From IMG/VR virus record IMGVR_UViG_3300010885_072825, positions 1-64,000 of that record: a stretch of DNA of 64,000 bases; one strand, 5' to 3'. Shown piece by piece: positions 1 to 64,000 of the stretch. The position numbers and the translations under genes were made by a program. The first letter of the stretch is position 1, and every line of letters starts with the position of its first letter. The notes beneath the pieces were generated by a model. The model saw only the letters and a list, made by a program, of their open reading frames with translations. It ran no database searches and was not told the origin of the DNA. This stretch comes from a virus.

Positions 1-150
1 AATTACTGATTGAAACAGAACCACTTGTTACATTAACGTTGCCAACTACTGCTTGATTAGCTGGGAAATTACTGATTGAAACAGAACCACTTGTTACATT
101 AACGTTGCCAACTACTGCTTGATTAGCTGGGAAATTACTGATTGAAACAG
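1..150. repeat. 66-bp tandem repeat inside a coding region
   Basis: A 66-bp unit is repeated head to tail with near-identical copies starting near positions 1, 67 and 133 (the last truncated at its right side). The period is exactly 22 codons, so the repeat keeps the reading frame of the minus-strand gene. The array continues past the left edge, so its full copy number is unknown. Confidence 0.85.
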
Positions 151-256
151 ATGATGCAATCCCACCTCCGCCACCAACAGCGTCGGTTCTTATAGTTACA
201 TTATTATTTGCGTCATAATATAATGCATTCTCTAATTTCTTGGGAGGAAGACTCAT
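1..256 (-). CDS. virion structural protein with 22-residue repeats (partial)
   Basis: The reading frame starts at an ATG at 254-256 and runs off the left edge, so the C-terminus is missing. The visible product has an N-terminal part with LPPKKLENALYYDANNNV, then a glycine stretch, then an exact 22-residue repeat containing SISNFPANQAVVGNVNVTSG. Short beta-rich, Asn/Val/Thr repeats of this kind are common in phage structural and fibre proteins. No enzyme motif is seen. The call as a virion protein is inference from composition and from its structural neighbour. Confidence 0.6.
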   Translation of the reverse strand, partial: MSLPPKKLENALYYDANNNVTIRTDAVGGGGGIASSVSISNFPANQAVVGNVNVTSGSVSISNFPANQAVVGNVNVTSGSVSISN

Positions 257-283
257 CTAAAATCCTATTTTCTTTATCTCTAT

Positions 284-1435
284 TTAGCTTATCCGTGTTA
301 CGGTGATATTATTACCAACTGTAATAACGTTTGAATCCAAGGCCGCTGCTGTCATACTATTGATGCTAGCAGGATTATATCTAACTGCTTTGGCACCAAC
401 TGAACTAATGGTGGGATCAAATGTCATTTGATTCTTCACAATAGTGCCGGTCATTGCTCGGGCTACTGCTCTTTTTATAGCCAAGTCATTCATTAAAACG
501 GTTCCTGAATCTGGTTCAGTAGATCTAGCTGTTGTTGATATTTGCTGTGGACCAGCAATTGTTACACTGAATTGCACCGTAGTCATCGTTGAACCACCGG
601 TATAACTACTACCAGTTTTATTAATTGCACCGATATATCCAATTGGTGCAATACCAGTTAACTCATTAACAACTTGATTCCAACGCATGTTGCCACGGGT
701 TAAATTAGTGCTTTGTGTTGCCGTAGTTGGAAAACCACCATAATTACCAACAGCAAATCCCAAATTACTGACTGCCGTTCCTTGGTTAATAGCCCAAGGT
801 TGTCCAGGTATTGTACTATACATTTGCAGGAATGGTCCTGCGGGGCATGCGCCAACACCAGTTTGGCTGGTATAAGAATTGATCTGTTTAGCAGCTAGCG
901 TTGTATTAGAGTTGTCAATTGTAAAAACAACATCCACACCATTGATGGTGACTACCGAATTGATACTTACATTGGTGAAAGTAGATCCAATTACGCTGGG
1001 ATAACAATTATATGAGCCTGCAACCAATCCCAGTTTAGAAAGTGCAGAACCCGTTCCTTCACCAATCCAAAATGACTGTCCTTCATAATTCCATCTATTT
1101 GATAGAGTCAAATAATTATTTGATACTCTTTGATCTGCAATAACTTTGGTATAATTACTAACTGTATTTATTTTAGTAATGATATTAGCTAATGTGTCAG
1201 TACTAGAAAAAACAACAGACACATTGTTTATTAATATGTTTTCACCAGTAGACATTACTGTCGTAGTAATTGCAGTGTTTCCAGTCACTGTAACGATTCG
1301 ATTATAATCCTGTGGACTAGCAGGGTCTAATCCACCTGCTTGGTCTCCAGTTAAACCGGAATAATCCGTTGGAGAATTTTGTGTCCAAGTTACTGAATAT
1401 ATTACTGGAGATTGATTGAAAGTAGTTTCGTTCAT
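284..1435 (-). CDS. putative virion structural protein
   Basis: 383 residues, rich in Thr, Ser, Asn and Val, with no recognisable catalytic motif. The middle carries two loosely repeated segments with INGVDVVF and INNVSVVF, each followed by a LANIITKIN or LAAKQINSY type helix and a segment ending LGLVAG or LGFAVG, suggesting an internal domain duplication. The start ATG has a GAGG upstream. A T4-late-like promoter octamer lies about 30 bp upstream, in agreement with a late structural gene. Exact role not known. Confidence 0.6.
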   Translation of the reverse strand: MNETTFNQSPVIYSVTWTQNSPTDYSGLTGDQAGGLDPASPQDYNRIVTVTGNTAITTTVMSTGENILINNVSVVFSSTDTLANIITKINTVSNYTKVIADQRVSNNYLTLSNRWNYEGQSFWIGEGTGSALSKLGLVAGSYNCYPSVIGSTFTNVSINSVVTINGVDVVFTIDNSNTTLAAKQINSYTSQTGVGACPAGPFLQMYSTIPGQPWAINQGTAVSNLGFAVGNYGGFPTTATQSTNLTRGNMRWNQVVNELTGIAPIGYIGAINKTGSSYTGGSTMTTVQFSVTIAGPQQISTTARSTEPDSGTVLMNDLAIKRAVARAMTGTIVKNQMTFDPTISSVGAKAVRYNPASINSMTAAALDSNVITVGNNITVTRIS

Positions 1436-1436
1436 G

Positions 1437-1483
1437 AAAAAAGGCCTCGGTGAATGTTACATGTATTTATGCCATTCACCGAG
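1437..1483 (-). terminator. intrinsic terminator with a promoter in its loop
   Basis: An exact 11-bp stem (1446-1456 with 1473-1483) has a 16-nt loop; on the minus strand it is followed by GGCC and six T. It would end transcription of the SleB-type hydrolase gene. The T run abuts the ATG of the next gene, and the loop holds the late promoter octamer, so transcripts starting in the loop cannot form the stem. Confidence 0.75.
1464..1471 (-). promoter_or_regulatory. T4-late-like promoter CATAAATA
   Basis: CATAAATA on the minus strand, about 28 bp before the ATG of the structural gene ending at 284. It resembles the established T4 late consensus TATAAATA read by gp55/gp33/gp45. Confidence 0.6.
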
Positions 1484-1491
1484 ATCTATTT

Positions 1492-2058
1492 TCAAACTCT
1501 GAATCTATGATGTCCTATTACACGACCACCAGCGCCAGATCTCGCACTTTCAAAATACATGTAGTGATTGATGGGGCCAGTCTTTAATAGATTGACGGCA
1601 ATTTCTTCTGCCATTTTTAAACTAGCATCATTTGCGGTCTTTAATTTGCGTCTACAATGATGTCGCCAAACAGCAAATTGACTGGGCTGTAGTACGACCG
1701 CTTTAATTGATTTGGGATATTTGGGATTCATTGTCCTATTTAAAATTACACTGCCCACATGCAACATTCCCAAACGACCTTCGCCACGAGCTTCTCCCCA
1801 AATAGTTCGGCTTAGGTAATAGATATTTTCTTCAGTTAGATCCATCCAAACAGAGTCAGTTGAGTCAGTTTTTTGATCTAAAACTAGGGTCTCTCTTTCC
1901 AAAAAATTTGTTTCAGAAAGATTAGTAAATCGAATGTTTTCTCTCAAATTAAAATTTGTTTTCTGAGTTAACATAGGTTCTGTTGTGAGTGTTTGAGTTT
2001 GAGCACCAGTTGCCAAAAAACAGAAAAACGCCAACATTACTGTTGTTAAAAACCTCAT
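1492..2058 (-). CDS. SleB/CwlJ-family cell wall hydrolase
   Basis: 188 residues. Residues 1-22 form a signal peptide or signal-anchor; residues about 75-188 match the Hydrolase_2 (SleB) domain, with TIWGEARGEGRLGMLHVG, then VILNRTMNPKYPKSI and VVLQPSQFAVW. Glu89 in WGEARGE is the expected catalytic acid. In spore formers this family cleaves muramic-lactam cortex; in Gram-negative phages it is used as a peptidoglycan hydrolase. Here an endolysin role with Sec-dependent export is likely but inferred. A late promoter octamer lies 150 bp upstream and an intrinsic terminator follows the gene. Confidence 0.85.
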   Translation of the reverse strand: MRFLTTVMLAFFCFLATGAQTQTLTTEPMLTQKTNFNLRENIRFTNLSETNFLERETLVLDQKTDSTDSVWMDLTEENIYYLSRTIWGEARGEGRLGMLHVGSVILNRTMNPKYPKSIKAVVLQPSQFAVWRHHCRRKLKTANDASLKMAEEIAVNLLKTGPINHYMYFESARSGAGGRVIGHHRFRV

Positions 2059-2284
2059 TTTATTTCCTCTTGAATGCTATCAGATACGCCAACTTGGGGC
2101 TGATTTTGGAGATTGTGCAAGGCACGGATACTCAGTTGGGGTAAAGATTTTTATATAAAAATCAGTTGAATCTAGATAGTCTTGTTGCCTCCAATCAGCC
2201 TTTACGAAAAATATTTATGCTCAGTTTATAGCATAAAACTACAAACTTATCAAGCATAAAATTTTCCTGTTTTAATTCAGTTAC
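2059..2284. other. intergenic stretch with late promoter and startless open frame
   Basis: About 226 bp without a supportable gene. It contains the late promoter octamer at 2212-2219 (minus strand). A minus-strand open frame of about 45 codons (ending SPKSAPSWRI and stop near 2080) has no ATG, GTG or usable start, so it is not called as a gene; it may be a 3' remnant. Confidence 0.4.
2212..2219 (-). promoter_or_regulatory. T4-late-like promoter CATAAATA
   Basis: CATAAATA on the minus strand about 155 bp before the hydrolase gene; no other gene lies between. Confidence 0.5.
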
Positions 2285-2779
2285 TTAGAGTTCTTCGTTC
2301 CATTCACGGTGACCAGTTCGATAAGCCATGTTAGCTTCTGTTTCTCGAACTTCAACTCGAAAACACCAGACACGTTCTGATTCAGCTTTTCCGAAACTTG
2401 GAAGAAATTCTGTATTGACATATGTATATAGAAAGTCAGCTAATGCTTCACACCCTGTTTTTTCAACTTCAGTTACTTTGGCAATCTTTGCATCATGCAA
2501 TGCTATCAATAGATCCTTTTGGGGATCATCTGCGGCAACTAGGAGTCGATGATCGAACCATTCTTCCAACTGTGCTTTTAGTGGTCGCAAGGACCCATAA
2601 TCCTGAACCCAATTCCTAACATCTAATTCATCTGATTCAAAATAAAATTTAATGGTTAAAGCATATCCATGAACAATTGAACACTTTCCATTGTCTCGCC
2701 ATTGACGATATGCAACCGGAAATGCATCACGGTATTCTTTAGTACTAACGTATTTCTTTTCTATAGCTGGGTAACCCAT
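2285..2779 (-). CDS. 6-pyruvoyl/6-carboxytetrahydropterin synthase (QueD-like)
   Basis: 164 residues from an ATG with GAGG eight bases upstream. It has the QueD/PTPS layout: a Cys-His zone (C33, HGYAL from H37), then NWVQDYGSLRPLK, then the FDHRLL motif (D76, H77) and a C-terminal acidic segment. The RQWR...C...HGYAL signature is typical of a QueD-like subfamily seen in phages, in which the usual HGHNY zinc motif is altered to HGY. QueD makes 6-carboxytetrahydropterin for queuosine or 7-deazaguanine synthesis. No QueC, QueE or DpdA is in this window, so whether it supports tRNA or DNA modification cannot be told. Confidence 0.8.
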   Translation of the reverse strand: MGYPAIEKKYVSTKEYRDAFPVAYRQWRDNGKCSIVHGYALTIKFYFESDELDVRNWVQDYGSLRPLKAQLEEWFDHRLLVAADDPQKDLLIALHDAKIAKVTEVEKTGCEALADFLYTYVNTEFLPSFGKAESERVWCFRVEVRETEANMAYRTGHREWNEEL

Positions 2780-2841
2780 TGTCAATCCTCGATCTTTTGA
2801 AAATTGTAGAATATTTTTTATTCAATATCAATAAATAGTTG

Positions 2842-5115
2842 ATGAAAATCTTAGACCTAATTGAAGATCGCCGGCCTGCTGACATAAATGATTGGTCTGA
2901 TTCACAGTTACTTGAATTTATATTTTCAAATTTGCAAAAAAATAAAAAATATCGGTCTTTAATTTCTTCTGATAGCTTGGATTATATTCGCAGCTTTTTA
3001 GAAAATGCTGATCATATATCTGAAGATGTCATGTTACAATCAGTTCAATTTGAACCACTGCTATTATATGTTTTCCGAAAATTCAATCCCAGTTTGAGAG
3101 TTCAACTAGCTGCGGTACAAGGTACTGGACGTGTGATTGGTAATATAAAATATCCTGCTCCACTGATTCAATGGGCTGCTTTTAATCAAGATCCTGGTGC
3201 TTTTTATCATATCCAACCTCCTGAATGCTGTATTCCTGAAATTAGAAAAATGCATGAAGAACGAACAAGTACATCAACGTTGACTGAAGCAACCAGCTAT
3301 GCAGAAATAGCTGAGTGTAATAGTTGGTCTGATGAAAAGGTTGTAAGATTTTTTAAAAAAGAAGCTAGAGAAATACTACGTGACCGGAAATTGGGATACT
3401 ATATTAATGGAACACCCAATTTGAAAGAATTCAGTGATACACGGCATCAAATAACCGCCGCGGTTTTTAAAAAATGTATAGAATTCGACCAATCAATTGC
3501 ATTATATAATTTTGCACGATTTATTCCGGCTGACAATATTTCATTACAACTACTCGCAGTACAATCCAATGGATTCACAATAAAACATTTTAACAACCCT
3601 TCTCCATTGGTTCAGTCTGCCGCATGTCGTTGTGAAAAATTTGCTATTAATTATATTAGGCCAATTGAATCAATTGATATTAATTTATTGAAAAAATACC
3701 GAGCTGAATTACAACGAGAACAAATAGCGTATTTAAATTCTATAGAAAACACGGACAAAGATACTTTGACTGAATCTTCTAAATTGCCCACCTCAGAAAA
3801 TTTGCAATATTGGTTGAGCAAATTTAACCCTATTGACTATATCAATCTTTGGCCGGATAATATTTTGATTGAATATTTCAAAACTCGGTATGCAACTCGT
3901 GCTGCAGAAATTTCATTTTATGATATATTTGAATATCGCAATACTTTGAGTGATCAAGTCATGTTGGAATTAATCAAATTAGAACCCGGTAATTATGATG
4001 TACTTAGAAAATTCCATCCCAGTTTAGAGGCACAAATAGAAACTTTAAAACGGAGCGGATTAAAGATATATTATATGAAGAATCCTCCACCACTCCTTCA
4101 AACAATAGCGTGTCTTCAAAATCACGATGCTATTAATTGGATTGACCCAATTGAATCAATCAATATATCACTACTGAAGAAATACAGATACATATTGGAC
4201 TCAGACCAACAAGCGTACTTGGAGTCTCTGGAAAAATTAACAGAGTCTGATGAATCCATTGACCTAGATGATCCGAATACATGGAGTGAAGAAGATCAAA
4301 ATGATTATTTAAGATCTTTTCCAGGAGCAATAAAAAAATTTAAAAATCCCAACAAACAAATTCAATTGGTGGCTGTTCGATACGATTCATGGGCATTACG
4401 CGATATTAAAGATCCAGACGAAGAAGTTCAATTAGCCGCCGTCACTGCTTATCCTATTAGCATCCGATATATCAAACATCCATCGCAAAAAGTCAAATTA
4501 GCTGCTGTTTCAAAAGATGGAATGTCTTTATTGCGCATAAACCCTGAAGAAAGAAATATAAATGTTCAACTAGCTGCGGTTATGCAAGATCCAGAAGTCA
4601 TTTATGAAATAGATAATCCAGTACCACTAGTTCAAACAGTTGCATTAAAAAAGACTCCCAAAGCAATTAATTGGATCCGACCTGAGTCAGCAATAGTTCC
4701 TGAACTACGAGAAAAATACAAAGATTATTTGTATGAATCATTGACTGAAGCCGCTTATGATGCAGATGATCCCAATAGCTGGACTGAAGAACAACAGATT
4801 GATTGGGTACGTCGAGAAGTTAGCCGAATTAAACACATCAAACATCCAAGCAAAGCTCTACAAATAGCTGCGGTCAAAGAAGACGGTTGGGCAATAAGTC
4901 AAATCGAACCCGAAAACCAGTGCATAGAAGCGCAATTGATTGTAGTCCGAGAAGACGGGCATGCTACTAGAATACGTTATATGCGAAATCCTCCTCCCAT
5001 GATTCAATGGGCAGCAATCAAAAACAACCCAAAAGTAATTAATTATATCAAACCACAAACATGTATAGATCCCAGTCTATTGAAGGAATATGGTCACCTG
5101 ATAAATAAACAGTGA
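2842..5115 (+). CDS. modular repeat polyprotein with prohead-protease sites
   Basis: 757 residues. Helical repeats of about 20-24 residues (pattern VQLAAV, then a small segment, then IRYIKHP) recall DUF4116/HEAT-like repeats. The protein is built of five modules of roughly 140-170 residues, and between each pair sits LTEA or LTES (L146, L309, L466, L634 approximately). (L/I)xE is the established cleavage motif of T4 gp21 protease. The N-terminus MKILDLIE also ends in this motif, like a T4 capsid-targeting leader. Modules usually end in a LLKKYR...YL..LE helix and begin with a NxWSxE or DPNxWSEE motif. A two-module paralogue lies at 51535-52413. Inference: an internal virion protein cut during head maturation. 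The ATG was preferred to an in-frame TTG one codon upstream. Confidence 0.75.
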   Translation: MKILDLIEDRRPADINDWSDSQLLEFIFSNLQKNKKYRSLISSDSLDYIRSFLENADHISEDVMLQSVQFEPLLLYVFRKFNPSLRVQLAAVQGTGRVIGNIKYPAPLIQWAAFNQDPGAFYHIQPPECCIPEIRKMHEERTSTSTLTEATSYAEIAECNSWSDEKVVRFFKKEAREILRDRKLGYYINGTPNLKEFSDTRHQITAAVFKKCIEFDQSIALYNFARFIPADNISLQLLAVQSNGFTIKHFNNPSPLVQSAACRCEKFAINYIRPIESIDINLLKKYRAELQREQIAYLNSIENTDKDTLTESSKLPTSENLQYWLSKFNPIDYINLWPDNILIEYFKTRYATRAAEISFYDIFEYRNTLSDQVMLELIKLEPGNYDVLRKFHPSLEAQIETLKRSGLKIYYMKNPPPLLQTIACLQNHDAINWIDPIESINISLLKKYRYILDSDQQAYLESLEKLTESDESIDLDDPNTWSEEDQNDYLRSFPGAIKKFKNPNKQIQLVAVRYDSWALRDIKDPDEEVQLAAVTAYPISIRYIKHPSQKVKLAAVSKDGMSLLRINPEERNINVQLAAVMQDPEVIYEIDNPVPLVQTVALKKTPKAINWIRPESAIVPELREKYKDYLYESLTEAAYDADDPNSWTEEQQIDWVRREVSRIKHIKHPSKALQIAAVKEDGWAISQIEPENQCIEAQLIVVREDGHATRIRYMRNPPPMIQWAAIKNNPKVINYIKPQTCIDPSLLKEYGHLINKQ

Positions 5116-5133
5116 GTTTCCGGAGATCACATC

Positions 5134-5457
5134 ATGTCTGAACCCATTATGCCAGTACCTACTATGGAAAAACCCAGCACAAGAAGTGAATGGACATTGG
5201 TCGCAGCATTACTCTGTCTGTGTTTATTTTCACTCGCAATGGTAGCTGCTCTTATTTTCAAAGACTGGAACACACCAGCAGGATCTCAAATTATTGACAT
5301 CTTGGGATGGGGTTTGAAATTGAGCGTGGGTGGCATTTTGCTTATAGTAGTTGCAATCAACAGTCCTTGGTATGGTGTGGTCAAAGCATCTGGATTCGGA
5401 GCTAATTTGGAAATCGATGGAAAAGACGCCAACCTACAAGTCGGTGATAAAACCTGA
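5134..5457 (+). CDS. small membrane protein (two TM segments)
   Basis: 107 residues with a good ribosome site (CGGAG, 8 bases before ATG). Hydrophobic segments span about residues 24-44 and 57-77; the C-terminus (ANLEIDGKDANLQVGDKT) is hydrophilic. Two membrane passes and small size are compatible with a holin, but there is no family match, and the lysin-like gene is 3 kb away, so the holin idea is weak. Its 3' end overlaps the start of the Smr-domain gene. Confidence 0.6.
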   Translation: MSEPIMPVPTMEKPSTRSEWTLVAALLCLCLFSLAMVAALIFKDWNTPAGSQIIDILGWGLKLSVGGILLIVVAINSPWYGVVKASGFGANLEIDGKDANLQVGDKT

Positions 5458-5776
5458 AGATCAAAGAGTCTGGGATGATTTCATTTCACGCGTGGATTGG
5501 AATGTAAATTACCAGATTCAACCAATACATCAACCTCCCAAAATAATTTTGGATCTTCATGGTCTGACTATTCAAGCAGCTTGGCAACAAACTATTGATT
5601 TTATCAAACTTCATAAAATTCACAAAACAAAGTCGGTAATCGTCGTGACTGGGAAAAGTGGGGAAATTTTTAAAGAATTTGTCACTTGGTCGAAACTCAA
5701 TCCACTGGTCAAAAAAATAGAACCCATACTGGACCGGAGTCAAGAAGTGGGTTCTTTTAGAGTTTATCTAAACTAG
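5417..5776 (+). CDS. Smr-domain protein
   Basis: About 119 residues if started at the ATG at 5417 (TTTGGAAATCG before it); an ATG at 5351 and a GTG at 5444 are in the same frame. The product has the Smr fold signature: ILDLHGLTIQAAW, then SVIVVTGKSGE, then a C-terminal EVGSFRVYL. Smr domains, first known from MutS2 C-termini, are nucleic-acid nucleases; the LDLHG and TGKG-like (here TGKSG) motifs are visible. It overlaps the upstream membrane gene in another frame and converges with the phosphatase gene by 4 bp. Confidence 0.8.
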   Translation: MEKTPTYKSVIKPEDQRVWDDFISRVDWNVNYQIQPIHQPPKIILDLHGLTIQAAWQQTIDFIKLHKIHKTKSVIVVTGKSGEIFKEFVTWSKLNPLVKKIEPILDRSQEVGSFRVYLN

Positions 5777-6276
5777 TCGTCTGCTAATTGTCGCAATAGA
5801 TAACCATTTGCTCGATCATTGACTTTTTGACAAGCTGCGACAAATTTTCCATTTGCAGACAACAACGCATCATAATGGCTTGCCATCAACATGTTGGGCA
5901 TGGCAATTAATCGAATTTTTATAATCCAATCAGAAACCGAATCAATTGATTCCAAGCCATTTCTCAAAACATAGGCAGCCATAGCTGTCGCAGTACTGCG
6001 ACTCATGCCAGCGTAACAATGGATCAGAACAACTTTGTTATCAGGAATCTCGCTAGCCCAATTTAAAATGTCTTGACAATTTTCAACTGTTGGGGCACCA
6101 ATCTTATCTTTATGTTCAGTATCCCAAAAGAAAAGTCTTTTGTGATTAATAGGAAGTACCCCGAATGGAGTCTCTAACTCATCACCCACATCCAAAATGG
6201 TCAGAAGATGACTGGGTCTGTATCTCCAAGCAAATGCTTCCACTTCATGTTTTCCACAGACCCAGATGGTCATCAT
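5773..6276 (-). CDS. dual-specificity protein phosphatase-like
   Basis: 167 residues. The P-loop HCYAGMSRS (H86, C87, R93) is the Cx5R signature of Cys-based protein phosphatases followed by the Ser typical of dual-specificity enzymes. A WDTE segment near residue 51 could supply the general-acid Asp. The Cys forms a phosphocysteine intermediate when removing phosphate from Tyr/Ser/Thr or from RNA/lipid substrates. It follows the 86-residue gene directly (TAA then ATGATG), so both are probably co-transcribed. Substrate unknown. Confidence 0.85.
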   Translation of the reverse strand: MMTIWVCGKHEVEAFAWRYRPSHLLTILDVGDELETPFGVLPINHKRLFFWDTEHKDKIGAPTVENCQDILNWASEIPDNKVVLIHCYAGMSRSTATAMAAYVLRNGLESIDSVSDWIIKIRLIAMPNMLMASHYDALLSANGKFVAACQKVNDRANGYLLRQLADD

Positions 6277-6537
6277 TTAATTTCCTTGTCGATCAATAGT
6301 TTCAATTGCTGCAACAGCAAATGCAGCAGTCTTGACCATAGTGGCTCTATATGCTGCCACTGCTGGTTTGGTCCAGTTCTTAAAATCAACTGGTTGCAGC
6401 TTGCTGGTGGATTCTGAAAGATTGTTCCACCAGCTGGTTAGTGCGTTTTTCGTAGTAGTTGAAGCAGTGTTCCAAACAGTTTCCTGATTGGCACGTTCAA
6501 CTTCAATTTCCTTGTAGATTGAATCTCGATTAGTCAT
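6277..6537 (-). CDS. conserved phage protein, tandem paralogue 2
   Basis: 86 residues from the ATG preceded by GGAGAAGAAG; a longer upstream in-frame extension lacks a ribosome site. It has the signature IYKEIEVERANQETVW and a C-terminal helix with MVKTAAFAVAAIETIDRQ. It is a diverged copy of the next gene upstream (6557-6856). The family (IDxERAYQDxKWG type) is widespread in phages, function not established. Confidence 0.75.
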   Translation of the reverse strand: MTNRDSIYKEIEVERANQETVWNTASTTTKNALTSWWNNLSESTSKLQPVDFKNWTKPAVAAYRATMVKTAAFAVAAIETIDRQGN

Positions 6538-6556
6538 AACTTCTTCTCCTGTGGTT

Positions 6557-6856
6557 TTATGCAGCTTGATCATCTTCATAGAATGCAGAATTTTCAGCAG
6601 CACGTTGGCGATCTAATGATTCTACTGCGGCAATAGCAATTGCAGCTGTCTTGATCATCGATACACGGAATGCATCAACTGTAGTTTTAGTAAACGGAGG
6701 AAATTCACCCTTCATCCACTTGGTTGAATAACTTGCAACATAGCTTACCCAATTGAAAGGGTTATTCTTGGCATCATCTGTTGATGTGCCCCAACGCGTA
6801 TCTTGATAAGCTCGTTCGGCCTCGATCTCTTTATAAATTTCTTGACGTGTCGTCAT
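6557..6856 (-). CDS. conserved phage protein, tandem paralogue 1
   Basis: 99 residues, start ATG preceded by GGAGAC. Signature IYKEIEAERAYQDTRWG near the N-terminus and MIKTAAIAIAAVESLDRQ near the C-terminus. Paired with a shorter copy immediately downstream, it indicates a local gene duplication. A sigma70-like promoter stands just upstream. Function unknown. Confidence 0.75.
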   Translation of the reverse strand: MTTRQEIYKEIEAERAYQDTRWGTSTDDAKNNPFNWVSYVASYSTKWMKGEFPPFTKTTVDAFRVSMIKTAAIAIAAVESLDRQRAAENSAFYEDDQAA

Positions 6857-6878
6857 ATGTGTCTCCAGTTAAAAACAT

Positions 6879-6907
6879 ATGATAACTTATCAGAGATCAG
6901 AAGTCAA
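6879..6907 (-). promoter_or_regulatory. sigma70-like promoter
   Basis: Minus strand TTGACT, 17 bp, TATCAT, followed about 25 bp later by the ATG of the paralogue-1 gene. The promoter overlaps the last codons of the SprT-like gene. Confidence 0.6.
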
Positions 6908-7644
6908 TTATTTTTTCTAATAGTTCCAACTGGTATTGACAATATTTCTTTGCCCAATTTTTTTAATTCTGGATAGGCTTCAGGATTAGTTAATTTGTAG
7001 AACGCGCATGGAATTCTTCGCTGTACAGGACTTCTCAGACTCAAAGTGGTCCAAATAGCTGAATCTTCAATATAGAATATATCAAAAGTATCAACGGTCA
7101 AACGCAAAGCGTAGTTTTTAAAACTTTCCAAATTGGCTTTCAAAAAGTTGGGTGCAATACAAGCATAAGCAGGTCGATCTGATTCACCATTTAGAACTAT
7201 AACTGAAACAGGTCGAGTTGCAATATTCAAAACTGGATCCGTTTCAACTTCAGTTATTGGTATTTTAATGCCAGTTTTGTATTCTAATTCCAACTTCTTT
7301 CGACGAAATGCCGCCCCATGGTTGTCATCAAAATTCCCAACCACTGCCAACAAATAGACGTGAATCATTTCATGTAGTAAAACGGAATCCAATTGTTCAG
7401 CGGTCTTTTTGAAGATATTGGAAAATATCATAGTCATGCTGTTAGGAACCAACATATGTTTGTTATCTATTTTTATGGTGGAATAGTCTACTTTAGCACC
7501 AACGCCTTTGAGTGGTTTAAAATAAATTGGAATAACGGGCAATTGGTTATTGAATAAGGTTAGATTGAAATGGCGATATCGCTCCAGCATTTGTTTGGCC
7601 AGAGCGATATCAGAGTCTTTTTGTTTTATTTCCCAGAGTTTCAT
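6904..7644 (-). CDS. SprT-like zinc metalloprotease
   Basis: 246 residues. HEMIH (H91, E92, H95) is the zinc-binding HExxH motif, with a third histidine at NHG (H109), as in the SprT/SPRTN family. The N-terminal LFNNQLP segment (FN..LP) matches the family pattern. SprT-like proteases degrade DNA-crosslinked proteins in eukaryotes; bacterial and phage roles are less known. The C-terminal 120 residues have no recognised motif. The start lies three bases after the stop of the TROVE-like gene, so the two are one operon. An AATAAATA octamer covers that junction. Confidence 0.8.
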   Translation of the reverse strand: MKLWEIKQKDSDIALAKQMLERYRHFNLTLFNNQLPVIPIYFKPLKGVGAKVDYSTIKIDNKHMLVPNSMTMIFSNIFKKTAEQLDSVLLHEMIHVYLLAVVGNFDDNHGAAFRRKKLELEYKTGIKIPITEVETDPVLNIATRPVSVIVLNGESDRPAYACIAPNFLKANLESFKNYALRLTVDTFDIFYIEDSAIWTTLSLRSPVQRRIPCAFYKLTNPEAYPELKKLGKEILSIPVGTIRKNN

Positions 7645-7647
7645 CAA

Positions 7648-9090
7648 CTATTTATTGATTTGAATTTGTTGATATCTTTCTGAGCCAATCGTTTCCCACA
7701 TGACATCTGCAGGTGTAAATGTCTTACTTGCCAATATTGACTTCAACAAGCTAGGACTAAATCCAGAAACCAGGGCCGTTCCGTTTTGATCATATGTCAC
7801 AGGCACGTTTCCTTGTCCTGTTGAACGAGCATTCAAATTCCAAAAAATAATATTGGGCAATGAATAATTTGCCTGTTCAAACATATTCCTTGCCAGATCA
7901 AATACACCGATTGATTTACCATCACGGCATGCAGAATTGTATTCTTGGTCTGAAAAAATGATTAGTGATTTAGGCATCTGATCAGCTGGGATTTTATGAT
8001 TAACTGCCAGTTGCAAAATTGCTCTGAAAGCAGATTCAATATTCGTACTACCAGCCCATTCTGCATTAGACATACTGGCGTATTTGGTCAACAAATCACC
8101 GGCAGGAAGTTTCGCAATCTTACTGTCAGTTGTGAAAGTCAAATACAGACCGGCAAATGGACCCTGTTGCTTGGTCGCTAGATAGAGACCAAGGCTAACC
8201 GCAACATCCATACAAGTAAGATTTGGATTATCACCCACTGAACATGTCATGCTTCCGCTCACATCAACTAGTGGTAAAATGAAATCATCTCCCAAATAGT
8301 TGGGAAGTGCTTCCCATTGTGCATTAGCGACGACTCGATCACCACCCTGCTTCAAGCTCTTGATGATGTCATAGGGATAAACTGCACCTGCGTTGACTTT
8401 GGCAGTACCAGCAACCAAGCTAGCTCGGTAGGCAGCATATCGTTCACCATCACGCTTTGTGAAAGCCTTTTGATAACGAGCAGCCGCAACAGAAGGAACG
8501 TGACTATAATTGATAGATTCCCATTCTTTGGCTGACATCTTTTGTTCAACAGTATTGCTTGCACCAACGATCAATTGGCGATATGACTTGGGAGTCAAAT
8601 TCATGTATTTTCTGAGCGCATTGGCCACTGGACCTTTACGAGGACTCCACTTGCCTGCCAGCCCATCTGATTGACTCAAGGCCAGCGCAAACATTGAATA
8701 GGACATGTTTTGGAAACGAGTAGTTTGGAAAATTAGAAGATCATCCCAACGACCATAAGTTGGTACAAACGGAATCAACTTTTCCAGTTGATCAGGATGA
8801 GTCTGTTCAAGCCAAAGCAGGCCCTGCCGAAATAATTCTCGCTCTCCCGAACCACCACGAATATCTCGTGCCCAGAAAAGAATACGAGCTGCATTTTGAG
8901 GATCAGCCTGCCAAGCACGTTCCAGAGCTGTTCGAATTGGCTTACCACGAGAAGCACCAACGAAGAAAAAGAAATCAACCAGTGGATCCAAGCTACTGTT
9001 TAGAGTAGCCATGCCATTGGCAGTCAGTGACTGATTATTGCTGGCTTCTGGAACCAGACGAGTTTCAAGCGCGGCGGCAAATGCAGACAT
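7648..9090 (-). CDS. TROVE/DUF2828-like protein with vWA domain (Ro60-like)
   Basis: 480 residues from the ATG with AAGGAAAC upstream. The N-terminal half has the helical-repeat signature WARDIRGGSGERELFRQGL seen in TROVE and DUF2828 proteins; the C-terminal half is a von Willebrand A domain with the metal site DVSGS (276-280) and a conserved TNIESAF. Ro60-type TROVE proteins bind Y RNAs and misfolded RNAs and act in RNA surveillance. Whether the phage protein binds RNA is inference. A group of hairpins lies just upstream of the gene, and a SprT-like protease gene follows it. Confidence 0.8.
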   Translation of the reverse strand: MSAFAAALETRLVPEASNNQSLTANGMATLNSSLDPLVDFFFFVGASRGKPIRTALERAWQADPQNAARILFWARDIRGGSGERELFRQGLLWLEQTHPDQLEKLIPFVPTYGRWDDLLIFQTTRFQNMSYSMFALALSQSDGLAGKWSPRKGPVANALRKYMNLTPKSYRQLIVGASNTVEQKMSAKEWESINYSHVPSVAAARYQKAFTKRDGERYAAYRASLVAGTAKVNAGAVYPYDIIKSLKQGGDRVVANAQWEALPNYLGDDFILPLVDVSGSMTCSVGDNPNLTCMDVAVSLGLYLATKQQGPFAGLYLTFTTDSKIAKLPAGDLLTKYASMSNAEWAGSTNIESAFRAILQLAVNHKIPADQMPKSLIIFSDQEYNSACRDGKSIGVFDLARNMFEQANYSLPNIIFWNLNARSTGQGNVPVTYDQNGTALVSGFSPSLLKSILASKTFTPADVMWETIGSERYQQIQINK

Positions 9091-9116
9091 TGTAGTTTCC
9101 TTTTTGTTTGTTGAAA

Positions 9117-9191
9117 GATGACAACCATTTCTAGTTGTCATCCTAGGGGGCGTTTTTAGTCGTCCTCGCCACTCATTTTTTCTAAAATGAG
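9117..9191 (-). other. two perfect hairpins upstream of the TROVE-like gene
   Basis: Hairpin A: 9-bp exact stem 9117-9125 with 9134-9142. Hairpin B: 8-bp exact stem 9172-9179 (CTCATTTT) with 9184-9191. They sit between the TROVE-like start and the tandem 55-nt elements and may be a leader structure, a terminator of upstream transcripts, or part of the right end of the TnpB element. Confidence 0.5.
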
Positions 9192-9202
9192 AAACGTATC
9201 AC

Positions 9203-9257
9203 AGGCCGAACTTGTTTTCATTATGAGTGAAATTAAGTTTTTTGCGGAACTCGGCCT
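9203..9257 (-). ncRNA. 55-nt structured element, copy 1
   Basis: Outer stem of 7 bp (AGGCCGA with TCGGCCT), an inner TTTCA/TGAAA stem and conserved unpaired segments AGTTCCGCAA and CAAGTT (minus strand). It is a diverged copy of 9275-9329 with two compensatory base-pair changes in the outer stem, which argues for selected RNA structure. It lies just downstream of tnpB, where TnpB guide (omega/re) RNAs are encoded, and upstream of a Ro60-like gene. Which of these it serves is not known. Confidence 0.5.
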
Positions 9258-9274
9258 TTTGAAATTTATAAAAC

Positions 9275-9329
9275 AGGACCAACTTGGTTTCATTAGCAGT
9301 GAAATTTGGTTAGTTGCGGAACTGGTCCT
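9275..9329 (-). ncRNA. 55-nt structured element, copy 2
   Basis: Same architecture and length as copy 1, with outer stem AGGACCA/TGGTCCT. The two copies are separated by 17 bp. The second begins 18 bp after the tnpB stop codon. Confidence 0.5.
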
Positions 9330-9346
9330 TCTAAAAATGTAGTGAA

Positions 9347-10585
9347 CTACTGTTGTTCTAAAGAGCAACAGCTTCCTTCCGACGAAAGAATTGATTCCTG
9401 CTTCTGCGCTACATAACTAGATCCAACTAATGCCGGATCCCCGTCAGAGATAGCTCCACAGGCGTAAATTTCCGCAGTTCCTGCGGTATTTGTCTCTCTA
9501 ATTCCAAATTGAAGTATATTTATGGCGGCATTTGCATCCCGATCCATGACTAGCTCACAATGACTACATACATATGTGCGTTCATCTAACGTAATTGTTT
9601 TCTTAGAGCCACATCGATGACAGGCCTTAGTAGATGGCGCCCATCGATCAATTTGATGCAACAAGTTACCAGCCCATTGCTGCTTGTATTTCAAATATGT
9701 GATGAACTGAGCCCATCCCTGATCAGCAATTGATTTAGCAAGTTTTCTGTTTTTGATCATGCCCTTGATATTTAAATTTTCAACAAATACAACTGGGTAT
9801 CGTTTGGTTATCGCGCTACTTAATTGATGATGAAAATTACTTCTTTGGAATCTTATCTTTTGGTGTATTTTAGCTACTTTCTTCCGTTGTTTCTCCCTAT
9901 TTCGACTTGCTTTTTCTTTACGCGACAGTTTTTGTTGCGCACGCTTTAATTTCTTTTGTTTCTTTCTATAAAACTTGGGTGTTTCAAATACTTCACCATC
10001 ACTCGTGATAGCGAAGTCCTTGAGTCCTAAATCAATACCTATGCAGTCATCTTCTTGGAATTGCGTTTGTTGATCAACAACAGCTTGTTCTGTTAGCATA
10101 CAAACATACCACTGATCGCCATCTCGCTTAATAGTAGCTGATAGCAACCGACCTTTTATTTTTCTATGATACGTCCATTTGATTTTGCCAATAATTGGTA
10201 TTTGTATTTTATCAGACCACCACTTGATGTGTTTTGTATTGGTTTGACTTATTTCTATGGATGGATTAGCAGTGTGTTTGTTTTTGTAATGCGGAAAGCC
10301 CTTGCCGCGTTTAAAACAATCTACAATTGCTCGATCTAAATCAAATACACAATTTTGAAATGCATGTGCTGGTGCATTGAGCCACTCAAATTCCTTTTTT
10401 AAAGCGGGTAGTCTTTTTTTCATATCATAACGAAATTCAAACTTCTTTTCTGTGTCGTATTTATTGATATTGATTTCCAGCAATTTATTCCAGATAAACC
10501 GCAATTGACCTTGCCAACCAATCAAAGTTTGTATTTGATCGGAAGTTGGATTCAATCGAATTTTGTATGCGGATATTTTTTGCAT
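9347..10585 (-). CDS. tnpB: TnpB, RNA-guided nuclease of IS200/IS605-type element
   Basis: 412 residues, full length. The split RuvC nuclease is intact: GIDLGLKDFA (D185), FVENLNIKGM (E269) and DRDANAAINIL (D350). A zinc ribbon C322, C325, C340, C343 lies between the last two. The N-terminal wedge domain begins with ISAYKIRLNPTSDQ and ends in FDLDRAIVDCFKRGKGFP. TnpB is guided by an RNA from the right end of its element and cuts at the donor-joint target. No TnpA transposase is visible, so the element is non-autonomous or TnpB has been kept alone. An internal CATAAATA at 9517-9524 could drive an RNA through the 3' end. Confidence 0.93.
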   Translation of the reverse strand: MQKISAYKIRLNPTSDQIQTLIGWQGQLRFIWNKLLEININKYDTEKKFEFRYDMKKRLPALKKEFEWLNAPAHAFQNCVFDLDRAIVDCFKRGKGFPHYKNKHTANPSIEISQTNTKHIKWWSDKIQIPIIGKIKWTYHRKIKGRLLSATIKRDGDQWYVCMLTEQAVVDQQTQFQEDDCIGIDLGLKDFAITSDGEVFETPKFYRKKQKKLKRAQQKLSRKEKASRNREKQRKKVAKIHQKIRFQRSNFHHQLSSAITKRYPVVFVENLNIKGMIKNRKLAKSIADQGWAQFITYLKYKQQWAGNLLHQIDRWAPSTKACHRCGSKKTITLDERTYVCSHCELVMDRDANAAINILQFGIRETNTAGTAEIYACGAISDGDPALVGSSYVAQKQESILSSEGSCCSLEQQ

Positions 10586-10677
10586 TCGTAATTATTACCA
10601 GAAACAAAAATATAATCAATAAAAGAAATAAATTTTAGCTTATTTGACTGACTTATATTAATCAATAGGAGCAACAA

Positions 10678-10722
10678 CGCGCTTGTATCTGTTGATCTAA
10701 AGATACAACAGGCTTACGCGCG
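10678..10722. other. hairpin in the 270-bp leader before tnpB
   Basis: Stem CGCGC/GCGCG (10678-10682 with 10718-10722) and inner stem TTGTATC/GATACAA (10683-10689 with 10702-10708), loop 12 nt. It may be the left-end hairpin of the TnpB element or a leader structure. The rest of 10586-10855 holds only the promoter at 10797-10825. Confidence 0.45.
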
Positions 10723-10796
10723 GTACTAAGCGGAAGAGCTAACGTTTTTCATCCAAATTGAAATGTTTTTAGTTGCTGTATGTCTTCCTTGTCTTA

Positions 10797-10825
10797 TTTA
10801 TGCAAAATCCTAATTGGAATGTCAA
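10797..10825 (-). promoter_or_regulatory. sigma70-like promoter overlapping a late octamer
   Basis: Minus strand TTGACA, 17 bp, CATAAA(TA). It would transcribe the tnpB leader and tnpB. The -10 is also a CATAAATA late-type octamer. Confidence 0.6.
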
Positions 10826-10855
10826 TTGTTTTCAAAATTATTTTTGAAAAAAATT

Positions 10856-11950
10856 TCAATTAATTTGTGTGAACCAATCAATTGTTTCATACCAATCTTT
10901 TCTACTCAATTTATTGTAGTTTTTCAAACCCTTAATATGTGGCTTGATCCAAGGCATGGTGTCATGAACAAACGTTGCTCGTTCCATGGCTTTCACAATA
11001 CTAGCAGAATCAGTTGGGTGAGCTCGCATAAGAGGATCACTCCAGTGGATTTCATCTGAAGTAACAATCGGCACATTGTTGATCGCAAAATCTGCTGCAA
11101 CAATATTGAATGTTTCTGTGAAACTAACTTGCAATCCAATATCCATCTTGCAAATCAGTCGATTGAATTCTTTGTGATCAAACCAGGGATGCTCAACCAG
11201 TTCTGCATTGTCAACTCTAGTAAAAATGTCTCGAAGATTTTTCAAAATAGGCGCGCCATTCCCTTCAACACGAGAACCATTGATATGGAACTTTAGATGC
11301 TTGCCATGCTTCTGTGCATATTCAATTGCAGCAATTGCTTGAATAACATGATTCTTAAGTGGGCGAATCGCTCCGAAGCACCCAACGTTCAAAATATGAC
11401 GATGTTTAGTATTTTTTGGGAAACTATAGGATGGAACATCAACTGGGTAATAATTGGGAAGATAACAAATGCCACTGGCAGGGTGTGTTTCACCAATTAT
11501 AATACCCAATTCACGGTGAGCACTTCGATGATTTGATGCTACCCACACATTGGGATATTTCACATAGTCTATCGTCCAACCAAATGCAATTCCTTCATTA
11601 GCGAGGAATGGAGTGTTGGAATGATTTCTGATTATCCAGGTTACCTTGGGATGCAATTTAGTTAATACAGCAAATTTTTCTGGTACTACCCAGTAGGCTT
11701 CAATTACGACAATGTCTGGTTTAAACTGTGTGACTTCACGATCAATGCAATTATTGTCAATTACTTGAACCATTTTGACTTCATAATTGGGATTTTCATT
11801 TAACATTTCTACCACAAAGCGAGCAGAATTATAGAGTCCTGAACTCAAGCCCTTGGCATATGCCCAATCTTTTTTGGGATCAACTGGCGAATCTTTATAA
11901 TCACCATAATCAGTTTCTCGATATTTCAATATAAATAGAACTTTGGTCAT
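10856..11950 (-). CDS. glycosyltransferase (GT4/GT-B-like)
   Basis: 364 residues. An N-terminal nucleotide-fold start MTKVLFILKYRE, a GCFGAIRPLKNH segment (N-G-S/A-x-R-P-x-K type sugar-nucleotide loop of GT-B enzymes) near residue 195, and a late FTETFNIVAADFAINNVPIV, which matches the acidic E-x7-E type region of group 1 transferases. It probably moves a sugar onto phage DNA, a virion part or host surface glycan; the acceptor cannot be inferred. A late promoter octamer is 26 bp upstream. A second, unrelated transferase is 550 bp further right. Confidence 0.75.
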   Translation of the reverse strand: MTKVLFILKYRETDYGDYKDSPVDPKKDWAYAKGLSSGLYNSARFVVEMLNENPNYEVKMVQVIDNNCIDREVTQFKPDIVVIEAYWVVPEKFAVLTKLHPKVTWIIRNHSNTPFLANEGIAFGWTIDYVKYPNVWVASNHRSAHRELGIIIGETHPASGICYLPNYYPVDVPSYSFPKNTKHRHILNVGCFGAIRPLKNHVIQAIAAIEYAQKHGKHLKFHINGSRVEGNGAPILKNLRDIFTRVDNAELVEHPWFDHKEFNRLICKMDIGLQVSFTETFNIVAADFAINNVPIVTSDEIHWSDPLMRAHPTDSASIVKAMERATFVHDTMPWIKPHIKGLKNYNKLSRKDWYETIDWFTQIN

Positions 11951-11975
11951 AAATGCCTCTGGAAATCACCAGAAC

Positions 11976-11983
11976 TATTTATG
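11976..11983 (-). promoter_or_regulatory. T4-late-like promoter CATAAATA
   Basis: Minus-strand CATAAATA 26 bp before the ATG of the GT-B-like gene. Confidence 0.6.
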
Positions 11984-12037
11984 TCTCGAAATTTAAATAA
12001 AATTGAATTTTACAAATATTTTACATATATTTTTTGA

Positions 12038-12214
12038 ATGACAAACATTACAGAAACAACATTTGAAGATTTTGAAAATCAAAAACGGATTAGCCAAATT
12101 GCACAAGGGTATATTGAAATACCCTTTGCACTATCCAAATTTTTTGGACACGCCAAATGGATTCATCGCGATGAATTGAAAGCGTTAAAGGCTTTTATCA
12201 ACGAAGATCGATAG
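12038..12214 (+). CDS. small hypothetical protein (58 aa)
   Basis: Short frame beginning MTNITETTFEDFENQKR and ending KALKAFINEDR. It has an acidic N-terminus and a GYIEIPFALSKFFGHAKW core with ordinary codon use. No clear ribosome site (only TTTTTTGA precedes ATG). It converges with and overlaps a minus-strand small gene by 17 bp. Not recognised. Confidence 0.5.
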   Translation: MTNITETTFEDFENQKRISQIAQGYIEIPFALSKFFGHAKWIHRDELKALKAFINEDR

Positions 12215-12350
12215 TTTCCACAACGCGCCTGTGGTCGGAAATTAATTCTACTCGATCAATATCGGTAGTTGAAGTGAAATATGTTTTGGCATTTGTTTGG
12301 TGACTGATAATTGTGTCACCGACCTTCAAATTTGAAGGTCTCAAATTCAT
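12198..12350 (-). CDS. small hypothetical protein (50 aa)
   Basis: Frame starting MNLRPSNLKVGDTIISHQ and ending VVETIDLR. The pattern of a 'VGDTI' turn followed by alternating hydrophobics (TYFTST, VELISDHRRVVETI) looks like a small beta-barrel. It lies directly downstream of the tRNA on the same strand and may share its transcript. Not recognised. Confidence 0.5.
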   Translation of the reverse strand: MNLRPSNLKVGDTIISHQTNAKTYFTSTTDIDRVELISDHRRVVETIDLR

Positions 12351-12357
12351 TAAATTT

Positions 12358-12432
12358 TGGTCCTCGCAGTTGGGATCGAACCAACCACCCGCGGTTTATG
12401 AGACCGCCGCTCTACCACTGAGCTATACGAGG
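12358..12432 (-). tRNA. tRNA with CAT anticodon (tRNA-Met or tRNA-Ile2)
   Basis: 75 nt including an encoded CCA. Acceptor stem CCTCGTA/TGCGAGG with discriminator A; D arm TAGCTCAGTGGTAGAGC; anticodon stem GCGGT/ACCGC with loop CTCATAA (anticodon at 12398-12400); T arm with GGTTCGATCC. It lacks the three G-C pairs of an initiator. CAU anticodons are read as Met, or as Ile (AUA) if C34 becomes lysidine; a tilS gene for that modification lies 1.6 kb away, so an Ile2 identity is possible. Confidence 0.93.
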
Positions 12433-12468
12433 TAACAAAAATCAATTACTGCATTCCATTACTTTTTA

Positions 12469-12497
12469 TTTATAGCAATAATATACCATTTCGTCAA
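12469..12497 (-). promoter_or_regulatory. sigma70-like promoter of the tRNA gene
   Basis: Minus strand TTGACG, 17 bp, TATAAA; the -10 extends into TATAAATA, the T4 late octamer. Transcription would start about 30 bp before the tRNA. Confidence 0.65.
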
Positions 12498-12500
12498 CAC

Positions 12501-13247
12501 TTATATAGTGATCCGCCACTCATTCCAAGGGAATTGATCTGGATAACGTTCTTTCATTACTCGGTTGCCAATTTCAAAAAACTCCTGTGTCACAGATGCT
12601 GGATTGCCAGCCAAACGATAGTTCAAAGTATATTTGCCTGTACCTCCCCAATTAGGATAGAAGTGATTAATATTATGCAGGAATTGTCGATCAGCGCCCC
12701 ATTGTCCATGCCAAGCTGCACTACATCGGATTGCTACATCACGTCGAATACAGAATGCAGAAGTATCAACCAAATGACTGTTAGAATCCACATAGGTTGG
12801 ATATTTCCCTAGGCTTTCACAATTGTCATCCAACAAATAATTTCCTGAAACATCACAAATTTTTCTTAGGCTGTGTCCCCAAGCATATGCCTGCATCTTG
12901 CATGATTCAATTTGTGAACTTACGTGATTTATATCAAACCAGTTGTCTTGATCTAGATAAAATATCCAGTCTTGGTCAACTAGGAAATTTGCAGCAGCAT
13001 ATATCCGGTGTCCATACCAACCATTGGCACCGGTATTATATGGCAATGTCATCACTGAAATGTTAGTTTTTTTAGAAGACTCTTTATTGACCGCAGTAAT
13101 TTGTAAACGGGCGGATTGTTCAAATTGAGGTCCATCGATCACAACTAATATGTGTGTATTGGACCAGTCTTGTTCAACTGCTGAAGACAAGCATTGAAAT
13201 AATGTGGGGGCACCAGTGGTTGGAATTATAATAACAGCAGAATCCAT
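12501..13247 (-). CDS. glycosyltransferase family 2-like (GT-A)
   Basis: 248 residues from the ATG in a TAATG overlap with the upstream gene. GT-A features: N-terminal AVIIIPTTGAPTLFQCLSS, VVIDGP, and the metal-binding FYLDQDNWF (D-x-D). A late GADRQFL could be the catalytic-base region. It probably uses a nucleotide sugar; the acceptor is unknown. It follows two small membrane proteins and tilS in one run of overlapping genes. Confidence 0.78.
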   Translation of the reverse strand: MDSAVIIIPTTGAPTLFQCLSSAVEQDWSNTHILVVIDGPQFEQSARLQITAVNKESSKKTNISVMTLPYNTGANGWYGHRIYAAANFLVDQDWIFYLDQDNWFDINHVSSQIESCKMQAYAWGHSLRKICDVSGNYLLDDNCESLGKYPTYVDSNSHLVDTSAFCIRRDVAIRCSAAWHGQWGADRQFLHNINHFYPNWGGTGKYTLNYRLAGNPASVTQEFFEIGNRVMKERYPDQFPWNEWRITI

Positions 13248-13660
13248 TAAATCATCACTCTCTTTCTGGGACCAAACAATACTAAAGACAATAGCCAATA
13301 CAGTACACCAGATGCTAGTTGAATGATCATTAGAATATAATTACCTGTCAAGTAGGCTGTAATCGGAAAGACCAAAAACGTTTGAATAAAGCTTCTTAGA
13401 AATACAACATCTTGATATTCTTTGTGCAATTCAATAGCAGTTTGAATATCTGGATCTTGACAATCGGCTGCTTGGGAAGAATTAAAAAACAAAATAGTCA
13501 AAAAAGCAACCAAAGTAAGTACGACATCAAAGATAATCGTGCCTGTCACAAGAATGTCGGCAGCAGACTTCAAAATAGTTAATTTTAAACTGGTTATCAC
13601 AAATGCCAGAAGAATCACATCATATGCTCTAGATAACCAAAATTGTCTTTGATAAATCAT
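13247..13660 (-). CDS. membrane protein (about four TM)
   Basis: 137 residues with hydrophobic segments near 14-32, 40-60, 92-108 and 110-128. No motif recognised. It overlaps its neighbours on both sides (4 bp with the upstream membrane gene; TAATG with the transferase). Perhaps acts with the glycosyltransferase at the membrane, but that is only inference from adjacency. Confidence 0.65.
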   Translation of the reverse strand: MIYQRQFWLSRAYDVILLAFVITSLKLTILKSAADILVTGTIIFDVVLTLVAFLTILFFNSSQAADCQDPDIQTAIELHKEYQDVVFLRSFIQTFLVFPITAYLTGNYILMIIQLASGVLYWLLSLVLFGPRKRVMI

Positions 13661-14082
13661 TTCTTAAATTCCATTTTAGAACCAATATTGAAAACAACTT
13701 TAAGTGCCAAATATCCCAAGATCAATATTGCAGCAAGTTTGGCTTGTAGATGATTTCCTGAATACCAAACCAGAACCAGAGGCAAGATCCACATAAAGAA
13801 TATGGTTGGAAGATCCCACGTCCAGCTATGAAGAGTGATGTAGGTTAGGCTGGAATTTGGATATTTTTGGAAATTTTCCAGTTGATTATTTCGAATCCAG
13901 TTAGCAGTCACATTGTATAAAATGATAACCAAACAGACCGAAAATCCCAGCAATCCAACCCAACACCAACTTAAGAAAGCAGCAATGCCCATCAAGGCGG
14001 GGGAATCTGTTCCAAACGCAATAGACAGCGACAACATGAAACTAAAAACATAATGTCCTATTGAAGGAACTCTTTTAACCAT
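13657..14082 (-). CDS. membrane protein (about four TM)
   Basis: 141 residues with hydrophobic segments near 9-25, 30-56, 86-107 and 110-130. Start overlaps the 3' end of tilS by 8 bp. Not recognised; size and topology resemble the downstream 137-residue protein, though no clear sequence identity is seen. Confidence 0.65.
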   Translation of the reverse strand: MVKRVPSIGHYVFSFMLSLSIAFGTDSPALMGIAAFLSWCWVGLLGFSVCLVIILYNVTANWIRNNQLENFQKYPNSSLTYITLHSWTWDLPTIFFMWILPLVLVWYSGNHLQAKLAAILILGYLALKVVFNIGSKMEFKK

Positions 14083-15016
14083 TTTCCCAACTCAACATTA
14101 ATTTGTTGCCCACTTTGTGCAAAGTTAGTGATTCTACTCGAATTTCATTCCTAGCATCTGGACCAGTAGTCAACAATTCACGACTAAAGTGTTCAATCTG
14201 ACCAGTACTAAAACTTGTAATATTATAGTGATCAAAGATATGCAAAATCAAATTCTTAATTCTAATCTGTGACCAAGTCTTGATTATTTTCAAATCCAAA
14301 CTGTTTCTTGTAATTTCTGCAGACCGCCAATCCAGTTGTGCCAATTCACGCGTCAATTCAAATGTTTCTCCCAACAAATCAATTGACTTGTTGATGTTAA
14401 TGTCAGCAATCGCATACCGAGATTGTACCAGAGGCCACATGACATTTCGGATCCAATTTCTATCAAATCGATTTGATGCATTGCTGGGATCAGTAATATG
14501 TTCAATATGGTTGATTAGAGCATAAGATTCCAATTGTTCTCGTGTTTGATTAAGCAGTGGTCTAATAACTTGGATTGCAGGATCCAACCAACAGGCTGTT
14601 GTAGTTGTCATACCCTTGAGACCTTTGATGCCAGATCCTCGCATCAATTTCATAAAAAAGGTTTCAATACGATCATTCAAATGATGAGCCAGCACAATAG
14701 TATCAGCACCCAAACCACATAGAGCTTGATAGCGAGCTGAACGAGCAGCAAATTCCAAATTGTTTCCCGTCACCTCAACGCGAATTGTTTGTTGATCAAA
14801 TCCCAACCTGGCAGCTTCTCGTTCAACAAAGTTACCCCAAGATTGACTGTCAGGGTTCAATTGATGATCAACATAAACAACTCGCCAAGTCTTAGCGGCT
14901 GTTTTAAATTTAGCCAGTGAATGCATTAGCACCATACTGTCCAAACCACCACTGACTCCAATAACGATATTGTGACTATTGACAAATAGTTGATCAAATG
15001 TTTTTTGAGTAATCAT
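14075..15016 (-). CDS. tilS: tRNA(Ile)-lysidine synthase
   Basis: 313 residues. The PP-loop ATP site VSGGLDSMVL (SGGxDS, 22-27) is intact; VYVDHQLNP, LAHHLNDRIETFFMKLMRGS and ITDPSNASNRFDRNWIRN follow in TilS order. It attaches lysine to C34 of CAU-anticodon tRNA-Ile2, changing reading from AUG to AUA. It is shorter than E. coli TilS (about 430), with a reduced C-terminal region, like many compact TilS. The neighbouring phage tRNA has a CAU anticodon and is a natural candidate substrate. Confidence 0.9.
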   Translation of the reverse strand: MITQKTFDQLFVNSHNIVIGVSGGLDSMVLMHSLAKFKTAAKTWRVVYVDHQLNPDSQSWGNFVEREAARLGFDQQTIRVEVTGNNLEFAARSARYQALCGLGADTIVLAHHLNDRIETFFMKLMRGSGIKGLKGMTTTTACWLDPAIQVIRPLLNQTREQLESYALINHIEHITDPSNASNRFDRNWIRNVMWPLVQSRYAIADININKSIDLLGETFELTRELAQLDWRSAEITRNSLDLKIIKTWSQIRIKNLILHIFDHYNITSFSTGQIEHFSRELLTTGPDARNEIRVESLTLHKVGNKLMLSWENG

Positions 15017-15018
15017 TG

Positions 15019-15258
15019 CTATTGAAAAAGCTTGTTGTAGAGATACACGACTGGCTTGGAATACCTAACCGTATTCCAGTAACCAATAAACTTCATGATC
15101 AGTCGATATTCCAGAGTCTGCCGATAACGATCAATCACGTTATTGAGTTCAAGCATGCGTGCTCGTTCACCGAGATTAATCGTACCTCTAATTGCTGATC
15201 GATTTAGATAAGCCAATGTATTGACGTTTTCTTTGTACTTTTGAAACCGAGTTTTCAT
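15019..15258 (-). CDS. small basic protein
   Basis: 79 residues, Arg/Lys/Tyr-rich (MKTRFQKYKENVNTLAYLNR at the start). No motif recognised. It lies two bases upstream of the tilS start and is probably its operon leader gene. A short hairpin (AATACC/GGTATT) lies in the leader. Confidence 0.6.
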   Translation of the reverse strand: MKTRFQKYKENVNTLAYLNRSAIRGTINLGERARMLELNNVIDRYRQTLEYRLIMKFIGYWNTVRYSKPVVYLYNKLFQ

Positions 15259-15307
15259 ATTGCCCTCTGAGTTTATAACAATACCATAGTAGGTATTGAC
15301 AAACAGA

Positions 15308-15757
15308 TCAACTGTTTTCTAAAAATTCTCGCAATTTTTCAGCTGCCATTTCATTAGACAACAGCATATCAAGTCCCCAGTGGCGAGGATGAAGAATATC
15401 GGCTAAATCACACCAAACAGTGTCTTCAATTTCCCAATTGATAACTGGGTTAAATATTTTGGGAATGATTACCGCATAGTTATAAAATTCAAAACGAGGC
15501 AAGTAAGTCTTGTTGATATAGATCAATTTACGTGGTTTACCAGTTATGTCATAACCAACTTCTTCCAGTGTTTCACGAATTGCTGCTGGACCAGGTGTTT
15601 CACCAGGATCAACTGAGCCACCTGGAATACCCCAAGTTAGAGGACTGTTGACTAGACTGCTTCTTAGAATGAACAAAAACTTTTGTTCTGTTTGAGCATA
15701 AATTAGGGTGCCTGCTCCCTGCTTGGGTGCGGGAGTTAATAGATCGCTGACTTTCAT
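15308..15757 (-). CDS. Nudix hydrolase
   Basis: 149 residues. The Nudix box is complete at about 46-69: GGSVDPGE, then AAIRETLEEVGY (Gx5Ex7REUXEEXGU). Nudix enzymes hydrolyse a nucleoside diphosphate linked to X, using Mg bound by the REUXEE glutamates. A preceding LTWGIPGG is typical of MutT/NudH-like members. Substrate (oxidised nucleotide, NAD or RNA cap) cannot be fixed. Confidence 0.9.
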   Translation of the reverse strand: MKVSDLLTPAPKQGAGTLIYAQTEQKFLFILRSSLVNSPLTWGIPGGSVDPGETPGPAAIRETLEEVGYDITGKPRKLIYINKTYLPRFEFYNYAVIIPKIFNPVINWEIEDTVWCDLADILHPRHWGLDMLLSNEMAAEKLREFLENS

Positions 15758-15765
15758 GTTCGTAT

Positions 15766-16452
15766 TTATTCAGCTTGCGGTCGGTTAAGAATTCTATTGG
15801 TGCGAATGAAAGTGGTTCTCTTGCTAATTTCTTTGAGTTTCTCTGCACCAATATAACTCATTGTTGATCTGAGTCCGCCCAGGAATTCTTCTACCGTGTT
15901 GGCAACAGCTCCTTTGTATGGAACAAATGATGTGCGGCCTTCAGCAGTCTTGTAGTCACTTTTACCACCATAGTGTTTATCCATGGCTTCTTGGCTTGCC
16001 ATACCATAAATCTTCATTTTGAAATCACTGCCTGGCAACGCAGGATCATCTGGCAAATCCAAAACCAGTTTGCCATCAACCATTTTGGTTTTGGTATAGG
16101 GCTTGCCCCATTCCCAGAGTTCACCCGCACATTCTTTGTGACCTCCCAGTACAGATCCCATCATAATAAAATCTGCTCCGGCACCAAATGCCTTGCCAAG
16201 ATCACCAGGGTAAACAATCCCACCATCACTGCAAATCAAACCTTTGAGTCCATGTGCAGCATCCGCGCATTCGACCACGGCCGATAGTTGCGGAACACCA
16301 ACTCCGGCTACACGACGGGTCGAACATTGACTATTATGTACTACAATACCATCAATGTTATATGAATGGTCTTCTTCAACTTCTAGATCATAAGTATCAC
16401 CAGAATAATCTTCTGATACTATATATGTGATTTCTATTAAATCAAAATTCAT
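15766..16452 (-). CDS. guaC: GMP reductase, C-terminal part with split-intein C fragment
   Basis: 228 residues. Residues 1-40 are an intein C fragment (IntC) ending with VVHN, followed by Ser41 as the +1 nucleophile. Residues 41-228 are the second half of GMP reductase: SQCSTRR (C43 is the catalytic cysteine), ECADAAHGLKGLICSDGG, IYGMASQEAMDKHYGG, EEFLGGLRSTMSYIGA and KRTTFIR, all as in E. coli GuaC. The N-terminal half is encoded separately at 17413-18264. Protein trans-splicing would join 183 and 188 residues into a 371-residue enzyme that converts GMP to IMP with NADPH. Its ATG overlaps the endonuclease stop by 11 bp. Confidence 0.92.
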   Translation of the reverse strand: MNFDLIEITYIVSEDYSGDTYDLEVEEDHSYNIDGIVVHNSQCSTRRVAGVGVPQLSAVVECADAAHGLKGLICSDGGIVYPGDLGKAFGAGADFIMMGSVLGGHKECAGELWEWGKPYTKTKMVDGKLVLDLPDDPALPGSDFKMKIYGMASQEAMDKHYGGKSDYKTAEGRTSFVPYKGAVANTVEEFLGGLRSTMSYIGAEKLKEISKRTTFIRTNRILNRPQAE

Positions 16453-17383
16453 TACGTAATCTTTCTATTAAAGTTGGTAAATCAGCAAGTTCATATTCCC
16501 AAATCAAAATCAATTTGAAATTATGTTTTTCTGCAAATTCTTTTTTATCAATGTCAGCCATAATATTTGTTTGTTGTATTTTGTTCAATGGCTTTTTGCC
16601 TTCACCATAAAACATTGGATTACCATGCCAATAGTCTCCTTGATGTTGTATTAATATTCTATGCTTTTTACTTCCAAAATCAAATTGTTTAAAATCTAAT
16701 ATAACACTATATTCAAATTCCATTTCAGTGAAATATTCTTGTAAAATTTTATTAATCAATTCTTCCGGTTTATTCATAGTATATCGATCTTGTGATATTA
16801 ATGATGCTTGAGCAGCCTTTTTTCTAATATTCACATAATGTTCCGGATCTCTATCTTTTATCATCTGTTGAAGTTTTTTTAAATTATTTGACCGCTTTAA
16901 TTTCTCTTCTTCCGATATATTTTTGTAATAGTTTTTTGATATTTCACTTAATCTTTGTATTGTTTCTTCAGTATGGGTTTTTCCATAAAAAGAATTTAAT
17001 TCACCTTTCCTACCACATTTCTCTCGTAGTATTTGTATTGTTTCTTCAGTATGGGTTTTTCCATAAAAAGGATTTAATTCTCCAATAAACCTACCTTTCA
17101 TGTATTTTGACAGGCGGTCTTTAAATTCATCAGTATGAGTTTTTCCATAAAAAGTATTCTTTTCACCTGACATATTACATGTTTGACAGATATACTCTTT
17201 TTTAAATAATCCTCTTCGAAAATTAATTTCGTTCTTTTTTCCACATAATGAACATTCAATTTCAATTCTTCCTAGATCACCAGTCTTTATTTTTTCTCCA
17301 TTATCTAGACTAGCAATATTATTTCTTCCTATTTTTTCAAAACCTAATACCTGTTTTCCATCTTTAAAAATCTTTAAATTCAA
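16442..17383 (-). CDS. homing endonuclease, NUMOD3 plus Vsr-like domain
   Basis: 313 residues. A zinc ribbon (C44, C47, C66, C69) is followed by three NUMOD3 DNA-binding repeats (GEKNTFYGKTHTDE, GELNPFYGKTHTEE, GELNSFYGKTHTEE). The C-terminal 110 residues resemble the Vsr-like/EDxHD homing nucleases: PEELINKIL, then IQHQGDYWHGNP, then NIMADIDKKEFAEKHNF and LILIWEYEL. It sits between the two halves of a split-intein-broken guaC, the arrangement described for 'fractured genes' in phage metagenomes. It would cut intein-less guaC alleles. A late octamer lies 31 bp upstream. Confidence 0.88.
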   Translation of the reverse strand: MNLKIFKDGKQVLGFEKIGRNNIASLDNGEKIKTGDLGRIEIECSLCGKKNEINFRRGLFKKEYICQTCNMSGEKNTFYGKTHTDEFKDRLSKYMKGRFIGELNPFYGKTHTEETIQILREKCGRKGELNSFYGKTHTEETIQRLSEISKNYYKNISEEEKLKRSNNLKKLQQMIKDRDPEHYVNIRKKAAQASLISQDRYTMNKPEELINKILQEYFTEMEFEYSVILDFKQFDFGSKKHRILIQHQGDYWHGNPMFYGEGKKPLNKIQQTNIMADIDKKEFAEKHNFKLILIWEYELADLPTLIERLRNEF

Positions 17384-17412
17384 TACCGGCTCCTATAGCA
17401 TATTTAACCATG

Positions 17413-18264
17413 CTATTTATGCCGTAGGAGAAGATAATCTTTTGATAAATCTTTCGCAGGTATCCATTCTGCGTAATTTTGAATGTTATGATTATTGACG
17501 ATTTCTCGGTATTTTTTATGTAATACATAAAATTCATGATTTGGAGTTGCTTTAATTCCATTAATATTGATAATTTCTTTTTTATCATCAAATTTAAAAG
17601 TATTTGTAACAGTCTTAAATTTTCCCGTATGAGTAAGTACTTTTTCACCAATGCCAATATCTTCAATATTACGTAACCCATTTTCTGTCAATACTTGTTG
17701 TCCCGGTACAAAACACCCAGGACCAATGCCTACTTTTACTATGTCCGCTCCTGCCAAAACCAGCGCTTCTGTCATTTCCGGCGTACAAACATTACCTGCC
17801 ATAATGGTCAAGTCAGGATTCTCTTCACGCACTTTTGACAGAAAATCCACAAATGATTCCAAATAAGCACTTGGTACATCAATGCATAGATTTTGAATTC
17901 GATTATCTTTTTCTTGTACGTCACAGAACAATCGATAATCCTGCTCCCGCATACCAATTGAAAACCAAGCTAATTCAACTTCTCGGTCACTCATCGATTG
18001 CCAAGCTGCCAAATGTTGCTCTTCAGTGTAGAATTTATGAAAAGCAGTCATCATTTGATACTTAGACAGTGACTTATGCATGGCAAAGGTGCCAATGGTG
18101 TCCATGTTAGCAGCGACAATAGGCACCCCCGTCCAAGATCGACCACTATGTTTCATAATAAAAGTGCGAGTGATGTCTACATCTCGACGCGATTTCAAAA
18201 CACTGCGCTTAGGAAGAATTAAAACATCATCAAAATCAAGTTTAACTTCCAAATCAATTTTCAT
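17413..18264 (-). CDS. guaC: GMP reductase, N-terminal part with split-intein N fragment
   Basis: 283 residues. Residues 1-183 match GuaC: FDDVLILPKRSVLKSRRDVD, GVPIVAANMDTIGTFAM, IMAGNVCTPEM and ADIVKVGIGPG. Residue C184 begins an intein N fragment of 100 residues (CFVPGQQVLTENGLRNIED; block B near TPNHEFYV) that ends at a stop. The break falls in the active-site loop, just before the S-x-C-S-T-R motif. The layout resembles the IMPDH-1 split intein family. The start overlaps the exonuclease stop (TAATG). Confidence 0.92.
   Translation of the reverse strand: MKIDLEVKLDFDDVLILPKRSVLKSRRDVDITRTFIMKHSGRSWTGVPIVAANMDTIGTFAMHKSLSKYQMMTAFHKFYTEEQHLAAWQSMSDREVELAWFSIGMREQDYRLFCDVQEKDNRIQNLCIDVPSAYLESFVDFLSKVREENPDLTIMAGNVCTPEMTEALVLAGADIVKVGIGPGCFVPGQQVLTENGLRNIEDIGIGEKVLTHTGKFKTVTNTFKFDDKKEIININGIKATPNHEFYVLHKKYREIVNNHNIQNYAEWIPAKDLSKDYLLLRHK
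17414..17421 (-). promoter_or_regulatory. T4-late-like promoter before the homing endonuclease
   Basis: Minus-strand CATAAATA overlaps the stop codon of the IntN gene (His-Lys-stop read from the same bases) and lies 31 bp before the endonuclease ATG. It would allow the endonuclease and IntC-guaC to be expressed late, apart from the N half. Confidence 0.5.
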
Positions 18265-18854
18265 TACAGTGCCTTTGCAGATTCAATAAATTTTGTAACT
18301 TCAGCATGTCGGTTAACAAAATAAGCAAACAACCTAAGTGTGTTGAATGCATCTGCGTCTGCTCGATGTGGATGACCTTGAAATTTTAGCCGAAATCTTT
18401 CCATGGTGCTTTTGAGACCGCCAGCATAAGTTTTGCCTAATGCCAATTGTTGCATGACAAAATATGTTTTGACATCTATCCATCGACGTCCAAAATTTTT
18501 GAAAGTAATACCCCGTTGGGAAAATTCAAACAATAGTTCTGAAGAATCTCCACCACCCCATGTCACAGGATTAATAAAGGGTTGATGTTCTTTTATCAAA
18601 GCCTCCAATTCATCGGCGACTGTTTGATAACTAACAGCTTCATGCTTGATATCAGCATCTGTGATACCTGTCAATTCTGTTATGAATGGAAAGATGGGTT
18701 CTTGAGGATCAACAAACCATGCTCGCGTGATCCAATCGGTTTCTGGTTCATCAACTGCCCCAATGGTGATGCCAACTTGGATAATTTTTGGCCTGACGGT
18801 TTCTGGACCATTGTTGAGTTCTAGATCCAAACTGAGGAATTTCTGTGTTTTCAT
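18264..18854 (-). CDS. DEDDh-type 3'-5' exonuclease (DnaQ/RNase T-like)
   Basis: 196 residues from ATG at 18854. Exo I motif LSLDLELNN (D10, E12), a middle FINPVTWGGGDSSEL (exo II-like Asp), and exo III HRADADAFNTLR with His and Asp in DEDDh spacing. These bind two metals to remove 3' nucleotides. The partner polymerase is not in this window; T4 DexA has a similar fold. It sits between topoisomerase and guaC with overlapping ends. Confidence 0.82.
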   Translation of the reverse strand: MKTQKFLSLDLELNNGPETVRPKIIQVGITIGAVDEPETDWITRAWFVDPQEPIFPFITELTGITDADIKHEAVSYQTVADELEALIKEHQPFINPVTWGGGDSSELLFEFSQRGITFKNFGRRWIDVKTYFVMQQLALGKTYAGGLKSTMERFRLKFQGHPHRADADAFNTLRLFAYFVNRHAEVTKFIESAKAL

Positions 18855-18890
18855 AGACCAACTATGCACTATTTGCTTGTGGCAGTCAAG

Positions 18891-20258
18891 TTACCTTGCT
18901 AATTTGGGCAGCTTCTTCAGAGCAGTAACTTCAGTCTTGTAGATTTTTTTAATAGCAGCTGGATCTGACAATATTTTTTGATAGCCTGCAATTTCACCTT
19001 CTAATGCTCGAACTCGATCAACCACTTCTTGATAACCATTTTTAGCCCACCTATAGCTGGGTAATCCCACAATACGATCATATTGATCGAGTGTAAGAAC
19101 TACTCGTGTACCAACAATGTTCTTTACTTGAGTCATTACGCCAGATCGGTCAGCTGCTTTTGGCAGGAATTCTGGCAGTTTCTGCTCATAACACAACTTC
19201 AATGCCAAATTGAAATTCAAATCAACGGTCAAGTCTTTGATCAATTTTTCGTATCGTTTGACATAAAATCTCAACCGCCATTTGACAAACTCAGTTATTA
19301 ATTCAGTTGTATTTGCAAACTGGCGAATATTGGTGCCGTCCCAATCCAGTACTACCAATCGCTGACTTGCTTTGGTTCTAAGTTTCAAATAATTGATACA
19401 ATCATCAATTGACCATTTGTCAATCACACCACGTTTGAATTTAATTTCAATTTTTATGTGATCAGTGCTGCGATCCACATAGTTGGCAATCGCATCAGCA
19501 TCTTCCATGTCATTTAACCGAGCTTTGAATTTTTCCAAGCTCAAATCTGGTGGTAGCTCCTCAACCCAAATCACATTACCATCTTTACGTACCTTGCCCG
19601 TAAACTCCCAGGAATTTTCACTTAACGTTTTAACCTGGCAATCCAAATATTCAAAACAGGGCTTTAAAGGCTCCCACTTCTTTCCGTCAATAGCTGCAAT
19701 CGTAGCATCCACAATGTCACTCAAACGATGTGGTAAAATATCAGTTGACCAACCTACAGCAATACCACTAACCCCATTTAGAAGTACCATGGGTACCAAT
19801 GGTAGAAAATGAACCGGTTCCAGCACACTGCCATCATAGTTTTCTTTCATGGGAATAATATCATAATCAGTGTATACTAATTGTTCAGTATAGTTTGATT
19901 TTTGAACATAGGTATAACGTGGAGCACCCCAATCATTGGGTCCTACTCGGGTTCCGAAACTTCCAATTCCCTGCATGAGAGTAATATTATTAGCATAGGG
20001 AGCAGCCATTAGACTGATCATATCAGCTGCTGAAGAATCTGAATGTAGATAAAGGTTGCTGGAAATCAGATTACCTACGAGGCTGATGGTTTTGATTTCA
20101 CCAGAAACCCGCTTGAGAATAAAGAGTGCTTTGCGTTGTGAATCTTTGAGTCCATCACTCACACTGGGTATTCCGCGATTTTGACAGACATAGATACTGT
20201 AATCTCGACTGGTGTTTAGGATATATTCACTGGTAGTTTGTTGTTTCATTTGTGCCAT
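18891..20258 (-). CDS. DNA topoisomerase II medium subunit (gp52-like)
   Basis: 455 residues from the ATG that overlaps the upstream stop (TGATG). GyrA/ParC-type breakage-reunion domain: GLKDSQRKALFIL, GNLISSNLYLHSD, and WGAPRYTYVQ with the active-site Tyr after Arg. LNGVSGIAVGWSTDILPHRL is the characteristic GyrA loop. It lacks a C-terminal beta-pinwheel, as T4 gp52 does. With the large subunit at 20610-22511 it forms the phage type II topoisomerase that relaxes and decatenates DNA during replication. Confidence 0.93.
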   Translation of the reverse strand: MAQMKQQTTSEYILNTSRDYSIYVCQNRGIPSVSDGLKDSQRKALFILKRVSGEIKTISLVGNLISSNLYLHSDSSAADMISLMAAPYANNITLMQGIGSFGTRVGPNDWGAPRYTYVQKSNYTEQLVYTDYDIIPMKENYDGSVLEPVHFLPLVPMVLLNGVSGIAVGWSTDILPHRLSDIVDATIAAIDGKKWEPLKPCFEYLDCQVKTLSENSWEFTGKVRKDGNVIWVEELPPDLSLEKFKARLNDMEDADAIANYVDRSTDHIKIEIKFKRGVIDKWSIDDCINYLKLRTKASQRLVVLDWDGTNIRQFANTTELITEFVKWRLRFYVKRYEKLIKDLTVDLNFNLALKLCYEQKLPEFLPKAADRSGVMTQVKNIVGTRVVLTLDQYDRIVGLPSYRWAKNGYQEVVDRVRALEGEIAGYQKILSDPAAIKKIYKTEVTALKKLPKLAR

Positions 20259-20617
20259 CACATTCTATTCGGAAATGAAAATTTAAATTCCAATATATCT
20301 TCTGGATCTGCTAACAGATACCAACGAACAATAAGATCATCTGCTGCTAAATCTACTAGTGGCCCATATCTAATTATCTCCCAACTAGTAGTCAAACGTT
20401 CAGACGCCCATTGAAAAACAGGAACAACTTTCTCTTCTTCAAATTTATAAAAAATAGTAGTTGTATATTGCCACCTAGATTGTCGACATTCAAATATCAT
20501 TACACTATTAATCGCTGTCATTCGGGGAGTTCGAACAGGATTAATTTTGAAATTGTCATATCCGATTAATCCACAGGCTTTGTCAAATGTTTCCGAAAGA
20601 TAGTTATAACTAGCCAT
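20258..20617 (-). CDS. hypothetical protein between topoisomerase genes
   Basis: 119 residues. Tryptophan- and tyrosine-rich with strands such as SVMIFECRQSRWQYTTTIFY and VRWYLLADPEDILEFKF; no motif recognised. It overlaps the large-subunit gene by 8 bp upstream and the medium-subunit gene (TGATG) downstream, so it is co-translated with both and could be a topoisomerase accessory factor, which is only inference from position. Confidence 0.65.
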   Translation of the reverse strand: MASYNYLSETFDKACGLIGYDNFKINPVRTPRMTAINSVMIFECRQSRWQYTTTIFYKFEEEKVVPVFQWASERLTTSWEIIRYGPLVDLAADDLIVRWYLLADPEDILEFKFSFPNRM

Positions 20618-22511
20618 TCAAACTAATCCAAGCTTTTCGGTCATCTGCACGAGCATGATTAAAAATCAAATCCAGAGCTTGGTGCAATTTGCCATCATCC
20701 ACAAGTGGGACTAATTGTGGATTTGCTAAACTCATTTGCCAATCTACCTTATCTAACGTTCCCAATCCTTTGGCTCGGCGAACATGTGGGTGACCACGCC
20801 ATTTTTCTGGATCATATTCTGCTACATTGTGAGCATACCAATAATGACGTCCCTTGTTCTTATCTAACTGTATTAGGAATGGTGTCATAAAAGCATTAAA
20901 GAAAGGCGGAAGCGCTGGATCAAATAATTCTGGCCAATTCAAGTAGAAAAAATTAACCAACAGAGCTGTAATATTGGCGCCATCCGGATCCTGGTCTGCT
21001 GCTAACCAAACTTCACCATATCGCAAATTTTTACGGTCAGCTGTCTGACCAAAGCTCAGGCCAATTGAAATCATAACATTTTGAATAATTTGATTTTCTA
21101 TTAGTCTTTTTGGTGATTCTCCATGTGCGTTGATAATTTTGCCACGCAACGGAAACGTGCCGTGAATTTCAGGTGTTCGAACAGCCGAACTCATTGACGC
21201 GGCGGAATTGCCTTCACAAATTATGAGGATGCATTTAGTTCGGTCTCGACCAGTTGCGTCCAATAGGCTTGGGACTTTTGTTCGCAACATTTTTTTATTG
21301 GCCTTGTTGATATCAGCATCATCACGCTTTTGAGTACGTTTTGCACAACGTTCATAAATTTCATCTATCCAAGCTCGGTTTGATTTAATCAACTTGTCTA
21401 AATTGGCTTCATCATCAAAGAATGCTTTGATATATTGATCTACTTCTTCGTTAATCAAGCGAGTCTTGCTTTGACTGTCAAAGTTGGGAGCATGCATGGT
21501 GGTGACATTGTATATTAGGAGACCCTCGCTGACATCACTTCGATTTGGAGTGAGTCCACGCTTTCGGCTTTCTTTTTCCAAAGCTCTGATAAGACCACCG
21601 TAAAATAGTTTTTTAAATGTATCAATATGTTGACCACCATTGAAAGCCGGAATATCATTCACTGTAGTATGAACGATTTCATCACTGTCAGTAAAATTAG
21701 GCACAAGAATATATTGGCTGGAAAACTTGGGTTGATCTATTACCAGTTTGATAACTGCTTGTCCATCAAAGAAAGTTTTTTCAATAGTGGGTTTTACTAG
21801 AATCTTTTTTGTATTGAAAGTGAATTTGATATTGGGATGAGCTGCTGCAATTTCCCAGACTCGTGCTTGCACAAATTCTAATGACAGTTGAGGATTCTTA
21901 AAAACCGACTTGCTCAATTTGAAAACGATCCTAGTTCCAGTCTTGCCTTTTAGAGGACTGATCTTGGGATCAAAAATTTGAAGTTGATCAAACAGTTCAT
22001 TTCCTTCTTTGTATTCCTGTGAAAATTTCATGCCATCTCGATAGATATCAACATGAAAATATTCACTGCAATTGACTACGATTGAGCTCCCAACGCCATT
22101 CGTTCCTCTTACGATTTCTCGATCTCCAAAGTTTCGACCAGCTCGGGTATGTGTTAGAGCTAGAGTAGCTTTGTGCATTTTTTCAACTGGATCCCAATCA
22201 ATTGGAATTCCGCGTCCATCATCAACCACTTCAAAAACAAATGTTTTGGGATCGAATGAAATATCTATTTTTGTGCCATGTCCGTGTCCAACAATTTCAT
22301 CCAGGGCGTTGTCAAAAATCTCACGAAAAAAAGCATAGACTGCTGGTGTCCAAGTTTGTTCCTGAACTTCTAATTTGGAACCAGTCCAATTGACAATATT
22401 TTGTGTATGTGGTGATTTTGAACCCAACCACATCTCTGTTCTAAGACGTGCATGTTGATATTCACTTAGTTTGACAATCGTGTCTTTTTCTGGTTTGGTT
22501 GTTTTTTTCAT
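20610..22511 (-). CDS. DNA topoisomerase II large subunit (gp39/gp60-like)
   Basis: 633 residues. GHKL ATPase: REIFDNALDEIVGHG, VVDDGRGIPIDW and GTNGVGSSIVV. The TOPRIM part has ILIICEGNSAASM (catalytic Glu) and DQDPDGANITALL (DxD). Unlike T4, where the subunit is split into gp39 and gp60, it is one reading frame here. It supplies the ATPase gate and Mg site to the GyrA-like partner. A late octamer lies 22 bp upstream. Confidence 0.93.
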   Translation of the reverse strand: MKKTTKPEKDTIVKLSEYQHARLRTEMWLGSKSPHTQNIVNWTGSKLEVQEQTWTPAVYAFFREIFDNALDEIVGHGHGTKIDISFDPKTFVFEVVDDGRGIPIDWDPVEKMHKATLALTHTRAGRNFGDREIVRGTNGVGSSIVVNCSEYFHVDIYRDGMKFSQEYKEGNELFDQLQIFDPKISPLKGKTGTRIVFKLSKSVFKNPQLSLEFVQARVWEIAAAHPNIKFTFNTKKILVKPTIEKTFFDGQAVIKLVIDQPKFSSQYILVPNFTDSDEIVHTTVNDIPAFNGGQHIDTFKKLFYGGLIRALEKESRKRGLTPNRSDVSEGLLIYNVTTMHAPNFDSQSKTRLINEEVDQYIKAFFDDEANLDKLIKSNRAWIDEIYERCAKRTQKRDDADINKANKKMLRTKVPSLLDATGRDRTKCILIICEGNSAASMSSAVRTPEIHGTFPLRGKIINAHGESPKRLIENQIIQNVMISIGLSFGQTADRKNLRYGEVWLAADQDPDGANITALLVNFFYLNWPELFDPALPPFFNAFMTPFLIQLDKNKGRHYWYAHNVAEYDPEKWRGHPHVRRAKGLGTLDKVDWQMSLANPQLVPLVDDGKLHQALDLIFNHARADDRKAWISLNG

Positions 22512-22532
22512 TCATATTCCACTAGGAAGCAA

Positions 22533-22540
22533 TATTTATG
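22533..22540 (-). promoter_or_regulatory. T4-late-like promoter before topoisomerase
   Basis: Minus-strand CATAAATA 22 bp before the large-subunit ATG. A TTGACA stands 28 bp further upstream but without a good -10 at the right distance. Confidence 0.5.
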
Positions 22541-22573
22541 TCTAAGGAATCAATTGGTTCAATGTCAACTGTT

Positions 22574-22605
22574 TAGAAAAAGAAAGCAGCATTTCTGCTG
22601 CTTTC
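22574..22605 (-). terminator. intrinsic terminator of the tmRNA gene
   Basis: Exact 10-bp stem GAAAGCAGCA/TGCTGCTTTC with a 4-nt loop, followed on the minus strand by TTTTTC. It ends the tmRNA transcript before the topoisomerase genes. Confidence 0.8.
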
Positions 22606-22915
22606 CTATAAGTTTTTCGGTTGCCAAGAAAACTTATAAACTCCGGTATACTATGCGACGAGCGCTAGTTCCATATTGTAATTGTCATTGACATTTACAG
22701 GTTTTTGGTTATAACGTAACCATTCGAGTTGCCATTCTATCTATAAAATGCCAGTCGATTCTAATCGGCCCCATAAAAGAACATCTGATATCTCAACCAA
22801 ATTTTGCAGACCTAGGTAACGATTTTACGTCTGAACCAGATGCTCATTGGTGGAGCCGCGGAAGAACTGCCCTTCCGGTGTTGCTCATTGTTCAATAGTT
22901 TGGTTTACAACTATT
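22606..22915 (-). ncRNA. ssrA: circularly permuted (two-piece) tmRNA
   Basis: The 3' tRNA half comes first: T-arm-like stem CGGAAG/CTTCCG (22859-22877), acceptor strand CGGCTCC, discriminator A and CCA (ending 22848). A 75-nt intervening segment follows, with a 9-bp stem (GAGCATCTG/CAGATGTTC). The 5' half starts at 22772 with GGGGCCG, pairing fully with CGGCTCC and keeping the G3-U70 wobble that AlaRS reads. AUUAGAAUCGAC matches the tmRNA D-loop region. A tag frame encodes VNDNYNMELALVA and stop (22692-22651), like ANDENYALAA tags. A hairpin (22607-22616 with 22629-22638) precedes the terminator. tmRNA rescues stalled ribosomes and tags products for Clp proteases. Ends are estimated. Confidence 0.88.
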
Positions 22916-22922
22916 AAATATA

Positions 22923-22951
22923 TTTATACGACATTATTTCTTTTATGTCAA
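22923..22951 (-). promoter_or_regulatory. sigma70-like promoter of the tmRNA gene
   Basis: Minus strand TTGACA, 17 bp, TATAAA, near consensus; start expected near 22916. The -10 extends into TATAAATA. It lies directly after the peroxiredoxin stop codon. Confidence 0.8.
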
Positions 22952-22964
22952 GTAAACCATTCAA

Positions 22965-23507
22965 TTATTGCGACATAAATCCACGATTTGTCTTCAACCA
23001 AGCCAAAATTGCATTGGGACTGGTCTCGCCATAGGGATCAGTTTCGCAATTATCACACTTGCCGGGTTCTTCAAAGATTTTTTCAACTCGGCCATGATCA
23101 ATGATGGCTGCATAACGCCAGCTTCGACGACCAAATCCCAAATTATCCTTGTCAACCAGTTGACTCATGGCTTCTGTGAATCGTCCACTGCCATCTGGGA
23201 TCACTTTCAAATTTTTCAGTTTTTGATCTTGTGCCCATTTATTCATCACAAAGGCATCATTGACTGACATCACATAGATATCATCAATGCCAAATTTTTG
23301 AAAATCTGCATAACTTTCTTCAAAGCCAGGTACTTGATAAGTAGAACAGGTGGGAGTGAATGCTCCAGGAAGTGAAACCAAGATCACTCTTTTATTGGCA
23401 AATAGATCAAAGCTTGTTACATCTTGCCAACGATAGGGATTTGGTCCTTCAATTGAATCATCACGTACTCGGAATTTAAATACGATATTGGGTACTACTT
23501 GGGTCAT
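22965..23507 (-). CDS. peroxiredoxin (Prx5-like)
   Basis: 180 residues. SLPGAFTPTCSTYQVPGF holds the peroxidatic Cys in the PxxxT/SxxC motif of the Prx5 group, and VMSVNDAFVMNKWAQ and RRSWRYAAIIDHGRV are family-typical. The C-terminal CDNCETDPYGETSP is a C-x2-C that may act as resolving cysteines. It reduces peroxides with thiol donors such as glutaredoxin; a glutaredoxin gene lies 1.3 kb away in the same run. Possibly protects phage replication from oxidative stress. Confidence 0.88.
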   Translation of the reverse strand: MTQVVPNIVFKFRVRDDSIEGPNPYRWQDVTSFDLFANKRVILVSLPGAFTPTCSTYQVPGFEESYADFQKFGIDDIYVMSVNDAFVMNKWAQDQKLKNLKVIPDGSGRFTEAMSQLVDKDNLGFGRRSWRYAAIIDHGRVEKIFEEPGKCDNCETDPYGETSPNAILAWLKTNRGFMSQ

Positions 23508-23565
23508 AAGATATCCTTTGTTTTTCTTAATTATATGAGTTTAATCATATGACCGCAAATAAGTT

Positions 23566-23739
23566 CTATTCATCAATCAATTCTTTTTGAACCATTTCCA
23601 CAGCTTGGTCCAAATAAATTTGTCGCTTTTTAAAACTCAACTTTTCCCAAGCGGCTGCATCACAATTGGCATTCAAAAGAGCTTGTCGCCGAACTCGATC
23701 AGCATAGTAGAATTCCACATCAGCTTTGTTCAATCGCAT
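23566..23739 (-). CDS. small hypothetical protein (57 aa)
   Basis: Starts MRLNKADVEFYYADRVRR and ends EMVQKELIDE. Strong ribosome site (AAGGAG, 7 bases before ATG) and a sigma70-like promoter upstream. Helical, charged, with one Cys. Not recognised. Confidence 0.7.
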   Translation of the reverse strand: MRLNKADVEFYYADRVRRQALLNANCDAAAWEKLSFKKRQIYLDQAVEMVQKELIDE

Positions 23740-23759
23740 TAGTAATCTCCTTCAACAAA

Positions 23760-23788
23760 TATGTAGCGGTTTTGTATCTGATTGTCAA
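23760..23788 (-). promoter_or_regulatory. sigma70-like promoter
   Basis: Minus strand TTGACA, 17 bp, TACATA, followed by the 57-residue gene start 21 bp later. The -35 is perfect, the -10 has two mismatches. Confidence 0.5.
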
Positions 23789-23859
23789 GACAAGGCTGAA
23801 GACGGTCTCCTAAAAGACCGCCTTCGAATGTGCCGACTACACATGGCAGTGGCAACAAT

Positions 23860-24006
23860 TTATTTTGGAGCGGTTACGTTGTCTGTGGTAGCATTATCCA
23901 TCACAGTGTTTGTAGTGTTATCAACAGTATTAGTTACTGTCTTTGAACCACATGCTGCCAAACCAAGTGTAGCTGCTGCTACAACAGCAATCAAGATAGT
24001 CTTCAT
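23860..24006 (-). CDS. small lipoprotein (entericidin-like)
   Basis: 48 residues: signal peptide MKTILIAVVAAATLGLAACG with the lipobox LAAC, then a Thr/Asn/Asp-rich tail (NTVDNTTNTVMDNATT). The ribosome site AGGAGAA lies 5 bases before ATG and a sigma70-like promoter is upstream. Entericidin-type lipoproteins are similarly tiny. A cell-surface role during infection, such as blocking superinfection, is a guess. The overlapping plus-strand frame is a shadow. Confidence 0.75.
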   Translation of the reverse strand: MKTILIAVVAAATLGLAACGSKTVTNTVDNTTNTVMDNATTDNVTAPK

Positions 24007-24029
24007 TTTTATTCTCCTGTTAAAAATTA

Positions 24030-24058
24030 ATTATGTGAAATAACTGACCGGCTGTCAA
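24030..24058 (-). promoter_or_regulatory. sigma70-like promoter of the lipoprotein gene
   Basis: Minus strand TTGACA, 17 bp, CATAAT, start about 15 bp before the lipoprotein ribosome site. Confidence 0.65.
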
Positions 24059-24064
24059 TTATTT

Positions 24065-24373
24065 TTAGAATCTTTCGTAGCAAGTACGAACATATTCTGT
24101 TTCATAATGTGACCTGACCAATTCCCAACTTGTACATGCATAAGTTTTGTAGGGATCATACCCAAATCCAGGAACGTATCGAGTCACATATCGAGGACCA
24201 TGCCAAACAAACCATGTTCGGTCATCTCGGTAATGCTCTGGTCGGTGCCTATCAGTCCAGTATCGGTCACGCTCTTCATGACGATCCCAATCACGGCGTT
24301 CTTCAGCAGTAACTGCTGACGCAATTGACATAAAGGACAGGGCCATTAGAACCAATAGAACAATTTTTTTCAT
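24065..24373 (-). CDS. secreted protein with signal peptide
   Basis: 102 residues from the ATG with GGAGAC upstream. Signal peptide MKKIVLLVLMALSFMSIASA with an AxA-type cleavage site, then a mature part rich in Arg, Asp, Trp, Tyr and His (RDWDRHEERDRYWTDRHRPE) with two cysteines near the C-terminus. Likely periplasmic. Function unknown. Late octamer 32 bp upstream. Confidence 0.7.
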   Translation of the reverse strand: MKKIVLLVLMALSFMSIASAVTAEERRDWDRHEERDRYWTDRHRPEHYRDDRTWFVWHGPRYVTRYVPGFGYDPYKTYACTSWELVRSHYETEYVRTCYERF

Positions 24374-24404
24374 TTGAAGTCTCCTTCTACTCAAACTATA
24401 TAGT

Positions 24405-24412
24405 TATTTATG
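24405..24412 (-). promoter_or_regulatory. T4-late-like promoter CATAAATA
   Basis: Minus-strand CATAAATA about 32 bp before the secreted-protein ATG. Confidence 0.55.
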
Positions 24413-24418
24413 GAAAGG

Positions 24419-24766
24419 TCAAACAATTAATTTTGAAACACTGGAATTCTTTGCAGGAACTTCTAACCCTGTAGTGTTTGTAATATAACCGTTTTTTGCT
24501 TGTTCACTGCTCAGTTGAATTGTCAAACAATGTGACTTTGAAAAAGACAAGGTAGAATCTTGATCAATACCCAACATATAATAGGGACTCATTGTAATTC
24601 CAGATTGACCAGTGTGATCATTCACATAAACACTCAAAATCAGTGGTTTGGCAATTGTAATTGTGGTATCATCCTGCTCAACAAATTTACCGATTAATTC
24701 ATCATTGTTGACAAGTTTAATAGAGATGATGTCGTTTGCTGCAATCTTTGTTTTTTTAATTAGCAT
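24419..24766 (-). CDS. Sm-like (LSm-fold) protein
   Basis: 115 residues. The segment IISIKLVNNDELIGKFVEQD, followed by TTITIAKPLIL, has the Sm1 pattern (strand, G-x-hydrophobic turn, D, then strand). The rest, with HTGQSGITMSPYYMLG, is unlike Hfq. Sm-fold proteins often form rings binding RNA; that role here is inference. Ribosome site AAAGGAAACCC before ATG. Confidence 0.5.
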   Translation of the reverse strand: MLIKKTKIAANDIISIKLVNNDELIGKFVEQDDTTITIAKPLILSVYVNDHTGQSGITMSPYYMLGIDQDSTLSFSKSHCLTIQLSSEQAKNGYITNTTGLEVPAKNSSVSKLIV

Positions 24767-24819
24767 GGGTTTCCTTTTTGATATTCTTTAATTATTTTCA
24801 AAAAAGCCGTCAAATGCAA

Positions 24820-25083
24820 TTATTGATTTTGAAAGAATGCAGACAACTCATCATAACCGCCAATATAGCTGGAATTTAACCAGATCTGCGGAACTGATTT
24901 GGCATTTGGCAATTTTTCCAAAAGTTCTTCACGTGTAGTATATTGTTGATTTGGTTTTAGCGTTTTTTCGTTGAATCCTGGACTGATGATCAGTTCCTGA
25001 TAGGCAATGTTTTTTGAATCCAACAATTGTTTTGCTTGTACACAATAGGGGCAATTGTCTTTGGAATAGATAATAGCGTTCAT
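24820..25083 (-). CDS. glutaredoxin
   Basis: 87 residues: N-terminal AIIYSKDNCPYCVQAKQLL with the CPYC redox site, SVPQIWLNSSYIGGYDEL with the cis-Pro and GG-Y-D glutathione-binding motif. It can donate electrons to the ribonucleotide reductase encoded directly downstream (NrdB, NrdA), as T4 NrdC does. Ribosome site GGAG before ATG. Confidence 0.93.
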   Translation of the reverse strand: MNAIIYSKDNCPYCVQAKQLLDSKNIAYQELIISPGFNEKTLKPNQQYTTREELLEKLPNAKSVPQIWLNSSYIGGYDELSAFFQNQ

Positions 25084-25104
25084 GTTTCTCCTTAGGTTGC
25101 TATT

Positions 25105-26199
25105 TTATAAATTTGGTAGAGCTGCATAATCAATTGAATCACTCATCATACCAATAAGATAAGAAGTGTTTTCCATTTCTTGCAAGGCTGGTTGACGAGA
25201 ATTCAAGTTAACATATTTGTTGAACCAGGGGATGGGATTATTTTTTGGAGCTGGTTCATTGTATTTGATTCCAATATCCTTGAGTCTGGTTGCTGCGGTC
25301 CAATCAACAAAATCTCGCAATATTTCTGTGTTTAAGCCGATCACAACACCCTTTTTAAACAAATATGCTGCCCATTGTTTTTCTTCTTCAATCACATCAG
25401 AATATAGTTGATAGACTTCTGATTTAGCCTCTTGCGCAATTGCGATGAAGTCAGGATCTTCTTTGACTACATTGTTGATTATCCAAGCAGTCCATTCAGT
25501 ATGCAGCAATTCATCCTGAAGAATCAAACTAATTATATTACCGTTTCCGGTATAAATTTGATTTTCTACCATAGCCAATGATGTTGCAAAACTAACCATA
25601 AAACGCAGAGCTTCCAAAGCATAACTGGCATGTAGTGCCATCCAAATTGCTCTTTTGTGATCTATTCGATCCACCGGCATGCCAAGTTCAACTTGACAAT
25701 TCAATTTATGCAATGCGTCATAATAAATACCAACGTTGGCCGCCATGCCAATTATTTCACTGGTGTCATGTATCTTATTAAATTCATCTTTGGGCACATT
25801 GTAGATATTTCGGATTATGTGGCTATAGCTTTTAGAATGAATATTGGTTTCAAACATTGACCAAATTAAAACCAGTGATTCTAATTCAGGGAGTGATACA
25901 ACTGGTGTAAAAATTTGAACAGGAGCACGGCCTTGTATACTGTCTAGTGCCGTTTGTCTTAATAGATTACTTGTGAAAATATGTTTGATTGGTTCACTGG
26001 CATCCTTGTGATCAATCTTGTCTCTGGTAAGACTGATTTCTTCGGGTACCCAAAAATAACCTTTTTGAATTTCTTCAAATTTTGCAATCTTTGGATATCG
26101 GTATTCTTCAAAACGCTGGACCGTAACTGTTCCATCAAGAAACATTTTGCGAGACAGGTAATTGGGATTATAACTCAAGTCATAACTTTTAGTAGTCAT
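25105..26199 (-). CDS. nrdB: ribonucleotide reductase class I, small subunit
   Basis: 364 residues with the ferritin-like di-iron pattern: WSMFETNIHSKSYSHII (E and H ligands), ALEALRFMVSFATS, and DELLHTEW with E/H ligands. It makes and holds the radical for NrdA. The nrdB gene lies directly downstream of nrdA and upstream of grx, making a redox-nucleotide operon. Confidence 0.93.
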   Translation of the reverse strand: MTTKSYDLSYNPNYLSRKMFLDGTVTVQRFEEYRYPKIAKFEEIQKGYFWVPEEISLTRDKIDHKDASEPIKHIFTSNLLRQTALDSIQGRAPVQIFTPVVSLPELESLVLIWSMFETNIHSKSYSHIIRNIYNVPKDEFNKIHDTSEIIGMAANVGIYYDALHKLNCQVELGMPVDRIDHKRAIWMALHASYALEALRFMVSFATSLAMVENQIYTGNGNIISLILQDELLHTEWTAWIINNVVKEDPDFIAIAQEAKSEVYQLYSDVIEEEKQWAAYLFKKGVVIGLNTEILRDFVDWTAATRLKDIGIKYNEPAPKNNPIPWFNKYVNLNSRQPALQEMENTSYLIGMMSDSIDYAALPNL

Positions 26200-26214
26200 A
26201 GTCGTCCTTTTGAA

Positions 26215-28554
26215 TTAGAGTTTACAAGCAAGACAATCTGAATCATCGTCTTCATAATCGGCAACTGGCAATGGGTGTGTAGTTTCAATTTGATCACTTT
26301 TGATACCAATTTTATTGGTGATATTATAGTAGAGTGTTTTTATTCCCCAATAGTGGGCCATCATTAGGTTCTTAGCAATTAACGTCGCTGGAATTTTACC
26401 ATTTTCAAAATATTTAGGTGAATAAAATGTGTTAGTGCTTATGCTTTGATCCACATAAGCAGCTAGTACCGCAGCAGTTTTTAGATATTCAATGCAATCA
26501 GGTTGATCCCACATTAGTTGATATCGGTTTTTCAATTTTTTATATTCTGGAACCACTTGAACAAATGCACCAGCTTTGCTTTCTTTGGTTGATATGAGTG
26601 CCATGGGAAGTTCAATTCCATTTGTACTGTTAATCGTAACACTAGAACTTTCTACTGGAGCGATTGCCATCAAAAGTGCATTCCTGACTCCATGAATCTT
26701 CATCCGTTCTCTAAGAGGTTCCCAATCAAGTATCGGGGTAAAGTCTGTTAGATCATCAACACCTCGGCTTCTTTTTTCCCAGGGAAATATTCCTTGTCCA
26801 TATGAAGTTCTATATCCAAGTTTACAAGGGCCTCGCTGTTCAGCTAGATCTATAGTAGCTTCAGTCAAATAATATGCTTGGTGTTCCATCCAACGTTTGA
26901 CTTCTGCCAGTGAAATATCACTTCCATATTTCAAATTGCGTTTGGCATGCCAGTATGCAAGATTTGTCACTCCAACACCAAGAGGTTCAAATTCTTCATT
27001 TGCTAATTTACTTTGGATACTTAAAAAGTCTTGATATCCCAGTATATTGCTCAAACTCCTGACTAGAATGCGACAGGCTTTTCGCATATCTTGGGGGTTT
27101 TTAAATTCTCCCCAATTCAAAGATCCGAGTGTGCATAAGGCTATTCTTCCATTTTCATCATCAATTCTATTAAAAGGTCTTCCTGCGATTAAGACCTCTT
27201 GACAAAGGTTGGATTGATATACTGTGTCTATCTTGCTATCAAACGTGCCCTGATTCATCACATTGTCAACATTCATAATATAAATTCGACCAGTATCTGT
27301 TCGTTCTTTTAACAGTCCATTCTTAATTACTTCTTCAGCACTCAAAACTTTTTTATCAATTGCTGGATTGTTTTCATATTCCACATAAAGCTTTTCAAAC
27401 AATGCCGTATCTTGATAAAATGCTTGATATAAGTCTGGAACATCATGTGGGTCGAACAATGTAATGTTACCACCTTCTTTGAATCGCCTCCAAAAGAAGG
27501 CATTCATAACTACACAATAATCAAATTGTCGGATACGTGTTTCTTCAGTGCCCTGATTGTTTTTTAGAACAATTAGATCTTCAAATTGTTTGTGCCAGAT
27601 TTGGAAATGTACAGTACAACTTGCATTTCTGATACCACCCTGAGAAACTGATCTCAAATCACCATACCATTTCTTTAGAAAGGGGATTAGGCCAGTGTGC
27701 TTGATTTCACCATTTCTAATTTGTGCTCCCAGTGATCTAATTCTACTGATGTCAAGGCCTATACCAGCTCGTTTGGCAGCATATTTGGCCATCATCTCAC
27801 CGGTCGCAAAAATACTGTCTACTGAATCATCACTGGCAATTAAAACACAGGATGAAAATTGTTTAGTAGTGGTCCCCAATCCAGCCAACACTGGGGTTGC
27901 CAACGTAAACTGCCCACTACTAGCACAATCATAATAATCCTTAACGTATTTTAGTCTCTTGCTGGGTTCTTCCATATGAAAAGCCGTTGCTGCTGCGACT
28001 GCATATCGGACTTGTGGGGTTTCATAAATTTTTCCAGTTGAACGATTTTGAACCAAATACTTTTCAGCTAGCTGAGCTATTGCAGCATATGAATAGGATT
28101 CATCTTTGTCATGATCAATGAATAGTTCAATGGTATCCCATTCCTGTTCAGTATACCATTCCAGCAATTCAGGGGTATACATTCCTGCTTCAATGTTCTT
28201 TTTTACAATATCATATAGACGAGGCGGTTGATACTGTCCATAGACTTCTTTTCGCAGCATAGATACTTTTTGTCGACCAGCCACATATTGATAATTCACG
28301 TTGTTTATTTCTGGATTTTCTGATTCATCTATCAAATCCACCATGGCTTTGAGAAGCAACCGGTCAATTGTCTGTGTGCTTATCCCGTCTTCTAATTGAA
28401 TTTGAGCTTTGATTTCAATCATACTGGGACTTACCCCATCAATGCCTTGACATCCAAATGCAACTTGTCTTTGAATTTTGCTAATATCTAATAATACTCT
28501 TTCGCCGTTTCTTTTAGTAACATAAATTTCTCTATTAGTATTAGCTGATTTCAT
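26215..28554 (-). CDS. nrdA: ribonucleotide reductase class I, large subunit
   Basis: 779 residues from ATG with AGGAAAA upstream; an ATG 63 bases further up lacks a site. ATP-cone at the N-terminus (VTKRNGERVLLDISKIQRQV), active-site cysteines in QFSSCVLIAS and YQSNLCQEVLI, and C-terminal redox tail CLACKL (CxxC). Reduces ribonucleoside diphosphates to deoxy forms. Unlike many phage nrdA genes it has no intein or intron here. Confidence 0.95.
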   Translation of the reverse strand: MKSANTNREIYVTKRNGERVLLDISKIQRQVAFGCQGIDGVSPSMIEIKAQIQLEDGISTQTIDRLLLKAMVDLIDESENPEINNVNYQYVAGRQKVSMLRKEVYGQYQPPRLYDIVKKNIEAGMYTPELLEWYTEQEWDTIELFIDHDKDESYSYAAIAQLAEKYLVQNRSTGKIYETPQVRYAVAAATAFHMEEPSKRLKYVKDYYDCASSGQFTLATPVLAGLGTTTKQFSSCVLIASDDSVDSIFATGEMMAKYAAKRAGIGLDISRIRSLGAQIRNGEIKHTGLIPFLKKWYGDLRSVSQGGIRNASCTVHFQIWHKQFEDLIVLKNNQGTEETRIRQFDYCVVMNAFFWRRFKEGGNITLFDPHDVPDLYQAFYQDTALFEKLYVEYENNPAIDKKVLSAEEVIKNGLLKERTDTGRIYIMNVDNVMNQGTFDSKIDTVYQSNLCQEVLIAGRPFNRIDDENGRIALCTLGSLNWGEFKNPQDMRKACRILVRSLSNILGYQDFLSIQSKLANEEFEPLGVGVTNLAYWHAKRNLKYGSDISLAEVKRWMEHQAYYLTEATIDLAEQRGPCKLGYRTSYGQGIFPWEKRSRGVDDLTDFTPILDWEPLRERMKIHGVRNALLMAIAPVESSSVTINSTNGIELPMALISTKESKAGAFVQVVPEYKKLKNRYQLMWDQPDCIEYLKTAAVLAAYVDQSISTNTFYSPKYFENGKIPATLIAKNLMMAHYWGIKTLYYNITNKIGIKSDQIETTHPLPVADYEDDDSDCLACKL

Positions 28555-28636
28555 TTTTCCTGTTCTCTCATGTTCAATAGGTAGAATATTTAATGGAGAA
28601 AAAAAATGATTCTCCAATAAGTTTATAATTATTTTG

Positions 28637-29095
28637 TCAAGCTATACGGTGCTGTCTATCAAAAAATACATAAGATTGATGTAATCTAAAATTGGCTGTT
28701 TCATTTGAAAATTCCAATATTTCCTGATATGGCAAGCAGGCCACATAACAATTATCTATTATAACTGCCAGTGATTGGAATGCGCTAGATTGATCTGATA
28801 TTAATGACAAATATATGCGGTTGGCCCACACAGTATCAGTAGCATACATCAAAGTATAGAAAATGGCTAATGCAACACTACTCTCATCATACTTGTTGGC
28901 AGCAATCATTTGCCAAGGGTCTGGCCAAGTTTCAGGCGCGTCCCAATCCAATTGTCTGGAACTCATGATAGGAACAGAACGCCAAAATTCAAACGTCTGT
29001 TCTAATTGTTCTTTTTCTGGCAACTGTGTTAGAGTTTTTCTAAATTGGCGCCATTCAGTCTGAATTGTGGCGGGGTCTAATAAAAATCTATTCAT
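28637..29095 (-). CDS. conserved phage protein of unknown function
   Basis: 152 residues. Features: RSVPIMSSRQLDWDAPETWPDPWQMI, then IFYTLMYAT, a pattern seen in an uncharacterised family of T4-like phages (a 'TWPDPWE' signature). It is adjacent to and nearly overlaps the tail fibre gene (stop of fibre at 29097). No function can be assigned. Confidence 0.65.
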   Translation of the reverse strand: MNRFLLDPATIQTEWRQFRKTLTQLPEKEQLEQTFEFWRSVPIMSSRQLDWDAPETWPDPWQMIAANKYDESSVALAIFYTLMYATDTVWANRIYLSLISDQSSAFQSLAVIIDNCYVACLPYQEILEFSNETANFRLHQSYVFFDRQHRIA

Positions 29096-29096
29096 A

Positions 29097-30605
29097 TCAA
29101 CTTACTCTTATCATTACTGCTGAACCAGATCGATAAAATTCACCAATTTGGACATTTCCTGCCGCGGCGGCTGTATCATCTGAAAAAGAACTGGTCTGTG
29201 CTAAACTATTGCTTATTATTTTGCCAAGTTGGTTTAAACTAATTACTACATTTGATCCAACTGTAAAATCCAAGCTGGCAGTTGAATTATTATATTTCAT
29301 AGTCACATTGCCAAGATTAGTGGCTCCAAATGTGTTTCCTTGTGCATCACCCGAATTAACAGCATTGAAATAAATTCTTTGATTTGCTGATAATACGATG
29401 GCAGCTTGATTTATATCCAGTGTGGCACCAGTTGCATCCCACAACTTGGACCAATTACCAACTGGATTATAAGCCACGTCAGAAGGCACCAATCCAGTAC
29501 TAGCGGGACGATCATGCACCCAATGTTTTGATAAGCTAGCTATCGCAACATTTCTGTTATAATTAGTTTGATTGCCTACCACAGAAATATCAAAATTTTG
29601 ATCTACAAAATTAATTGTTGATCCAGCTAGCTGAATATTTGAAATTGCAGCAACTAAATTGGCCTGCATAATTTGTGTTTTGGGTAATGCATCAACATAT
29701 GTTGCATTAGTATTTGTGCTGGTCTGTGTTCCAGTGACGTTCCAAACAGACAAATCACCCTGTCCAGAATGCCATGTCCTAATGAAATTTGCTGCTGCAA
29801 AAGTTCTGCCATTTATTGTTGTGTTAGCGGCCACATTGATACCGCCTGCATAATCATAAACTTGTCCAGTCATTGCTGCTGTATCAAGAGTCCTATTATA
29901 TGTAGCAGTCTGTCCGACTAAATTTCCAACCCTGACATATTGAGTGGATATAGCTCGGTCCCAACCTTGATCGAAATATTGATTGGTATTTTGTGTAGTG
30001 TCGGTTACTTCAGACGTGATAATCGATCTGTTTCTAGCTTGTCCAAATCCGCCTAGAACTACTTGTCCAGGACCCCAGAAAGCAGTTTGTACTACCGCAT
30101 TAGCAGACAGTGCCGTAACATAACGTCCCTGTGGCACAAAAACAGTTTCAGCAGCTTGTTCAGCATATTGCACAGCAATGGTGTTGTCTGTTGTGCCATC
30201 ACCTAAGGCGGACCAATCTTTTAAACTGGGTATATCATGCAATTTATCTTGTTGTGTTCTTAGTTGTCCACCAGTTTCTGGTGCTAAATAATTTGTGATC
30301 ACGCCCGTGGTTGTGCCAGTCACCACTAAATTAGAGATAACAACATTGGAATTGCCAATTGATGTGATATTGATGTTTTGATCGGGAAGGGTGCCAACAA
30401 TAGATTGGTTGGTTATGTTTAGCGCACCAGTTGTATCACTATATTGAGTGAGTAATTCGGTGTTTCCTCCGAATCCCGGTCCATTACCAATAAACAGTTG
30501 ACGAGTATCCAAGCAAAAACCCAGCTCGCCTTCATGTAAATTATTGGGAAGATCTGTTCTGAGTCCGCGACGAACTTGAACACGTGAAATAGAAACAATA
30601 GCCAT
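29097..30605 (-). CDS. tail fibre/spike-like protein (Mtd-type N-terminus)
   Basis: 502 residues. The N-terminus ISRVQVRRGLRTDLP...HEGELGFCLDTRQLFIGNG matches the attachment domain found at the start of phage tropism determinants and fibres. Around residue 120-160, DWSALGDGTTDNTIAVQYA and VFVPQGRYV are typical of a pectate-lyase-like beta-helix. The remainder is Asn/Thr-rich with a C-terminal DDTAAAAGNVQIGEFYRSG also seen in fibre tips. Likely binds the host receptor. Late octamer 22 bp upstream. Confidence 0.8.
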   Translation of the reverse strand: MAIVSISRVQVRRGLRTDLPNNLHEGELGFCLDTRQLFIGNGPGFGGNTELLTQYSDTTGALNITNQSIVGTLPDQNINITSIGNSNVVISNLVVTGTTTGVITNYLAPETGGQLRTQQDKLHDIPSLKDWSALGDGTTDNTIAVQYAEQAAETVFVPQGRYVTALSANAVVQTAFWGPGQVVLGGFGQARNRSIITSEVTDTTQNTNQYFDQGWDRAISTQYVRVGNLVGQTATYNRTLDTAAMTGQVYDYAGGINVAANTTINGRTFAAANFIRTWHSGQGDLSVWNVTGTQTSTNTNATYVDALPKTQIMQANLVAAISNIQLAGSTINFVDQNFDISVVGNQTNYNRNVAIASLSKHWVHDRPASTGLVPSDVAYNPVGNWSKLWDATGATLDINQAAIVLSANQRIYFNAVNSGDAQGNTFGATNLGNVTMKYNNSTASLDFTVGSNVVISLNQLGKIISNSLAQTSSFSDDTAAAAGNVQIGEFYRSGSAVMIRVS

Positions 30606-30625
30606 TCAATATCCTTTGTATCGGA

Positions 30626-30633
30626 TATTTATG
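30626..30633 (-). promoter_or_regulatory. T4-late-like promoter CATAAATA
   Basis: Minus-strand CATAAATA about 21 bp before the tail fibre ATG; AAAGGA ribosome site lies between. Confidence 0.65.
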
Positions 30634-30634
30634 C

Positions 30635-30880
30635 TTATTTTGTCTTGTTGATCAAATGTTGGCAGCTGATGATGAAAAGAATTTGATCTTCTTTGTTTTT
30701 AAAATTAACTTGGTCCCATGCTTTGGAAATAAAGCAGAGTCCACGAACTCCAAACGTTTGATAAGTTGATATATTGTTTCTGGAAAGCCAGCCATGCAGC
30801 AACTGTCTTTCACCACTAGCAACAGTTAATCGACCTTTTAATTTCACTGCATGTGGATATGCCTCCAATGGAGTTTTCAT
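30635..30880 (-). CDS. small hypothetical protein (81 aa)
   Basis: Starts MKTPLEAYPHAVKLKG, basic and mixed composition. It overlaps the AAA ATPase stop by 4 bp (ATGA-type coupling), so it is co-translated with it. Not recognised. Confidence 0.6.
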   Translation of the reverse strand: MKTPLEAYPHAVKLKGRLTVASGERQLLHGWLSRNNISTYQTFGVRGLCFISKAWDQVNFKNKEDQILFIISCQHLINKTK

Positions 30881-31878
30881 TGCTGACGCTTCTTTTCTAC
30901 TCGGACCTGGAATGCTTCACTCAATCGACGCCAACCATTAGGACTTGTCTTAACAAACTGTGCGAGTTGAAGAACAGTTCTCAAACTGAAACTGCGAAAA
31001 TCTGCATTACGTTCATGTACATAATCCAGCAAGTCTTGAATCTGTCGATCCGTCAGATCAAAACTATCGAGTAATCCATGTTTTTCCACCATGCTCTTAA
31101 TCCGGCACCAAATTTCTCGTCGAGTATGCAGCGTTAATGACAAGTAGAGACTCCTATCCATCAGCGCTGAAAGATGCTTGGCAATTCCCGCTCGATCTTT
31201 GTCAATGATCTTTTGAAAATCACAGTTGGTAATGAAAATAATCTGACCTTCAAATTCAAAACTCTTGGGAAGTCCCAGGTCAATCACTGAATCCGAATGA
31301 TAGCTGATAATGCGAGGATTGTTCCCACTTTCTAGAGCTGCCTTCAACAAATTAACTGAATTTGAATCATAGAGAATTTGATCACTGTCATCCAGGATGA
31401 GCACTGAATTCAATTCCTTATTTTCAAAAAGTGTTTGATAGAGTTGGTATGCAGAAACAATACTACCCGTTACCTTGGTGTATTCCAGGCCATTTTGATG
31501 TTTTTCTTTTTCCAAAATCTTTGTAATACCAGCGCTTTTGCCTATACCAGGGGCGCCGCTGACAATAAGTGATCGGACATCACCCTGGGCCACACTGTGA
31601 GTAATTTCTTCTAAGATTGCGAATCGATCTTCAATTCTGGCAATGATAGCTTCATCCGTTTCAAGTTCTTCCGGAGTAGCATTTGATTCAGTTGCATGAT
31701 ATTCAATTGATTGTTCATTGGGAATTGAAACTCGAATCACTCCCATGCCAGGAATTTCAAAATTGCCATACCATCCTTTGGCACCCAATTTAATTGGACG
31801 TAGCAGCCGACATTTAACATCTTCAATTGATTGATTTCGATATCGTCCCGATAGAATGGTAACTTCCTGCATTGACAT
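30877..31878 (-). CDS. AAA-type ATPase
   Basis: 333 residues. Walker A SGAPGIGKS (about 107-115), Walker B SVLILDDSD (about 157), a sensor-like FITNCDF and an arginine-rich C-terminal helical domain. The N-terminal 90 residues form a separate small domain. Resembles single-domain AAA proteins found in T4-like phages that are not the clamp loader. Role unknown; remodelling of a nucleoprotein complex is a plausible inference. Its sigma70-like promoter is back to back with a plus-strand promoter. Confidence 0.8.
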   Translation of the reverse strand: MSMQEVTILSGRYRNQSIEDVKCRLLRPIKLGAKGWYGNFEIPGMGVIRVSIPNEQSIEYHATESNATPEELETDEAIIARIEDRFAILEEITHSVAQGDVRSLIVSGAPGIGKSAGITKILEKEKHQNGLEYTKVTGSIVSAYQLYQTLFENKELNSVLILDDSDQILYDSNSVNLLKAALESGNNPRIISYHSDSVIDLGLPKSFEFEGQIIFITNCDFQKIIDKDRAGIAKHLSALMDRSLYLSLTLHTRREIWCRIKSMVEKHGLLDSFDLTDRQIQDLLDYVHERNADFRSFSLRTVLQLAQFVKTSPNGWRRLSEAFQVRVEKKRQQ

Positions 31879-31894
31879 GTTCTCCTATTGCTTG

Positions 31895-31923
31895 ATTCTA
31901 ATCGGTGAAAATTGACTTGTCAA
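31895..31923 (-). promoter_or_regulatory. sigma70-like promoter of the AAA gene
   Basis: Minus strand TTGACA, 17 bp, TAGAAT; ribosome site AGGAGAAC and ATG follow 17 bp later. Confidence 0.75.
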
Positions 31924-31939
31924 TCACCGAAATTATAAC
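31912..31939 (+). promoter_or_regulatory. sigma70-like promoter, divergent
   Basis: Plus strand TTGACT, 16 bp, TATAAC. Its -35 box shares an inverted ATTGAC/GTCAAT with the minus-strand promoter, so the two overlap and face apart. Confidence 0.65.
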
Positions 31940-31972
31940 ATTTTTGTAAATAAGTTAATGAAGGAGGTTCCT

Positions 31973-32149
31973 ATGATTATATCAAACCAAACCCCAATCA
32001 CAGAAATTGATATTCTCAAGATGAATGTCAATACTCTGGAACAGCAGCTTCGGTCTGCTTACATGAGAATCAACGAACTTCGTGTTGAAGTTGAATCATA
32101 TAAGCGGACCAAAAAGAAGTCTGTTCAAAAATTACCATCTGCTAGTTGA
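31973..32149 (+). CDS. small coiled-coil protein (58 aa)
   Basis: Start ATG preceded by an excellent AAGGAGGT site. Sequence has a heptad stretch (DILKMNVNTLEQQLRSAYMR) and a basic KRTKKKSVQK tail. Probably a dimeric DNA- or protein-binding peptide expressed early. The 3' end overlaps the converging phosphatase gene by 25 bp. Not recognised. Confidence 0.7.
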   Translation: MIISNQTPITEIDILKMNVNTLEQQLRSAYMRINELRVEVESYKRTKKKSVQKLPSAS

Positions 32150-32598
32150 AGACAACGGAGTCCAGCAGATCTCCAAAATGAAACTACTTGGTTTCTGTCG
32201 TCAAAAGCCATAGTAGGATCAAATCCATCTGCTCGCATTTTTTCCAAAATTTCTGCTTTAATAACATGGTCTGGTCGATAATCTCGAGCCGGCCGCATAT
32301 ACAGTCGCTCATAGACGAATCCATTATCTGCTAGCCAATCTTCAGTTACTTGTCGTTGTTCTTCTCCGCGACCAGACGCAAACAGCATGGTAACGCCCAT
32401 CTGTCGAATTACGTTATAAAGCCAAAGCACGTCTGGATAGACTGTGTCTAGATGCATAGTATTGTTGAATGCACCCCAATTCTTGTTACCATCTCGAACA
32501 TAATGGCGGCGGTGACTGATGTTTGCTACTGTACCATCAATATCGAAGATGACGGCGGTTGGAATTCCCAGAACTGGCGTTTCAATATTTTCAGTCAT
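32125..32598 (-). CDS. HAD phosphatase, polynucleotide kinase 3'-phosphatase-like
   Basis: 157 residues. FDIDGTVANISHRRHY is the DxDGT nucleophile motif; FASGRGEEQRQVTEDWL is motif II; FDDRNQVVSFWRSAGLRCLQL matches the DDRxQVV...W...G motif in the C-terminal phosphatase domain of T4 Pnk. The 5' kinase domain is absent, so this is a stand-alone 3'-phosphatase-like enzyme, likely acting in RNA or DNA end repair. Confidence 0.82.
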   Translation of the reverse strand: MTENIETPVLGIPTAVIFDIDGTVANISHRRHYVRDGNKNWGAFNNTMHLDTVYPDVLWLYNVIRQMGVTMLFASGRGEEQRQVTEDWLADNGFVYERLYMRPARDYRPDHVIKAEILEKMRADGFDPTMAFDDRNQVVSFWRSAGLRCLQLADGNF

Positions 32599-32651
32599 TT
32601 TTCTTTTCCTACGATAAATTTCTTATACAAGTATCAAGTTGATAAGTCAAC

Positions 32652-32676
32652 AAAAAAGGGCCTTTCGGCCCTCTTT
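32652..32676 (-). terminator. intrinsic terminator
   Basis: Stem GGGCC/GGCCC with loop TTTC; on the minus strand followed by six T. It closes the transcript of the 30-residue membrane gene. Confidence 0.75.
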
Positions 32677-32695
32677 GAAGACCTGTATTGGTTGA

Positions 32696-32788
32696 TCAAA
32701 TTCGAACAAATGCTACTAGCATGGATGCCATCAGGATCCAAAACATCGTCCAACCTGCTTTGTTGATCATTTCATATTGATGTTTCAT
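32696..32788 (-). CDS. tiny membrane protein (30 aa)
   Basis: MKHQYEMINKAGWTMFWILM, then ASMLVAFVRI: one membrane span. Strong AAGGAG ribosome site 7 bases before ATG, a TATAAATA late promoter about 55 bp upstream and an intrinsic terminator behind it, so it is a self-contained transcription unit. Its small size is like that of phage membrane peptides that act on lysis or exclusion; function unknown. Confidence 0.65.
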   Translation of the reverse strand: MKHQYEMINKAGWTMFWILMASMLVAFVRI

Positions 32789-32843
32789 CGCTATCTCCTT
32801 TCCAAAAAAATATGCAACAAATCGCTTTGCTGCACTACAAACT

Positions 32844-32851
32844 TATTTATA
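32844..32851 (-). promoter_or_regulatory. T4-late-like promoter TATAAATA
   Basis: Exact TATAAATA on the minus strand, 56 bp before the ATG of the tiny membrane gene. Confidence 0.65.
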
Positions 32852-32934
32852 TAGAAATGCTTCTGAAAAAGCTACCACATAATCAATTTTTACAAAAAAT
32901 TCATTTTTCTTGCATTGATTAGTTAACGGAAGTA

Positions 32935-33633
32935 TCAGACCTTGTAAAATTGTGCTATTCGGTCCCACATCTTTTGTTCATACAATCGCCAATCAGACCC
33001 TTCAATCACAAATTCCAAATATTGTGGTTTTGATTGGAGTGTATCTGGTTGCACACACATCATGATCACACCGGTTTCAATTTTTGTTCCAAACATCTTG
33101 TTATGTGCGGTTCCATAAAACACTTCTTGTATGAAGTAGTCGTCAATCCATTCTCGCTTTTTAACTTTGTTGGATTGTTTGTAGTCAATAATAGCAGGAC
33201 GATTTTTCCAAACGCCTACTCCATCAGTTGTGCCAGCGTATAATTCACTGTAATACAAAGCAGTTTCAATACCCCAGAATTCAGAAACATTGGATAATCC
33301 ATGCTCAATAATTTCATTATGCATCAACCAACTGGGTATCGCCATGGGATTGGTTGGTCGAGGATCTGGTTTTCCCAATACCCAATTTTCCAAATATTTG
33401 TGCATTCGAGTACCGCGTGAACTGGATTCTTCTGAAATAGTCTGTGCTTTTTTATCACCAACTCGTTTACGCCAATTGTCTAAAGATTGTTTACTGTCTA
33501 ATGACTTGGTACTGTCCAATATAGTAGTAACAGATGATAATAATTGTCCACATGGTGTTTGATAAGTTCTATGCCCATCTACTTCAACTCTGGACATGGG
33601 CAAATATTCAAATCGATTAGTAAGTGGGATCAT
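32935..33633 (-). CDS. PD-(D/E)XK nuclease (RecB-like exonuclease)
   Basis: 232 residues. YAGTTDGVGVW holds the catalytic Asp and PAIIDYKQSNK the D-x-K pair of the PD-(D/E)XK core; RGTRMHKYLENW is the upstream helix with the conserved Glu-like position, and FIQEVFYGTAHNKMFG the downstream Q motif of RecB/Cas4-like nucleases. A role in phage recombination or host DNA degradation is likely. Confidence 0.8.
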   Translation of the reverse strand: MIPLTNRFEYLPMSRVEVDGHRTYQTPCGQLLSSVTTILDSTKSLDSKQSLDNWRKRVGDKKAQTISEESSSRGTRMHKYLENWVLGKPDPRPTNPMAIPSWLMHNEIIEHGLSNVSEFWGIETALYYSELYAGTTDGVGVWKNRPAIIDYKQSNKVKKREWIDDYFIQEVFYGTAHNKMFGTKIETGVIMMCVQPDTLQSKPQYLEFVIEGSDWRLYEQKMWDRIAQFYKV

Positions 33634-33651
33634 ATGCCAGTCTATTGAATT

Positions 33652-34158
33652 TCAAATCAAAGATGCTACTCTATTGCGTTCCAATAATTGGAATTCTTGA
33701 TAATTGGCAATTTTTATAAATTGACTGTTTGCCAAAACTTGTTTCAATGTGATTAAATCAATCGTTGTTTTTACAGATTGAAAATATATTTGATTTTCTT
33801 CAGAATCATTAATAAAATAAACAACAGGCTTTAACTCCACTTCAGACCCTGAACGCCCTGATTTTAACCAAACACTGTCGAGTCCCATGTACTGATATAT
33901 GGAAACTATACCATTGACAATGCTTGGTTTTTTATTTGAATTTCGTTGTTGCATTAAGTCTGCTATCTTTTCAGCAATTGATGCTTTACCGTCACCAAAC
34001 TCTTTAATTAAGAGCAGCCCACTAATCGTATCTGCTTTTTCTGGAAGTGCTTTTATTTCATCAACTGTCATGGTTCGACTGTTTTTCACTAATTCAATTA
34101 TTCGGGGTTTTTTTGAAGCCAGCAGCAATTGATCTGGACCATAGAGACTGCTTCGCAT
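33652..34158 (-). CDS. hypothetical protein
   Basis: 168 residues, charged, with a helical N-terminal half and a C-terminal half of strands. No motif recognised. Lies in a run of virion-type genes (34163-37796) and may be a late protein. Confidence 0.6.
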   Translation of the reverse strand: MRSSLYGPDQLLLASKKPRIIELVKNSRTMTVDEIKALPEKADTISGLLLIKEFGDGKASIAEKIADLMQQRNSNKKPSIVNGIVSIYQYMGLDSVWLKSGRSGSEVELKPVVYFINDSEENQIYFQSVKTTIDLITLKQVLANSQFIKIANYQEFQLLERNRVASLI

Positions 34159-34162
34159 CAGC

Positions 34163-34789
34163 TCACCAATTGACCTGCCAGTTGAAAGTGTTTCCAGTAT
34201 TGGTATTTGTAACTCGGTTTATATTATATCCCAAATTAGTGAAGTAATTTATTACTGTGGCCATTTGATCTTGATAGGGAGCAGTCAAATTTGTATTACT
34301 AGCTGGCATGTTTTGCCAAACATTAAAATAGTCAGTGGCTGTATTCCAAGTAGTGATCAACAAATTACCTGTGCCAGGATTTGTAATATCAATGGGAGTT
34401 GGTATGCCGGCGGTGGAATTTTCCAAACTAGCGGCCAGTTTAATATTGTTGGGATCCTGATAAATGGTCCAGTAAATCGTATTTGACGTTAGTGGTGTCG
34501 CAATATTGCCTGTCCCAGTAACTGTAATTGGTGTACCAGCAGGTAGTTCATGATTAGTGATTGTAAATGAATTTGTAGATGTATTAATATTGGCATTTGA
34601 AACCGCAAATACTTGGTTAACCGTTGAAGTCATAATAGTTGTATTGGTCACTGTTGCAGAGTAATATCCTAATTTAACTGAATCAAGAACTGCTTCTTCA
34701 ATAGTCCTGGCTTCTGAATGAATTATTTGATCCTTAACAGCATTGGTTCTAGCTTCAGTCGCAGTAATAAAGATTGTATTCCCACTCAA
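34163..34789 (-). CDS. putative virion structural protein
   Basis: 208 residues, Thr/Asn-rich. A segment with FTITNHELPAGTPITVTG and NTIYWTIYQDPNNIKLAAS resembles repeated beta-strand modules found in phage structural proteins. Start overlaps the upstream gene stop by 4 bp. Role not known. Confidence 0.6.
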   Translation of the reverse strand: MSGNTIFITATEARTNAVKDQIIHSEARTIEEAVLDSVKLGYYSATVTNTTIMTSTVNQVFAVSNANINTSTNSFTITNHELPAGTPITVTGTGNIATPLTSNTIYWTIYQDPNNIKLAASLENSTAGIPTPIDITNPGTGNLLITTWNTATDYFNVWQNMPASNTNLTAPYQDQMATVINYFTNLGYNINRVTNTNTGNTFNWQVNW

Positions 34790-35130
34790 AATAGACTCCT
34801 ATCTTTTTTTGCTGCTCGACTTGCCATGTTCATCACATGTTCAACATCATCAACTTCTTTGTCTCGTGGTTGGTCTTCAAAACTGGTTTCTTCTTCGGGT
34901 GTTAGATAAACTGTTTCATCATCCATGTGATCAACAATGGGCAAATCTTCAAGTATGTCATATACAGTTGCTGCATCAACATCCACATGAATATCAATCA
35001 ATCCTTGTATGATATCTTGAATAGGCACAGAATTTTTATCAGTTGCTTTATAAACTACCAATTGATTTATGATTTCTTCTTTGACGTGATCTTCATATTC
35101 TGATTCACATAGCAAGTCTCGATATCTCAT
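34786..35130 (-). CDS. acidic protein with capsid-targeting-like leader
   Basis: 114 residues, acidic. The N-terminus MRYRDLLCES carries an L-x-E/S site at residues 7-10, the T4 gp21 cleavage pattern, in the position of the capsid-targeting leader of T4 internal proteins (MKTYQEFIAEA in IPIII). Overlaps the next genes on both sides by 4 bp. Inferred internal or scaffold-associated protein. Confidence 0.6.
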   Translation of the reverse strand: MRYRDLLCESEYEDHVKEEIINQLVVYKATDKNSVPIQDIIQGLIDIHVDVDAATVYDILEDLPIVDHMDDETVYLTPEEETSFEDQPRDKEVDDVEHVMNMASRAAKKDRSLF

Positions 35131-37796
35131 TTTAGTTTTGTCTTCTTCAGTGATTGAATTGTATTTTTGAAATTATCAGGATTGATTAATACTGATTCAT
35201 TTAGTAGTTTCCCATTTAACGATACCCAAAAATCACGAGCTTTTTGAGATTCAAAAAATTGACTTTTACGAGTCTTGTTTTCTGTCCAAATAATACCCCA
35301 TGGAGTTTTTGCAGATTCAGCTACTAAATTAATGTCAGACAAAACTCGTTGCTTCTTATTAAGAAGTTTGACAGATTCCTGTATTAAACTAGACAGCGTT
35401 GCTTTGATTGCTCGGTTTTCTTGAACAATCTTTAATTTCTTGCCTTCGAGTACGTCAGCCTCAATACCTTGTCCAAATCCCAAAAGATCAGGCTGGTTAT
35501 TTTCATTTAGGCGGCGAGCATAAGTTTTTCTATGTTCTTCTAATTTTTGATCCAAATTACGAATAGCTTGTTGATTAAGCTTGGTAACAGTTTCAAGCCT
35601 AGAAATTCTTTTTAGCGGTGCAACTTTTAGGAGTGATTCATAAATCGCTTTTGCTCGGCGATTTTCTGCTCCAGTTGATGTTCCACCAGTTCGGTTAAAT
35701 TCTCGTTGTGCCTGCATTTTTGCAAACAATTTAAGTGACTCAGTTAGTGTTCGACCTTCATCTGCCATGTGTGCCACGTGGTGATGTCCATCTTCATCAG
35801 TTCCCAAATGACCCCAATCAGAATTTAATTCCAGCCACTTGTTGCAATCTGCTACTGAATGGAATACTTTGGTATCAAACCGTTTGCCATATGACATGAA
35901 TGTTCCTGATTTGGGAGCAATTTTTGTTTCTTCATGATTACGACGATATTTGATATCAAGAGATAAGACGTCTCCCTTGTGCTTACTCAACCAATCTTGA
36001 TATGCTTCAAAAGTTTTGAATTCAACTTCTCCCTTTTGTCCAGATGCAGTCAAATATGTCACTGTGATTTTTGATATTTCATTTTTAAATTCTGTATCTG
36101 CTATTGACTCAGTAAGTGGTTCTTCAGCGCTGAGTTTCTTTTTGCCATCTTCTGGTTCCAGAGACCAGCCACCTTCACCTTTTTCAGACTGAGGATGTTC
36201 GGCCTTCTTATTTCTTCCCAAAGGCGAATTAGTTGGGCCTGAATCTGGTCCCATGCCTGTAAAATCATCAGTTGGCATCTTTTTTTGTTTTGGTTCTTTT
36301 CCACCCATGTCACTGGAATCATCCATTCCGCCCATGTCCCATTCAGGTGCTTTGGCAGAATCCAAGTCAGTAGCAGCAGTAGGAACCTGTCCAGATTGCA
36401 GGCTCATGATAGCATTATCAGTTGCATCTTTCGCTGTAATTGCAGTTTGAAGAAGCGTATCAAGTTGAGCTTTGACAATTTCATTAAAGCTTTGCGCAAT
36501 CTCTATACCAAATTGACGTTTCATAACATCTACCAATGGCATGAGATCTTCAACTCCCATTTTAGCAGATTGTTCTGCTATTTTCTGCAAACGGTCACTG
36601 ATGTCTTGTGCAGCAAGTAGAGTCTGTGCATTAGCAATTTCATCAGTGGGGCGATTGGCAATGCCCATTCTGCCATAACTGGCTTCTCTTAATTTTCTCA
36701 TGTTGGTGGCTTTCTGATTTGATTTGTTTTTCTCTCCTAATACTGTGCCTTGTACTTGTGCAGCTTGTGGTACAGGATTTGAAGTTACAGTCGTAGTAGT
36801 TGGGGCAGTATTTGGTTTTGCGACTACTGTATTTGTAGATGGTGCTGCATTTGCGGCTCGTGCTGGTTGGTTTGGTGGCGGTGGAGGAACAAGTACTTCT
36901 TCATCCAATTCACCATCCTGCCATTTTACGCCCTGCATATCACGCGGGTAAGTGGATTTTAAATGTTGAATTATTTTGGCATTATCCCAAGCAGGATTCA
37001 CTGAAGCGATTAACGTAGTTGCTGGAAGTTGTCCTTTGGTGTCAACCAAACAAATGTCTGTACGAGGTTTTCCAGTCACTCGATCTTTTAAAACCTTGCC
37101 TGTTTTTCCAGTTTTGACTTTTTGAATTTGCAGCGCAGTGCCTGTAAAATAACCCAGTATATGACTATCTGTTTTATAAACTGTTGAATTATTTTCTGGA
37201 TCTTGAGTTTCCATCACGTCTTCTGGTATTTCTTGCACTATGATTTTGATATTAAATCGTTCTTGGTCTACAAAATTATATCGACCTTTGTTATTACCCA
37301 GATCCTTGTATTCGCAAGTGTCAACGTTGAATAGACTCAATGACATGTCACCAGTTTCTGAACTATAATCATCTATAGCAAATTCCACTGCATGCACGTC
37401 ACTGGGAGCCATAAGATCCACATTAAAAATTTCCTTCTGATCACGATAGATTGTTACACCATAATGGTTACCTGGGAGATCATCACCTTCGGGTGTGACA
37501 AAAGATTCCTGGATGTTTTTCTTCGGACGGCGCTTGGGTGCTATTTCTTTGAGATATATTTTGCAGGCTTCTAAAATCAACATTGTTGCCGCGTAACGTG
37601 GATTAGTCATATAACTGTTGAAAGAGCTGGATCCAACAATCTGCTTTTTTTCAATTTCAGTGGTTTCTTGAAGGTGTAAAATTTGATCAATAGTGCGTTT
37701 GGCAAAATTGATTCGAATGCCATGTGTTTCATTCAATGTTTTTAGAATCTTTTGTAATTTGTAATTGCCGCCAGATCCAATATTATCCAAATTCAT
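35127..37796 (-). CDS. large virion protein with multiple prohead-protease-like sites
   Basis: 889 residues. No enzyme motif; the middle has a Pro/Ala/Thr-rich linker (VPPPPPNQPARAANAAPSTN), then acidic and helical segments. L/I-x-E followed by Ser or Asn occurs many times (IQES, LTESIAD, LTESLKL, LNENNQ, LNESVL), as in proteins matured by T4-type gp21. Inference: an internal capsid protein that is cut into several pieces. Late octamer 60 bp upstream. Confidence 0.65.
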   Translation of the reverse strand: MNLDNIGSGGNYKLQKILKTLNETHGIRINFAKRTIDQILHLQETTEIEKKQIVGSSSFNSYMTNPRYAATMLILEACKIYLKEIAPKRRPKKNIQESFVTPEGDDLPGNHYGVTIYRDQKEIFNVDLMAPSDVHAVEFAIDDYSSETGDMSLSLFNVDTCEYKDLGNNKGRYNFVDQERFNIKIIVQEIPEDVMETQDPENNSTVYKTDSHILGYFTGTALQIQKVKTGKTGKVLKDRVTGKPRTDICLVDTKGQLPATTLIASVNPAWDNAKIIQHLKSTYPRDMQGVKWQDGELDEEVLVPPPPPNQPARAANAAPSTNTVVAKPNTAPTTTTVTSNPVPQAAQVQGTVLGEKNKSNQKATNMRKLREASYGRMGIANRPTDEIANAQTLLAAQDISDRLQKIAEQSAKMGVEDLMPLVDVMKRQFGIEIAQSFNEIVKAQLDTLLQTAITAKDATDNAIMSLQSGQVPTAATDLDSAKAPEWDMGGMDDSSDMGGKEPKQKKMPTDDFTGMGPDSGPTNSPLGRNKKAEHPQSEKGEGGWSLEPEDGKKKLSAEEPLTESIADTEFKNEISKITVTYLTASGQKGEVEFKTFEAYQDWLSKHKGDVLSLDIKYRRNHEETKIAPKSGTFMSYGKRFDTKVFHSVADCNKWLELNSDWGHLGTDEDGHHHVAHMADEGRTLTESLKLFAKMQAQREFNRTGGTSTGAENRRAKAIYESLLKVAPLKRISRLETVTKLNQQAIRNLDQKLEEHRKTYARRLNENNQPDLLGFGQGIEADVLEGKKLKIVQENRAIKATLSSLIQESVKLLNKKQRVLSDINLVAESAKTPWGIIWTENKTRKSQFFESQKARDFWVSLNGKLLNESVLINPDNFKNTIQSLKKTKLK

Positions 37797-37856
37797 TCTC
37801 TACCTTTTTGACAAAACTTTGCCTTTCTTGCGAAAACACAAAGAGTTTATATTGGT

Positions 37857-37864
37857 TATTTATG
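37857..37864 (-). promoter_or_regulatory. T4-late-like promoter CATAAATA
   Basis: Minus-strand CATAAATA about 61 bp before the ATG of the 889-residue protein. Confidence 0.6.
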
Positions 37865-37887
37865 CCAATTGGAGGAATTTATTTTTT

Positions 37888-38553
37888 TCAAATGTTTTCA
37901 GCAATTGAACGAATGTTTTGTTTACATTCCATTGCCCGCTGCATACTTGCTTGGAAACGTGCTTCATACAAATCTATTTTTTCAAATAGATTCTTTTTTT
38001 CTGCTGTGCGAACTTTTCTTTTATATCCAAGCGCATCTATCTTGTGATTCGCATATCCGTTGTCATATTCAAATAACCGACTTATTTTTGGATTGTTCAC
38101 AAAATGACCAGAATTCAACAGCTTGACTACTGATAAAGCAGTTTCATAAAGAGTTACTTGTTCTGCAATAATATCACCGCTTCTAATATGGTAGATATTA
38201 TAATATTGTTTGCCAGCAACTCTGTTGGGATCTTCACAACGATCAATTTGATACTGCCCAACTTTTATTCCAGATGAATTAACACTAGTGGTAATAGCGG
38301 TTTGTATTTCGGTATTTCTAACTGACTCAGTTACTAAACTATCAGTTACATCATCAGTTATATTATTCAGTTTTGAAAGCAGGTCTGTCATTGCTGAAAT
38401 ATCACGCTTGGTGGGGCCACGTTCAAGGACAATGGGATCCTGTGCTTCTGACAAATTTATCGACATTCCTGGCAGTGGAGCAGGCGGTGGATCACCATTC
38501 AAAATTGCTCGTAAACGAGCCATTTCATAAACTTCCTGTGGAGTTACTGTCAT
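37888..38553 (-). CDS. hypothetical late protein
   Basis: 221 residues. N-terminus TPQEVYEMARLRAILNGDPP, then an S-rich helical part and a C-terminal SxYEARFQASMQRAMECKQNI helix. No family recognised. Overlaps the next upstream gene by one base. Confidence 0.6.
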   Translation of the reverse strand: MTVTPQEVYEMARLRAILNGDPPPAPLPGMSINLSEAQDPIVLERGPTKRDISAMTDLLSKLNNITDDVTDSLVTESVRNTEIQTAITTSVNSSGIKVGQYQIDRCEDPNRVAGKQYYNIYHIRSGDIIAEQVTLYETALSVVKLLNSGHFVNNPKISRLFEYDNGYANHKIDALGYKRKVRTAEKKNLFEKIDLYEARFQASMQRAMECKQNIRSIAENI

Positions 38554-38783
38554 TAATCTCTCCTGACGTCTTCTAATCCATTGTAAGTAAAAACTAGTTG
38601 GTCTGCAATTTTAAATCTGTTGAATACACCTTTGACAACCAAGTTGCGAGCTACTTCCTGTTGTCTCTCATTCAATGCTCGTTTTTTAACAGGTTCAGGA
38701 CTTGACTTTACCTGTTCTACTAAAAGCAATTCTTCATTACTGACAACAACCAACATGTTGCCTTCTACTTCAATAAATTTCAT
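38553..38783 (-). CDS. small hypothetical protein (76 aa)
   Basis: Starts MKFIEVEGNMLVVVSNEE: a short strand-rich N-terminus then a helical, basic half (KKRALNERQQEVARNLV). Start and stop overlap both neighbours, so it is translated with the late block. Not recognised. Confidence 0.6.
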   Translation of the reverse strand: MKFIEVEGNMLVVVSNEELLLVEQVKSSPEPVKKRALNERQQEVARNLVVKGVFNRFKIADQLVFTYNGLEDVRRD

Positions 38784-39295
38784 TAGGGGGCGATCTTTGT
38801 CTTAAGCCATTCTGCTTCTTGTTTGGTAAGCGGCAATGTAACTTGACCATTTTCACTTATAAAATCAGCATCCGCAATTCTATTATTCAATTTACGATAA
38901 ATGTCTTTTTGCATTTGGTCAGTTTCTTCAGTGACGATTTCTTTGGGTTCTACGCCAGCCAATTGCATCATGCGATTGATGGGAGACAGGGATGTCATGC
39001 CCATTACCATTTCATCTAATTTAGTTAAATCTGATTTAGCAACCATTCGGAGTTTCCCTTCAAATAAAATACCTACTGTTTGACGTGGACCTTCTGGAAT
39101 TTTTACCTTCACTTCTGTATTTTGATAGATAACTGTTTCACGCTCTTCAAAAATACGATCCGCATTTTCTAAATTACGCAATTCAGCTTGCGAGAAATGA
39201 CGTTTGGCACGGCGGCTCCAACGATCTTGACGACTGTCATACAATCCTTCAGTTTCATTTAAATCAGTTTGTGTAAATTTTTTCATTGGTCGCAT
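38783..39295 (-). CDS. hypothetical protein with capsid-targeting-like leader
   Basis: 170 residues. N-terminus MRPMKKFTQTDLNETEGLYD with LNE/T at residues 12-15, the gp21-type site; then a charged helical body. Start ATG has AAGGAG seven bases upstream. A C-terminal NRIADADFISENGQVTLPLT segment is seen. Probably late and internal. Confidence 0.55.
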   Translation of the reverse strand: MRPMKKFTQTDLNETEGLYDSRQDRWSRRAKRHFSQAELRNLENADRIFEERETVIYQNTEVKVKIPEGPRQTVGILFEGKLRMVAKSDLTKLDEMVMGMTSLSPINRMMQLAGVEPKEIVTEETDQMQKDIYRKLNNRIADADFISENGQVTLPLTKQEAEWLKTKIAP

Positions 39296-39462
39296 TCGGG
39301 TTCTCCTTGGTTAGTTGGATCAACAGGAAACATGGATTTATCATTTATAAATGAATTGGTAGTTAGATCCATTGGCTGTTTTATTTTTTTCAAAACACCA
39401 TTCTGTCTTACAAAAACAATTTTTTGATAAGTTATTTTAGTCAGTTCAGGATCAAGTATCAT
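39283..39462 (-). CDS. small hypothetical protein (59 aa)
   Basis: MILDPELTKITYQKIVFVRQ start; ATGA overlap with the upstream gene and a 13-bp overlap with the next gene downstream, which shows tight coupling. AGGGATATAA lies before ATG. Not recognised. Confidence 0.6.
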   Translation of the reverse strand: MILDPELTKITYQKIVFVRQNGVLKKIKQPMDLTTNSFINDKSMFPVDPTNQGEPECDQ

Positions 39463-40175
39463 ATTTTATATCCCTGTCTATAATAACTTTCTTTTACTTC
39501 TTTTACTTTGGGTTTTATTTTATTAACCAATTCTCTAATAACAGGTAACCCTTTGATAAATTCATATACGCCAGCTAATTCTTCCTGTGTAATTTCACCA
39601 GATTTAATCTGTTGCAACACAATTTTAAGCTTTTCCATGAACCGAGTTTTGAATTCTTTCATCAATAGTTCACGAACCTGTTGCCAATCATTGGGTGTTA
39701 TTTGTTTATTTTTAACTCGTTCATACATTTCAATTACTAGATCAGCAAATGATTGATTACCATTATTAATCAATTCTTCATGTGCTGCCTTAATTGCTTG
39801 TTCAGGCCCAGTCAATGACTCAGTTGTTTCATCCATGCGATCTGATCGTTCTGATAAAAACCACAATGTTCTACCAGAAGCAATACCCATACAGGCACCA
39901 ACGGTAACAATAATAACCACTGCGACTGCACCTGCAATAAGTGAAATCGTAAATTGTACAATCCCTAGAAAAGTAGATATAATCACCCCCATCACAGCAA
40001 ATGCTACCCAAGCAGCAAATACACCGCCTCCAAACAGGATGGTAATTGCAGTTAATGATTTCAACAGACTTTCATGATCTTTGACTTTGTCAAGCATGTC
40101 ATCGATTCTATTACCAACAGTCGGATTTTTACTTTCAAATAAATCCATATATTTTCTGATTTCTTGACTGCTCAT
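39459..40175 (-). CDS. membrane-associated protein with capsid-targeting-like leader
   Basis: 238 residues. The leader MSSQEIRKYMDLFES ends in L-F-E/S and is nearly the same as the leader MSSVEIRKYINLLES of the gene at 59370-59843. Two hydrophobic segments follow (about 41-66 and 75-100), then a long helical tail. Presence of an internal leader on a membrane protein suggests packaging in the capsid and ejection into the host, which is inference. Confidence 0.6.
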   Translation of the reverse strand: MSSQEIRKYMDLFESKNPTVGNRIDDMLDKVKDHESLLKSLTAITILFGGGVFAAWVAFAVMGVIISTFLGIVQFTISLIAGAVAVVIIVTVGACMGIASGRTLWFLSERSDRMDETTESLTGPEQAIKAAHEELINNGNQSFADLVIEMYERVKNKQITPNDWQQVRELLMKEFKTRFMEKLKIVLQQIKSGEITQEELAGVYEFIKGLPVIRELVNKIKPKVKEVKESYYRQGYKI

Positions 40176-40203
40176 TAGATAATCCTATCATGCTTATAAT
40201 GCT

Positions 40204-40211
40204 TATTTATG
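40204..40211 (-). promoter_or_regulatory. T4-late-like promoter CATAAATA
   Basis: Minus-strand CATAAATA about 29 bp before the ATG of the leader-bearing membrane gene. Confidence 0.6.
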
Positions 40212-40247
40212 TTTTTATTTCATTTTTATATCTAAAAACTCAGTCAA

Positions 40248-40272
40248 TAAAAAAGGCACTGTTGCCAGTGCC
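40248..40272 (-). terminator. intrinsic terminator
   Basis: Stem GGCACTG/CAGTGCC, loop TTGC, six T downstream on the minus strand. It ends transcription of the 201-residue structural gene. Confidence 0.8.
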
Positions 40273-40296
40273 TTTTCTATACTCTAAATTATTGAA

Positions 40297-40902
40297 TTAG
40301 AGAACGTTGCTCAAAAGTGCAAGTGTATTGCGGTTTGTTGCACTCGCTGTTTCAAACACTGTGGTCTGAAGTACAGTTGAAGCTAAATCTACAACAGCAG
40401 TACCTTGAATTGCATCAAGCAGCTGGTAACCAGCTGCATTGGTGTTGTCTGTTGAAGTAGTAGCTTGTACCAACCATGGATTCAAACGGTCAGTAGCAAA
40501 TTTTACTGTGTAAACAGTAGCACTTGAACTATATGCTGATCCAAAAGCAGTTGAATAGCTGTAGCCAGTATAAGTAGCAGCAGCGGGGTTACCAACTGTA
40601 GCTGAAGATATGCTCATAGCAACCAGTGAAGCACGTTGAGAAAACATTTGAACTAGAGTGTTCAAGTTAGCTTGTTTGTTAAACGCGTCTTGATAAGATG
40701 CTTGGGTAGCATATGTTTGTGCTGTACCAGAACCATCTGTGATTGTGATTGAAACCCAACCAGAAGCAGGGATGTATAGATTTGCAACTGAAGTAGTAAC
40801 GTTGGTTTGTGCTACTGGAACGATAGTAGCTACGTTGTAGTAAGAAATATTACCGGTGATAAATTCGCCGGCTTTGGCATTGCCATTGACACGATCTGTC
40901 AT
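40297..40902 (-). CDS. putative abundant virion protein
   Basis: 201 residues, Ala/Thr/Ser-rich with little charge, e.g. ASGWVSITITDGSGTAQTYA, typical of beta-rich phage structural proteins (decoration, tail tube or sheath-like). It is a monocistronic unit with a late octamer, AGGAGAGC ribosome site and strong terminator, which fits a highly expressed virion protein. No family recognised. Confidence 0.65.
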   Translation of the reverse strand: MTDRVNGNAKAGEFITGNISYYNVATIVPVAQTNVTTSVANLYIPASGWVSITITDGSGTAQTYATQASYQDAFNKQANLNTLVQMFSQRASLVAMSISSATVGNPAAATYTGYSYSTAFGSAYSSSATVYTVKFATDRLNPWLVQATTSTDNTNAAGYQLLDAIQGTAVVDLASTVLQTTVFETASATNRNTLALLSNVL

Positions 40903-40948
40903 TTTGCTCTCCTAAGATTAAAATTGCAAAGATTGTTGTTTGCAATGT

Positions 40949-40956
40949 TATTTATG
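40949..40956 (-). promoter_or_regulatory. T4-late-like promoter CATAAATA
   Basis: Minus-strand CATAAATA about 47 bp before the ATG of the abundant-type virion gene. Confidence 0.6.
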
Positions 40957-40974
40957 CAAATGCTCTAGTTTGAG

Positions 40975-41415
40975 TTATTTGCCACGCTTTTTTCGCATTT
41001 TCTTTTCAGCTTGTTTAATATAGCCAAACAAGTTGGGCTCTCTACTGATGGTTTTACCATAGGGGGTTGCCACTGACGCAATGGATCCTGCACCGGTTGC
41101 GCCAGAACTTGCATCTTCAGATAACGGTGAGTGATTATCAGACATATTCAAATAAGACATTATTTGATCTGCTTTATCCAGGCTAATCAACTGATCATGA
41201 TCCTGTGTATTATATGGATGAGAATCCCATGCAACCGGGTCAATTATTTTTGCAATTGATTGACGATGCTCTTCTTGTTCAGGGGGGACTTCGTCTACCA
41301 GCAGGTCTTCTGGCTGAGGTTTTTCATCTGGAATTTTTGATTTTAAATCAGCATCAATAGATTCCAGTGATTCCATGATGCGTTTTATTTCAGATACTTG
41401 AGTTGGACGAGTCAT
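40975..41415 (-). CDS. acidic protein with capsid-targeting-like leader
   Basis: 146 residues. N-terminus TQVSEIKRIMESLES contains I-M-E/S and L-E-S, the gp21-type pattern. The body is acidic and Pro-rich (PDEKPQPEDLLVDEVPPEQE), ending in a basic KKMRKKRGK tail. Inferred scaffold or internal protein. Late promoter and GGAG site upstream. Confidence 0.55.
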   Translation of the reverse strand: MTRPTQVSEIKRIMESLESIDADLKSKIPDEKPQPEDLLVDEVPPEQEEHRQSIAKIIDPVAWDSHPYNTQDHDQLISLDKADQIMSYLNMSDNHSPLSEDASSGATGAGSIASVATPYGKTISREPNLFGYIKQAEKKMRKKRGK

Positions 41416-41434
41416 TGTATTCTCCTTAGCTTGT

Positions 41435-41442
41435 TATTTATC
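41435..41442 (-). promoter_or_regulatory. T4-late-like promoter GATAAATA
   Basis: Minus-strand GATAAATA 21 bp before the acidic protein ATG; divergent to the plus-strand CATAAATA at 41459. Confidence 0.5.
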
Positions 41443-41458
41443 AGGATCTCAGTTTTCA

Positions 41459-41466
41459 CATAAATA
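41459..41466 (+). promoter_or_regulatory. T4-late-like promoter CATAAATA
   Basis: Plus-strand CATAAATA 29 bp before the ATG at 41495; divergent pair with 41435-41442. Confidence 0.6.
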
Positions 41467-41494
41467 GTCTACAAAACCGAGGAATTTTTCTACG

Positions 41495-41749
41495 ATGAAT
41501 AGTATCATTGATGAACTTAATCGATCAGTACCCGCAAAAAACAAACATGTGGTTATTGAAAATCGAGCAAAACATGTTATTGCCAGTGTTCAAAATCTTG
41601 TGGAATTAATTCGGGACTATTACACACTTGAAGAATCTGAAGAATTGATCAAGCGGTTACAAAAAAGCATATTGACTGGAGATGACCGTAAATTTACTAG
41701 AAAAATAAATGAAATGAAAACTATTTCAAAGAGGCGAATAAATGACTGA
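41495..41749 (+). CDS. small hypothetical protein (84 aa)
   Basis: Starts MNSIIDELNRSVPAKNKHV, helical and charged with a C-terminal basic end (KTISKRRIND). Overlaps the next gene by 8 bp. First of a three-gene plus-strand late unit. Not recognised. Confidence 0.65.
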   Translation: MNSIIDELNRSVPAKNKHVVIENRAKHVIASVQNLVELIRDYYTLEESEELIKRLQKSILTGDDRKFTRKINEMKTISKRRIND

Positions 41750-42653
41750 CGCTGATCGACTTATTCTCTTGTTGGAAACACAACAATTAGATGAAATTTC
41801 CATACCTATTCCTGCAGGTATTCAAAATCTCATTAACAAAGCAGTTGATGCTCGTGCACGCTACAATCGAGATGCGGCCGCTAGAGAACATGCCAAAACT
41901 GAAAAAGCTGAATTAAACCGAAGTGTTAGAATAGTGTTCAATAAAATCATAGGTGACATGGAAAAGCAGATTGGATCAGATCGAAAATCCATGACATTAC
42001 AAACCATGACTTATAATTTCCTTTATAGAAAATTGATTCAATGGTGTGGTTATGAAAACTTAAAAGCAAATGACAAAATTTTTGTGAAAGTGTTAAAAAA
42101 TCCCATTGCATCAAAACTTGCTGCAATTGACCATTTCACACCCATATCACTTGCTATATTAAAATCAAACAATGTGATATCACAAGATCCACAATTTCGA
42201 AAATTTCGAAAGAATCCTAGACAAATTGACGCAGCTATAGCTGACTTGATTGAAGCGCTGATCACACTTACATTGGTTGAATTGGATGGAATGGAACATG
42301 GTGAAGACCTGCCTATTACAGACACTGTTGTTTTAAATAATACCAGTTACGCAAAAGAATCTGATGGATCCTGGTATGATGAAGCAACTGGTAAATCGGT
42401 GGTTGATAAAAGATTACTTGCAATCTTAAATAAAGCACATGGATTAAAAAATACTAATTTTGCAACGCATACAGTTAATTACGAAGGGGTCAATTATACT
42501 AAAGATCCAAAAACAGGTGTCTGGACAAGCGCGCCACAAAATATACCTGTTGAAAAATCACAATCACAACTAATTGACTTATTGAATGATTTACTTGCCC
42601 ATAAAACAGGAACGGAAGCAACCAGATCCGTAAACGACAATTTACCGAGATAA
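41742..42653 (+). CDS. hypothetical protein with leader-like N-terminus
   Basis: 303 residues. N-terminus MTDADRLILLLETQQLDEIS has L-L-E/T at 10-13, a gp21-type site. The body is helical; the C-terminal third contains a repeated short motif (LNNTSYAKESDGSWYDEATG and VNYEGVNYTKDPKTGVW), perhaps a WW-like beta duplication. Inferred virion-internal. Confidence 0.6.
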   Translation: MTDADRLILLLETQQLDEISIPIPAGIQNLINKAVDARARYNRDAAAREHAKTEKAELNRSVRIVFNKIIGDMEKQIGSDRKSMTLQTMTYNFLYRKLIQWCGYENLKANDKIFVKVLKNPIASKLAAIDHFTPISLAILKSNNVISQDPQFRKFRKNPRQIDAAIADLIEALITLTLVELDGMEHGEDLPITDTVVLNNTSYAKESDGSWYDEATGKSVVDKRLLAILNKAHGLKNTNFATHTVNYEGVNYTKDPKTGVWTSAPQNIPVEKSQSQLIDLLNDLLAHKTGTEATRSVNDNLPR

Positions 42654-42707
42654 CGACGTTTGACAAGCGGTCATCTACCAGCTATTGTATATTCAGGAGT
42701 GATTTAG

Positions 42708-43829
42708 ATGAGATTTGACCAATTAGTTTTGAAAACAGCACGAGTTCGCATTTCACATCCTGAGGATTTGATTTTTGATGCTGGTCTATCAGGCGCTGCT
42801 GCTGCTCTAAATATTCTGGAAACAACTGCTAAAACCCCCAATCAAATTTCCATTAAATTTGATGGATCCCCAGCGTTGATTTTCGGACGTGATGAACGTG
42901 GATTTTCTGCAATTGATAAGATTGAATTCAACAAGTTGCAATATGAATTGCCTAGATCAGGATCTGAATTAGCTGAAAGATTATTCAAACGTGTTCCAGA
43001 CCAACCTGGCCGCGCTGACTATGCTGCTGCTATTGGTGAAGTCTGGAGATATCTAGAACGCTTGATTCCTGAATCATTCCAGGGTTTTCTACAAGGAGAC
43101 CTTATGTGGGCAGGTGATGTTCCTGTGATAAACGGCAATTTTCAATTCAGTCCAAATAAAATTGTCTATAAGGTACCAGTTGGTTCCACATTGGGACAAC
43201 AGATTGCCAAAAGTCAAGTTGGGATCGCAATCCACAGCTATTATGAAAACCGTCAACAACACCAATCAACTGCGGTTGACGTTAATGAACTCAAGCTTAA
43301 TTCTGTGCCTGGGTTAGTAATCTTAGATCCAACAATCACAATCAATCAGCCACTCAATTGGCCAGTTGAATTGGGAAATCAGTTGCGAAATCTATTGACT
43401 ATCCATCAAGACCAGTTAACTGAATTTTTTGATCCAGTTGAATTGAAGAAGCATCAAATAAGTGACATGGCAAGCTATATGAAACGCTATGTTAATTTAC
43501 TGGCTAGAAATGGCAAACCAGCATTATATGCACACATTCAAAATTTTGAAAGCTGGATCATTTCAGACAATCTAAAAATCACTCGTAGAAAAGCAGCCAA
43601 CCTATATGCTTACTTTGCACAACATAAATCTACGGTAGCTGAAATTTGGCAAATCGTAGATCTAACTGTTCGAATCAAATATAATTTAAAAGCCCAGCTT
43701 GATAGAATTACAGATTCTCATATACATGCAGAACTACATGGCAAACCAGAACAAGAAGGGTTTGTTTCAGATACGAAATATGGAAAAATTAAGTTGGTTG
43801 ACCGATCTCAATTTATGCGAGAAGTCTAA
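42708..43829 (+). CDS. phage protein with ligase-like KxDG motif (DUF6267-like)
   Basis: 373 residues. ISIKFDGSPALIFGRDERG holds K50-F-D-G, motif I of covalent nucleotidyltransferases (DNA/RNA ligases, capping enzymes); GFLQGDLMW and FSPNKIVYKV follow in places expected for motifs III and IV, and the C-terminal YGKIKLVD resembles motif V. A family of T4-like phage proteins has this layout without proven activity. A ribosome site CAGGAG precedes ATG; a TTGACA stands 48 bp upstream. Confidence 0.75.
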   Translation: MRFDQLVLKTARVRISHPEDLIFDAGLSGAAAALNILETTAKTPNQISIKFDGSPALIFGRDERGFSAIDKIEFNKLQYELPRSGSELAERLFKRVPDQPGRADYAAAIGEVWRYLERLIPESFQGFLQGDLMWAGDVPVINGNFQFSPNKIVYKVPVGSTLGQQIAKSQVGIAIHSYYENRQQHQSTAVDVNELKLNSVPGLVILDPTITINQPLNWPVELGNQLRNLLTIHQDQLTEFFDPVELKKHQISDMASYMKRYVNLLARNGKPALYAHIQNFESWIISDNLKITRRKAANLYAYFAQHKSTVAEIWQIVDLTVRIKYNLKAQLDRITDSHIHAELHGKPEQEGFVSDTKYGKIKLVDRSQFMREV

Positions 43830-44200
43830 ACCTCATCAGACTTCACCAATGTTATGGTCCGTCGCTTAAGTCTTTTATTGGAAATTTCTGTTAGATTTAT
43901 CATGGGTCCTCCCATTATGGCACATTCTTTTCTAGCAAATACTCGCAAATAGGGTTTGAATTGCTGAAAACGATGTTTCAAAAATAAATTGATGGGTATG
44001 GATCGGTTGGATTCATACCACCAATCTTCCCCACATGATAGAAACTCCAGTTTTTGTTCTTCTGAATAATTGGGAGTAAGAACATACATGCTGATAAAAC
44101 TGTTGTCGGCATTTTGAATTATACCCACATAGACATTTTTCAAATATGAGATCATCGTGAGGAATGGAAATTTTTCTAAAAATTCAGAAGTTTCGGTCAT
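43826..44200 (-). CDS. conserved T4-like phage protein
   Basis: 124 residues. Signature GIIQNADNSFISMYVL, then FLSCGEDWWYESNRSIPINLFL and a C-terminal RRTITLVKSDEV; this pattern (EWWWESNRxIPI) is shared by an uncharacterised family of T4-like phages. Overlaps the KxDG gene stop by 4 bp on the opposite strand. Late octamer at 44228-44235. Function not known. Confidence 0.7.
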   Translation of the reverse strand: MTETSEFLEKFPFLTMISYLKNVYVGIIQNADNSFISMYVLTPNYSEEQKLEFLSCGEDWWYESNRSIPINLFLKHRFQQFKPYLRVFARKECAIMGGPMINLTEISNKRLKRRTITLVKSDEV

Positions 44201-44227
44201 TGAAATCTTTATATAAAGTGAACTGTG

Positions 44228-44246
44228 TATTTATGCAGCATAAATA
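44228..44246. promoter_or_regulatory. palindromic divergent late promoters
   Basis: TATTTATGCAGCATAAATA: an exact inverted repeat with a 3-nt centre. Read left it is CATAAATA for the gene ending 43826, read right it is CATAAATA for the gene starting 44268. Confidence 0.7.
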
Positions 44247-44267
44247 ATGGCAAAAGAAAGTTTTTGA

Positions 44268-45083
44268 ATGTCCACAGTTTTTTTATTTCAAACCAGTGAT
44301 TTGATTCAATTGACTTGGGAAATAGACACAGTTAGGAACATAAATCTGCCAATGATACAGTACAACACAAAAATATATAAAGGTGTAACGAACAGTTTGG
44401 ATTTCCAAGTCAAAAATAATGATCGCAAAGCTATTAACTTGGCTGGATTGACATTAACTGTTAGAATCAATAACGTAGAAACCAGCGACGTTCTTTTAAC
44501 AAAAGCAGCCCAACTAACTGATGAACCCAATGGTCGAGCTCAACTCATATTAACTCCCACTGAAATTTCAGAATGGCCAGCGGGTTTCTACACCTACAAT
44601 GTGGAAACAACTGATACTAGCGGTATCAGTAGATTCTTATGTGTTGATTTAAATCGATCAATAACTGGAAATTTTGAATTAATTGATACTATTGGAAACA
44701 TCTTGGTTCCAGCAACCACTATAAAGGGTTCTCAATTTACACCACAGCCAATTGGCAGCTATAGTTCAATTTGGACAAGTACTGCTTTTCCTGGCAATGC
44801 ACAATTGGGGTTGCTAAATGGAATGCATACTTGTGTGGTTTATCAAACCAATTGGACTGGAAAATTTTGGATTCAAACCAGTTTAAACAATGATCCCCCT
44901 CGTGATTATGAATGGAGCAATTCTACGATAGGCACCGGCGGTGAAGACTATTATCTGTTTACAAATTCAACACCAGCAATTTGTTATTTCAATATTGTGA
45001 TATCATGCAATTGGATACGTTTCCGATTCCTACCTGACAGTTTAAACCAGGGAACATTTGACCAAGTCAGCTATAAATGTTGA
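44268..45083 (+). CDS. putative virion structural protein
   Basis: 271 residues, strand-rich. N-terminal region about residues 30-115 (KIYKGVTNSLDFQVKNNDRK, then LTLTVRINNVETSDVLL) resembles the immunoglobulin-like attachment domain at the start of phage baseplate or fibre proteins. C-terminal half may be another beta domain (GKFWIQTSLNNDPP). The ATG lacks a good ribosome site. Confidence 0.6.
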   Translation: MSTVFLFQTSDLIQLTWEIDTVRNINLPMIQYNTKIYKGVTNSLDFQVKNNDRKAINLAGLTLTVRINNVETSDVLLTKAAQLTDEPNGRAQLILTPTEISEWPAGFYTYNVETTDTSGISRFLCVDLNRSITGNFELIDTIGNILVPATTIKGSQFTPQPIGSYSSIWTSTAFPGNAQLGLLNGMHTCVVYQTNWTGKFWIQTSLNNDPPRDYEWSNSTIGTGGEDYYLFTNSTPAICYFNIVISCNWIRFRFLPDSLNQGTFDQVSYKC

Positions 45084-45114
45084 TTGATTAGATCAACATC
45101 CAGTATCATTTGGC

Positions 45115-46134
45115 ATGGAATGCTTGACTCAAAATTTAATACTTCGATATTTGCCACCACATCGACAAAACAGTCGAGGTTGGAGAATATTTAATGCAGT
45201 TTGTTGTCATCACCGTGGACACAATCCTGACGGCCGAAACCGAGGCAATTTACTTTGTGAAGGTAACCTAACAACCTACAACTGTTACAATTGCAATTTC
45301 AGTATTGTATGTGATGAAATTAATCTAACCATGAAGGCACAATCATTGCTGCAATGGTTGGGTATACCTGAAGATGAAATCGCACTTCTAAAACTACAAC
45401 TTTATAAAAATAGAATAGAAGGCGTTGAACGAGTCAAACCCAAAATCGCAGAACCCGCTATTTCATATGCTGAACAAACCGTACCTGAAGATGCTAAATT
45501 GATAAGTTACTGGTTGAACCAGTCTGTTATTCCAGACGATTTGTTGGTAGTATTGGATAACATGTTGAGTGCTCGTGGATCAAGTGTGACCACAGCATAT
45601 GATTATTATTGGACACCGTCTACAAAATGGAACCTGAACCAACGCGTTATAATACCATTTTTCCATCAACAAAAAATCGTTGGTTGGACTGCTCGTTGGT
45701 GTTGGGGACCAGTTCCAGCAGGAGTTCCACGTTATAGAAATAGTGATATTCCTCCAAATTATATTTTCAATTTGGATACCATGGCAAAAAATCGAAAATT
45801 TTGTCTAATACATGAAGGTCCTTTTGATGCAATTGCAACAGAAGGCGTAGCTGTATTAGGAAGCAAATTAAGTTCAGAACAAATATTTGAATTGGAAAAA
45901 GCTGATGCTGAAAAAATTGTAGTACCTGATCGACAACAGAAAAATCAAAACTTAATTGATCAAGCACTGGCATTAGATTGGGCGGTTAGTTTTCCTGATT
46001 GGGAAAACGACGTAAAAGATGCTAGTGATGCAGCCAAAAAATATGGCAGATTATATACACTTAGAAGCATAATATCCAGTAAAACTAATAACAAACTGGA
46101 AATTGGCATCAAAAGGCAAATGTTCACTCAATAA
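45115..46134 (+). CDS. DNA primase (gp61-like)
   Basis: 339 residues. N-terminal zinc-binding region with CCHHRGHNPDGRNRGNLLCE and CYNC; a TOPRIM core with LIHEGPFDAIAT (catalytic Glu), VAVLG and VVPDRQQKNQ (DxD-like). Makes RNA primers for lagging-strand synthesis. The stop overlaps the helicase ATG (TAATG), consistent with a coupled primosome. Confidence 0.9.
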   Translation: MECLTQNLILRYLPPHRQNSRGWRIFNAVCCHHRGHNPDGRNRGNLLCEGNLTTYNCYNCNFSIVCDEINLTMKAQSLLQWLGIPEDEIALLKLQLYKNRIEGVERVKPKIAEPAISYAEQTVPEDAKLISYWLNQSVIPDDLLVVLDNMLSARGSSVTTAYDYYWTPSTKWNLNQRVIIPFFHQQKIVGWTARWCWGPVPAGVPRYRNSDIPPNYIFNLDTMAKNRKFCLIHEGPFDAIATEGVAVLGSKLSSEQIFELEKADAEKIVVPDRQQKNQNLIDQALALDWAVSFPDWENDVKDASDAAKKYGRLYTLRSIISSKTNNKLEIGIKRQMFTQ

Positions 46135-47540
46135 TGGCAAAGCAAATCGAAACAAGTGTCTCAGAATTTTCTGAAGACAAGCAAAAGTTACTTATTGATG
46201 TGCTTCTTAGCAGTGAAGATATCTATGCTAGGTGTCAGAATATTTTGAGTGACAAGTATTTTGTCAACAAGTTTCGTCCAGCAATTAGGTATATTAAAAA
46301 ATACACAAATGAGTATCGAGTCCTTCCCAAAATACAGCAAGTAAATGCTGAAACCGGCTTGAATTTTGAATTAATCGAAAACATTACCCTACAACACCAA
46401 GATTCGTTCTTAGATGAAATTGAAGAATTTTGCAAAAACCGAGCTATTGCAGATGCAGTATTAACTAGTGCTGGCCTGATTGAAAAAGGGAACTATGGTG
46501 AAGTTGAACGCTTGGTGCGAGAAGCAATCCTGGTAAGCATTAAAAGTGATTTGGGAACTAACTATTTTGAAAACCCCAAAGAAAGGCTTAATGCAATCAA
46601 AAACCGAAATGGGCAAGTATCAACTGGATTAAAATCAATTGATGAAAAATTATATGGTTTGAATCGAGGAGAAATAACTATATTTGCTGGTGCTTCTGGT
46701 ATGGGCAAATCAGTATTTCTACAAAACTTTGCAATCAATATGTTTCAACAGGGTATGAATGTGGTTTATATCAGCCTTGAGTTGAGTGAAGGCCTGACTG
46801 CAATGCGTATTGACAGCATGTTGACTGGATATTCATTAAAAGAAGTTTTTAAGAAGATTGATGATATTGAATTGAAAGTTATACAAGTAGGTCGGAAAAG
46901 TGGCAGTTTGCACATCAAGCAAATGACACAGGGCACCAGAACAAATGATATCAAAGCCTATTTGAAGAATTATGAAATACAAACCCAACAACGTCCAGAT
47001 GTTCTCATAGTAGACTATTTGGATTTGCTATTCCCCAATGATAAAAAAATTGATGTTAGTAATTTGAATATTAAGGACAAATTCGTCACCGAAGAGCTTC
47101 GTGGACTTGGGGTTGAACGCAATATGGTACTGGTGTCCGCTTCACAATTAAACCGGAGCGCGGTTAATGAGCAAGAACATGATCATTCAATGATTGCAGG
47201 CGGTATTAGTAAAATTCAAGCAGCAGACAACGTTATGAGCATCTATGCTAGTGACGCAATGAAAGAACGTGGCCAATACCTAATACAATTTTTAAAAACT
47301 AGAAGTAGCGGTGGTGTTGGTAGCAAAGTATATGTGGGGTTTGATCCCAATACTCTTAGAATCTTTGATATTGATCCAGCTGAATCACAAGCTATTCGAG
47401 AAGGCCCACAATCCACAGCAGACATGTTCAATAGTCTCCGGCGCCAAAATAATAGAATAGCTGATAAAACCGAAGAAGCAACTCCGGTTGAAACCAAGGT
47501 TCGAGACTTGAGTCAAATAAAAAACTTAATCCGGAGATAG
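46134..47540 (+). CDS. replicative DNA helicase (DnaB/gp41-like)
   Basis: 468 residues. RecA-like core: Walker A FAGASGMGKSV (about 182-191), Walker B VLIVDYLDLL, and VSASQLNRS (sensor Gln motif), with N-terminal helical domain. Forms hexamer with gp61-like primase. The Walker A site is a frequent split-intein target in related phages but is uninterrupted here. Confidence 0.93.
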   Translation: MAKQIETSVSEFSEDKQKLLIDVLLSSEDIYARCQNILSDKYFVNKFRPAIRYIKKYTNEYRVLPKIQQVNAETGLNFELIENITLQHQDSFLDEIEEFCKNRAIADAVLTSAGLIEKGNYGEVERLVREAILVSIKSDLGTNYFENPKERLNAIKNRNGQVSTGLKSIDEKLYGLNRGEITIFAGASGMGKSVFLQNFAINMFQQGMNVVYISLELSEGLTAMRIDSMLTGYSLKEVFKKIDDIELKVIQVGRKSGSLHIKQMTQGTRTNDIKAYLKNYEIQTQQRPDVLIVDYLDLLFPNDKKIDVSNLNIKDKFVTEELRGLGVERNMVLVSASQLNRSAVNEQEHDHSMIAGGISKIQAADNVMSIYASDAMKERGQYLIQFLKTRSSGGVGSKVYVGFDPNTLRIFDIDPAESQAIREGPQSTADMFNSLRRQNNRIADKTEEATPVETKVRDLSQIKNLIRR

Positions 47541-47546
47541 TCATTA

Positions 47547-47570
47547 AAAAAGCTGCCTAAGCAGCTTTTT
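47547..47570. terminator. bidirectional intrinsic terminator
   Basis: Stem AAAAAGCTGC/GCAGCTTTTT with loop CTAA, between converging genes. A/T tails on both sides allow termination of both strands. Confidence 0.85.
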
Positions 47571-47572
47571 CT

Positions 47573-47902
47573 TTATAGTGCAGGTTTAGTTTTTCGTCCC
47601 CGTTTTTTACCAACATTTTTAATTGATCCATCTGCATTCAATTCATATGTATCAATAAATCTATCAGGGCTCATGCCATCAATTTGAATAACTGAATTCC
47701 AATTAATATCTATAATCGCATCAGTTTTTAAATTTCGGCTTTTGAACCAATAATTATTGGCTTTGATTTGTATGGATTGAATATGAAAGTCGTCTGTTTT
47801 AGTAAATGGTCCAGTTTCAGTGTTGACCATATATTTTGCTGTAATTATAGTGTCTGTTTTAAATGCATTTTTTACTAATAGTGATTCTACTACATGAGCC
47901 AT
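47573..47902 (-). CDS. conserved hypothetical protein
   Basis: 109 residues, strand-rich (TIITAKYMVNTETGPFTKTD) with a C-terminal NADGSIKNVGKKRGRKTKPA basic tail. Found as a short protein in related phages with the same 'NADG..KxVGKKRGRK' end. Lies directly after the ClpA-like gene. Function not known. Confidence 0.65.
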   Translation of the reverse strand: MAHVVESLLVKNAFKTDTIITAKYMVNTETGPFTKTDDFHIQSIQIKANNYWFKSRNLKTDAIIDINWNSVIQIDGMSPDRFIDTYELNADGSIKNVGKKRGRKTKPAL

Positions 47903-47905
47903 TGA

Positions 47906-50122
47906 TTATTTTCCTTCTTGAAACTCAAACTCTAACTTTTTATTCTGTTCAGTGATAGTAACTCGCCCTCCTGTTTTTAGCCGACCCCAAAGAATTTCCT
48001 TGGCCAGTGGCGTCTTAATATAAGTTTGTATGACTTTTGGCATGGGGCGTGCTCCCATCCGTGGATCAAACCCACGTTCAATTAGCCAGGCTCTAGCTGA
48101 CGCATCAACTGTGACATCAACTGATTTTCCTTGACTTAACTGATTCAATTGACCAATGAATTTATCAAGTATATGATCCATAGTTATTTTTGTCAATGGC
48201 TTAAATTCAACTTGCGCATCAAGTCGATTTCTAAATTCAGGTGTAAAGAATCGGTTGACTGCATCCGAACTCTTGTCTGAATTGTCTGATTCACCAAATC
48301 CAATTCTCATTTTTGCAACTTCTTGTGCTCCAAGATTGGTGGTATAAATCACATAACAATTTCTAAGAGAAACAGTTTCACCATCTGAGCTGGTAATGAC
48401 ACCATAATCCATGGCTTGTAGGAAAATGTTGCTGATGTCCGGATGTGCTTTTTCAATTTCATCAATTAACAAAACTGCATAGGGATACTTTTGTAGCTTG
48501 TTGATCAACATGCCAGATCCTGCTGCACCATCTGAATATCCCACATAACCGGGTGGGCTCCCAATCAATTTAGAAACTGTATGCTTTTCTTGATATTCAC
48601 TCATATCAAAACGAATTAATTCAATTGACAATTGATTGGCAAGTTCTTGGGCAAGCGCTGTCTTACCAGTTCCTGTGGGACCAGTAAACAAAAAAGAACC
48701 CAGTGTTTTTTCCGTTTCTCTGAGACCACTACTAGATATCAATACTGAATCAACTAGTTGATCTACTGCCATGTCTTGTCCAAAAATTTTGGATTTTATT
48801 TTATCATTTAATGTTTTCAGTTGTTCAGTGGGATCGGCTGTTTTTGTAATTTTTATTTTTGCAACTCGTTCGATTTCTTCCTCAATTAAAGTTCGATCAA
48901 TTTGTCGAACACGTTGATTTTTAGGCAACAGTTTTTGTTTTGCACCAACTGAATCTATTAAATCAATAGCTTTATCTGGTAAGAAACGATCAATGATGTA
49001 TCGACTACTTAGTTCAACTGCTGCGACCAATGCATCAGGAGTGTATTTTACTGAATGGAATTTTTCATAGTGTTTTGAAATTCCCATCAAAATAGCAATA
49101 GCATCAGTTTGACTGGGTTCCAGCACGTCTATTTTTTGAAAACGGCGCACCAATGCACGATCTTTTGCAAAATGTCTCTTGTATTCTTCTTGTGTGGTAC
49201 TACCAATTGTTTTAATTTCACCACGTCCCAAAGCTGGCTTCAAAATATTTGCAGCATCCATTGCTCCACCAGACGTACCAACCGCACCAGCTCCCATGAT
49301 CATATGAATTTCATCAATAAACAAAATTAATTTGGGATCAGCTGCAAAAATACCAATAAGCTGTTTTAGTCGTTCTTCAAAATCACCACGAAATTTGGTT
49401 CCAGCCAACATACTAGATAAATCCAAACTGTAGATAGTGTGATTTTTCAAGCAATCTGGCACTTGATCTCGCACGATCTTGGCTGCAAGTCCTTCAACTA
49501 TCACGGTTTTACCAACGCCTGGATCCCCGGCCATAATCACATTGTTTTTATTTTTTCGAGTCAGGACCTGGCAAATAGCAGAGATTTCAGTTTCTCGACC
49601 AATAACAGTGTCGATTTTATTAGCTTTTGCTTGTTCATTTAAATTGATACACCATTGATTTAAAATATCACGCGGTGATTGCCGATTCCTTGCACTGCCA
49701 AGATTTGCCAAATAATTGAATAGCTGTTGTAGATCTGGTCCAAACTCTTCAATGAAATAAGAAGCATGACTTTCTTCAATACCATATAGTGCAATAAACA
49801 TGTCAATATCAGTTGGATCAGATTTGCCATTTATCATGGCCTGTGCTTTGGCTTTTTTCAAAACATTGGCAACGCTTGGTGTATGCCGTGGATTGTAGGG
49901 TTCTGCGGCTGACATAATTTCGTGATTATTGGTATTATCTAGATAATGCAGCGTGTATTCAATCAGTGAGTCAAAATCACCATCTGTCAGTTCAATCATT
50001 TTTTGAATTGCTTCACTTTCAAGTAGTGAAGCTAAGACGTGCTCCAAAGTCACCAGTTCATGATAGCGTTGACTGGCCAGTTGATAACTTCTGATCAGTA
50101 CTTCTTGTATGGTCTTATTCAT
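47906..50122 (-). CDS. ClpA-like AAA+ unfoldase
   Basis: 738 residues. N-domain ([28 protein letters not shown]) of Clp/Hsp100 type; D1 Walker A GDPGVGKT (199-206) and [13 protein letters not shown]2 Walker [12 protein letters not shown] and [12 protein letters not shown]. There is no long ClpB middle domain. A RIGFGE loop before [11 protein letters not shown] is in the position of the IGL/IGF loop with which ClpA/ClpX dock to ClpP. So it could use host ClpP. No clpP gene is in the window. It lies next to peptide deformylase and DnaJ. Confidence 0.92.
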
Positions 50123-50616
50123 TAAAATTCCTTCTTCATCATTCGTTTGATGGCCATTTCAGCTTTGAGATTCGATACTCTATCTACCATACAAATCCCT
50201 TGTAAATGATCAAATTCATGCAGAAATATTCTACTCAACATTTCAGACAACTGAGATTGTCGTATTTCTCCTGTTCGATCTAGCCATTTGGCTTCAATCA
50301 GATGTGGACGGGTGATTTCCAATTCCATGTTGGGCAAGCTCAAACAGCCTTCTGCATAAACGCTGTATTCTTCACTCACACCAACAATTTCAGGATTAAT
50401 GAAAACGATGTAATTGGTATCATCAGGATCACCAGCTATAAAAAACGATTTGTTTATTCCCACCTGTGGTGCTGCTAGACCAACCCCACCAAACATTTGC
50501 ATTATTTGATGCATTTCATCAAACGTGGCTTGTAATTCAGCAATTTCAGTGTCTTCCACTGGCAATGTTGGTTGAGTTAGTATTGGGTCCCAGGGTTTGA
50601 CTAATTCCAGTGTCAT
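50122..50616 (-). CDS. def: peptide deformylase
   Basis: 164 residues. Motif 1 GVGLAAPQVG (44-53), motif 2 EGCLSLP (89-95, Cys91), motif 3 FLHEFDHLQG (HExxH, H133/E134/H137): the complete zinc/iron site. Removes formyl from new N-termini. Phage-encoded deformylases are known from large T4-like phages. The start codon overlaps the stop of the dnaJ-like gene by 4 bp and its stop overlaps the ClpA-like start. Confidence 0.95.
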   Translation of the reverse strand: MTLELVKPWDPILTQPTLPVEDTEIAELQATFDEMHQIMQMFGGVGLAAPQVGINKSFFIAGDPDDTNYIVFINPEIVGVSEEYSVYAEGCLSLPNMELEITRPHLIEAKWLDRTGEIRQSQLSEMLSRIFLHEFDHLQGICMVDRVSNLKAEMAIKRMMKKEF

Positions 50617-51503
50617 GCATAGTTCCTGTTTATTGTCATTATTGATAGTAATTGTTTAGCAAGTTCTTGTTGTTCTTCAGTTAGATGTTTAACATTGGTA
50701 ATTTTAATGACCACTATCAAATCACCCATCAGTGTTTCATTGTGTCTGATGGGCATTCCTTTACCGCGTACCTTTAGATGATCATTTGCATTAATGCCAG
50801 CTGGGATCTTCAAATTAATAGTTGTTTTGTCCAAGCAGGCGAGTGTTACTTCATCTCCCACCAATGCTTGAATTGAATTAATGGTTATTTCTTTGAACAG
50901 GATTGATCGTTCGCGATGATACCCCTGCATATCACTAATGACAATTCTTACATATAGATCGCCCGGGGGTAAATTTGTGTGGGTCGTATCACCATGTCCC
51001 GCATATCTTATTTGTTCTCCGCTTTCAATACCAGATGGTACTCGTACTGTTAATTTTGTAGTTTGTCCCGAGGGCCTATCAAATGATATGTCCACAGATT
51101 TGCCTGTCAATGCATCTGACAAACTGATGTTTAATGTAAAGACCAGGTCTTGATTCTTGGGTGGAGGAGGTTTGAAACCAAAAAAGCTATCGAATTGATT
51201 TCCAAATGCACCACTTCCCATAAATTCTCGCAAAATATCTTCAGGGGTAACATGTGATTGGAATCCGCCGCCGAAATTGGAGAAGCCACCCCCTGCTCCA
51301 CCATACTTTAGCTGCTGGTCATACTGCGCTTTTTTCTGAGTATCTCCCAATATGTCATAGGCTTCTGCAACAGCTTTGAATTTGTCTTCAGTGTCTTTGT
51401 TGACATCCGGATGATATTTTTTTGCTAACTTTCGATAGCTGGATTTGATTTCTTCTGCGGTGGCTGTTTCAGAAAGCCCCAGTGTTTGATAGTGATTTGT
51501 CAT
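50613..51503 (-). CDS. DnaJ/CbpA-like co-chaperone
   Basis: 296 residues. J-domain with YRKLAKKYHPDVNKD (HPD 31-33), a Gly/Phe-rich linker (GGAGGGFSNFGGGF), and two C-terminal beta domains. There is no zinc-finger, so it is type II like CbpA. It would stimulate host DnaK, perhaps for virion protein folding. Next to peptide deformylase and ClpA-like genes. Confidence 0.92.
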   Translation of the reverse strand: MTNHYQTLGLSETATAEEIKSSYRKLAKKYHPDVNKDTEDKFKAVAEAYDILGDTQKKAQYDQQLKYGGAGGGFSNFGGGFQSHVTPEDILREFMGSGAFGNQFDSFFGFKPPPPKNQDLVFTLNISLSDALTGKSVDISFDRPSGQTTKLTVRVPSGIESGEQIRYAGHGDTTHTNLPPGDLYVRIVISDMQGYHRERSILFKEITINSIQALVGDEVTLACLDKTTINLKIPAGINANDHLKVRGKGMPIRHNETLMGDLIVVIKITNVKHLTEEQQELAKQLLSIMTINRNYA

Positions 51504-51534
51504 GTTTTAAATATTGTGAAACTAGTTCAAAAAG

Positions 51535-52413
51535 TCAAGATCTTTTATATTCATAGCCATATTCTTCACGCATGAAATCAATTACCTTGGGTGTAGGATT
51601 TGCTATTTCATTTATCAAACTTGCATCTTCTGAAACTGCATAAAGTTGAACATCTTCAATGGGATTAGTCATGTGCCTAATTGAATAAGCATTTTGTTTG
51701 ATAGCCGCCCACTGAAGCATCGGTAATTGATTTTCTACAAAACGAATCGAATTGCCATTTAATTGTACTGCTGCCAATTGAACTCGTAAGCTTGGATTTA
51801 CAATGTATTCCAATTCATAGGGATCTTCAGTCAATGCAGCAATGACTACCTTTTCACTAGGATTTTCCAACTGCCGTATTCTAGTACTCCAAGAACCACC
51901 GTCTAGAATCCATTCAATTTGCTGTTCTTCACTCCATGTATTTGGATCCCCTGCAACATATGATTCAGTTATTTGATTTTCAAGTTTTTTCAAATATTCC
52001 CGCCTATCCTGATCCAAAAAACTTTTATATTTTTTCAACAACGTAATATCAATACTATCAATTGGCCCAACCAAATTGATTAATATTGGCATTTTTTCAA
52101 AAGCAACTGTTTGAATCATAGGAGCTGGGGCGTATATTTGACAAATTGCTACTGCATTGGCTTGTACTGCGACTAGCTGTACTTTCAAATTTGGTGACTT
52201 GATATATTTCAATGCTTGGTAATCGCTTTTCACAGCAATCAATTGCGCTTCTATTGCAGGATCATCAATATATTGAATAGAGGTGGGCATTGATTCAACA
52301 GCGGCGATTTGAACTTTTAAGCTTGGTCGAGTGATAAATCTAATTACACTACCATCATATGATGAAATACGCTCTAGTTGTTCTAGCTCACTTAAATAAT
52401 CCAAAGCTCTCAT
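51535..52413 (-). CDS. repeat protein, two-module paralogue
   Basis: 292 residues. Helical repeats of about 20-24 residues such as VQLAAVQLNGNSIRFVEN, and modules separated by ITE/S (near residue 148) followed by DPNTWSEEQQIEWI, very like modules in the 757-residue protein at 2842-5115. Upstream octamer TATAAATA with GTTGATG matches the start region of that gene, so the two share promoter and start. Probable internal virion protein. Confidence 0.75.
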   Translation of the reverse strand: MRALDYLSELEQLERISSYDGSVIRFITRPSLKVQIAAVESMPTSIQYIDDPAIEAQLIAVKSDYQALKYIKSPNLKVQLVAVQANAVAICQIYAPAPMIQTVAFEKMPILINLVGPIDSIDITLLKKYKSFLDQDRREYLKKLENQITESYVAGDPNTWSEEQQIEWILDGGSWSTRIRQLENPSEKVVIAALTEDPYELEYIVNPSLRVQLAAVQLNGNSIRFVENQLPMLQWAAIKQNAYSIRHMTNPIEDVQLYAVSEDASLINEIANPTPKVIDFMREEYGYEYKRS

Positions 52414-52417
52414 CAAC

Positions 52418-52425
52418 TATTTATA
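52418..52425 (-). promoter_or_regulatory. T4-late-like promoter TATAAATA, close to start
   Basis: Exact TATAAATA on the minus strand only 4-5 bp before the ATG (TATAAATAGTTGATG). The same ATAAATAGTTGATG occurs at 2831-2844, before the paralogous gene. Confidence 0.6.
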
Positions 52426-52494
52426 GAATTCAATATTGAAAAACAAACTTCAAATAAAACAAACTATATTGACAACAATTGGAGACACTTTTTA

Positions 52495-53235
52495 ATGGAA
52501 CTAACTCAAACACAAGTAGATTTTCTAAGAACTACTCGACTACATTTTGCCATCCCCTGTTATGGTGGGCAGGTTTTTGAACCCTGCATGCTAAGTATGC
52601 TAAAATTTATGGCAACCGCAAATAGACTGGGGATGAATTTTACACTGGATACCATTTCCAACGAATCACTAGTACCACGTGCAAGAAATAGTTTGCAGGC
52701 CAAGTTCCTACAATTTGGAAGTGACCAAACTCCACCCATGCTAAGTACACACCTTATGTTTGTGGATTCTGATATCAGCTTTGAACCCGAAGAAGTAATC
52801 AAATTAATTTTGGCAAATAAAGATATTATCGGCGGTCTCTATCCCAAGAAATCATTGCCCATCAGTTACGTCGTTAACAAAGTACCAAATGCTCGTTCAG
52901 AAGGCAATTTGGTCCAAGTCCGAAACTTGGGCACGGGGTTTATGATGGTTAAACGTCATGTGATTGAAGCAATGATCAAACACTATCCGGAAACATTTTA
53001 TCAAGATGCTATTGGCCTTGATCCCAAGTATGATCCATTTAAATTCGCACTGTTTGATACATTGATTGATCCTGACACCAAAGAATATTTGTCAGAAGAT
53101 TATACATTCTGTAAACGTTGGACTGATATGGGCGGAGATATTTGGGCTGACTTGTCTATCAACTTGACTCACAATGGATTCTATTCATTCCGTGGCGATC
53201 CCGCATTGTTGATGTCTGGTTTAACTGAATCATAA
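52495..53235 (+). CDS. glycosyltransferase-like protein
   Basis: 246 residues. GT-A features: N-terminal FAIPCYGGQVFEP, LMFVDSDISFEPEEVI (D-x-D metal site) and later LSEDYTFCKRW (acidic E-D catalytic region). Resembles glycosyltransferases of jumbo and T4-like phages. Good Shine-Dalgarno (TTGGAGACAC). Substrate unknown. Confidence 0.75.
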   Translation: MELTQTQVDFLRTTRLHFAIPCYGGQVFEPCMLSMLKFMATANRLGMNFTLDTISNESLVPRARNSLQAKFLQFGSDQTPPMLSTHLMFVDSDISFEPEEVIKLILANKDIIGGLYPKKSLPISYVVNKVPNARSEGNLVQVRNLGTGFMMVKRHVIEAMIKHYPETFYQDAIGLDPKYDPFKFALFDTLIDPDTKEYLSEDYTFCKRWTDMGGDIWADLSINLTHNGFYSFRGDPALLMSGLTES

Positions 53236-53242
53236 AAACCAG

Positions 53243-53270
53243 TTGACATCAAACCTGATACTGCTAATAT
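53243..53270 (+). promoter_or_regulatory. sigma70-like promoter of a structured RNA
   Basis: TTGACA, 16 bp, TAATAT; start expected near 53277, just before the tRNA-like element. Confidence 0.7.
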
Positions 53271-53278
53271 ATGGATAA

Positions 53279-53369
53279 CGGAAGCATTTGGCGATTTGGA
53301 GTTGAACTACTGACATGTTCAACAACTGCGGTCAGGCAGTCCAATAGAGTTCGATTCTCTAGCTTCTGT
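53279..53369 (+). ncRNA. tRNA-like RNA with long variable arm
   Basis: Seven-bp acceptor CGGAAGC/GCTTCTG (one G-U), an exact T arm TAGAG/CTCTA with loop TTCGATT, and an extra arm ACTGC/GCAGT like the variable arm of Ser or Leu tRNAs. In place of a normal D and anticodon arm there is GTTGAAC/GTTCAAC with a 9-nt loop, whose CTGAC is complementary to GTCAG in the extra-arm loop. No CCA. It may be a degenerate class II tRNA (anticodon TGA possible) or a new RNA. 53370-53495 has no gene; weak hairpins only. Confidence 0.45.
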
Positions 53370-53495
53370 TCAAAATTGGTGACACACGGCCCTCAGATCT
53401 CGCCGTCTGATGTTTAGAATCGGTAGCTCAAGCTTTGAACTTGTTGGTGCTGATGCGACAGTGGTTTAAATGGAGAGATGAAAAGCTCCCCAGCC

Positions 53496-53978
53496 TTAGA
53501 ATTTGGTGACAACAAATATCAATAGACTGCCCCAAACAAATCCACGAGACAATTCTACTAGAGTGTTAGCCCATGTCTTATTAGGGTAGTATGTTACCAT
53601 GTAATTCAACCAAATTGCCAAACCGGTAGTAATTAAAGCAAACACAATGCCAGCTGCCAGCGTTTGAATCAAACTGACTGATACAAACACAGCAATCACC
53701 AAACTTGCTAATATCAAACAGTGTCGGAAAAAAGTTCCTACAATCTGTTTACTATTATTTGGAGTCATCGTACCACCAAACAATGACCAACCTGTGGATC
53801 GCCAGACGATCCATCCCAAACTAATCAATCCAACTGGCCAACCTGCTATCAAAACAGATAATATCACTAATGGCAAAAACGCCCAATATATGGGTCTACC
53901 ACGGAAACTAGATTTCCACCCCAGGCCACCACCACACCATCGATCAGCTAACATAAAAATTATTGGTAATGCAAACAT
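53496..53978 (-). CDS. membrane protein (about five TM)
   Basis: 160 residues; hydrophobic segments near 1-11, 33-60, 86-105, 107-128 and 142-157. No motif. Size and tandem Trp/Gly residues (GGGLGWKSSF, GWPVGLISLGW) suggest a small integral protein. It lies downstream of the collagen-like fibre gene. Function unknown. Confidence 0.65.
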   Translation of the reverse strand: MFALPIIFMLADRWCGGGLGWKSSFRGRPIYWAFLPLVILSVLIAGWPVGLISLGWIVWRSTGWSLFGGTMTPNNSKQIVGTFFRHCLILASLVIAVFVSVSLIQTLAAGIVFALITTGLAIWLNYMVTYYPNKTWANTLVELSRGFVWGSLLIFVVTKF

Positions 53979-53987
53979 GAATGGTCC

Positions 53988-55112
53988 TTAGAAAAATATG
54001 CTGATTCGAACTTTGGCGCCAATAACAGTACCCGTATTGGAAGGGGTTAATCCAGTAACGACAAAGGTATTTGGTTGACTGATATCATATGCAATGAAAC
54101 ATGAATTTGATTCTGAAATACCAGTCCAACGTGTGGAATTGATAGCTTGCTGTCCCCACAAGAACATGCCTTGTGGCAAACCCAATCCAGTATAAGTGAC
54201 CGTCACAGTACTTCCAGATACAACCGTTTGCCAACCTGAAGGCACCCCAGTAACAGAATTGATTGTACCATCCATATTATAAACAACCGTAAAATTATAT
54301 ATAGTGTTTAGTCCCTGTGGACCAGTAGCTCCAGTTGAGCCTTGTATTCCTGTTGGACCAGTCAACCCCATGGGCCCTGTTATCTGTGAAGCTGCTCCGA
54401 CTGGTCCAGTTGGTCCTGTGGGACCTCCATTAGGACCAGTTGGTCCTGTTACAGTTGATTGTGCACCAGTTACTCCAGTAGGTCCAGTTGAGCCTTGTAT
54501 TCCTGTTGGACCAGTTACGGTCGACGCTGCACCAGTAGAACCTGTTACTCCGGTAGGTCCAGTTGATCCAACAATACCAGTTGGACCAGTCGGTCCATCG
54601 GGACCCATGCTTGGCCCAGTTGGTCCTGTTATTTGAAGGCCGCCTCCAAGTGAGGTGAACCCACCTGCAACCCCACCAACTGTACCATAATTCAATAATA
54701 TCTGAGTAATAGATCCTATATAAGCAGGATCCAGTGGTTGATTGCTCAAATAAGATCGATCTATGCGGGCGCGTACCCAGATAAAATTTCCAGAAAAACT
54801 ATAAGTGGCAATGCCCGTATCACCCAAATCTCCACTAGTGGGATTTGCAGGATCTTTGGGAAATTGTTGATAGGGCAACAAATCCAATGTTAAAGGGATT
54901 GGAAACCAATCAGCCGCTTGTGGATCAGTTGCAAGTGATCCGTCAATATACAACCGACCTACGAAGTTGGCCAAATAGGCGCTTATTGTGTGATTGTTGC
55001 CAACTGTATTTGTGTAACCAGCTCCGGGTGTTTTTGGACCAGTCACATTTACGGGAGTCGGTGATCCAGAAGGATTGGTAGTCGTACTACTTAAAAGAAT
55101 GACACTGTGCAT
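53988..55112 (-). CDS. collagen-like fibre protein
   Basis: 374 residues. N-terminal domain about 1-160; residues 162-267 are a Gly-X-Y collagen-like region rich in GPTG and GSTG triplets; C-terminal domain about 105 residues. Gly-X-Y repeats make triple helices in phage tail and head fibres. Encodes trimerising beta end domains likely. An AATAAATA octamer is right before the start. Confidence 0.85.
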
Positions 55113-55115
55113 TCT

Positions 55116-55301
55116 TTATTTATTTGTTTCGACAATCTCTACAACTATTGCTGGATCACCAATCATTTCTTGAATTATTTCGTCCAGCGTTTCTTTGAGT
55201 ATAGCAATTTTATCTTCTGAAAGAACTGCTTCCCTATCACCATTTTTAGATAACTTGTGAAAGTTGAGTTCCAGAGTCTGAGTTTTAATTTCTATTGACA
55301 T
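55116..55301 (-). CDS. small hypothetical protein (61 aa)
   Basis: Starts MSIEIKTQTLELNFHKLSKN, acidic, with alternating strand and helix. A TATAAATA late promoter precedes it. Probably co-transcribed with the collagen-like gene. Not recognised. Confidence 0.65.
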   Translation of the reverse strand: MSIEIKTQTLELNFHKLSKNGDREAVLSEDKIAILKETLDEIIQEMIGDPAIVVEIVETNK

Positions 55302-55329
55302 AAAGAGCCTTTTTGATTATGTACAGCTA

Positions 55330-55337
55330 TATTTATA
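55330..55337 (-). promoter_or_regulatory. T4-late-like promoter TATAAATA
   Basis: Exact TATAAATA on the minus strand about 29 bp before the 61-residue gene. Confidence 0.65.
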
Positions 55338-55797
55338 CCAGATCTTCAATAGTTGACACTTCAACTTGCATTCTTTTACCAACCAGGTTACCTTCTTCAT
55401 CTAGTATATCTTCAAATTCCAGTGATTTGCATTCCTTCTGTGATTCCAATTCCTTTTCATCACTCCACTTTTGGAAATGTCGTGCATGAGCCATGGAAAA
55501 CATGGCGGCATCTTCTGCATCAGAAAATCGAACTAGACTGGTCAGGCAACTGTTTTTCTCGTCCCACGACAATGTGAAATCGAATGGATCCCAGGATTCT
55601 GAAAGACTCACTAGAGCAGGTTTTAAAATTGAATCAGGTAAATTTGGTGCTTTGAATAAAAAACCATCAGTAGCGTTAGACAATTTTTCAAATGGATTGG
55701 TTAGCAGGTCGACAACGTATTTGTGTTTTTGATCAACTGTTTCAAAAACAGCTTGCCAACCAAACATGTTTCTAGTTACTTGATATTCAAATTTCAT
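55333..55797 (-). CDS. hypothetical protein
   Basis: 154 residues from the ATG with GGGAG upstream. Mixed composition: MKFEYQVTRNMFGWQAVFET at the start and VRFSDAEDAAMFSMAHARHF in the middle. Acidic C-terminus. No family recognised. In a run with the DnaE-like and conserved T4-like proteins. Confidence 0.65.
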   Translation of the reverse strand: MKFEYQVTRNMFGWQAVFETVDQKHKYVVDLLTNPFEKLSNATDGFLFKAPNLPDSILKPALVSLSESWDPFDFTLSWDEKNSCLTSLVRFSDAEDAAMFSMAHARHFQKWSDEKELESQKECKSLEFEDILDEEGNLVGKRMQVEVSTIEDLV

Positions 55798-55829
55798 TGT
55801 CAATCTCCCATGTTTCGATAATGCGACAT

Positions 55830-56423
55830 TCAAACGGGGTTGTCAAGGTCTTCCAAAATTAATTGGGCATGAATTACCACTACCTGTGCATAAGACACAC
55901 CATGACTCTTTTTCAAATAGTAACCATCTGCCGAGGGAAGCCAAATTTCCGCGGAAATAGCAGAAAAACCCGAATGTTTACAAAGTGCTATCAAATGTTT
56001 TTTGCCAGGACGAATCAGAGCTAGGAACATGGCCAATTCCATTATGGAACCGGGTTTTAAAATTTTTATCAAATCCGAGTGGTTACTTATATGAAATAGC
56101 TGTTGACAAAATTCTGGGTATTGCAACAGTTCCCAATCAAATGGACGCTGCATCAAATCCAGTAAATGTGCTTCATCTCGTACTCGATCATAGACATGTA
56201 GATTAAGCAAATCTATTTTATAACAATGTCGATCTTCTGCAGATTTATAGTCGATACTGGCTAATCCCGTTATGGGATCAACTGGCATTTTGTGAAAATA
56301 AACGCCTGTATTATGACGAATGATTTCACCATCTCGAAATATACTAGCTGGTGTATGATCAATTCCAACTAATGCCAGTGATCGGTCTGGAAAATCAATG
56401 TCAATATCACCATGTCCGGACAT
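55830..56423 (-). CDS. small DnaE-like protein (PolIII alpha palm remnant)
   Basis: 197 residues. GDIDIDFPDRSLAL matches the DnaE P-D-x-D-x-D-F motif (D8, D10), IIRHNTGVYFH the HAAG segment, HCYKIDLLNLHVYD the VKFDFLGL motif with the third catalytic Asp (D71), SIMELAMFLALIRPGK the 'SIEDLAA..ALYRPG' segment, and DGYYLKKSHGVSYAQVV the 'YGFNKSHSAAYAL' segment. All blocks occur in DnaE order in about one sixth of its length. Known as a conserved protein of T4-like phages; activity unproven. Confidence 0.7.
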   Translation of the reverse strand: MSGHGDIDIDFPDRSLALVGIDHTPASIFRDGEIIRHNTGVYFHKMPVDPITGLASIDYKSAEDRHCYKIDLLNLHVYDRVRDEAHLLDLMQRPFDWELLQYPEFCQQLFHISNHSDLIKILKPGSIMELAMFLALIRPGKKHLIALCKHSGFSAISAEIWLPSADGYYLKKSHGVSYAQVVVIHAQLILEDLDNPV

Positions 56424-56677
56424 CAGGAGATCTTGCTCGATATTTTTCGAACTTGTTGTTCCAAGTTGCTGATCCTGGTTGCTTGGTCACGCGTTTTTTG
56501 ATGTAGTGTATCAATGGTGGATTCCAGTGATCGAATCTTGGAAAGAAAATAGGTAGTTTGATTTTCTTCTTTATTCGGGTTTTTGGGAATAATAGCACTA
56601 CCTGCAACAGGAGCAGCAGGTGGATCACCAACATCATACATGTTTGACATTTCTTCATCAGTTAATTTTTTGTTCAT
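56423..56677 (-). CDS. small coiled-coil protein (84 aa)
   Basis: Starts MNKKLTDEEMSNMYDVGDPP, has a Pro/Ala/Gly linker and a C-terminal heptad-like helix (SLESTIDTLHQKTRDQATRI, then ISNLEQQVRKI). ATGA overlap with the upstream zinc-finger gene and TGATG overlap with the DnaE-like gene, so all three are translated together. Not recognised. Confidence 0.65.
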   Translation of the reverse strand: MNKKLTDEEMSNMYDVGDPPAAPVAGSAIIPKNPNKEENQTTYFLSKIRSLESTIDTLHQKTRDQATRISNLEQQVRKISSKIS

Positions 56678-57351
56678 AGTCCAGCCTCTGCCAGTGTTTC
56701 TTTTAGGAATTTGGTGCCAGATGTATTTCGGGAAAATTTTATTTTCCAAACAGCGATGGGCGCCAAATCTTTTATTAGCGTTATTTGCTCTGCTGAACAT
56801 CTTTCAAAAAATTCTTCAGCTGATGGTGCGTTGTATAATACCCAGGGACTTAAACGTCCACGCTTCAACCATTGTATAACAGATCCTACTCCAACTTTTC
56901 GGAAAAAATCTGTCCAAGTTTCACCATTTTCTTGGCTCCATTTTTGCATCAATTCAATATTACGTTCTAGTGCTTCCTCAGGTTCTTCTTTTTTAATTAG
57001 TTCAGCAACATATTGATTATAAATTTTTTCATTGGTCCAATCTGCCATGGGAATATTACCTTTGATCACAAAGTCGATAAACTTGTTGACATCAACTGGA
57101 TCAGTTTGAACCAAATATTTTCCAAATTTATAAAACCCAATATAATACCGACTGTCTATAAATTCTCGGTAATCATTCCTGGATACCTTAGAATTCGGCA
57201 TACTGAGTTCATAAAAACGACTCCATGTAATAAACGCTAGTCGACTAACAGGATCTTCTTTGGCAAACCATCGTCGTTTAATCTCACAACTGTGATTAAT
57301 TAAAGCATCTTCACGATTGAATGACCTTTTGCAAAATTCACATTTATGCAT
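56674..57351 (-). CDS. zinc-finger protein conserved in T4-like phages
   Basis: 225 residues. N-terminal C2HC-type finger CEFCKRSFNREDALINHSC, then AFITWSRFYELSMP, RYYIGFYKFGKYLV, VNKFIDFVIKGNIP and a C-terminal SPWVLYNAPSAEEFF. This order is typical of an uncharacterised phage family with an N-terminal zinc finger, probably DNA-binding. Overlaps the next gene by 4 bp, and its own start overlaps the gp62-like stop. Confidence 0.72.
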   Translation of the reverse strand: MHKCEFCKRSFNREDALINHSCEIKRRWFAKEDPVSRLAFITWSRFYELSMPNSKVSRNDYREFIDSRYYIGFYKFGKYLVQTDPVDVNKFIDFVIKGNIPMADWTNEKIYNQYVAELIKKEEPEEALERNIELMQKWSQENGETWTDFFRKVGVGSVIQWLKRGRLSPWVLYNAPSAEEFFERCSAEQITLIKDLAPIAVWKIKFSRNTSGTKFLKETLAEAGL

Positions 57352-57838
57352 CTAATTTCTTTAAATCCTCTAAAATCTTTTTTGTATCTGCTTTGCTTTC
57401 ACCATGTGCTTGACACAGTTTTTCCAAAACATCTTTTGTCAAATCTTCTTTTAATATATTGAGCTCTATAATATTTACATCCGGATATATTTTTGAAAAA
57501 AACTCATCCAAATTGGGAGTATTCGTTGTTTTCTTTTTTGATATCCAAGGTCGATGTTGTTTTACTCCTGTACCAACTATACACATGAGTTGATGTTGTA
57601 ATTCCGGATGATTTGACAATTCCCAAAATCCCACATTCACAATATCATTTGTCAAAATAACAGATAGATCAGCTTGTGAATTTTGGCTTGGAAGACTGCT
57701 CATGTATCGCATAAGCACAAGAGCTGCATAACCCTTCTTTTCTTCCTCTGTCAAATTGTGATAATAATTCTTATTACCACGATCAATTGATTCCAGTGTT
57801 TTGAATAGATCTAATTTGTATTTTTTGTCTTCTGCCAT
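57344..57838 (-). CDS. possible clamp-loader small subunit (gp62-like)
   Basis: 164 residues. KLDLFKTLESIDRGNKNYYH, YAALVLMRYMSSLPS, NVGFWELSNHPELQHQLMCI and HRPWIS follow the order seen in T4-like phage clamp-loader small subunits (helical, with a Tyr/Trp-rich middle and late HGES-type helix). Similarity is at the pattern level only, so gp62 identity is a hypothesis. The gp44-like partner is not in this window. Confidence 0.45.
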   Translation of the reverse strand: MAEDKKYKLDLFKTLESIDRGNKNYYHNLTEEEKKGYAALVLMRYMSSLPSQNSQADLSVILTNDIVNVGFWELSNHPELQHQLMCIVGTGVKQHRPWISKKKTTNTPNLDEFFSKIYPDVNIIELNILKEDLTKDVLEKLCQAHGESKADTKKILEDLKKLDA

Positions 57839-57916
57839 AAAATTTCACCTGTTTGATAAATTTATTGAATTTGAGTTGAAATATCAAGTTTGATTCTGCT
57901 CAAAATTTTGGTTCTG

Positions 57917-57924
57917 CATAAATA
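57917..57924 (+). promoter_or_regulatory. T4-late-like promoter CATAAATA
   Basis: Plus-strand CATAAATA 30 bp before the ATG at 57954, with AAGGAGATA ribosome site between. Confidence 0.65.
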
Positions 57925-57953
57925 AGACTACAGCACAAGGAGATAAACAACAC

Positions 57954-59069
57954 ATGGGTCGCCCTCTTAAAAAAACACTAATTGGCAATACCTCACAAAC
58001 AGGTCAGCAAATTGCCATTAATGCATGGGTATCTGGAGATTCACAAGCAAGAACCGGATACATTATTGAAGAAAAAAATTATCACAAGTACTATGTTAAT
58101 ACCACAAATGCCACATCTAATACCAGTTTCATTGGCACTGTTGGTCTACAAAATACTGCACCAACAGCAGCTGGACAAGCCACACTGCAAATTACACCAT
58201 ATGGTGCATCAGGGTCTGGAGTTGCTGCAACAGCAAACGTAGGACTTTATAGTGCAGGAAACATTGCTGTTTATGGTACAGGCACTACCAGTGCAAACTA
58301 TGTTCCCGGTGAAACACTGCAACTACTGGGTGGATCCAATACCACTGTAGCTAACGTCACTGTTAATGCAGTTCATATTCGTATTGCAAACGTGCAAACA
58401 AACGGCAATGGATTTACAGTTGGTGACACATTTACTTTCAGTGGACCAGGATATGCTATACCAGCACAAATAACAGTTGGATCAACCACTGGTAATGGTC
58501 AAATTGGATCATTAACATTGACTCTTGCAACTGATGGTTCATATACAAGCGCTACATTGCCTGCCAATCCCGTAACTCCAAATGCCGCGGTTACTGCAAA
58601 CACAGTTTCAACAACTGCAACATTTAATCTGGGATGGGGTATTGATCAACTTACTGTTAAATCAGCTGGTTTGTTCTCCAGTGTTCCTTCTAACCCAATT
58701 TCACTTTCAGGAAGTGCTACAGGAACAGGAGCTACCATTAATGGTACTTGGACTGTTAAAACGGTTACTGTTAGCCCAGGTGGATCTGGATATGATGCAC
58801 CTCCACTGGTTTCATTCAATGCTTCACTGGGATCAAATGCACAAGCAACGGCAACAATTGCGTCTGGCGTAGTAACTGCGGTTAGTATTGCAGCGGGCGG
58901 TGTATATGCCGCAGTGCCCGGTGTTAATTTTGCAAATGCTGGTAACGTAAAATATGCAGCTAAAATGAATAATCACACTGTGGTTGCTTTTGATGGTACT
59001 TCATATACTTGGTATCCAACTGGCACAACATTAACTGCTCCAGGACAAGCTATAATACCAACATCCTAA
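57954..59069 (+). CDS. virion structural protein
   Basis: 371 residues, Thr/Ala/Gly/Val-rich with low charge. N-terminus MGRPLKKTLIGNTSQTGQQI is seen in abundant phage structural proteins. Internal strand repeats (VNAVHIRIANVQTNGNGFTV, then GDTFTFSGPGYAIPAQITVG; TVSPGGSGYDAPPLVSF) point to repeated beta-domains. A monocistronic late gene with promoter, AAGGAG site and terminator, so likely highly expressed. Confidence 0.75.
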   Translation: MGRPLKKTLIGNTSQTGQQIAINAWVSGDSQARTGYIIEEKNYHKYYVNTTNATSNTSFIGTVGLQNTAPTAAGQATLQITPYGASGSGVAATANVGLYSAGNIAVYGTGTTSANYVPGETLQLLGGSNTTVANVTVNAVHIRIANVQTNGNGFTVGDTFTFSGPGYAIPAQITVGSTTGNGQIGSLTLTLATDGSYTSATLPANPVTPNAAVTANTVSTTATFNLGWGIDQLTVKSAGLFSSVPSNPISLSGSATGTGATINGTWTVKTVTVSPGGSGYDAPPLVSFNASLGSNAQATATIASGVVTAVSIAAGGVYAAVPGVNFANAGNVKYAAKMNNHTVVAFDGTSYTWYPTGTTLTAPGQAIIPTS

Positions 59070-59104
59070 TCTCGCTAAACTAGAAAATAGTTAGCAGACT
59101 CAGG

Positions 59105-59147
59105 CAAAGCCCTTGACGAACCCAAGTAAGTCAGGGGCTTTGTTTTT
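59105..59147 (+). terminator. intrinsic terminator
   Basis: 13-bp stem 59105-59117 with 59130-59142 (one G-T), then five T. It ends the structural gene at 57954-59069. Confidence 0.85.
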
Positions 59148-59369
59148 CTGAGTAATAATAAATCGAACAGTGCTTTAATTGGATAAACAAATTGCCAATA
59201 TCAAAACAGCAATTATAAATCAAACTATAGTAGTTTATGACGCAGATGTCAAATCAATGCTGTGATGGCCGGGCCTGTTATCTATTGGCGTTATTTGAAC
59301 AATGGTGGAAGCACACGTCAGTATCAAACGTACTAACCGAACTCAATTGAAAAATTCTATAGAAAACTC
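59148..59369. other. gap with two tiny overlapping frames
   Basis: Plus strand: a TTG-initiated frame of 28 codons (59179-59265) overlaps in TGATG an ATG frame of 23 codons (59265-59336, MAGPVIYWRYLNNGG...). No ribosome site is evident, so neither is called. They could be remnants. Confidence 0.25.
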
Positions 59370-59843
59370 TTATTTTTTTCTATAAGAATCCAAATCATAT
59401 ATTACAGCTGATTCTCTACGTTTCAGTGCTTCGTCTGCTTGAGATTGTAATTGCTGTCGATCAGCTTCTTGTTTTCTCAAGTCATCTAGTGTGGTATCTG
59501 CGCCCCAATTGGGATCACTCTGCAATTCCATTTCTACTTTTATCTGTTGTAAATAATATAGAGCTGTAAAAATTCCATATTCTAAATTTTCAGGCTCTGC
59601 TAAACATCTAGCATCCTGTGAACCAGTATTAAATTTTTTTCCTGTTTCCTGTTTAAGAAGTCTCAATAAACAATTATATTCTTGGTCGCTAATTTCGAAA
59701 ATATCACTGCTTGTTACTCTTTCTTTCCAAAAGCCGTGCCTCCAAGTTTCACTTGCGGCAATATAAGCAGGTGTATCTAAATACGCTAAATCTTCAATTG
59801 ATTCCAATAAATTAATGTATTTTCTAATTTCAACGCTGCTCAT
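59370..59843 (-). CDS. protein with capsid-targeting-like leader
   Basis: 157 residues. Leader MSSVEIRKYINLLES (L-L-E/S) is nearly identical to that of the gene at 39459-40175, while the rest of the two proteins differ. The body is helical with a basic C-terminus (ALKRRESAVIYDLDSYRKK). Inferred internal capsid protein ejected with DNA. Late octamer GATAAATA about 24 bp upstream. Confidence 0.6.
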   Translation of the reverse strand: MSSVEIRKYINLLESIEDLAYLDTPAYIAASETWRHGFWKERVTSSDIFEISDQEYNCLLRLLKQETGKKFNTGSQDARCLAEPENLEYGIFTALYYLQQIKVEMELQSDPNWGADTTLDDLRKQEADRQQLQSQADEALKRRESAVIYDLDSYRKK

Positions 59844-59866
59844 ATGATGTTATACCTTTAAAAAAA

Positions 59867-59874
59867 TATTTATC
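59867..59874 (-). promoter_or_regulatory. T4-late-like promoter GATAAATA
   Basis: Minus-strand GATAAATA 24 bp before the leader-bearing gene. Confidence 0.5.
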
Positions 59875-60373
59875 AAAACAGTTTTCTGATATCAATAGCT
59901 TCTGGTACTTTGCCAATATCTTTTATGAAATAAGCACATAGTGGTTTTGGTCCATCTTCCAAAGGCACTGCCAAAAGGTGGCCATTTTTTAATTTGGGAA
60001 AATACCATTTGACATCTGGCCAAATATTGATAACTTCAAACTTCGTAAACTTTGGCATATATCCATCTATGGGATTATAAGTGAACACATCAAAATCCTT
60101 GTCATTCAAATATATCAGTGGCATGATTTCTAGATCACCACTGTTAATATCTCCAATAATAACTGACCAATCCAGTGGCATTTGAATATTTGAATTTCCA
60201 ATTTTAATATCAACACAGGGACTATTGAAACTTTCAAGAAAAATAAGTGGTATAAAATAGTAGTCTACATCTGCTTGATCACTATAATCCAACACACAAT
60301 AGTTAATATCAACAGTTGCTTCTGGTATTTGATTTAAATTATAAGTTTGATTTTCGTTTGTTAATACTCTCAT
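59873..60373 (-). CDS. conserved T4-like phage protein
   Basis: 166 residues. Signature DINYCVLDYSDQADVDYYFI, LIFLESFNSPCVDIKIG, IQMPLDWSVIIGD, DLEIMPL, WYFPKLKNGHLLAVPLEDGP; this ordered set is shared by an uncharacterised family in T4-like phages, often near uvsW. Role unknown. Confidence 0.72.
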   Translation of the reverse strand: MRVLTNENQTYNLNQIPEATVDINYCVLDYSDQADVDYYFIPLIFLESFNSPCVDIKIGNSNIQMPLDWSVIIGDINSGDLEIMPLIYLNDKDFDVFTYNPIDGYMPKFTKFEVINIWPDVKWYFPKLKNGHLLAVPLEDGPKPLCAYFIKDIGKVPEAIDIRKLF

Positions 60374-60423
60374 TTCCAGCTTTTTGTTAATTTTTGCTGA
60401 ATATTTACCTGTATTTTCAGTAC

Positions 60424-61881
60424 CTAAATCAAATAATTTATTTTTTCTGTTGTATAGGGATATTTTGCTGAATCATAATGCTTCTTACGAGCAGTCAAGT
60501 GACGTTTGCTGAACTTACAAGTGCTGGTAATATCATATATCATGGCATGATCCTTGTCATTTGCCATTCGAAGTCCACGCCCAATACTTTGTATCACTCG
60601 AATAAAACTCTTGCCGGGTTCAACCATCACTAGATTAAATATCCGCGGAATGTCAAGTCCAACCGCCGCAACTCCGAAAGTAGCGATAACAACTTGATCA
60701 TCGGCTACTCTAATAGAGTCATAGGCTTCTGATCTTTTTGCTGTCTTTACACTACCACTAACAAATACACTATTGGGAATTAATTCAGCTAATCGCTTGC
60801 CAGTTTCAATTCTGTCTACTAGAACCACAGTATTACCCGAATCTTTGATTAGCATGATTCTATCAGCCAACCATTTGAGCCTAGCTTCGTTTGTTGTTAG
60901 GAATTTCAGTTCATCAGGATACTTTCCGAATACTTGTGTTTCACGCGTTTGTAGAATATTGACATGACAATTTGCCAAAACCCCCTGTGCTTGCAATTCA
61001 TGAGCAGGTAATTCTCCAACTGGTGGTCCAATAGCAGACAACAAACTCAATTGATCTTGCTCTAGTTCCGGCAAAGTGCCTGTGACCCCCCAACGAAGAG
61101 GGACATTTGCGAAATTATTGGTCAACAAATCCAGAAGTGTGTTCCCCCTAACCATATGAGTTTCGTCGGTTATTACACAAACCAGGTCTTTCATGAAAAC
61201 TGCTAGTTGACCATCGTCCAAGCAATCTTTGGATTTTTTATCCAAAACACTTAGACTTTGCCAGGTACAAATAGTATGCTGTCGATTATATTCTTTTCGA
61301 TCACCAAATAGAACGCCAGTATCCAATCCCAAATTAATGTAGTCTTTTTCAGTTTGTTCAACTAGTGATATATTGGGAACGATTACTATTGATCGACCCC
61401 AGGGTTCAACAATAGAACTCAAAGTTCCACAGACTAGTGATTTTCCAGATCCTGTTGCCGCCACATAAATTGATTGTGGATTTTCAATAAACGTATTAAC
61501 GATGTTGACTTGGTAGTCTCGAAGTACAATTGGTTGACCTTCAAATCGATGACCAGCTGGCCAAGTTTTGCCTGCATGATAGTTTTCGTCAATGGTCTTT
61601 AGCGAAAAATCAAATGCAGGTCTTTGATCTTCTAATTCAATTTCATAGCCAGCTGTTTGAATAATAGGCAAGATGCGATCAAGTAGATTTAAATATGTTC
61701 GGCCACCAATGGTCATAAAGCTTTTGGTTCCGTCCCAACGTCCCAATTTAAATGCTGCTGAATATCGAGCACCCGGGATAAAATACTTTAATGCATTGAC
61801 ACATTGACGGCGTTCAGCTAATTCCAGTCCTTTAACTGAAATGTTGACTTCATCCTCAATGATTATTTTTGCTATTTTCAT
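60424..61881 (-). CDS. uvsW: UvsW-like recombination helicase
   Basis: 485 residues. N-terminal domain, then SF2 core: VLRDYQVNIVNTF (Q-like motif), Walker A AATGSGKSLV, Walker B VITDETHMV (DEAH-type), motif III GVTGTLPE, and the RecA2 domain with TFGVAAVGLDIPRI and QSIGRGLRM (motif VI). In T4 UvsW drives branch migration and dissolves R-loops. The start overlaps the uvsY stop by 4 bp. Confidence 0.92.
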   Translation of the reverse strand: MKIAKIIIEDEVNISVKGLELAERRQCVNALKYFIPGARYSAAFKLGRWDGTKSFMTIGGRTYLNLLDRILPIIQTAGYEIELEDQRPAFDFSLKTIDENYHAGKTWPAGHRFEGQPIVLRDYQVNIVNTFIENPQSIYVAATGSGKSLVCGTLSSIVEPWGRSIVIVPNISLVEQTEKDYINLGLDTGVLFGDRKEYNRQHTICTWQSLSVLDKKSKDCLDDGQLAVFMKDLVCVITDETHMVRGNTLLDLLTNNFANVPLRWGVTGTLPELEQDQLSLLSAIGPPVGELPAHELQAQGVLANCHVNILQTRETQVFGKYPDELKFLTTNEARLKWLADRIMLIKDSGNTVVLVDRIETGKRLAELIPNSVFVSGSVKTAKRSEAYDSIRVADDQVVIATFGVAAVGLDIPRIFNLVMVEPGKSFIRVIQSIGRGLRMANDKDHAMIYDITSTCKFSKRHLTARKKHYDSAKYPYTTEKINYLI

Positions 61882-62345
61882 CGATCATTATTTTCCATCT
61901 GGGCATCTTCCAGACCAGCTGCTCGTAGTTTTACAATATGTCCTATTTGAAATTGTTTGGTGTCTAGTCCTTTGATGACCGCCAAGTATTTGTTTCTAAC
62001 AAGTGCAACTTCATTAATGATGTCATACATGTCATTGACATCTGCTTCACCATCAATGTATTTTTCAATTGCACGATCAGTTAGTTCTCGATTATAAGCT
62101 TCCAAATATTTGCGATAATGAACACTTCGCATTCGATCCAATCGATGATTGAAATACTTGAGTATAGCTTCCAAATCTTGTAGTTGAGCATATCGGTGAG
62201 CCATAAACCCACCTATATTTTGAGACTGAGTTTCCAACTTGCCTGAAATTTTTGTTTCAGCAAATGCTGTTACCAGTTCTTCATTATAATAAGTGATAGC
62301 GTCTGTGACTCTCGACATGTCATCAACTACTCGATTATACCACAT
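61878..62345 (-). CDS. uvsY: UvsY-like recombination mediator
   Basis: 155 residues. Helical, with HYRKYLEAYNRELTDRAIEK, IDGEADVNDMYDI and LVRNKYLAVIKGLDTKQFQI, then GHIVKLRAAGLEDAQ, the pattern of UvsY proteins of marine and other T4-like phages. UvsY loads UvsX on single-stranded DNA coated by gp32. It lies between uvsW and the acid protein gene, near uvsX, as in T4-like gene order. Confidence 0.8.
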   Translation of the reverse strand: MWYNRVVDDMSRVTDAITYYNEELVTAFAETKISGKLETQSQNIGGFMAHRYAQLQDLEAILKYFNHRLDRMRSVHYRKYLEAYNRELTDRAIEKYIDGEADVNDMYDIINEVALVRNKYLAVIKGLDTKQFQIGHIVKLRAAGLEDAQMENNDR

Positions 62346-62564
62346 TTATTCTTCTTCAACCTCTTCATCAGGATCGGTTTCTGTAAAATGATCCAGCGCT
62401 AGATCCAAATAGTGATCTTCACCTCGAACCTGTTCCAGGTCATCTAGATCAAATGCGTGATCAGAAAATACTTTGATCAATTTGTTTGCTGCATCTTCTT
62501 TTTTATTGGTTGGTAAGTTTTCATTCAATACTTCCCAAACATCCAGTATGATTGATATATCCAT
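62346..62564 (-). CDS. small acidic protein, in frame with endonuclease
   Basis: 72 residues: MDISIILDVWEVLNENLPTN, then EDAANKLIKVFSD and an acidic EEVEEE end. A GAAGAGGAA ribosome site precedes the ATG at 62564. It has no stop codon separating it from the endonuclease frame, so it is made either from its own start or as a fusion. Function not known. Confidence 0.6.
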   Translation of the reverse strand: MDISIILDVWEVLNENLPTNKKEDAANKLIKVFSDHAFDLDDLEQVRGEDHYLDLALDHFTETDPDEEVEEE

Positions 62565-63320
62565 TTTATTCCTCTTCTTCTTCAATTTTTTATTAATATT
62601 ATTTTCAGTCATTCGAATACGCAATTTTTCCTTGTATTCATCTGAATGAGTTTTACCAAACATTGGATTGTTTTCTCCAGATCTGTATTTTCCAACGTTT
62701 TTAACTTCTCTGGTAGTACCTTGCCCCGTGGTCAAATTGAATGCTTGCCACCCAGAAGACGAACCTTTTCTTGGTATCCATCCGTCTTTTACTGCTGCAC
62801 ACATGGTTGTATATGATATATTTTTATCAATGCAGAATTTCTTAAATCCGCCAGTAAATTCAAAAATTTCTCCCGCAGGGGAAATTACTCGCCATTGGAT
62901 ATTATTTGTTATACTATTCGTAGTACCAGTACGAGAGGGGTACCTTTCTGGATTATTTTTTCTAAGTTCAGATATTGATTTGCCAATTCTTGCACTTACA
63001 TCTGGAGTACGAGTATTTAAGTTTCTACCTCCCAAATCAATATTCAAACTCAATGGATCATCTATAAGTTCTTTAGTAACATACTTGAATTCCAAAGTAT
63101 TCAATTCATTCAAATCCTTTGCAAATTCTAATATTTCTCTCATAATACCAGTTTTACCATGTTTTTTAATATAATAGGTTAATAACAATCCAGATCCAAG
63201 ATAATATTGATCCATGGTTTTATGGCTTCGTATTTTATGTTGGCCAATATAAAACCTACCATCTGGTAGAGTGGTTTTATATATAAATCCATAATATTTT
63301 ATATTGTTAGGCTCAGACAA
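62346..63320 (-). CDS. GIY-YIG homing endonuclease (NUMOD3), fused frame
   Basis: 324 residues as one frame. GIY-YIG core: YGFIYKTTLPDGRFYIGQH (10-28), with IREILEF and a conserved Glu-like region; a helix-turn region near FCIDKNISYTTMCAAV; and NUMOD3 RSGENNPMFGKTHSDEYKEK. The last 72 residues are a separate phage protein joined in frame. It lies just after uvsX and may have inserted as a free-standing homing gene. Confidence 0.85.
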   Translation of the reverse strand: MSEPNNIKYYGFIYKTTLPDGRFYIGQHKIRSHKTMDQYYLGSGLLLTYYIKKHGKTGIMREILEFAKDLNELNTLEFKYVTKELIDDPLSLNIDLGGRNLNTRTPDVSARIGKSISELRKNNPERYPSRTGTTNSITNNIQWRVISPAGEIFEFTGGFKKFCIDKNISYTTMCAAVKDGWIPRKGSSSGWQAFNLTTGQGTTREVKNVGKYRSGENNPMFGKTHSDEYKEKLRIRMTENNINKKLKKKRNKMDISIILDVWEVLNENLPTNKKEDAANKLIKVFSDHAFDLDDLEQVRGEDHYLDLALDHFTETDPDEEVEEE

Positions 63321-63334
63321 TGTTTACCTACTAA

Positions 63335-64000
63335 CTATTCTTCAACATCAACCTGTGTTGTATCTGCATGCCTGAACATACCACCTTCAAGTGTTTGTAT
63401 GTCAGCCATAATTAGATCCAAGCAGTCATTTTTGTTTTGATTCCACGCTTTTCTGAAATATTTCAGCTTCTCTCCATTTTGAAGGGTATAAATCAAGCTG
63501 TTGCCTTCTTTGACAAGTAGACCGGCACCATCAACCAGATCCAGTAGACCCGAATATTCATCCAGTCCACCTGCATAGGGTATCTTCAACTCAATTTTCT
63601 CAAATGGTTTTGAATAACGCGTCTTAGCAACTTGACACATAGAACGAATACCATGTACATCTGTCGTTTTGTTGCCATCATCATCTTCTTTAAGCTTGCC
63701 TTTTTTAATACTCACTACAATACTGGCAGCAAAAATAGGACCAGATCCTCCGGAAATAATATCATCTGGTGCGTATTGTGATTGACTAGAATAAGTATGG
63801 TTGGTAGCCAACAGTCCAATACCTAAATCACCAAACATGTTCACGCAGTTTGTAATTAGCGCTTTAAGTGCTTTGGGTTTTAATCCCATATCACCACGTA
63901 GTGAACCAGCATTGAATTGATCTTGTTGAGTTGGAACCATCAACATTCCCAAACTATCAATTACGAAAAGTACTTCAGGACGATCTGCTTCAGAAAGTCC
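63335..64000 (-). CDS. uvsX: UvsX, RecA-like recombinase (partial, C-terminal)
   Basis: At least 222 codons; the frame is open to the right edge. Walker B VLFVIDSLGMLMV, a later GIGLLATNHTYSS (sensor/loop) and DDIISGGSGPIFAASIVV are of the UvsX/RecA type, and the acidic C-terminus DVEE is typical. The Walker A half lies outside the window. UvsX catalyses strand exchange in T4-like recombination-dependent replication with UvsY and UvsW. Confidence 0.9.
   Translation of the reverse strand, partial: GLSEADRPEVLFVIDSLGMLMVPTQQDQFNAGSLRGDMGLKPKALKALITNCVNMFGDLGIGLLATNHTYSSQSQYAPDDIISGGSGPIFAASIVVSIKKGKLKEDDDGNKTTDVHGIRSMCQVAKTRYSKPFEKIELKIPYAGGLDEYSGLLDLVDGAGLLVKEGNSLIYTLQNGEKLKYFRKAWNQNKNDCLDLIMADIQTLEGGMFRHADTTQVDVEE

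Follow-up and report, generated by a model that had tools for sequence, protein, structure and literature searches.

The window, a stretch of 64,000 nucleotides covering positions 1 to 64,000 of the 139,590-base virus record IMGVR_UViG_3300010885_072825, carries on its minus strand a permuted tmRNA gene (22651–22912, the extent of a match to Rfam RF04321 that reaches the stop codon of the tag). As a sequence-only reading of this DNA had described, the 3′ half of the tRNA-like part, with its CCA, precedes the 5′ half. The acceptor piece (22848–22912) consists of the 5′ strand of P2, the T-arm, CGGCTCC, A73, and CCA, the last three elements at 22858–22848, upstream of the 5′ acceptor strand GGGGCCG at 22772–22766. 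The seven acceptor pairs claimed between GGGGCCG and CGGCUCC all form, and they include G3-U70, which is the alanine identity pair. The spacer between the two halves (22847–22773) is exactly 75 nt long, as stated; it folds into a closed hairpin whose closing stem has an energy of −18.0 kcal/mol, contains no ORF, and should not form part of the mature two-piece tmRNA. The conserved AAUCGAC, the D-loop analogue, is found at 22760–22754, and the predicted tag frame with its stop codon is found at 22692–22651. This frame, with UAAAU just before it, reads GUC AAU GAC AAU UAC AAU AUG GAA CUA GCG CUC GUC GCA UAG and encodes VNDNYNMELALVA, so that the gene possesses a resume context (UAAAU-GUC), a stop codon, and a hydrophobic, Ala-rich tag end. 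Two features of the T-arm (22859–22877), a hairpin with a 7-nt loop located directly 5′ of the acceptor strand, were overlooked in the earlier reading. The stem has 6 bp rather than the usual 5 (CGGAAG-GGCAGUU-CUUCCG), and the loop, GGCAGUU, is of the alphaproteobacterial type. Additionally, the stretch from the acceptor to UCGAC in the D-region is 1 nt shorter than the model consensus.

The gene was also said to be framed by a promoter and an intrinsic terminator, and both elements can be placed. The promoter-like site (22921–22951, minus strand) consists of TTGACA at 22951–22946, a 17-nt gap, and TATAAA(TA) at 22928–22921; TTGACA-17-TATAAAT thus spans 22951–22922, approximately 10 nt upstream of the start of the RF04321 model, and the TATAAATA at 22928–22921 is also the T4 late-promoter octamer. 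The pattern TTGACN-15..19-ATAAAT occurs three times in the window against 0.85 expected, and the promoter-like site by itself is therefore weak support. A promoter scanner reported none at the window locus because it needs a second hexamer ending in T. The terminator, a hairpin followed by a U run (22599–22577, minus strand), is common to the sister phages L002 and L003.

Membership of the gene in the tmRNA family has been probed with covariance models from Rfam release 15. RF04321 (tmRNA_permuted) matches 22912–22651 on the minus strand with 81.8 bits (E = 4.2e-14), and RF01849 (alpha_tmRNA) matches 22955–22607 on the same strand with 74.1 bits (E = 2.7e-18). Both scores exceed the gathering cut-offs of 47 and 50, respectively, in the search that the sequence-only reading had proposed, and the match is far beyond chance. 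A second search suggested at the time turned out differently, as ARAGORN 1.2.41 misses the window tmRNA, including in tmRNA-only mode. This failure is probably due to the 6-bp T-stem, and the D-region that is 1 nt short is also a plausible cause. With two Rfam models above cut-off and tag frames conserved in about 40 relatives, the proposal of a permuted phage tmRNA therefore holds in those parts that can be computed.

Both Rfam models have a T-stem of 5 bp, and viral contigs were consequently searched for an alpha-type T-loop with an extra nucleotide in the stem, filtering on a paired acceptor and UCGAC. Results from this search reveal 22 distinct viral tmRNAs with a 6-bp T-stem, the window's included, all of which form all six pairs; GC forms the outer pair in 11, CG in 10, and TA in 1. 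The same script returned 50 distinct tmRNAs with a 5-bp T-stem. The number of distinct genes, their full pairing, and the covariation of the outer pair indicate that the 6-bp T-stem is not an artefact of sequencing. A scan of 84,980 cellular genomes for permuted tmRNAs with a 6-bp T-stem and a spacer of 45–75 nt, the only spacer range covered, yielded no valid case; the sole match, from Streptomyces, was rejected upon examination of its acceptor and T-arm.

Downstream, the tmRNA gene has a conserved neighbour that encodes the large subunit of DNA topoisomerase II (20610–22511, minus strand). Based on this protein, the closest isolates are Sinorhizobium phage Phosso (53% identity) and Agrobacterium phage Atu_ph07 (50%), and the earlier label of a T4-like phage is thus too simple; the virus is better described as a relative of these alphaproteobacterial jumbo phages. 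The Phosso genome (PV764938) contains a permuted tmRNA (113.3 bits) that is unannotated and lies in a gap between annotated genes. In contrast to the window, its spacer is 410 nt long and the gene is located approximately 28 kb from the topoisomerase gene. The related Sinorhizobium jumbo phage AP-J-162 also has a tmRNA; its description credits AP-J-162 with one tmRNA and Atu_ph07 with none, and the available text makes no mention of a permuted form for AP-J-162 (PMC11242549). No tmRNA scores above the Rfam cut-off in the Atu_ph07 genome, and the gene is therefore dispensable. SmpB was not found in the 139.6-kb record, in two sister contigs, or in the complete Phosso and Atu_ph07 genomes, so host SmpB would be needed. 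When the window tmRNA was used as a nucleotide query against phage records, no relative was recovered, whereas the protein of the neighbouring gene did find relatives.

Several other genes on the minus strand of the window merit description. A GMP reductase gene is present in two parts (15766–18264), the first of which carries what reads as an intein N-terminal part and the second of which carries an intein C-terminal region, with a third ORF (16442–17383) in between. This arrangement resembles the "fractured gene" split-intein layout of environmental phages. A TilS-like tRNA lysidine synthetase gene (14075–15016; TIGR02432, 162.3 bits) and a tRNA with a CAU anticodon (12358–12432; called as Met by ARAGORN) may represent a phage tRNA-Ile2 together with its modifying enzyme. 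The window also encodes a TnpB-family RNA-guided endonuclease (9347–10585; NF040570, 284.6 bits) and a collagen-like protein with GPTGPTGP repeats (53988–55112).

Conservation of the tmRNA gene was assessed in 50 viral records related by topoisomerase protein. RF04321 scores above cut-off in 39 of these records, and in every one the tmRNA is found on the same strand as the topoisomerase gene and 0.3–7 kb upstream of it, even in records of 155–519 kb. The other 11 include one with a tmRNA that carries an endonuclease in its spacer (G006), one in which the tmRNA is cut off by the contig end (G018), and several whose upstream sequence is too short for a verdict. The tags of the relatives are mostly of the form (A/V/D)N(D/E)N...AA, ending in small hydrophobic residues that are mostly AA. 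Acceptor pairing was evaluated using anchors independent of the pairing itself, with 3′ strands exchanged between genes as the control. The halves pair at seven of seven positions in 29 of the 34 distinct genes, compared to 8.3% following exchange. The genes possess 16 distinct acceptor strands. At pairs 4:69 to 7:66 both strands differ among genes, whereas all 29 have GU at 3:70. Apparent mismatches in G005, G008, G042, and G036 reflect a wrong anchor, as a separate analysis shows full pairing there, whereas the mismatch in G024/G025 is real. These mismatched acceptors, together with a truncated extra tmRNA copy in G036, suggest that not every copy need be active. In six relatives (G016, G019, G026, G047, G049, and G051), the permuted tmRNA has just 2–5 nt of spacer separating CCA from the 5′ acceptor strand. 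That this jumbo-phage group carries the gene almost constantly suggests that rescuing ribosomes during infection is important for these phages.

Comparison of close relatives offers insight into how the gene changes in place. L002 and L003 match the window at 92% identity across the block with the topoisomerase gene, and their tmRNA in the same place shares 43–53% identity with the window's over its three segments. This tmRNA is nevertheless permuted (88.2 bits) and has G3-U70, the tag ANDNAFMEMAA, and the T-loop UGCGAAU. The retention of a permuted tmRNA at 43–53% identity beside DNA that is 92% identical argues for selection on function. A stand-alone hairpin lies upstream of the sister tmRNA in L002 (approximately 5535–5610), and part of the window spacer recurs on its 3′ side (ATTTGGTTGAGAT). 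Among the relatives, the tRNA-like module can differ between genes whose P2 and mRNA segments are nearly identical. For example, the flanking segments of G034 and G029 are 100% and 87% identical while the module is 55% identical; their T-loops are GGCGGUA and UUCGAAU, respectively, and their acceptors differ accordingly yet remain paired. G024/G025 is apparently chimeric, and its acceptor is mismatched. These comparisons indicate that the gene or its tRNA-like module has been replaced repeatedly, with acceptor pairing, G3-U70, and the tag kept. Because the gene is permuted, the T-arm, the acceptor 3′ strand, the spacer, and the acceptor 5′ strand form one contiguous block, and a single exchange could therefore move a co-adapted module.

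The spacers of some other phages contain endonuclease genes. The 504-nt spacer of G006, which has the same sequence as L313 from another sample, contains an ORF that matches the LAGLIDADG endonuclease I-MsoI (E = 1.5e-6) and PHROG 5046 (6e-18); its match to Pfam LAGLIDADG_1 is weak and just under the cut-off, and the AlphaFold2 model of the protein is poor (pLDDT 38.5). Spacer ORFs matching endonuclease or HNH/homing endonuclease PHROGs are also found in L281 (585 nt), L297/L318 (359 nt), and L316 (496 nt). RF04321 spans both tmRNA halves across the insertion with scores above cut-off in L318 (117.9 bits), L316 (101.1), L313 (82.8), and L281 (61.8). At five additional loci (L322–L326), a relative of the L281 protein lies between tmRNA halves that are recognisable by eye, and TATAAATA is found upstream of the ORF in G006, L297, and L316. 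The window's own spacer has no ORF.

Three other candidates were rejected as spacer endonuclease cases. L311 (G036:4800-7000) comprises a truncated tRNA-like domain with a 6-bp T-stem, a 250-aa ORF, and then a complete permuted tmRNA; by eye the ORF resembled an HNH protein, yet its only matches were PHROGs families without a known function. In L265 (7060–7800), TATAAATA and then a GIY-YIG endonuclease gene (PF01541, 2.6e-12) come immediately after a tmRNA-like 3′ half, but the 5′ half was not found. L315 (approximately 4310–4385) is instead apparently a gene resembling tRNA-Ala, whose T-loop, GGCGGTA, is of the tmRNA type and whose acceptor contains G3-U70.

A 2025 survey of 97,179 tmRNAs describes homing endonucleases in group I introns and notes a single tRNA gene and a single repeat in permuted intervening sequences (PMC11915505). 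A search of the open-access literature found no description of endonucleases in permuted tmRNA spacers. It is conceivable, at somewhat less than even likelihood, that the spacer shelters homing endonuclease genes without the need for an intron, and that these genes drive replacement of the tRNA-like module on a conserved backbone. Cleavage and homing by these endonucleases are hypothesized from sequence, and the window's own gene may have been exchanged in this way. The group I intron tmRNA genes with LAGLIDADG enzymes likewise have an endonuclease gene inside a tmRNA gene that is removed from the mature RNA. In contrast, those cases involve a self-splicing intron in the intron form, while the phages described here use the spacer of the permuted form and endonucleases of LAGLIDADG or HNH types.

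The anatomy of the window gene, its covariance-model membership, and its retention by related jumbo phages at a site upstream of the topoisomerase gene are directly observed. The gene is very probably an alphaproteobacterial-type circularly permuted two-piece tmRNA that serves trans-translation during infection via host SmpB; expression, processing, charging, use of SmpB, proteolysis, and a benefit to the phage are what we infer from its sequence. First, transcription from the gene's own promoter-like site would probably yield a precursor of approximately 330 nt. Next, this precursor would be cut at the acceptor stem with loss of the 75-nt spacer, and the RNA would be charged with alanine by way of G3-U70 and then bound by host SmpB. 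Host SmpB, AlaRS, EF-Tu, and RNases would be used as in an ordinary two-piece tmRNA. During infection, this would free ribosomes that have stalled on broken mRNA of the host or the phage. Finally, the nascent chains would be tagged with VNDNYNMELALVA for Clp proteolysis, perhaps aided by a phage ClpA-like unfoldase. This protein is encoded at 47906–50122 on the minus strand, and an IGF motif can be read in its translation. Its best NCBIfam model is ClpA (TIGR02639) at 835.6 bits, which is below the equivalog cut-off of 993, and ClpB scores 653.6. The IGF-type motif in ClpA and ClpX docks on ClpP, and the phage protein could consequently help to degrade tagged proteins. Genes for the unfoldase, a peptide deformylase, and a DnaJ-like protein are adjacent (47906–51503, minus strand).

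The presence of this unfoldase gene raises the question of whether the tmRNA instead carries an altered degron, and chiefly marks host proteins, or else phage proteins at a set time, for the ClpA-like protein in recycling or regulation. The layout in AP-J-162, where clpX adjoins the IF-3 and topoisomerase genes (PMC11242549), and the amino-acid recycling proposed for phage Melnitz (PMC9004378) are consistent with such a role. However, the tag ends (LVA in the window, LAA or AA in most relatives) are of the ordinary ClpXP/ClpAP type and there is no sign of substrate choice, making this alternative unlikely. The 6-bp T-stem and the shortened D-region depart from consensus and might impair function, and the unusual T-arm geometry would suit a decoy or dominant-negative RNA acting in competition with the host's tmRNA for SmpB or the ribosome, much as the tag-less DS6A phage form inhibits endogenous tmRNA (PMC11915505). 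Unlike that form, the window gene has a 13-codon tag frame, and the intact tag frame, resume-site context, stop codon, CCA, and G3-U70 of the window gene and its relatives would be unneeded by a decoy, which is accordingly considered improbable. Passive capture of a functionless host gene or integration-site remnant would fit with tmRNA genes being common integration sites and with the broken or extra copies in some relatives, but is highly improbable given that the window gene is complete and no fragment, adjoins topoisomerase genes in T4-type phages, holds its position across phages whose topoisomerases share approximately 58–67% identity with the window's, and keeps its structure while the sequence changes. 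Trans-translation with host SmpB is thus the preferred role. The permuted order may also let both tRNA-like halves travel together while the intervening content is discarded, an idea that is testable.

Two-piece tmRNA is already known in phages (PMC9004378, PMC11915505), and the earlier remark that a permuted form is little described in T4-like phages does not stand. The T4-like methylophage Melnitz has a two-piece tmRNA, and the same 2022 study counted 53 two-piece phage tmRNAs (PMC9004378); another study lists 79 phage tmRNA sequences (PMC11915505). The window gene shares its gene order, T-loop type (GGCRGUW), G3-U70, and tag position with the alphaproteobacterial ssrA (RF01849), but differs in its T-stem (5 bp in the consensus), its VNDN...LVA tag, and its location in a phage. 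Melnitz and the Pelagibacter phages HTVC008M and Mosig likewise combine a complete permuted tmRNA of alphaproteobacterial type with a lytic T4-type phage (PMC9004378). In contrast, the window belongs to another phage group, the jumbo phages related to Phosso and Atu_ph07, and its tmRNA has a 6-bp T-stem and a site conserved upstream of the topoisomerase large subunit. Additionally, unlike in the Melnitz-type phages, no glutamine riboswitch was matched among the Rfam families at the window locus. As far as the open-access literature was searched, the near-constant place, the in-place replacement, and the 6-bp T-stem class, each based on direct sequence comparison, are new, as are the spacer endonuclease genes, which are based on covariance-model spans and protein-family matches. 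Together, these findings take two-piece phage tmRNA beyond the scattered cases in marine phages and place it as a near-constant gene in one group of alphaproteobacterial jumbo phages.
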